IMG/VR virus record: IMGVR_UViG_3300020454_000103
Location: 1-21,083 of that record
Strand: one strand, 5' to 3'
DNA length: 21,083 nt
Origin: a virus
The position numbers and the translations under genes are program-made. The notes under the pieces were generated by a model. The model searched no databases. It had not been told where the DNA came from and was given only the letters and a program-made list of their open reading frames with translations. The first letter of the stretch is position 1. Each line of letters begins with the position of its first letter. Below, piece after piece: positions 1 to 21,083 of this stretch.

Positions 1-1
1 A

Positions 2-598
2 GAGCATATTGATGTCAAACCGTTAAAGGATATTAAAAGTGGCTTTGTAAAAGCTGCTCAATATTCTGGAGAAGATGTTGGAGTTATAGATACGAGTCAA
101 CCAGACTTTCAAGTATTAGACAAAATACCAGAAACTAAAAAAGCTTTACTTGAAATTTTCAATAGGCTTAATTACGACTTATTGAAATATACCAATAAAT
201 GGGCTATCTCTACTTCTTGGATTAATGTCACTGAAAAAGGATTAGACGGTCAAGTCCATAATCATCGCAATTGTTTTTATAGTGGTATTTTTTATTTCGA
301 TGATTACGAAGAAGAAGGAGTGGCTCCTTTAGAAATCATGACACCATTGCAATATCATGGCAGCTATCAACTTAAAAGAGCAAATGACATGGAAGATACT
401 CCTATAACTCTTGCTGAGCAATGGGTTATTCCTCCTGAACATCAAAAATTAATTCTTTTTCCAAGTTATTTAAATCATAAAATTGGCAGACAGAAAGGTG
501 ATAAGCCTAGATATTCCTTGGCTTTTAATATTGTTCCTATTCCTCCCTATGGTGTTGCTGACTCGCAAGCACTTGATTTGTCTAATGTAAATAGCTAG
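2..598 (+). CDS. 2OG-Fe(II) oxygenase, HxH type (5' end outside window)
   Basis: The reading frame is open from base 2, so the start lies upstream of the window; the TTG at 182 is internal. The protein resembles the small 2-oxoglutarate/Fe(II) oxygenase group with a double-stranded beta-helix core (the 2OG-FeII_Oxy_5 type). Visible signs are an H-N-H iron-site motif followed by SGIFYF (about 256-290), then FPSYLNHKIG with the distal histidine (about 460-485) and KPRYSLAFN, whose arginine would hold 2-oxoglutarate. The substrate is unknown. The same architecture recurs in the gene at 9947-10516, and both are AT-rich by eye. The family call is fairly sure; the substrate and the missing N-terminus cannot be judged. 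Confidence 0.8.
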   Translation, partial: EHIDVKPLKDIKSGFVKAAQYSGEDVGVIDTSQPDFQVLDKIPETKKALLEIFNRLNYDLLKYTNKWAISTSWINVTEKGLDGQVHNHRNCFYSGIFYFDDYEEEGVAPLEIMTPLQYHGSYQLKRANDMEDTPITLAEQWVIPPEHQKLILFPSYLNHKIGRQKGDKPRYSLAFNIVPIPPYGVADSQALDLSNVNS

Positions 599-623
599 TC
601 TCTGATAACCAGATAGAGACTTC

Positions 624-899
624 ATGTCAGACACAATGACCCCGTTGCAAAGGGTACGAAACAATCAAAATAGATCTGATTTCATGGAATATTTGTATGA
701 GATATACCACAGAAACGAAGCTCCTTTCCCAAAAAAGAATACTTATACAGGTTTAGCAGATCTTTATATTAAAGAGTTAGGAAAAAGAGAGTTAGATCGT
801 CAGGTGGAGTTATGGCACGACAGTAAAACTCAAGGACAAATTCGCGCCTGCAATGAAGCTAATCCTATGACTCTTGATTTTGCTCTTAATGAAACTTAG
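624..899 (+). CDS. hypothetical protein, 91 aa
   Basis: Not recognised. It is a small, charged, soluble protein with no signal peptide or membrane segment; the middle (about residues 20-60) is rich in Tyr, Glu and Lys and probably helical. It starts with ATG 26 bases after the oxygenase and its stop overlaps the next gene's ATG (889) by 11 bases, so the two are probably cotranslated. Same-strand spacing and a clean start are the only evidence that it is real. Confidence 0.6.
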   Translation: MSDTMTPLQRVRNNQNRSDFMEYLYEIYHRNEAPFPKKNTYTGLADLYIKELGKRELDRQVELWHDSKTQGQIRACNEANPMTLDFALNET

Positions 900-1098
900 A
901 TATCCTATCAGTACTGCTCAGCAAAAAATCAGTGCTGTTGTCTCTACTAGAGATTTTTTATTGAGACTGACAAACGTAAAAGAAACACCACGCATTCCGA
1001 GAGAAGTACGTCGGGAAGCTAAAACATTACTCAGGCATTATCCTTTGATATCAGAGTTGAAGCCTATCCTGGAAAAGGAACTGGCACAAAGCGAATAA
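889..1098 (+). CDS. small conserved-looking phage protein, 69 aa
   Basis: I chose ATG 889 over an in-frame TTG at 874 because it gives a tidy MKLRYP start. The protein is basic and helical, with the phrases STRDFL, PRIPREVR and LLRHYP. From memory, similar short proteins with an R-x-x-A-x-x-LL-R/K-HYP core occur in cyanophage genomes, but I know of no function. There is no membrane segment. It overlaps the preceding gene by 11 bases and is followed by a 53-base AT-rich gap. Confidence 0.62.
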   Translation: MKLRYPISTAQQKISAVVSTRDFLLRLTNVKETPRIPREVRREAKTLLRHYPLISELKPILEKELAQSE

Positions 1099-1151
1099 AA
1101 CATTAACAATTGTATATAAAATAAAATTTGGTATTAATTTTTCTAATTACT

Positions 1152-1523
1152 ATGTTAAAAGCTGCTTACGGAGCTGCTGCCCTAACTTTAGTGCTAGCCC
1201 CTGCAACATTCGCTGGTCCTTATCTCAACGTTGAGAGCAATGCAAGTTGGACAGATAAAAAATATACAAACGCTACAACTGACCTTCATATAGGTTATGC
1301 AGGCGCTAATGATACTGGTAAGGTTTCTTACTATGTACAAGGTGGTCCAGCATTCGTAGCTGTTAAAGATGCAGACACTGAGACTCGTCTTTCAGGAAAA
1401 GCTGGTGGAAGTATTGCAGTATCTGACTCTACAGATATCTACGGTGAAGTATCTTTCCTTACAGGTGAAGAAGAAGAAAACTTTGGTTCTGGTGGAAAAC
1501 TAGGTGTTAAGTACAGCTTCTAA
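1152..1523 (+). CDS. exported beta-strand-rich protein, outer-membrane-barrel-like
   Basis: ATG 1152 gives a clear Sec signal peptide: MLKAA, a hydrophobic core and cleavage near ATFA-GP (residues 15-20). A TTG at 1128 would add an unhelpful extension. The mature part, about 100 residues, alternates polar and hydrophobic residues and ends in KLGVKYSF, a terminal Phe after a strand, as in many outer-membrane barrels. It is short for a full barrel (perhaps 6-8 strands), so a periplasmic or surface beta protein is equally possible. It would act in the host envelope during infection. Its last 20 bases overlap the GTG start of the lipoprotein candidate. Confidence 0.72.
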   Translation: MLKAAYGAAALTLVLAPATFAGPYLNVESNASWTDKKYTNATTDLHIGYAGANDTGKVSYYVQGGPAFVAVKDADTETRLSGKAGGSIAVSDSTDIYGEVSFLTGEEEENFGSGGKLGVKYSF

Positions 1524-1692
1524 ATTACTGCTTGCAGTATTAATGGTTGGATGTACAAATCATGGAGGTATATCCTTACCTAAAGGATTTACCATGGGTC
1601 CAGGTGTGCCTGAAGAGCGCACTTGCGAAAATACATCCTTCCACGATGACTATTGTGCAACTGGGGAACACCCTAATCTGTGCGATTGCTAG
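1504..1692 (+). CDS. small putative lipoprotein, 62 aa
   Basis: It starts with GTG 1504 inside the end of the preceding gene. Residues 6-17 (SKLLLAVLMVGC) form a short signal with a lipobox-like LMVGC, so Cys17 would be lipidated. The mature part is about 45 residues, with four further cysteines, all in its second half, ending in LCDC. Small phage lipoproteins near exported proteins are sometimes outer spanins, but no inner-spanin partner is embedded here, so I do not claim that. A competing frame at 1547-1732 lacks a lipobox and is less likely. Confidence 0.5.
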   Translation: MLSTASKLLLAVLMVGCTNHGGISLPKGFTMGPGVPEERTCENTSFHDDYCATGEHPNLCDC

Positions 1693-1759
1693 TGATCATG
1701 GGAATACAAAGACTTGTTATTGTATAGAATAGGTAATGAGTCTTAGTTCCTATTTATAG

Positions 1760-2416
1760 ATGTCGGCAACAATAAAAAGACATGCTGGGATGGATCCCCA
1801 GTTACTGGCTTTATTAGCGGCTTCTTCCTTGACAGGAGCAGGTACTAGTGCTGTCGGTGTAGCCGATTGGTTCATGGGTGATTCTAAGGCATGGAACTCC
1901 GGTGAAATTCCTTTAAATTATTTAATTGCCATGATGCCTGCGGCTGGTGCGTCATTAGGACAAGGAGCATATACATTAGCTGACCCAGTATTAAGAGAAC
2001 AGTTTTTAAATGCGTGGGCAGATACATGGAAAAAAAATCCAGATGGTACTACTCCTAAAAAAGGAACTTACAGTGATGCAGGTCCATTTACACATGGCAA
2101 GTATGGTTTTGATTTAGATCCACAAGGTTTTGGTTATGAAGTTAGAAGGCCTGTTGATATAGATAGTATTCCTAATCCTGATAATCCTGGAGTTTCACCT
2201 AACAGAGTTAAGAGAGCAGCTGCCAATTTGCCCGGTGCTTATTCTGTTGACGACTATGTAACGGCTAATCAAGGTGTATTAAATAGAGCTAATAAGAGAA
2301 GAGCAGGAGCCGCGTTAATCGGAGCGTTACTTGGAGCAGGAATGGCTATACCTAAATTCAGGGATGATGATGGAAATAACGCTCCATTGAACAAACAAGC
2401 TCTTTTAGCTACTTAA
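1760..2416 (+). CDS. hypothetical phage protein with hydrophobic helices, 218 aa
   Basis: Not recognised. It starts at ATG 1760 after a 67-base gap. Three hydrophobic or Ala/Gly-rich stretches are visible: residues about 14-38, 52-72 and 182-198 (AALIGALLGAGMAIP). Between them is a polar, Gly/Pro-rich middle with YGFDLDPQGFGYE. The pattern would suit a virion-internal or membrane-interacting protein, but that is a guess. It is first in a tight + strand run with 2424-2702 and 2702-3877, suggesting the three are made together. Confidence 0.7.
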   Translation: MSATIKRHAGMDPQLLALLAASSLTGAGTSAVGVADWFMGDSKAWNSGEIPLNYLIAMMPAAGASLGQGAYTLADPVLREQFLNAWADTWKKNPDGTTPKKGTYSDAGPFTHGKYGFDLDPQGFGYEVRRPVDIDSIPNPDNPGVSPNRVKRAAANLPGAYSVDDYVTANQGVLNRANKRRAGAALIGALLGAGMAIPKFRDDDGNNAPLNKQALLAT

Positions 2417-2423
2417 TTTACTC

Positions 2424-2702
2424 ATGACTCTAGAAATCGCAGGCGCTCGCCTCAATCTTCCTCCAACATCTGTGGCACAAGTTGCTTCTATGACAGATGA
2501 AACAAACCCTGAGCAAAATGTCATGAATTTAGCTCAAGCAATGAAAGGAGCAGAAGGTAATACTGCAATACCTTCTGACGAAGATATGGACAAAATAATG
2601 AACAATCCAAACATGACGGATTATCAGAAGCAGGAATATCTACAAAGAAAAATGGAAAGTTTACGTACTGAACCTCAAGGTCCTATAACTCCAGGTTACT
2701 AA
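2424..2702 (+). CDS. hypothetical protein, 92 aa
   Basis: Not recognised. It is acidic, Met- and Asn-rich (MNLAQAMKG, MDKIMNNPNMTDYQ) and predicted soluble and helical, with a disordered Pro/Gly end. It lies 7 bases after the 218-aa gene, and its stop shares one base with the next ATG (TAATG at 2700-2704), typical of translational coupling. It may be a scaffold or chaperone for a neighbour, but nothing in the sequence shows this. Confidence 0.65.
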   Translation: MTLEIAGARLNLPPTSVAQVASMTDETNPEQNVMNLAQAMKGAEGNTAIPSDEDMDKIMNNPNMTDYQKQEYLQRKMESLRTEPQGPITPGY

Positions 2703-3877
2703 TGCCTAAAAGGATTAGCAAAGAAGAATTTGATGCTCGCTTTGGTCGTGGTGGCGGGTACGAAGATCCTATGCGATCCAAGGAAGAATATGGTGTCTCA
2801 GAGAGATGGAGAAAAGGTAATGACAAAGCACGGAAGGCAGAGAATGAAGTACCTCCTGAACTTTTAAAAAGAGAAAAATACGCTAATTCTGTCATAGAAA
2901 ACAAAGGTGAGATTGCTCCTGGATTACAGACAGATGCACAAAAGGCTTACATAGCTGCGGAACTATTGAAAGCTCATAAATCTAAGCTTGTAAAAGCACA
3001 AGCAAGTCCACCACCTCCAACAGATGTTCTAAATGCTCCTGCTAGCCCTGCTATTCAAAGAGTGAAGACTGAAGCACAATTAGATGATGGTGCTTTAAGT
3101 GATATGTATACAGATCTGTATAGCTTGTTTGGAGAAGTAGATGACTTTGGCAATGTAGCTAATAAGCAGGATTGGCTTAGGGCTCAACAGATCGCAGACA
3201 ATATAGGCTCTTATCAGGCGTCTTTAAATAATGTTTCTGCTTTTGGAGGCAGTTCCAAACCTTATCCTTTATCTCCGCAAGATAGTCAATTTACCGCTGA
3301 CTTCTTAAAGAAACAGATGGTGTATGACGACGGAGCTAATGTTTATGGACGTGAAGGTGATGCAGAGGCTACTCGTCAGTTCTATGATTTAATATACGAT
3401 TTGGAACTTGGTGCTGGAAAAAATACTAAGACAAGAAAACAAATTAGCGATGAATTAGATGCTAAACGTTTTGCAGAAGAAGAAGCATTATTCGCTGCAG
3501 AACAAGCTGCTAAAGCTACTCCAAGTCAACAAGATATATGGCTTGACGATTCATCAATAAATCCTAGAGATATTTTCCAATCAAAAACTCCTGTATCAAG
3601 AACTGATCCATGGAGTGGTGGAAGTGTTCCTCCTGACAATGTTGCTCCTAGTTCTAGGCAGCCATATATTTATCCTGAAGATTTGCAATTAGCAGTTCGA
3701 ATGATCAATGAAGCAAAAGAAACTAAATCACCAACTGGTAATCGATTAGGAATGAAATTTTCTCCTGAAATGTTAGCAGCACTTCTAGTTCCTTCTGCCT
3801 TGGCGTCACCTTTACTTTTAGATGAAATCGGAAAACCGAAACAGAAAGATGAAAAAGTCTTACAAGAAACTTATTAA
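2702..3877 (+). CDS. hypothetical phage protein, 391 aa
   Basis: Not recognised. The N-terminal third is very charged (Lys/Glu/Arg-rich), followed by a Pro/Ala linker (PPPPTDV, residues about 102-116), an acidic central part and a second charged helix around residues 240-268. Near the C-terminus is a short hydrophobic segment (MLAALLVPSALASPLLL, about 358-374), echoing the hydrophobic C-terminal part of the 218-aa neighbour. Low complexity and length suggest a structural or virion-associated protein. TAATG coupling links it to the gene before, and its last 29 bases overlap a small basic ORF. Confidence 0.72.
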   Translation: MPKRISKEEFDARFGRGGGYEDPMRSKEEYGVSERWRKGNDKARKAENEVPPELLKREKYANSVIENKGEIAPGLQTDAQKAYIAAELLKAHKSKLVKAQASPPPPTDVLNAPASPAIQRVKTEAQLDDGALSDMYTDLYSLFGEVDDFGNVANKQDWLRAQQIADNIGSYQASLNNVSAFGGSSKPYPLSPQDSQFTADFLKKQMVYDDGANVYGREGDAEATRQFYDLIYDLELGAGKNTKTRKQISDELDAKRFAEEEALFAAEQAAKATPSQQDIWLDDSSINPRDIFQSKTPVSRTDPWSGGSVPPDNVAPSSRQPYIYPEDLQLAVRMINEAKETKSPTGNRLGMKFSPEMLAALLVPSALASPLLLDEIGKPKQKDEKVLQETY

Positions 3878-3977
3878 AATAAGTAGAAAAGCTGAAGAAT
3901 GTACTAATCGAAAAGAAGCTCAGCTTTTGATTAAAAAAGCCAGTAAATGGCATCAAAAAATTAATTTACATGAATGA
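3849..3977 (+). CDS. small basic protein, 42 aa
   Basis: This short ATG-started ORF overlaps the end of the 391-aa gene by 29 bases and the next small ORF by 8 bases (ATGAATGA at 3970-3977). It is Lys-rich (MKKSYKKLIKISRKAEE) and probably one amphipathic helix; two cysteine/histidine residues are too few for a metal site. The 8-base ATG-to-TGA overlap matches the style used between confident genes in this window (9241, 9947, 11156), which is the main support. No function can be proposed. Confidence 0.45.
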   Translation: MKKSYKKLIKISRKAEECTNRKEAQLLIKKASKWHQKINLHE

Positions 3978-4146
3978 ATTAGCAGACCCGTCCACGATTC
4001 AATTAGCTTTTCTTTTTCCATTTTTACCTGTAATTTCTATATTCATCGTTAGCATTATCATGCTTGGTGAATTGCCTTTTAAAGACGACGATGATGACGA
4101 TGATGATAAAGGAACTCTTGTTCCTGTCATGTATCCTGCTTCTTAA
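3970..4146 (+). CDS. single-span membrane protein with acidic tail, 58 aa
   Basis: ATG 3970 opens a 58-residue protein. Residues about 11-33 form a strong transmembrane helix (Phe/Ile/Leu/Val), and residues 39-46 are eight consecutive aspartates (4084-4107) followed by Lys. Holin-like or regulatory small membrane proteins of phages can look like this, but there is no specific match. Its TAA overlaps the stop of the opposing zinc-ribbon gene by four bases (TTAA, 4143-4146). Confidence 0.5.
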   Translation: MNELADPSTIQLAFLFPFLPVISIFIVSIIMLGELPFKDDDDDDDDKGTLVPVMYPAS

Positions 4147-4292
4147 TCTGTAATTGGTAAGAAGACTTCAACAAAAGCGTTGCATTTTGGACAAGTCAGA
4201 ATTGTAACGATAGACCATTCATCCATAACGTCAGGATCAACTACTTTATCTGGACCACGATTCAGGAGAGTATTGCAATGAAGACAGTTCAT
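4143..4292 (-). CDS. 49-aa zinc-ribbon-like protein
   Basis: Minus-strand ATG at 4292, TAA at 4143-4145. The protein begins MNCLHCNTLL and later has LTCPKCNAF: two C-x-x-C knuckles 28 residues apart (Cys3/6 and Cys34/37), the usual layout of a zinc ribbon. It is the only minus-strand gene in the first 6.9 kb and sits between two + genes. Small phage zinc ribbons can bind nucleic acid or host RNA polymerase; which, if either, applies here is unknown. The four-cysteine pattern makes chance unlikely. Confidence 0.6.
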   Translation of the reverse strand: MNCLHCNTLLNRGPDKVVDPDVMDEWSIVTILTCPKCNAFVEVFLPITD

Positions 4293-4333
4293 ATTTTAAA
4301 AAGCCTAATATTAATGTAGCGATCTAATAGAAC

Positions 4334-4774
4334 ATGGCTGATGCAGCGACAGTAAAAACTCCAGAAGAGTCAAAAAAGAAAAGTGTCTTTCAGAATATAA
4401 AGGAAAAATTAGACGACAAGGAAGAACAGTTTGAGTACATCTCAGTTTTAGTGAGATTGGTAGTAGTTGCGTGGTCCGGGGCGCTAGTAACTTTAAATTA
4501 TCTGCCAGAGATTCCTGGGTTAACGTCAGGGGAAAAGCAGGATATAACTTTTCCGGCTTCTCTCCTGGCTTCGTCGCTTGCAAGTTTTGGCCTGGATAAG
4601 AGTGCTAAGAAAAAAGGTGATGGAACGTATGACGCTAGTGGAGATGATAAGCCTTTAAGCAAAAAGGAGATGTTGGCCTTAATGAATCAAGGGGGTGGTT
4701 TCCAAACAATTCGTGTTGAGACTCCAATTAAAATATTAGGTGCAGATGTTGTAACTTCTTCTAAGAAATCATGA
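4334..4774 (+). CDS. membrane protein, holin-like candidate, 146 aa
   Basis: Not firmly recognised. The N-terminus is charged and coiled-coil-like (residues 12-32). It is followed by a hydrophobic helix around 37-57 and a second, weaker one around 73-89 (FPASLLASSLASFGL), then a Lys/Asp-rich tail. Two spans with charged ends resemble some phage holins, and the next two genes are also small membrane proteins joined by ATGA overlaps, as in lysis cassettes. No endolysin is visible nearby, so the role is uncertain. Confidence 0.68.
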   Translation: MADAATVKTPEESKKKSVFQNIKEKLDDKEEQFEYISVLVRLVVVAWSGALVTLNYLPEIPGLTSGEKQDITFPASLLASSLASFGLDKSAKKKGDGTYDASGDDKPLSKKEMLALMNQGGGFQTIRVETPIKILGADVVTSSKKS

Positions 4775-4983
4775 CTTGCGACAATCACTCACATGTAGAC
4801 GCTTCTCAAGAAACTCGTCTAACAGTTCAAGCTCTTAAGATCGAAAGATTAGAGGAGAAGCAAGACGAGTTGCGTGAACGACTCAAGGTGGTAGAGAAAT
4901 GGGTAATAGGTGCGGCAGCAGTTCTAGCTGCAGGTGTTACTCTTATAGGGTTTGCCACTAACATTTCTAAAGCGTATTTATGA
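4771..4983 (+). CDS. small coiled-coil/membrane protein, XhlA-like layout, 70 aa
   Basis: The ATG overlaps the previous stop (ATGA). Residues about 15-43 are a charged coiled coil (ERLEEKQDELRERL) and residues 46-64 are one transmembrane helix (VIGAAAVLAAGVTLIGFA). Haemolysin XhlA-type phage lysis accessories have this N-coil/C-membrane order and length, but the match is by architecture only. It is coupled on both sides by ATGA overlaps to other membrane proteins. Confidence 0.65.
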   Translation: MTCDNHSHVDASQETRLTVQALKIERLEEKQDELRERLKVVEKWVIGAAAVLAAGVTLIGFATNISKAYL

Positions 4984-5237
4984 TTTTATTCCTATCGAAA
5001 CCTTCCGTATATTCCTTGCCAGGGACATGGGAGAAGCAACCGTTGATTCAACATTTGAACTTAACGCCTGATCAAGGTTTTATCCTGTTTTTTGGTTTAG
5101 TTGTTTTGTCCTTAGTTGCTTATGGTTTATATTTCACTGTTGGTGTAGGTAAGAAAAAATTAAGAGATCCAATCGAAGAGCATGCAAAGATGCATGAACT
5201 AGGTATTGCCCATGGTCATACACCTAAGAAAAAATAA
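4980..5237 (+). CDS. small membrane protein, 85 aa
   Basis: The start overlaps the previous stop as ATGA (4980-4983). One strong transmembrane helix spans residues about 34-56 (FILFFGLVVLSLVAYGLYF). It is followed by a basic/acidic helix and a histidine-rich end (HELGIAHGHTPKKK). It is third in the coupled membrane-protein trio (4334-5237). I do not recognise a family; the positive-inside rule would put the C-terminus in the cytoplasm. Confidence 0.65.
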   Translation: MILFLSKPSVYSLPGTWEKQPLIQHLNLTPDQGFILFFGLVVLSLVAYGLYFTVGVGKKKLRDPIEEHAKMHELGIAHGHTPKKK

Positions 5238-5246
5238 TTACCTACT

Positions 5247-5275
5247 ATAGAAGGAGACATTCGAATCCTTTCTAT
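5247..5275 (+). promoter_or_regulatory. hairpin over ribosome-binding site and start codon
   Basis: ATAGAAGGA (5247-5255) can pair with TCCTTTCTAT (5266-5275) with one bulged base. The stem would hide the GAAGGAG Shine-Dalgarno (5250-5256) and the first two bases of the ATG at 5274. The Shine-Dalgarno is also 17 bases from the start, longer than usual. This could be a translation-control element, or chance. Confidence 0.3.
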
Positions 5276-5804
5276 GAAGCGCATAGTTTTACCAGCGCTG
5301 TTACTTGCATCGGTTGCAGCACCTGCGATGGCAGATATCACTCATAGTCTGAGTTCTTCGGTGCAGTTAACTGTGGATGGCGCTAGCTCAGTTGCAACAA
5401 GGCTGGGTTCGACTTACGCGGTAAGCGGTACAAATATTAAAGTTGGCACTGGCAATAATGATTCGTTTGGTGGATTGACAGCCGGATCGGCTACTGCAGC
5501 AGCGACAATGACGGCTGGAACCTACGTGCAAAATACCCCCGGAAATCAGTTCAGTTTTTCCGAAAGTTGGCTCCAGGGAGACGCCATACCTGGCATTAAC
5601 GCCGGTTCAACTGTGTCAACAACCACCGGTCAGGTACAGTCCATTCCGGCTTTCGGAAGCACCACCACGTTTTCCGGAGGTACTAAAGGCACCTTGGCTG
5701 GTGGAGTTTCGAGTTTAGCTGGTGGAACAATAACGTCGTTAACAGCCGGCGCCGCAGGTACAACTGCTATTGGACAATTTATATCTACTCTTAATGTGAA
5801 GTAG
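5274..5804 (+). CDS. secreted Gly/Thr/Ser-rich protein, cyanophage type
   Basis: It has a clear signal peptide (MKRIVLPALLLASVAAPAMA, cleavage about residue 20). The mature part is low in charge and rich in Ser, Thr, Gly and Ala, with repeated AGG/TAGT/SGGT phrases, as in beta-structured extracellular or fibre-like proteins. The mature N-terminus ITHSLSSSVQLTVDGA and later YAVSGTNI resemble, from memory, small exported proteins of T4-like cyanophages with no known function. Base composition is visibly more GC-rich than in the 2OG regions. It is first of three consecutive exported proteins. Confidence 0.75.
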   Translation: MKRIVLPALLLASVAAPAMADITHSLSSSVQLTVDGASSVATRLGSTYAVSGTNIKVGTGNNDSFGGLTAGSATAAATMTAGTYVQNTPGNQFSFSESWLQGDAIPGINAGSTVSTTTGQVQSIPAFGSTTTFSGGTKGTLAGGVSSLAGGTITSLTAGAAGTTAIGQFISTLNVK

Positions 5805-5856
5805 ATGGGCAATGTCTTTAGTATTCGCGAAACAGGATGCCCTAATTGTTGGCGGA

Positions 5857-6297
5857 ATGTTGAAATTAAAGTTTGTTGTACTTGCGGTGGTTGCGCTTGC
5901 CACACCTGTAGGTGCGGTTCCAGTAGTACCGAATTTTTCGTCCGGCCAGCTTACTCAGACTACGACGTCGCGGTCTGTGATATCTGAGGCGATTGTTTCT
6001 GAAGATTTTGCAACAGGATGGCAATACACTGTTTCCGGTACAGGGGTTAGCTTAAATGGTGCATCTATTGAACCAGCTGCCATAATCAATACAAATACAA
6101 CTGCTGCGTCAGGCATAACCACTAAATGGACAGGTTTAGACGTAAACAACAAACCGAATTGGACGTTGACTCAACCAGGCGGTTCGTTCCAATTTCAATC
6201 CAGTTACTCCGGACCCGGACTCCAGAATCGCACAACAATAACGAGGACAATAGAAACGGACACAACGATAGAATCGGTTTCCGTATTTTCTCAGTAA
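5857..6297 (+). CDS. secreted protein, cyanomyovirus-type, 146 aa
   Basis: I prefer ATG 5857, which puts a signal peptide at the N-terminus (MLKLKFVVLAVVALATPVGA). Starting at ATG 5812 would place 15 polar residues in front of it. The mature protein is Ser/Thr-rich and beta-like. The C-terminal part, with a W-x-L-x-x-PGGSFQF run, YSGPGLQNRT and final SVSVFSQ, matches my memory of a conserved exported cyanomyovirus protein of unknown function. It would act in the host periplasm or at the surface. Confidence 0.7.
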   Translation: MLKLKFVVLAVVALATPVGAVPVVPNFSSGQLTQTTTSRSVISEAIVSEDFATGWQYTVSGTGVSLNGASIEPAAIINTNTTAASGITTKWTGLDVNNKPNWTLTQPGGSFQFQSSYSGPGLQNRTTITRTIETDTTIESVSVFSQ

Positions 6298-6320
6298 TAC
6301 CAAGGGTTCTTAGCGTTTTA

Positions 6321-7136
6321 ATGTTAATTCCTTTCTGCCCTGTCGTCAAGGCAAGTGATGTAGGAGGAATATCAGCTACTTCTAATCCGGTCGCTAACTC
6401 TTCCGGTCAAGCGAATGTCAATGCATATCAAGTATTGACAGGAAATTTCATGCAATCAGGTTTTACAAATGGTGTGGTCTGTCAATCCGAGACGTTAACA
6501 ATATCGCCTTATGTAGGTCGCTCGGCAAATGTCAAAAAACCATTCTTTGAAACTTACGAAGATCCAGTATACGACGTCAGAGATATTGATGGCGATGGTG
6601 CTCCGGATCATCCGGGAGATATCCTTTGGTACAAGACAGTTCAAACTCTGCAGAAAGACAACTACTCTTTGAATATGGGGGTTACTGCTCAGTGGAGTAG
6701 ACCCTTAGACAAGAAAATGATGTCTCTTTGCAAAGACGCTGCTGCTACTGAAATAGCCCTAAGAAAGGCAACATTAAATTTAAGGGTTTTAGACTATGAA
6801 ATTTCTCGACTTAAGCATTGCGGAAATCTAGCCAAGGAGGGAATTATATGGGATCCGACCAGCAAATATAAAGTCATATGCGAAGATGTATTATTAACTT
6901 CGCCACCTGGCGTTTTATTAAATCACAGCCATTCAATAGATCCTATTACTTTCGACTCTTCCTCTGTTCAATCATCCTCTCTCGAACAGACAGAATCTTC
7001 TCTTTCTTCCGAAGCTTCTTCAGAATCGTCTTCGTCACTTTCTTCGCTAGAGGTTTCACAACCTTCATCAAGTACTGCTGGAGAGGTTGGCCCACTAGGG
7101 CCACCCCTAGAGTTGCGCCTACAGCTATCGAAGTAG
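6321..7136 (+). CDS. exported cyanophage-type protein with Ser-rich tail
   Basis: The frame is open from 6126, but that part antisenses nothing and duplicates the upstream gene in another frame, so the start is probably near the export signal. ATG 6321 gives MLIPFCPVVKASD. An ATA at 6297, sharing a base with the previous stop, would give a better signal (IPRVLSVLML...). The core, with LDKKMMSLCKDAAATEI, DYEISRLKHCGNL and YKVICEDV, resembles a conserved cyanomyovirus exported protein with paired cysteines; its function is unknown. The last 60 residues are a Ser-rich tail lying antisense to the next gene (6946-7136). Confidence 0.7.
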   Translation: MLIPFCPVVKASDVGGISATSNPVANSSGQANVNAYQVLTGNFMQSGFTNGVVCQSETLTISPYVGRSANVKKPFFETYEDPVYDVRDIDGDGAPDHPGDILWYKTVQTLQKDNYSLNMGVTAQWSRPLDKKMMSLCKDAAATEIALRKATLNLRVLDYEISRLKHCGNLAKEGIIWDPTSKYKVICEDVLLTSPPGVLLNHSHSIDPITFDSSSVQSSSLEQTESSLSSEASSESSSSLSSLEVSQPSSSTAGEVGPLGPPLELRLQLSK

Positions 7137-7743
7137 TATTCAATATGGTTGCAGGGGGAGGTGTATAGTTGTTGATGACATTCAATAAAGCTATATCTTC
7201 ATACAACGTGATACATTCGCCTGCAGCATCCTCTTTGTAGCCTTTTACAATCTTTGTACCATACTTGCCATAGGCTCCCGGTGGGGGGCTGCCTGGTCGT
7301 GGACAGGGAAGCTTGATACTAGGAGGTTGGATAGCGTTACTATCGAGATCAGGAAGATTAGGGTTTTGAGCTGCTCCTTCTGTAGTTGAGTCATTTTTTT
7401 CTGTCGATTGATTATTTCCTAAGCCACTAACTGCTCCCAAATTAGGTTGACTATCCATAGGTATAACGACTAACTCTTTGCTTGGATCGAATTCAGGCGG
7501 GTTGAAGTAAGGCATACCCGGCCCTGTACATAGCGTTAGTGTTCCTTGAGGGTCGTCTTCTATTAATTTGTTATTACCTTGTGTTTCTCTAGCTTCAACA
7601 CAACCAGGCATCTCTACGGTTGGGAAGCCTATTTGAAGCGTAACAGGAGGTGCTTGAGGAATACTTAAAGGTAAATCAATCGCCCATGTTGGTACCTGTG
7701 GGACGTATATTTCTCTGACTCCGATCCGAGGGATGGAACCCAC
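6946..7743 (-). CDS. cyanophage-type Pro-rich protein with C-terminal membrane helix
   Basis: It begins with GTG at 7743. The N-terminal 110 residues are Pro-rich with VPTWAIDLPLSIPQAPP, EMPGCVEA, a DDPQGTLTLC stretch and GMPYFNPPEF. I remember this arrangement from conserved cyanomyovirus proteins of unknown role. A disordered Asn/Asp/Pro middle follows. The C-terminal part holds a hydrophobic helix (SIAVGATLGVALVGQ) and a very Lys/Arg-rich end (LAKKVTKTILKKLRKKEK). That basic tail is encoded antisense to the Ser-rich tail of the gene at 6321-7136. It is coupled to the 99-aa gene upstream. Confidence 0.72.
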   Translation of the reverse strand: MGSIPRIGVREIYVPQVPTWAIDLPLSIPQAPPVTLQIGFPTVEMPGCVEARETQGNNKLIEDDPQGTLTLCTGPGMPYFNPPEFDPSKELVVIPMDSQPNLGAVSGLGNNQSTEKNDSTTEGAAQNPNLPDLDSNAIQPPSIKLPCPRPGSPPPGAYGKYGTKIVKGYKEDAAGECITLYEDIALLNVINNYTPPPATILNTTSIAVGATLGVALVGQPLQQYLMKVVKPLAKKVTKTILKKLRKKEKILSVRERMIEQRKSRK

Positions 7744-7748
7744 TGATT

Positions 7749-8048
7749 TTACTTACGAACTGGCATAACGCCCCCAGTGGCACTAGGAATAGATAAAAAA
7801 CTACTAGTGCTATCAGGAGAACTGCCACCGAAACCAGGTAATGCACCTTGGATTTGAGATTCAACCAATGGTCCAACTTGTTCGATTAATACCTTTTTAA
7901 TTTTTTGTTGTGTTGCTGGAGACTTGAGATAAAAATACCCAGCCAATGTTCCACCAACAAGGCTCCCAGATAATGCCAAGCTTGTAACAGCAAGAATGGT
8001 CGGAAGATTTTTCATAGAATTTTGGGTGCCATTTCTAATCTTAGGCAT
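7749..8048 (-). CDS. small membrane-anchored cyanophage-type protein, 99 aa
   Basis: ATG at 8048, with an in-frame Met at residue 12 as an alternative start. Residues about 17-40 form one membrane helix (ILAVTSLALSGSLVGGTLAGYFYL). A helix with SPATQQKIKKVLIEQV and a Gly/Ser/Pro end (ALPGFGGSSP) follow. From memory this resembles a short protein paired with the preceding one in cyanomyoviruses. Only 5 bases separate it from the GTG of the 265-aa gene, so the two form one unit. Confidence 0.7.
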   Translation of the reverse strand: MPKIRNGTQNSMKNLPTILAVTSLALSGSLVGGTLAGYFYLKSPATQQKIKKVLIEQVGPLVESQIQGALPGFGGSSPDSTSSFLSIPSATGGVMPVRK

Positions 8049-8116
8049 TTTTCAGTAGTGAATGCAGAAAAACACCAATTTATTTCCAATAGGCTGAATA
8101 TAACTGAAATCTCATA
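8049..8116. promoter_or_regulatory. divergent intergenic region
   Basis: These 68 bases separate a minus-strand pair (starting 8048) from a plus-strand run (starting 8117), so promoters in both directions are expected here. A TATAAC at 8099-8104 could be a -10 box for the plus genes, but no good -35 is visible. Promoter presence is inferred from layout rather than from strong motifs. Confidence 0.3.
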
Positions 8117-8626
8117 TTGACACCAGAACACTGGGGTTCATACGTGTTCAACCTCGTAGACTTCTCTCGAGGCGCTGCACGGAAACGATTCAAGCAATCG
8201 ATCAAAGACGAATGGGGGTGCTGCGCGTATTGCGGAAAAAATGATTCTTACCTGACAATTGATCACATCAAACCCAAGAAACATGGTGGTGATGGTTGTC
8301 GAAGGAACTTAGTCCCTGCTTGCGTAAAGTGTAATTCTGACAAAGGTTCAAACCTTAATTGGCAGAGTTGGTACCAACATCAAATTTTCTTTTCTGAAAC
8401 TAGACAAAGTCGAATTTTAGAATGGACAAAACCGCGACCAATGGAGGATCTTGACTTATGGTATATAAAAAGGAGGGAGTATGAAAGACGACCTGACTCA
8501 CGAGCAGCAGTTTGTACTTCATCGTTTAGCTTTGGAACTCAAGGATTACTCGAAAGAGGAACTTGTGGAAGCATTGCTAAGTTGCTGGGAGGCACGATTC
8601 AGGCAGAAGCAAATCTTTCTTGCTAG
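8117..8626 (+). CDS. HNH endonuclease
   Basis: It starts with TTG 8117; a GTG at 8144 is an alternative. It has a classic small HNH nuclease: CCAYCG (zinc knuckle 1, about residues 35-40), LTIDHIKPKKHGGD with the catalytic His, NLVPACVKCNSDKGS (knuckle 2), then NWQSWYQHQIFF and RILEW. The order matches free-standing HNH proteins common in cyanophages, which cut DNA as homing-type or packaging-related nucleases. The last 48 codons lie over the start of the NblA-like gene in another frame, and that part does not look conserved. Confidence 0.85.
   Translation: MTPEHWGSYVFNLVDFSRGAARKRFKQSIKDEWGCCAYCGKNDSYLTIDHIKPKKHGGDGCRRNLVPACVKCNSDKGSNLNWQSWYQHQIFFSETRQSRILEWTKPRPMEDLDLWYIKRREYERRPDSRAAVCTSSFSFGTQGLLERGTCGSIAKLLGGTIQAEANLSC
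8471..8476 (+). promoter_or_regulatory. strong Shine-Dalgarno for nblA-like gene
   Basis: AGGAGG lies 4 bases before the ATG at 8481, inside the HNH reading frame. It is the best ribosome-binding site I noticed in the window and fixes the start of the downstream gene. Confidence 0.75.
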
Positions 8627-8822
8627 CAGTCAAGAAGCAGGCTTTTCTTTCAACTTCAATGACGGTATGGCAGTTATGCCAGAAGCGGCTGTGAAAGAGT
8701 TTGAACAGTCTCATGGTTACAAGCCAACATGGGAAGATGCAGAAGACTATATGGAGTCAATAGCGGAAGAAGCATGTATGGAACTAGATATGGAATCTAT
8801 TGTCCTTGAACCTGACGAATAA
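8481..8822 (+). CDS. nblA: NblA-like phycobilisome degradation protein
   Basis: Residues 5-52 line up with NblA (Ycf18/NblA family): LTHEQQFVLHRLALEL, then YSKEELVEALL and a basic helix (ARFRQKQIFLAS). This is the helix-turn-helix-like shape of NblA, with the L-x-x-EQ-x-F start. NblA binds phycobiliproteins and the Clp protease chaperone so that light-harvesting phycobilisomes are degraded. Phage-encoded NblA is established in freshwater and uncultured marine cyanophages. Unlike host NblA (about 55-65 aa), this protein has an acidic 55-residue extension (DAEDYMESIAEEACMELDME). The start is set by a strong AGGAGG inside the HNH gene, implying high expression. The gene symbol is by similarity only. 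Confidence 0.72.
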   Translation: MKDDLTHEQQFVLHRLALELKDYSKEELVEALLSCWEARFRQKQIFLASSQEAGFSFNFNDGMAVMPEAAVKEFEQSHGYKPTWEDAEDYMESIAEEACMELDMESIVLEPDE

Positions 8823-8855
8823 ATCGTTACACTGATATTCAGATACGTATTCTTG

Positions 8856-9248
8856 ATGGAAACTTTAGTCGCAGGAGCAGCAGCTGTTTTGGTCGGTATT
8901 TTTTCTGGCAGAGCAATTACCTTGAAGCAAGGGGGCAAAAAAGAATTACCAATTCATCAACACCCAGAATATAACGAATTAATTAGTAGGATATCGGACA
9001 TTGAACAAATCATCCCTGCTTTAATTCCTCGTACTGAAGTGCAAGAGGTTATCAATAAGGTGCCACCATTAGTTATGGATGCTGTAAGAACTGAGATCAA
9101 TGGCATAGGTTTATCCATGACTCAAAGACCTGCCCCTTCAAGTGTTATAGGTAATGTTGATTTGGCAAAAGTGCAGGCTGATACAGAGAAAATGAAACAA
9201 ATGAATGAAATGCTTAAAAACTTTGAGCAAGCACAGGGCAATGGCTAA
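8856..9248 (+). CDS. membrane-anchored coiled-coil protein, 130 aa
   Basis: I chose ATG 8856 over the adjacent TTG 8853. Residues about 3-21 form one membrane helix (LVAGAAAVLVGIFSGRAI). A His-containing linker (IHQHPEYNE), a long helical region with Ile/Glu heptads and a Met/Gln-rich coil (VQADTEKMKQMNEMLKNFEQ) follow. It is not a recognised family. Its last 8 bases (ATGGCTAA) contain the start of the 2OG oxygenase, so the genes are coupled. Confidence 0.65.
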   Translation: METLVAGAAAVLVGIFSGRAITLKQGGKKELPIHQHPEYNELISRISDIEQIIPALIPRTEVQEVINKVPPLVMDAVRTEINGIGLSMTQRPAPSSVIGNVDLAKVQADTEKMKQMNEMLKNFEQAQGNG

Positions 9249-9954
9249 ACCGTTCAAGACATATTATTTAGACACAGAGACTGCTGATGCTATAGAAGAT
9301 TGGGTCTTAAAAAGAAATATTCCTATGAGTTGGAATTTTTGTGACAATGTTGCTTATGAATATGCCACAAGACAAGAACAAATAGCTAAATGGGGAAATG
9401 AATTTGATTTTGAAGATAATATTTGTCCTGGGTTTTCTTGTCGGTTTGTTGATAAAGGATCAGAAAACCCTAATCATTGGTTGCCTGGTTGTATGAAAAA
9501 TTTACGCATACCAAAACTCAAGTCACTATTAGATAGTCAATACACAGCATTACGTATATGGAGAATGCAACTTTGGATATATCCTTCTGTTAGTCAAGAG
9601 GCATTCAATAGACCTCATAATCCTCATATAGATCTTTCAACGCGTAGAGGTCGTAAAAATGGAAGAAAAATTAGCAAAGATGAAACAGGAGAAGGAAATA
9701 TAGTCCTTCTATATTACGTTAATGATTCTGATGGGGATAATTATTTTTACAAGATTAAAGAGGAATATAAAAATCACCCTTCTTTAGATGATGATCAAAT
9801 GTATCATCCTGATTTATTGGAAATAGTTCACACAGAAACTCCTGAAAAAGGTAAATTATTAGTGATGGATGGAGACACAATCCATGCTAGTTCTTCTCCT
9901 TCTAAAGGACTAAGGTCAACCTTAAATATTAATTTAATACCTACGAATGATTGA
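9241..9954 (+). CDS. 2OG-Fe(II) oxygenase with HxD...H...R triad, 237 aa
   Basis: ATG 9241 overlaps the previous stop by 8 bases and gives a natural MAKPFKTYY start; an upstream in-frame ATG at 9205 lies inside the previous gene. The iron site is readable: H129-I-D131 (in NPHIDLS) and H215 (in DGDTIHASS), with R225 for 2-oxoglutarate. GNIVLLYYVND, followed by a Tyr/Phe-rich strand, is typical of the double-stranded beta-helix core. It should be an active Fe(II)/2-oxoglutarate dioxygenase; the substrate is unknown. Coupled by ATGATTGA to the next oxygenase. Codon use is AT-rich. Confidence 0.83.
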   Translation: MAKPFKTYYLDTETADAIEDWVLKRNIPMSWNFCDNVAYEYATRQEQIAKWGNEFDFEDNICPGFSCRFVDKGSENPNHWLPGCMKNLRIPKLKSLLDSQYTALRIWRMQLWIYPSVSQEAFNRPHNPHIDLSTRRGRKNGRKISKDETGEGNIVLLYYVNDSDGDNYFYKIKEEYKNHPSLDDDQMYHPDLLEIVHTETPEKGKLLVMDGDTIHASSSPSKGLRSTLNINLIPTND

Positions 9955-10516
9955 ATTACCTTTTCTGCATGATTTTTTCTATACTGATATACCTAGTAAT
10001 AAAGATGAATTATTGCATGAAATAGAAAATAGCGAGTTAGATAAAAACCAAAATTTTTCATGGAATACTTTTTGCTCATTAAAGTTAGAACGACTTGATT
10101 TAGATAAAAAAATAGAATTATTGCAGCCGTCTTTGTCCAAGTTCTTACAAGAATTAAATATTGAAAGTGATCATATGAATGTTCAATTATGTGGTCTATG
10201 GAGAAATACGTATTATCAACATTCTTTTCAAGAAATTCATGATCATAGTCCTCATCATTTTTCAGGTGTTTTATTCTTGACGGATGAACAACCTGGTGAT
10301 AGTAAATTTTATTTTGTAAATAAACATTTAAGTGAGATTCCACAGGGTTGGCGAACACTTAGGAAAGGTGAAAGTATTGTTCATGCAGGTAGGTATTGGT
10401 TGAAAGCTGAACGAGGTCGAATTGTATTGTTTCCTTCTTATTTAATGCATGGTGTGACGGAACATCACTCAGATAAACCTAGACAGACAGTATCCTTTAA
10501 TTTTGATTTCCTTTAA
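9947..10516 (+). CDS. 2OG-Fe(II) oxygenase, HxH type, 189 aa
   Basis: Motifs: H98-D-H100 (EIHDHSPHHFSGVLFL), FPSYLMH168GV, and R179 in KPRQTVSFNF. This is the H-x-H variant in which most of the superfamily has H-x-D/E, as in the 2OG-FeII_Oxy_5 group, and the same as the partial gene at 2-598. The domain fills almost the whole protein, about the usual length. It probably hydroxylates or demethylates an unknown substrate. Its TAA overlaps the stop of the convergent prolyl-hydroxylase-like gene by 4 bases (10513-10516). Confidence 0.83.
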   Translation: MIELPFLHDFFYTDIPSNKDELLHEIENSELDKNQNFSWNTFCSLKLERLDLDKKIELLQPSLSKFLQELNIESDHMNVQLCGLWRNTYYQHSFQEIHDHSPHHFSGVLFLTDEQPGDSKFYFVNKHLSEIPQGWRTLRKGESIVHAGRYWLKAERGRIVLFPSYLMHGVTEHHSDKPRQTVSFNFDFL

Positions 10517-11163
10517 GTTGGGTTATAAAAACTACACCATCCAGTCGCAATATATTTATCTCCTTGATTAGGAGTGACTCCTTTGTGGGGATGAGTCCAA
10601 TAAGCAGGCCAAAGAACAACACGTCCTTCTTTAGGCTTAATAGTTGTGGCTTGATGAGGAAATTCTGTTCCTGATTGTGCGTCATTTAAGTAAATCATCC
10701 AAACCAACATACGATCACCAGCTATTAAGTGAGCTTCTGCCGTTAATGAATCTAGATTTTTTAATTCATGATTATTAATGTTTTTCCATCGAGAAGCATG
10801 TTCACAATGCAACGCATTATATCCTTCACCTTCTGAATAATATTGAATGTTATACCAAGAACGAAGCTTCCATGCTGCTAACTCATCTATGAATGGATAC
10901 TCTTTTTTATATCGTTCTATCGCCTTGGTTATTACTGGCAACAGAATCGTATTGAACTGACGAAATGGTGGATATGGTATTTGATTTTTAATCTCCAAGA
11001 AATCTACGTTAAAATCCATAGATGTCTTACCTTTCGTTTCAGTTCTATACATGAAAGGAGTGTTATCTGCATCGTTTAATTTATTGAAAGATCGAATGAC
11101 TGATTGACAGGAATTGGAATCTAATAAATCATCATAAATTTTAATAAAGGATAGATCAGGCAT
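10513..11163 (-). CDS. prolyl-4-hydroxylase-like 2OG-Fe(II) oxygenase, 216 aa
   Basis: This is a different 2OG subgroup from the + strand pair. H119-C-E121 (in YNALHCEHAS) gives an H-x-E iron motif. The distal site is in WPAYWTHPHKG (H191 or H193), and K203 in GDKYIATGW would replace the usual Arg as 2-oxoglutarate ligand, as in prolyl 4-hydroxylases. MLVWMIYLND-x(3)-GTEFPHQ is the core strand pair. The ATG lies within the end of the halogenase gene (ATGCCTGA, 8 bases), so it is last in that operon and may act on the same target. Confidence 0.85.
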   Translation of the reverse strand: MPDLSFIKIYDDLLDSNSCQSVIRSFNKLNDADNTPFMYRTETKGKTSMDFNVDFLEIKNQIPYPPFRQFNTILLPVITKAIERYKKEYPFIDELAAWKLRSWYNIQYYSEGEGYNALHCEHASRWKNINNHELKNLDSLTAEAHLIAGDRMLVWMIYLNDAQSGTEFPHQATTIKPKEGRVVLWPAYWTHPHKGVTPNQGDKYIATGWCSFYNPT

Positions 11164-12325
11164 TTTGTTTCAACTCTTCTGTCATCCCTTTGTGCCAATA
11201 CTTCAAACCAGATAGAGCCCAAGGACCATATCTAAAACTTGCAGGATTAACGGCTTCAGCAATTTTGACATCTTCTAATGTTTTGTTTGAAATAAACTCA
11301 CATGCATCATTAAATAAAGGCTCATGTATTAATAGATCCTTTGCATACTTCCAAAACGGAGTGTCATATTTAGAACCAAATTTATAGTGCCAAAGGATAA
11401 ACGTTTCCACTTGCTTAATATGTTGCTTGATATCTATGGAAGCATGATGAGCAGCCCAACCTTTATTGCCAATGAACTGATATGAATACCTAGCCCATGT
11501 TTGATAGGTATTAATTGCAGTCGCTTCCATTGGTTCGAGGAAGAATAATTTATTGCCATTTAAAATCACTCTGCCTTGAACAGGGTTCTTAGCAACGTAG
11601 TTATTAAAAGTTGAATGAGATGTTATTTCTACGTCAAAAATTTCTTGAAAGTTTTTTTCTGCATCCTCCCGCGAGGTGATTGTATCGTTATACAAGTAAC
11701 CAATAGATCTGGCATAGGAAGGAGACTCTGGATTAGTGGGAATTACAAAAGTCCACCCATCAGGAGTAGCAACATGCTGAGTAAATATATCTTGGATATC
11801 TTTCTTAGGTTTACCTAAAATTGCTGCATTAATTGGACTAATCAACGTGTCATACTCTTCTAAATCCTGAGGCTTCCCTCTGCAATCAATAACGTAATCA
11901 GCATCAATATCATCTAAGTTTTCGACTTTCTTATCTGTGACCTTAAATGCCTTTGAATTTAATACATATTCCTGCATCTCAGCAGGACAAAAATGTACTG
12001 CAATTTGATTGCCAGGGAAAGGATGAAAAATATCTTTATTAATCTTGCCCCAATCCTTATATAAAATTCCTAATTTAGGCGTTGCATGAATAGCGTTGGA
12101 ATAGTAATTAAATTCTGATTCGATAGCACTCCATAACAGTTGAGGTTGAAGAGGAAAAGTTGCTTGTCCAGCTAGTTCTGGGTTGATACTAGAATCATGA
12201 ATCAGTTCAATCTCTTCAATTCCTCTACCATTACCTCTCCACTTATCCATCTTGGATTGCCAAGAATACTCTAAAGCTGAAAAGCATCCTGCGTTACCAG
12301 CTCCAACGATAGAAACTTTAGTCAT
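11156..12325 (-). CDS. flavin-dependent (tryptophan-type) halogenase
   Basis: The FADH2-dependent halogenase fold is shown by GAGNAG (residues 8-13, FAD), GQATFP (53-58) and ATPKLGI with K84, the position of the catalytic lysine that holds the haloamine/hypohalous intermediate. GWTFVIP (190-196) is a variant of the diagnostic G-W-x-W-x-I-P (second Trp is Phe), and FLEPMEATAI (262-271) is the flavin/chloride loop with its Glu. At 389 aa it is clearly shorter than classical tryptophan halogenases (over 500), mostly missing C-terminal substrate region. Viral halogenases are known from marine cyanophages. AAAGG seven bases upstream of the ATG is a good ribosome site. It needs an FADH2 source; none is visible here. 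Confidence 0.88.
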   Translation of the reverse strand: MTKVSIVGAGNAGCFSALEYSWQSKMDKWRGNGRGIEEIELIHDSSINPELAGQATFPLQPQLLWSAIESEFNYYSNAIHATPKLGILYKDWGKINKDIFHPFPGNQIAVHFCPAEMQEYVLNSKAFKVTDKKVENLDDIDADYVIDCRGKPQDLEEYDTLISPINAAILGKPKKDIQDIFTQHVATPDGWTFVIPTNPESPSYARSIGYLYNDTITSREDAEKNFQEIFDVEITSHSTFNNYVAKNPVQGRVILNGNKLFFLEPMEATAINTYQTWARYSYQFIGNKGWAAHHASIDIKQHIKQVETFILWHYKFGSKYDTPFWKYAKDLLIHEPLFNDACEFISNKTLEDVKIAEAVNPASFRYGPWALSGLKYWHKGMTEELKQNA

Positions 12326-12408
12326 CGACGTACCTTTCTGATAGTGAGATATAAATTGGAATATGCAGCGATTACTAGTAAGACTAATAGAAACGTATTA
12401 ACTGTCAT
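12322..12408 (-). CDS. 28-aa single-span membrane peptide
   Basis: ATG at 12408, TGA at 12322-12324. The peptide MTVNTFLLVLLVIAAYSNLY plus a basic end (LTIRKVRR) is one transmembrane helix with a cytoplasmic Arg/Lys tail. The start overlaps the upstream stop as ATGA (12405-12408) and its own stop overlaps the halogenase ATG as ATGA (12322-12325). AAAGGAG lies about 7 bases before the ATG, one of the better ribosome-binding sites in the window. That double coupling plus a good Shine-Dalgarno argues it is translated. Function unknown; its size is like small photosynthetic or regulatory membrane peptides, but no match is recognised. Confidence 0.62.
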   Translation of the reverse strand: MTVNTFLLVLLVIAAYSNLYLTIRKVRR

Positions 12409-12725
12409 CTGCCATCTCCTTTAGTAAAGGTTTCTGAATCGGGTCCTGTAAATCGATCATCGGTTCCCCATTTGTTTCTTTGATATTCCATGAGGAACAA
12501 CAAGCAACAGCCGGCATGGGCGAGGTGGGAATATCCTGTTTCGGGGTCATTATCCTCTCCTCTCCACCAAGCGAAGAGGTGTCTGCATAGCGCGGCAAAG
12601 TAACGCCCCCACTCAGTTCCCCTACACCAGTTATTAGCACTATACTTTCTAGCGCCGTAACCGAGAACGTCAGCGATGTCTCCAACAGCTTGCCAAGGGA
12701 TGAGATCAAAGCGAGTCTTTTCCAT
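12405..12725 (-). CDS. dATP/dGTP diphosphohydrolase-like protein (DUF5664 type)
   Basis: KTRFDLIPWQAVGDIADVLG, then YGARKYSANNW, RGTEW-GRYFAALCRHLFAW, GEDNDPETGYSHLAHA and CLLFLMEY follow the layout of the phage DUF5664 / dATP-dGTP diphosphohydrolase N-terminal-like family. This is an all-helical relative of MazG-type pyrophosphatases, with acidic (E57, D58, D60, E62) and His (67, 70) residues suited to Mg2+ and nucleotide binding. The expected role is cleaving purine dNTPs to dNMPs to shape the nucleotide pool during replication. It is first in the operon leading to the halogenase, with a possible promoter just upstream. Confidence 0.75.
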   Translation of the reverse strand: MEKTRFDLIPWQAVGDIADVLGYGARKYSANNWCRGTEWGRYFAALCRHLFAWWRGEDNDPETGYSHLAHAGCCLLFLMEYQRNKWGTDDRFTGPDSETFTKGDGR

Positions 12726-12744
12726 TCATAGTTCCATTTTGCCT

Positions 12745-12773
12745 AGGATAGAAAATGAAGCAAGTTCTAACAA
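12745..12773 (-). promoter_or_regulatory. candidate sigma-70 promoter for the halogenase operon
   Basis: On the minus strand, TTGTTA (12768-12773) and TATCCT (12745-12750) are separated by 17 bases, each matching 4 of 6 consensus positions. They lie 20-50 bases before the ATG at 12725. It is a plausible host-type promoter in the only gap before this four-gene chain. Confidence 0.35.
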
Positions 12774-12776
12774 GTT

Positions 12777-13067
12777 TTGAAAGGGAATTCAAGCTCTCCT
12801 TATAGATGGGGACCACAAAGTAAATCAGGTTTAGTAAGAAAATATTTAGCAAAAGCTAGATCTTTAAATTCTCAAGCACAATCATATGGTGGAAGCACAG
12901 GAGGTAGAAGTAGCATCGATCAAGGTTCAGGTATCAACGTATTAAACAGAAGATCAGCAGAACAATCCGAGAAGAAAAAAGTATTTGAGCAAGAAGTTAA
13001 ACCATTTGCTGCAGGACAAGCTGTTTGGGATGTAAAGAAAGATATTTACGCTGATCTAGGAACTTAG
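12777..13067 (+). CDS. small basic hypothetical protein, 96 aa
   Basis: Starts with TTG 12777. The protein is basic, rich in Ser, Gly, Gln and Lys (SPYRWGPQSKSG, YGGSTGGRSS), mostly disordered, with a helix near KKVFEQEVKPF. Not recognised. It is a single + strand gene between two minus blocks; its TAG overlaps the stop of the opposite gene by 4 bases (13064-13067). The start is uncertain, because no ATG in frame lies near. Confidence 0.55.
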   Translation: MKGNSSSPYRWGPQSKSGLVRKYLAKARSLNSQAQSYGGSTGGRSSIDQGSGINVLNRRSAEQSEKKKVFEQEVKPFAAGQAVWDVKKDIYADLGT

Positions 13068-13504
13068 TTAATTGCTTTTGCTTCTACTAAGCGTTGTGTT
13101 AGTTGCTTAAGTTCTAATCTATTACCTCGACGTGATTTGTTGTAATGGATCAAATCTGAAGCTGCAAAATCAGACAACATAAAACGGCAAGTCTTACCTG
13201 AATTCCATTCAGGATCAGTGTCAGTAGGATCCCACCATAAAACGAATTCAAAGGGAGGTTCCATTGTGGCTTTATACCCAGGTAACGCTTGGTGAAATTT
13301 ATGAATTCTCCCTGCTAGTTCCGTGATATTTGCATACTGATCTGAATTCAACATTTCTCTTTGAGCTGTATCTACAGGTAATGCGTCTTTCCATGTAATC
13401 CAAGAGTCATACACAATAGATCGCACAGTTAAATAAAGATTGCCATCAGGCGCCTTGAATTGATCGGGAGGATTCTCGAATAATTGATTATCAATATCAA
13501 GCAT
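13064..13504 (-). CDS. hypothetical protein, about 146 aa
   Basis: Not recognised. The frame is open up to 13606 but the first 30 codons lie over the preceding gene. ATG 13504 gives an 8-base ATGCTTGA overlap like other junctions here; ATG 13513 is nearly as good. It is a soluble protein, Trp/Tyr/Phe-rich in the middle (FEFVLWWDPTDTD), with a basic C-terminal helix (RRGNRLELKQLTQRL). It follows the methyltransferase-like gene directly and may be its partner. Confidence 0.6.
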   Translation of the reverse strand: MLDIDNQLFENPPDQFKAPDGNLYLTVRSIVYDSWITWKDALPVDTAQREMLNSDQYANITELAGRIHKFHQALPGYKATMEPPFEFVLWWDPTDTDPEWNSGKTCRFMLSDFAASDLIHYNKSRRGNRLELKQLTQRLVEAKAIN

Positions 13505-14141
13505 GGAAGTCATATGCTTTTCTGCAGCTAATTTGATACGATTTTTCCCAATCGTTCTCGCTGCTATATTCGTTGAAAACAATCCTGCCCATGGAATGAA
13601 AAACATTATGGAAACGAGATAGTCCTGTCTGGAATTGATCGTGTTGAACTGGCGGCAAATAAATGATTGCCGACCAATCTGAAGGAGATACGTTCCTAAA
13701 ATTTTCTAATTCATCGTCATACCACATAGGACGTAGTCTCTTAAATGGAATACAAACTGGGAAGTCCCAAATCCAAGGAGCTCTAATAATTGCTTCATTA
13801 TGTGCAATCCAAACGACCGCGTGTTCTATATGACCTGCTCTGTATTCTTTTAATGTCTTATTTAATAGTCGCCTAGTTAAGGCTGCACCTGTAGGCGCTC
13901 CAACAAAAACACGTTTAGAGGAACTATGAACATCATCTGCATACCATTCTTTTCTAACAATATCTTCTAATGTTTCTTCTTCTCGATCATAATATCTACT
14001 TGCTCCAACAAGTCTATTAATATCAACAGTTGAATAAGGATCAAGATCAATACTCCCTAAGACAGATTTAGCTCCTGCTACGACATCTGCAGGTGGAGCT
14101 AAATTGCACTTATCAGGTGAATGACGGATCTTGTCAATCAT
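13497..14141 (-). CDS. phage DNA adenine methyltransferase-like protein, catalytic motif lost
   Basis: The N-terminal half follows the phage N6-adenine methyltransferase family (Dam-type, PF05869-like): APPADVVAGAKSVLG, then SIDLDP (residues 30-35, the diagnostic strand), N42-x-x-VGASRYY and RVFV. At the place of the catalytic N/D-P-P-Y it has GAPTG (residues 81-85, bases 13887-13901), so the base-flipping and amino-group residues are missing. Later CIPFKRLRP and AIIYLPP also match family strands. It probably binds DNA or S-adenosylmethionine but is unlikely to methylate adenine in the usual way. Ends by overlapping the next gene. Confidence 0.7.
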   Translation of the reverse strand: MIDKIRHSPDKCNLAPPADVVAGAKSVLGSIDLDPYSTVDINRLVGASRYYDREEETLEDIVRKEWYADDVHSSSKRVFVGAPTGAALTRRLLNKTLKEYRAGHIEHAVVWIAHNEAIIRAPWIWDFPVCIPFKRLRPMWYDDELENFRNVSPSDWSAIIYLPPVQHDQFQTGLSRFHNVFHSMGRIVFNEYSSENDWEKSYQISCRKAYDFHA

Positions 14142-14143
14142 TC

Positions 14144-14593
14144 TTATAAAGCACTCATCAAGCTAGCAATTCTTTTAGCAGGATTATCTCTAGGTAATGT
14201 TGTGCAAGACGCTCCTGATTTATCTATCAATATGAGACATATCTCTTCTTTGAAATTTGCATTTTGGATTACTCCTAAAGCTTCTTTGCAGAAATCAACT
14301 ACCGAAGAATCTTTATTAGCTTCAGCATCTTTGAGATCCTGAGACAGCATGAATTCGTTGACGTAATTAGATCTATCCGGATGCTTCTTGTCTGCTACTA
14401 AATTTAATATTGTTGCACCTGCGCCAAGGTAACCGTAAGAGGTGTCAAAGCGTTGGATCATGTCAGACATAATCGCCTCACAAATCCTAATATTTAATTC
14501 TTTAGAGGCTTCTTTATTAGCTGAAGGAACCGTCTTGTCTATTAATTCTGGAAAGAATTTAACAAGAAACTCTGCTGGTTGAGGTCTCGCCAC
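14144..14593 (-). CDS. hypothetical protein, 149 aa
   Basis: Not recognised. It begins with GTG 14593, overlapping the preceding small gene by 35 bases; the start is therefore the weakest part. It is predicted helical and soluble, with IMSDMIQRFD, YLGAGATILNLVAD and a Cys-containing C-terminal part (EEICLILIDKSGASC). It ends 2 bases before the methyltransferase-like ATG at 14141, so the pair is coupled. It may be a partner of that protein. Confidence 0.62.
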   Translation of the reverse strand: MARPQPAEFLVKFFPELIDKTVPSANKEASKELNIRICEAIMSDMIQRFDTSYGYLGAGATILNLVADKKHPDRSNYVNEFMLSQDLKDAEANKDSSVVDFCKEALGVIQNANFKEEICLILIDKSGASCTTLPRDNPAKRIASLMSAL

Positions 14594-14753
14594 GAAGGAA
14601 ATTGCGTTGAATATCTACTAACAAGGAGTCGCAACGCTCTTCTGCATTTTCCGCTAAAGGTTTCAAATGTTTGAGTTCAGGATCTTGAGATATTGAACCG
14701 ATTAAATGACTAAGGGCGTCATGTATTTCGGTCATGTCAATTACATTATCCAT
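14559..14753 (-). CDS. small acidic helical protein, 64 aa
   Basis: ATG at 14753 shares a base with the ThyX-like stop (TAATG). Mostly helical, acidic in the first half (MTEIHDALSHLIGSISQDPE). No family recognised. Its coupling on one side to the ThyX-like gene and overlap on the other with the 149-aa gene suggest it is a genuine member of this chain. Confidence 0.58.
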   Translation of the reverse strand: MDNVIDMTEIHDALSHLIGSISQDPELKHLKPLAENAEERCDSLLVDIQRNFLRGETSTSRVSC

Positions 14754-15523
14754 TAGACACTCAAATCTGTTTTTGAACGGTGGGTATTAGACCACCATGA
14801 ATAAACTTCTGGAACCCAAGCGTGAACATGATCAGCAATAAGGTCTGCTAAACTCTTTGTTTCGTAAGACCTATTAGGTCTCGAACAGCTATCGAGTAAT
14901 CGTAGCCATGCACGAAGACTACCTGAAGCTGTAACATTCTGCAACATACACATCGTTAATAACTGTTGTGCTTGTATAGCACTAGCACCTGCTTCTCTGT
15001 ATCCGTTGTAATCAATAGCTGAAGAATATGCAGAAGCTAACTGGTTGTCGTGATCCGCTTCACTCCATGGGTGACGATGTCCTGTGTAATCTGGATAATT
15101 TCCTGGGCATCTAGAGTGAAATAAATTTTCTAATGGATAATTCTTCTCTTTCACTGCGAGACGAGTGTTTTCAGCAGCTTCATATAAGGGTTGCAGACTG
15201 AATTGCATATCATTTCTTTCTGTGCAAATTTCATGCAATGTACTATGGTCTGACTTTATAAATAAAGATAAGTGAGGGTGTTCTAAAGCAGCAAATGTTC
15301 CCCAAGAAGGATGCGTCTGACTAGTGTGTCGATAATGACTCGTTATAAGGTTCCCGCAAGTGTCTTCTGCAAACGCATGCTCTTGTACATCTTTTTCTTT
15401 TTCTATATCGTCTATCAGGTCACCATGTTTATTCATATATAAAGCTGTATATATTAATCTTTGAGGCATTTCGGTCGCTGCAATTCGTTTGACCACAAAC
15501 GATTCAATTGCTGATTTGGTCAA
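14753..15523 (-). CDS. ThyX-like flavin-dependent thymidylate synthase homologue, degenerate active site
   Basis: The start is TTG 15523, with GTG 15499 as an alternative. The backbone follows phage ThyX: MPQRLIYTALY (residues 19-29), ALEHPHLSLFIKSDHSTLHE (79-98), then SGSLRAWLRLLDS (200-212) and AWVPEVYSWW (235-244). In ThyX the stretch after the EH is R-H-R-x7-S, which binds FAD and dUMP; here it is C-T-E-R-N-D-M-Q-F-S-L-Q (100-111), and the late AQ-x-E site reads RSYE. Normal ThyX makes dTMP from dUMP with methylene-tetrahydrofolate and FADH2. This one may act on a changed substrate or be a non-catalytic partner. The fold assignment is solid; thymidylate synthase activity is doubtful. Confidence 0.75.
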   Translation of the reverse strand: MTKSAIESFVVKRIAATEMPQRLIYTALYMNKHGDLIDDIEKEKDVQEHAFAEDTCGNLITSHYRHTSQTHPSWGTFAALEHPHLSLFIKSDHSTLHEICTERNDMQFSLQPLYEAAENTRLAVKEKNYPLENLFHSRCPGNYPDYTGHRHPWSEADHDNQLASAYSSAIDYNGYREAGASAIQAQQLLTMCMLQNVTASGSLRAWLRLLDSCSRPNRSYETKSLADLIADHVHAWVPEVYSWWSNTHRSKTDLSV

Positions 15524-15605
15524 AATACTCAGTACATCTTGGCAGAGAATATCACCACTTCAGCAAGAAGCAAGTGATCCTACCTATTTCAGTTGTAAAG
15601 TTTTA

Positions 15606-16436
15606 TTACGCGTTATCTTCGTTGCCGTAAAGCTTGTCATAGAAGTAATTAAACATTTCTTTTGGATCTTGATAATCTGGAATATTTAATTTGTTACCAA
15701 TAACCTTACCATCATCGTCACGTTTGTAAGTTCTGCCTTGGTGATAGTGCAATGCTGCCCCTGTTTCTAAAGTTCCTAGGTCAACATTTGCTTTGCTTTT
15801 AGGTAGATAGCTTGAATAGAAATGATCAGTCATCCTATTACCAGCACTAGACACAGCGTCTATGCCATCGTTGATCTCATACTCTGGCAGTGTTGGAGCA
15901 AAGTTACCCCAATCCATATCTTTCCAGTCAGGATTTGGACTAGGAGTTGGAGTTGGAGTTGGTTTTGGATCTGGATCTTCAGGTCCAGGTGTTGGCATTA
16001 TTGGTGTTGTGCCGCTTTCGTTGTGTTTCTTCCACTCAGGAGAACGACGAATATTCGCTAGGACTTGATCTCTAGTTTGAGCATTATTCTTCATGTCATT
16101 CAACCAATAGCTCCGCCCTTCGTCTCCTGCGTCACGTCCTAGTTCTGATTTATAAGTATCATTCAACCATTTTTCATTGCTTAACCCGATATCTCTTTCA
16201 ATATCTGCTTTAGATTTGCCACTACGGAATTCATCGCCCCAGTAGTTGAGACCTTCCTCCCCAACATCTCTACCTAGATTCTGCTTATAAACATCTCTAA
16301 GCCAACCAGCTGTAGAAGGATCTTTAGTCCATGCATCTGATCTTTCTATGGCAGCTTCTGCTGCACTTTTCCCTCCTAATGCGGATGCTGCAGATTTAAT
16401 TGTGCTGGACAATATACCTGGCGTTAGCAAGACCAT
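15606..16436 (-). CDS. protein with two DUF4214 repeats and PT-linker, 276 aa
   Basis: Residues about 44-88 and 89-135 are two repeats of the DUF4214 pattern W-L-x-x-x-Y-K-x-x-L-G-R-D-x-x-E-x-G-x-x-Y-W, followed by SPEW. A Pro/Thr linker (PTPTPTPSPNPD, around residues 159-170) leads to a unique C-terminal domain of about 105 residues, rich in Tyr, Asp and Asn. DUF4214 domains occur in bacterial surface and phage proteins and resemble the short linker modules of phycobilisomes; their function is not settled. One of three neighbouring DUF4214 genes; probably virion or attachment related. Confidence 0.78.
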   Translation of the reverse strand: MVLLTPGILSSTIKSAASALGGKSAAEAAIERSDAWTKDPSTAGWLRDVYKQNLGRDVGEEGLNYWGDEFRSGKSKADIERDIGLSNEKWLNDTYKSELGRDAGDEGRSYWLNDMKNNAQTRDQVLANIRRSPEWKKHNESGTTPIMPTPGPEDPDPKPTPTPTPSPNPDWKDMDWGNFAPTLPEYEINDGIDAVSSAGNRMTDHFYSSYLPKSKANVDLGTLETGAALHYHQGRTYKRDDDGKVIGNKLNIPDYQDPKEMFNYFYDKLYGNEDNA

Positions 16437-16467
16437 GCTATGAACTAATAATTATCTAGTTTCTATT

Positions 16468-16794
16468 TTAGACGACTTCCTTATTCAACTCAGCATAAAT
16501 AGAATCCTTGCTCACGCACATTTGAGTTTTATGAACATAGAAGCCACCTTTTTGATGACAAGAATACTCTGGAGATAACATTATATTTGCTAACACTTCT
16601 GTTCTTGTTTGAATTGGTCTCCCTGCGTCTCCTCTAAGATCACCTCCCCAGTAAGTTAGACCTTCTTCATCGACGTCTCGTCCTAAGTGTTTCGTGTACA
16701 TCGCTTGCAACCACTTGGCATTCTCAGGATCTTTGTCCCAAGCAATGGTACGAGCATCAGTTTCTGGTCTATTGAAAAGAGAACTCATAGCCAT
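16468..16794 (-). CDS. single DUF4214 protein, 108 aa
   Basis: One DUF4214 repeat (residues about 25-75): KWLQAMYTKHLGRDVDEEGL, then YWGGDLRG and SPEYSCHQKGG. The short C-terminal part (YVHKTQMCVSKDSIYAELN) is unique, with two cysteines besides the repeat. ATG at 16794. Shares repeat sequence with its two neighbours and looks like a duplicated copy that has lost the Pro-rich linker and C-terminal domain. Confidence 0.74.
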   Translation of the reverse strand: MAMSSLFNRPETDARTIAWDKDPENAKWLQAMYTKHLGRDVDEEGLTYWGGDLRGDAGRPIQTRTEVLANIMLSPEYSCHQKGGFYVHKTQMCVSKDSIYAELNKEVV

Positions 16795-16838
16795 GAGTTT
16801 TGTTGCAAAGTGTTACAAGACTAGCTGGTTTTGCTTAA

Positions 16839-17348
16839 TTATGCATCGTCCCACATGCTGGATATCAAATTTTTAGCAACGGCATTACTGGATTGTCTGT
16901 TATTTAAGAAGTCGCTGAATCTACCAGTTTTATAACGATTGTTATATTGAGAAGAAGTAACGAAAGGAATGGAACCCATTTGCTCGTTGGGAGTTAAATC
17001 AACTCCTAGTCTTCTTCCTGAAGGATTCCAACTGTCTGCAAAATATTCTCCGTATCCTCCAACATTTGGTTCAGGAGTAGTTGTTGCTCCAGATGGATCG
17101 GTAGGATCAATCGGATCATCTGGTGTAACAGGATTGACTGGAACTGTATCTTTCCCTCTGTTATAGCCATCATACTCAGGACTTCTCCTGATATTTGCTA
17201 CAACTTGTTCACGTGTTTGGCCTCTCTCATGTATATCGTCAGTCCAATATTTTCTACCTTCTTCTCCAAGATCTCTACCAAGTTCGTCCTTGTAAACACC
17301 TTCTAACCATGCTTCGGTACGTGCTCTTGCTTCGTCAGCGGCTGACAT
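16839..17348 (-). CDS. DUF4214 protein with Pro/Asp linker, 169 aa
   Basis: One DUF4214 repeat near the N-terminus (residues about 12-60): AWLEGVYKDELGRDLGEEGR, then YWTDDI and VVANIRRSPEYDGY. A Pro/Asp/Thr linker (PVNPVTPDDPIDPTDPSG) and a C-terminal domain of about 75 residues with many Asn, Ser and Tyr follow. Same order as the 276-aa protein, with a different C-terminal domain, as if repeat heads carry exchangeable tails. ATG 17348. Confidence 0.76.
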   Translation of the reverse strand: MSAADEARARTEAWLEGVYKDELGRDLGEEGRKYWTDDIHERGQTREQVVANIRRSPEYDGYNRGKDTVPVNPVTPDDPIDPTDPSGATTTPEPNVGGYGEYFADSWNPSGRRLGVDLTPNEQMGSIPFVTSSQYNNRYKTGRFSDFLNNRQSSNAVAKNLISSMWDDA

Positions 17349-17386
17349 TATAATTTTGAATTGACAATAGTTATATCTTAGTTGAT

Positions 17387-18061
17387 CTAGTTTTTATTCT
17401 TTTCTTTAATAATGGAAGGACTTAAGGGGCCATCAGCGGCTAATCGGAAATCAATCCACATACGATTTGCTGCTTGAATTTTTTTAAATCTTTTAGGATC
17501 CTTATCGTGAGTAGTTTCTAAAAAGAGTTGAGTCTCATGAGTCAATTTGTTAGACGAAAATTCTAAATCAACTGTTTGGAGGTGTCGGTTATGGAAAAAA
17601 TGAGGAACTCCTTTAACTCTGAGATGTAACGGATTGCAGCAGTTATTGTCACCACACACTGCTTTAATCGGAAGTCTTCCTATATCTCCCCATGTAAACC
17701 AAACTGCACATCTTGGAGCTGAGTATTGCCGACCTGACCCCCAATGCCTGGGCATAGCAAAATAACTAGAGTTTGATCTGGAATGATATTTGCCTCTCCA
17801 AGGCCAACATTCTTCAGGTCCTCTAATCTCTACGAAAGACCAAAACTCTAAGAATCGACGTCGATATTTTTTCTCAATCTTATGTACATCTAAAGCTAAC
17901 CTTCCTTCTGTTAATGAACTTATGCATCTAACGCAAGCATGGCTATCCGTGTATCGAGGAATAAGTCCATCCTTAGAACCAATCGAATGATCGCAATGGA
18001 AACAGATTGGTCCGCCTTCTGTTGTTGAATGTAGTTTCGGAGGTAAAGCCCATTGAGACAT
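17387..18061 (-). CDS. HNH-like zinc-finger nuclease, cyanophage type, 224 aa
   Basis: Cys20/Cys23 and Cys43/Cys46 form a first zinc site. Residues 85-90 read CWPWRG, then AVWFTWGDIGRLPIKAVCGD and NNCCNPLHLRVKG (about 136-151). The C-x(4)-CCNP-LHL end resembles HNH_3-type homing-endonuclease cores. I recall free-standing proteins of this form in cyanomyoviruses. It probably binds or cuts DNA, but a clear second catalytic His is hard to place. ATG 18061 shares a base with the stop of the 75-aa gene (TAATG). Confidence 0.72.
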   Translation of the reverse strand: MSQWALPPKLHSTTEGGPICFHCDHSIGSKDGLIPRYTDSHACVRCISSLTEGRLALDVHKIEKKYRRRFLEFWSFVEIRGPEECWPWRGKYHSRSNSSYFAMPRHWGSGRQYSAPRCAVWFTWGDIGRLPIKAVCGDNNCCNPLHLRVKGVPHFFHNRHLQTVDLEFSSNKLTHETQLFLETTHDKDPKRFKKIQAANRMWIDFRLAADGPLSPSIIKEKNKN

Positions 18062-18288
18062 TATTTGAGATGCAGAGGGAAACCCTTAGGTGCTTTAAAT
18101 TTACCTCCTAATCCTTCTAATTGCTGAGAAAGAGGTCTTAATTTTGTTTGAATTTCAGGCCATAATTCCTTACGAGTACTGCCTTCTATCGCTACTGGCA
18201 CTAAATTATTGTACGGACTACTCACAATAAAACCGTTACGACCATCACTAATATTTGTGACACGATGTCCCAATTGGAGGTCTTTCAT
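18061..18288 (-). CDS. small basic SH3-like protein, 75 aa
   Basis: Not a named family. The N-terminal part reads LGHRVTNISDGRNGFIVSSP, a short beta-strand pattern seen in small SH3/KOW-like proteins that bind nucleic acid or regulators. The C-terminal part is basic with KFKAPKGFPLHLK. Coupled by TAATG to the HNH-like gene downstream; 39 bases follow the dCMP deaminase stop. Confidence 0.6.
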   Translation of the reverse strand: MKDLQLGHRVTNISDGRNGFIVSSPYNNLVPVAIEGSTRKELWPEIQTKLRPLSQQLEGLGGKFKAPKGFPLHLK

Positions 18289-18327
18289 GATATAAGACTG
18301 ATCTATCTATCCGATAGAGTAGCTTAA

Positions 18328-18819
18328 TTATTCTTCTGGCTCTTCTAAATCGCCTGAGAAAGGAATACGATGAACTGCTATACCTGCTTCTACACACATT
18401 TCTCTTGCCTTATCAAATGATTCTTGCCATCTATAAGGCTCAACAAAATCTGGCACTATAATCTGAGCGATATCAGCTTGAATTAGAACTGAAGCACATT
18501 GACTACATGTCATAAGAGGCCATACATACATCGTTGCACCTGCTAAACAAACTCCATTTCTTGCAGCAAATGCTACACAATTCATCTCTGCATGCACAGT
18601 CATAGCAAGCCTTGTCTCTCTATTCTTAAGTCTTGAATCTGAGTCGGTTAACCCTCTAGGAAGTCCGTTGTAACCTTCGACTAAGATACGTCTATCTCTA
18701 ACAGCCACCGCTCCGACTTTCGTACTGGGGTCTTTTGACCATCCTGCGAACATTCGAGCTGCATGTAAAAACCGTTGATCCCAATTCTTTGGTGTTTTCG
18801 GCGCTTTTAGAGATGACAT
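18328..18819 (-). CDS. deoxycytidylate (dCMP) deaminase
   Basis: Zn-dependent CMP/dCMP deaminase family: KVGAVAVRDRRILVEGYNGL, then H76-A-E78 (zinc ligand and proton shuttle) and T-C105-S-Q-C108 (the P-C-x-x-C motif with Thr in place of Pro). It would deaminate dCMP to dUMP, the substrate for thymidylate synthases, supporting phage DNA synthesis. At 163 aa it is the usual phage length. First gene of the long minus-strand block on this side (13064-18819). It would feed a ThyX; whether the degenerate ThyX-like protein uses this dUMP is open. Confidence 0.88.
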   Translation of the reverse strand: MSSLKAPKTPKNWDQRFLHAARMFAGWSKDPSTKVGAVAVRDRRILVEGYNGLPRGLTDSDSRLKNRETRLAMTVHAEMNCVAFAARNGVCLAGATMYVWPLMTCSQCASVLIQADIAQIIVPDFVEPYRWQESFDKAREMCVEAGIAVHRIPFSGDLEEPEE

Positions 18820-18848
18820 AGAATATAAATGTAAAGAGGGCTAAAACC

Positions 18849-19064
18849 TTGCTAGAAGTTTCTGCTGTTATTGGCTTGGCTGCTGCAAGCGCGTTGTGGC
18901 GCATGGCATTCACCCAAGGAAGCATGAAAAGAGGTATGGAGGCTATTCTCCATGAAGTTCAACTATTAAGGAGTGAACTAGGTAAGGATATAGTAATTTT
19001 AAAGGAAGATGTTAAAGATCATGAAGCGAGGATAAGACAACTCGAAAAAATTAAGAGAAGGTGA
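18849..19064 (+). CDS. small membrane/coiled-coil protein, 71 aa
   Basis: Starts with TTG 18849, 29 bases from the divergent dCMP deaminase. Residues about 2-18 form a short hydrophobic helix (EVSAVIGLAAASALWRMAF), then a charged coiled coil (LLRSELGKDIVILKEDVKDHEARIRQLEK). It resembles the 4771 protein with the order of helix and coil reversed. Lysis-accessory or scaffolding roles are possible; none is shown by the sequence. Confidence 0.58.
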   Translation: MLEVSAVIGLAAASALWRMAFTQGSMKRGMEAILHEVQLLRSELGKDIVILKEDVKDHEARIRQLEKIKRR

Positions 19065-19067
19065 TCC

Positions 19068-19280
19068 ATGGATTGGGACACAGAAAACAACCTACAAAAA
19101 TGTGAAAGCATGCTTACTGTTTACCAAGACCATATCGAAGAACTACAAAAAGAAATTAAAGCCAAAGAAACGAAGATTAAATTTTTAGAGCAACAGTTGG
19201 AATATAAAACAATGGGACCGCCTGATAGTGAACCAGTAGATACTCAAGCGTTTTTATCTATTGGCCGGAACCAGCTATAA
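19068..19280 (+). CDS. coiled-coil protein, 70 aa
   Basis: ATG 19068, three bases after the stop of the previous gene. Residues about 5-48 are heptad-like Glu/Lys/Leu/Ile repeats (HIEELQKEIKAKETKIKFLE). No membrane helix. Its last 23 bases overlap the convergent gene on the other strand. A dimer-forming partner of the preceding coiled-coil protein is likely; function unknown. Confidence 0.6.
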   Translation: MDWDTENNLQKCESMLTVYQDHIEELQKEIKAKETKIKFLEQQLEYKTMGPPDSEPVDTQAFLSIGRNQL

Positions 19281-19566
19281 CGTCAGCTCCTGAACCTATC
19301 TCTTCGTTGATCCAAGCTTCTTGTCCTGGTCTCCATCCGCTTTGCCAGATGCTCCTAGATTTTGCATGGAGATCATCGGAAGTCTTGTTCCACTTATGAA
19401 GCGCCATGATAATACTATTTCGAAGAGCTTCACTGCTAGGTACGCCGCTATAACGTAAGAGAAGTCGAGATGCATTGGTGATATCGTCATTGGTTAAATC
19501 TTGCAGGTCTTTAGAAGCTAATCTATCCGCGATTTCTTTATCTGTCTCGTAGAGTGGACTAGACAT
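19258..19566 (-). CDS. cyanophage-type hypothetical protein, 102 aa
   Basis: Helical protein with RLLLRYSGVPSSEALRNSII, HKWNKTSDDLHAKSRSIW and GWRPGQEAW, then an end with GSGADV. From memory this matches a conserved cyanomyovirus hypothetical protein (RYSG-x-P, IW-x-x-GWRP); function unknown. ATG at 19566 is followed upstream by the repeat-rich non-coding region, so expression may be controlled there. Confidence 0.7.
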   Translation of the reverse strand: MSSPLYETDKEIADRLASKDLQDLTNDDITNASRLLLRYSGVPSSEALRNSIIMALHKWNKTSDDLHAKSRSIWQSGWRPGQEAWINEEIGSGADVIAGSGQ

Positions 19567-19567
19567 A

Positions 19568-19793
19568 GTGCCAGGGTGCCAGGGGTGACACGGTAACTAT
19601 AAACTTTTTTTAGTTATATCTCTCTTCTTTTCTTATTTATATACCAACTCGTCACATATCTAAATACTAAGTGTTAGAAAAAGTGAACAACTTTTCTTTT
19701 AGCTAAGAAAGGTTTTCAGAAAGGGTGACACCTATGGCACCTTTTATGAGACTCATTCCAGCAGAAGAGAAATAAATACAAAGACCCTGGCAC
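19568..19793. repeat. GTGCCAGGG repeats (iteron-like)
   Basis: GTGCCAGGG occurs at 19568-19576 and 19576-19584 in tandem (sharing one base) and inverted as CCCTGGCAC at 19785-19793. A related GGGTGACAC is at 19583-19591 and 19723-19731. Three exact 9-mers in 226 bases are unlikely by chance and could bind a protein. Confidence 0.55.
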
Positions 19794-19812
19794 GTTAGTA
19801 CCAAGGCCTCAT

Positions 19813-19849
19813 AAAAAAAGACCACTGATTAAGTTATGTCAGCAGTCTT
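19813..19849 (-). terminator. Rho-independent terminator for the VapE-type gene
   Basis: Read on the minus strand, AAGACTGCTGA and TCAGTGGTCTT (19839-19849 and 19818-19828) pair over 11 bases with two G-U wobbles and a 10-base loop, followed by a run of seven T (19813-19819, its last two bases within the stem). On the plus strand the same positions are C-A mismatches, so the hairpin fits only the minus direction. It lies 34 bases after the VapE stop. Confidence 0.72.
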
Positions 19850-19882
19850 GAAGTTAGATTATGTTATCTAGTCTTGAGAATC

Positions 19883-21083
19883 TCAGACTGGACCAAGCCA
19901 AATACGCTGACTTTTTCCATTTCTTTTAATTCTTTTCGGTTTGTAGCCTAATCTTTTTAAGCAATCAGTTACAGGAGTCGTCATTTGATTTTGCTGAGCG
20001 ACATTAACTTCTACCCAAGCAAATAAATCTGCAAGGACAACGTAGGATCGCCCTTGATAATATCCACTGCTATTCGTTTCTAAAGCACGAGTAACAACAG
20101 CATCTATAGGCGAGTCACGAGTGAATGAATCTTGATAGTCAGCAATATAACTAAGCTCATAACTAGAGAAGACATGTACAGGATTATCTAAATAAGCCTT
20201 ATATGCTGCAGCCCAAATAGAATCTCTATCTTGCTTCAGCCTGTCTAAGTCAATGATCTTTAAATTAGGATCTTCCTTGGAAGGTACTTTACCTTCAACA
20301 ATGATTGGCATAAATCTACGATTGCCAGTTGGATCGCACAGGAAGTCTGAGTTATTTGTTGCTGCTGCTAAAACAAATGCACGAGGATAAGACTTTTCAT
20401 TCTCATACTTACGAGCAGACCTGTCTACGGAAACAGAGACTAAGTTTTTCAATTCTTCTGAATACTTTCTCTTGCAGTAACGTTCGAATTCATCCATAAC
20501 GACAACAAAGCCAGCATGCAAAGCATGAGGTTTTTCTTTTAAATATTCAATACCTTGCTGCATAGTTACGACCCACGGATAAGTGCCAGGATCGTCTAAA
20601 GATGGAGGTGTTAAGTATTGGAAAAAGGTTGTTTTACCACAATTTTGGCTGCCGATTAAAATTGGCATCCAGTCATGGCGACATCCAGGAGTGAGAACCC
20701 TTGCGACTGCACCAATCAGAAAACGTTTAATAACAACATCTGCTAATAGGTTTCCGCAAGGCATTACAGGATTCTGTATATCGTCTTTTGGTACTCCTAA
20801 TATTTCAGATGCAATCCTATCGAAGTAATTGCAAGGACTAGCACTAGCTGCACATCTTTCTAAATATGCTTTAACTGGATGGAATCGATTCTCATAACCA
20901 ATAACACCTGCTAAATCGAAGACTAAAGTCTTAGGAAAAACTTGTCCTTGTCCTCGAGATATGTAGACATATGCTTGAGAAATATCATGTATCTCTCTCG
21001 GCTGGTGCTCAGGACCATAAACCAATTGTTGGCTCATACAATTAAGTCTTAAGCCGTTGTAATAGTTATCAAGCAGATCTTTA
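19883..21083 (-). CDS. VapE/virulence-associated E-type P-loop helicase (5' end outside window)
   Basis: The frame stays open to the window end beyond the ATG at 21037; upstream residues (YYNGLRLN) look like normal family sequence, so that ATG is internal. Counted from it: Walker A GSQNCGKTT (129-137), Walker B FVVVMDEFE (177-185), sensor TNN (227-229) and the Arg finger pair in NRRFMPI (239-245). This is the VirE/VapE P-loop domain, a DNA helicase often fused to or partnered with a primase. It probably unwinds phage DNA for replication. The C-terminal part (after residue 300) looks like a winged-helix module (TTPVTDCLKRLGYKPKRIKR). A terminator follows. Confidence 0.85.
   Translation of the reverse strand, partial: KDLLDNYYNGLRLNCMSQQLVYGPEHQPREIHDISQAYVYISRGQGQVFPKTLVFDLAGVIGYENRFHPVKAYLERCAASASPCNYFDRIASEILGVPKDDIQNPVMPCGNLLADVVIKRFLIGAVARVLTPGCRHDWMPILIGSQNCGKTTFFQYLTPPSLDDPGTYPWVVTMQQGIEYLKEKPHALHAGFVVVMDEFERYCKRKYSEELKNLVSVSVDRSARKYENEKSYPRAFVLAAATNNSDFLCDPTGNRRFMPIIVEGKVPSKEDPNLKIIDLDRLKQDRDSIWAAAYKAYLDNPVHVFSSYELSYIADYQDSFTRDSPIDAVVTRALETNSSGYYQGRSYVVLADLFAWVEVNVAQQNQMTTPVTDCLKRLGYKPKRIKRNGKSQRIWLGPV

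Follow-up and report, generated by a model that had tools for sequence, protein, structure and literature searches.

Gene content and gene order of the locus

The window, a virus record of 21,083 bases, encodes on its minus strand a protein derived from the thymidylate synthase ThyX in which the active site of the enzyme is missing (Table 1). The open reading frame has no internal stop codons, and its stop codon shares one base with the next start at position 14753. The same block of genes was found in related loci, named here intact or degenerate after the state of the ThyX active site: primase-helicase, a small gene, dCMP deaminase, a small gene, HNH and DUF4214-type genes, followed by ThyX, the FFPEL protein, the methyltransferase-like protein, a small gene and the dGTP hydrolase. 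The open frame, the stop/start overlap and the gene order conserved in relatives agree with the sequence-only reading of this DNA, which had described the gene as intact and part of an operon.

Table 1. Features of the thyX-like locus in the window and zinc-ligand-less deaminases in related loci.
Feature	Position	Strand	Remarks
Predicted ThyX-derived protein, thymidylate synthase active site missing	14753..15523	-	256 aa, TTG start
Former catalytic segment, residues 101-114	15182..15223	-	TERNDMQFSLQPLY; cyanophage ThyX has THRVGVSFDVQSQR
EHP, residues 81-83	15275..15283	-	H82 corresponds to H59 of T. maritima; kept in 20/20 degenerate relatives
RSYE, residues 218-221, at the AQxE site	14861..14872	-	E kept in 20/20 relatives, Q in 0/20
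64 aa ORF	14559..14753	-	one-base overlap with the thyX-like stop; adjoins the thyX-like gene in near relatives too
ARPxxxxLxxxFFPEL protein	14144..14593	-	next downstream in syntenic loci
N6-adenine methyltransferase-like protein, DPPY/NPPY motif missing	13497..14141	-	
dATP/dGTP diphosphohydrolase N-terminal domain protein	12405..12725	-	
DUF4214 protein	15606..16436	-	directly upstream of the thyX-like gene
dCMP deaminase, zinc motifs intact (makes dUMP)	18328..18819	-	upstream, same gene order
VapE-like primase-helicase part	19883..21037	-	anchor of the conserved block
dCMP deaminase without zinc ligands	L026:3422, L027:3404, L028:3404, L060:991		ORF open

Relatives were sought by scans of viral and genome contigs. 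Using the neighbouring dCMP deaminase as an anchor, more loci were detected, with an intact thyX, a degenerate one or none at the slot. A degenerate contig of 80.5 kb and an intact contig of 85.2 kb share 52 ORF matches, including a terminase (81% identical) and a portal-like protein (73%). Both proteins have matches in cyanophage S-EIV1, at 52% for the terminase and 47% for the portal-like protein, so that picocyanobacterial hosts appear likely. An archaeal origin, raised by two hits filed under “Euryarchaeota archaeon” MAGs (L050, L051), was rejected: both carry the block in the same phage gene order and were taken as probably mis-binned phage DNA.

A second thymidylate synthase was likewise rejected, as neither ThyA nor a second Thy1 was detected in the contigs of the kin, which reach 85 kb, the Synechococcus elongatus control being positive. 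PurZ (2-aminoadenine) was not found in eight contigs, and the search for a dUTPase gave nothing above the cut-off, with a single weak match in contig G012.

The methyltransferase-like protein has an IDLDPYS start and weakly resembles CAPAM, RlmJ and T4 Dam in fold. The DPPY/NPPY motif is absent in 13/13 members, and a distant relative is present in S-EIV1.

Homology of the window protein to ThyX

The window protein scores above the cut-off of Pfam Thy1 (3e-7; 30.8 bits, cut-off 24.8). With 32.1 bits it remains far under the cut-off of 87.9 bits of the NCBI thyX equivalog TIGR02170, as do the degenerate copies (30-39 bits), whereas the intact orthologues tested (L024, L049, L026) all pass with 130.6-137.3 bits. 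A profile-profile alignment with intact phage ThyX (hhalign) runs end to end with E=6.7e-42. Both Pfam and hhalign, as well as the Foldseek matches given below, point to ThyX in homology and fold. The segments previously proposed to align with phage ThyX are located at residues 81-83 (EHP), 202-211 (SLRAWLRLLD) and 236-239 (WVPE).

The closest named relatives are cyanophage ThyX with 22-26% identity over the full length. The enzymes of S-SRM01, ACG-2014f, S-CAM7, S-H1 and S-CBWM1 are collinear with the window protein over 94-96% of the length, but their active site is complete. The ThyX of kin phages (L024, L025, L049, L026-L029, L075, L083, L085) occupies the same slot of the block and has the N-terminal TEMPQ-type and the C-terminal WL..LD / W.PE blocks in common with the window protein; unlike the latter, it has kept RTHR...QSxRY, AQxE, R147 and R174 (T. 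maritima numbering). Neither the window protein nor the degenerate profile gave a direct sequence match to a solved ThyX, and residues were therefore mapped to the T. maritima numbering via intact cyanophage ThyX.

Loss of the active-site residues

Aligned to cyanophage ThyX, QARTHRVGVSFDVQSQRY of the window protein corresponds to EICTERNDMQFSLQPLYE. The earlier proposal that the ThyX signature is replaced is confirmed, with no intact copy elsewhere in the protein. The motif form R-H-R-x7-S on which it was based does not hold for the nearest phage ThyX, which reads R-T-H-R-x-G-x-S-F-D-x-Q-S-x-R-Y, so that T and R of TER are ancestral. The S of FSLQ is not the catalytic serine.

Within the motif the first arginine of the phage form is replaced by C100, H79 by E102, S88 by P112, R90 by Y114 and Y91 by E115. 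Further replacements are T76 for H53, E98 for Q75, Q186 for R147, C213 for R174 and S219 for Q180; the latter falls into the RSYE stretch, which had correctly been assigned to the AQ-x-E site. E58, H59, R80, R165 and E182 are retained. The roles assigned to H53, R147 and Q75 are those known from T. maritima structures. Of the FAD contacts, the window protein has thus lost H53 and H79 and kept R80 and R165, while most relatives also lack R80. The dUMP contacts S88, R90, R147, R174 and Q75 and the Tyr91 lid have all been replaced in the window protein. In M. tuberculosis ThyX, dUMP is contacted by Ser105, Arg107 and Arg199 with Tyr108 as lid (PMC6514825), matched here to the T. maritima sites by motif spacing. 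The window protein shares its predicted fold with the flavin-dependent thymidylate synthases of T. maritima and M. tuberculosis but, unlike them, lacks H53, H79, S88, R90, Y91, R147 and R174.

A regular expression search detected none of RHR-x7-S, RTHR...S-x-RY and AQ-x-E anywhere in the window protein. Together with the collinear profile alignment, this ruled out a misplaced alignment with the motif intact elsewhere, and the refined alignment placed no intact R-H-R and serine at another position. It is therefore extremely improbable that the protein is a working thymidylate synthase with its residues placed differently: despite the Pfam Thy1 match, S88, R90, R174, the Y91 lid, H53 and R147 are gone with no equivalent elsewhere in the protein, and the thyX equivalog cut-off is failed.

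The loss is shared by relatives ranging from 100% down to ~35% identity to the window protein; the scans also recovered intact ThyX at 31-36%, and for the kin members compared the identity is 31-38%. We scored 15 sites in 20 distinct degenerate and 11 intact sequences. All 15 are kept in every intact sequence (11/11), whereas eight (H53, the first R of RTHR, H79, R90, Y91, R147, R174 and Q180) are lost in 20/20 degenerate ones. H59, E182 and often R165 remain in the degenerate copies, so that some ligand binding is possible. Compared with other residues invariant in intact ThyX, active-site residues are not lost in significant excess (Fisher p=0.41); the case hence rests on the identity of the lost residues and their complete loss in 20/20 copies rather than on enrichment. 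Independent contigs show the loss again, all of them with an open frame, which ruled out a sequencing or assembly quirk.

Among the intact loci, L061 (4792-6528) carries a ThyX split by an intein-like insertion of more than 300 aa just ahead of the EHP region.

Phylogeny and selection

The degenerate proteins form one clade in the protein tree with a support of 100/100, which is still 89/78 after removal of the trait columns, and the phages carrying them form one clade (98/98) in a tree of the HNH and methyltransferase-like proteins. The variant thus constitutes a clade of its own, a possibility raised by the sequence-only reading. In the tree of the neighbouring proteins the sister clade of the degenerate phages, joined to them at a node of 87/84, has no thyX at the slot, so that some phages can evidently do without the function.

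Synteny and the residue table identify the degenerate genes as orthologues of thyX without the catalytic residues, and purifying selection acts on them: dN/dS was 0.05-0.16 in 16 degenerate pairs, compared with 0.03-0.12 in intact ThyX pairs and ~0.02-0.05 in most pairs of helicase and deaminase, these values being rough as several dS are near saturation (some degenerate pairs have a dS of ~1). In close pairs some constraint is still visible in the former catalytic stretch. When the intact loci L024 and L049 are compared, no other protein of the block is as conserved as ThyX (68%; helicase 45%, deaminase 61%). Between the window and the intact L024 it reaches only 38%, compared with 65% for the helicase and 72% for the deaminase. 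The acceleration is therefore confined to the gene whose active site has been lost.

The empty slot of the sister clade and the evolution faster than that of most neighbours could suggest a gene in decay, on its way from loss of activity to loss of the gene. We consider this very unlikely, since dN/dS lies far under 1 and 20 copies of a single clade diverged to ~35-40% identity all have open frames without stop codons or frameshifts (20/20). The earlier assumption that the gene is kept for some use is thus supported by the 20 relatives, their conserved gene order and the low dN/dS.

Between L024 and L025, thyX has a dS of 1.65 and most neighbouring genes one of 0.07-0.22, a contrast that looks like the replacement of thyX alone by recombination.

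Predicted structure and the possibility of a changed chemistry

An AlphaFold2 model of the window protein based on 18 sequences reached a mean pLDDT of 72, its N-terminal third being poor (pLDDT <50 for residues 18-80). All top PDB matches of this model in Foldseek were ThyX or PolB (E down to 5.9e-8, TM ~0.41-0.63), and we infer that the ThyX fold persists in the degenerate protein. The best match, PolB, is a UMP/dUMP methylase of Streptomyces cacaoi and sets a precedent for a ThyX relative acting on another substrate; in contrast to what we propose for the window protein, it is an active enzyme.

The main rival to a non-catalytic role would accordingly be an enzyme that has kept the fold and some cofactor contacts and built a new active site for another substrate or reaction. 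The PolB match and the purifying selection are compatible with it, and so are five residues (N142, P144, P152, R215, D231) in which 11 degenerate members agree with one another but not with intact ThyX. However, the lost sites were refilled differently by sublineage (R174, for instance, by C, H, N, V, A or S), and replacements this dissimilar argue against one shared new chemistry and leave no common new catalytic set. Taking furthermore into account that the FAD-contact positions H53, the RHR segment and R174 are lost too, and that the core is completely gone in L062 (see below), a changed chemistry appears possible on these comparisons but is not favoured, and we regard it as unlikely. Of the two uses suggested earlier for the protein, an altered substrate or a scaffold, the latter would fit better.

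Proposed role as a pseudoenzyme

A gene that descends from ThyX, occupies the same slot, has lost the residues handling dUMP and FAD and retains an intact frame under purifying selection is probably best explained as a pseudoenzyme of ThyX origin, retained for binding or as a scaffold and not for catalysis. The ancestor would be an ordinary phage ThyX at this genomic slot, of which the window gene is the positional orthologue. Thymidylate synthase catalysis would have been lost, most simply once, on the stem of a phage clade that is related to S-EIV1 and probably infects cyanobacteria. Retention as a pseudoenzyme would have followed, the protein presumably acting by binding a partner rather than by chemistry, and dTMP would then be supplied by the host enzyme. 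The likeliest partners may be the phage's own block proteins (dCMP deaminase, dGTP/dATP hydrolase, primase-helicase), with the host ThyX as an alternative.

In this version of the partner model, phage subunits would mix into the tetramer of the cyanobacterial enzyme, which could thereby be activated, stabilised or inhibited. ThyX active sites are located between subunits, the kin belong to the cyanophages related to S-EIV1, and the positive Synechococcus elongatus control shows that ThyX can be used by cyanobacteria. Dead paralogues activating a partner do exist, as in the trypanosome deoxyhypusine synthase (PMC3663545). Nevertheless, the distance between the window protein and canonical bacterial ThyX makes mixing into the host tetramer doubtful, and we consider such a modulator rather improbable.

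For the pseudoenzyme role in general, the deoxyhypusine synthase paralogue is a precedent of a dead enzyme-derived protein kept as a partner subunit (PMC3663545). It is an unrelated protein whose partner and activation are proven, whereas a partner of the window protein is a proposal. The open-licence papers searched yielded no description of a lineage of ThyX pseudoenzymes. If the proposed role is correct, “thyX” calls in phage surveys would not always be evidence for phage thymidylate synthesis. The slot would furthermore hold a natural series of intact, degenerate, core-deleted and absent genes, suited to asking what a nucleotide enzyme contributes to a phage apart from its reaction.

Pathway proteins without catalytic residues in other lineages

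In L062 (5592-6029) the slot encodes a ThyX of 145 aa which matches residues 5-86 and 177-236 of L024, a core of ~90 aa being deleted in frame. This is a single contig in which the adjoining block from the FFPEL protein to the dGTP hydrolase is inverted. In L026, L027, L028 and L060 the ThyX is intact and the dCMP deaminase lacks its zinc ligands (the H of HAE and both Cys of CxxC); for this deaminase dN/dS between L026 and L027 is 0.12. The L062 ThyX and the zinc-less deaminases indicate that pathway proteins have been retained past the loss of catalytic residues in more than one lineage.

One clade combines a presumably dead ThyX with a live deaminase and another a live ThyX with a zinc-less deaminase, and in both these genes lie beside a methyltransferase-like protein without the catalytic motif. 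Tentatively, this could mean that enzymes acting one after the other in dTMP synthesis are retained as scaffolds whatever their activity, the block being an assembly selected for shape and not for flux, although we doubt that it extends so far.

Further open reading frames in the window

A tryptophan halogenase homologue (11156-12325, minus strand; Pfam 2e-24) adjoins a 2OG-Fe(II) oxygenase (10513-11163). An ORF of 103 aa (12398-12709, minus strand) overlaps the gene of the dGTP hydrolase in a different frame and occurs with similar length in L003, L004, L019 and L021, a recurrence that codon constraint may have produced as a side effect.
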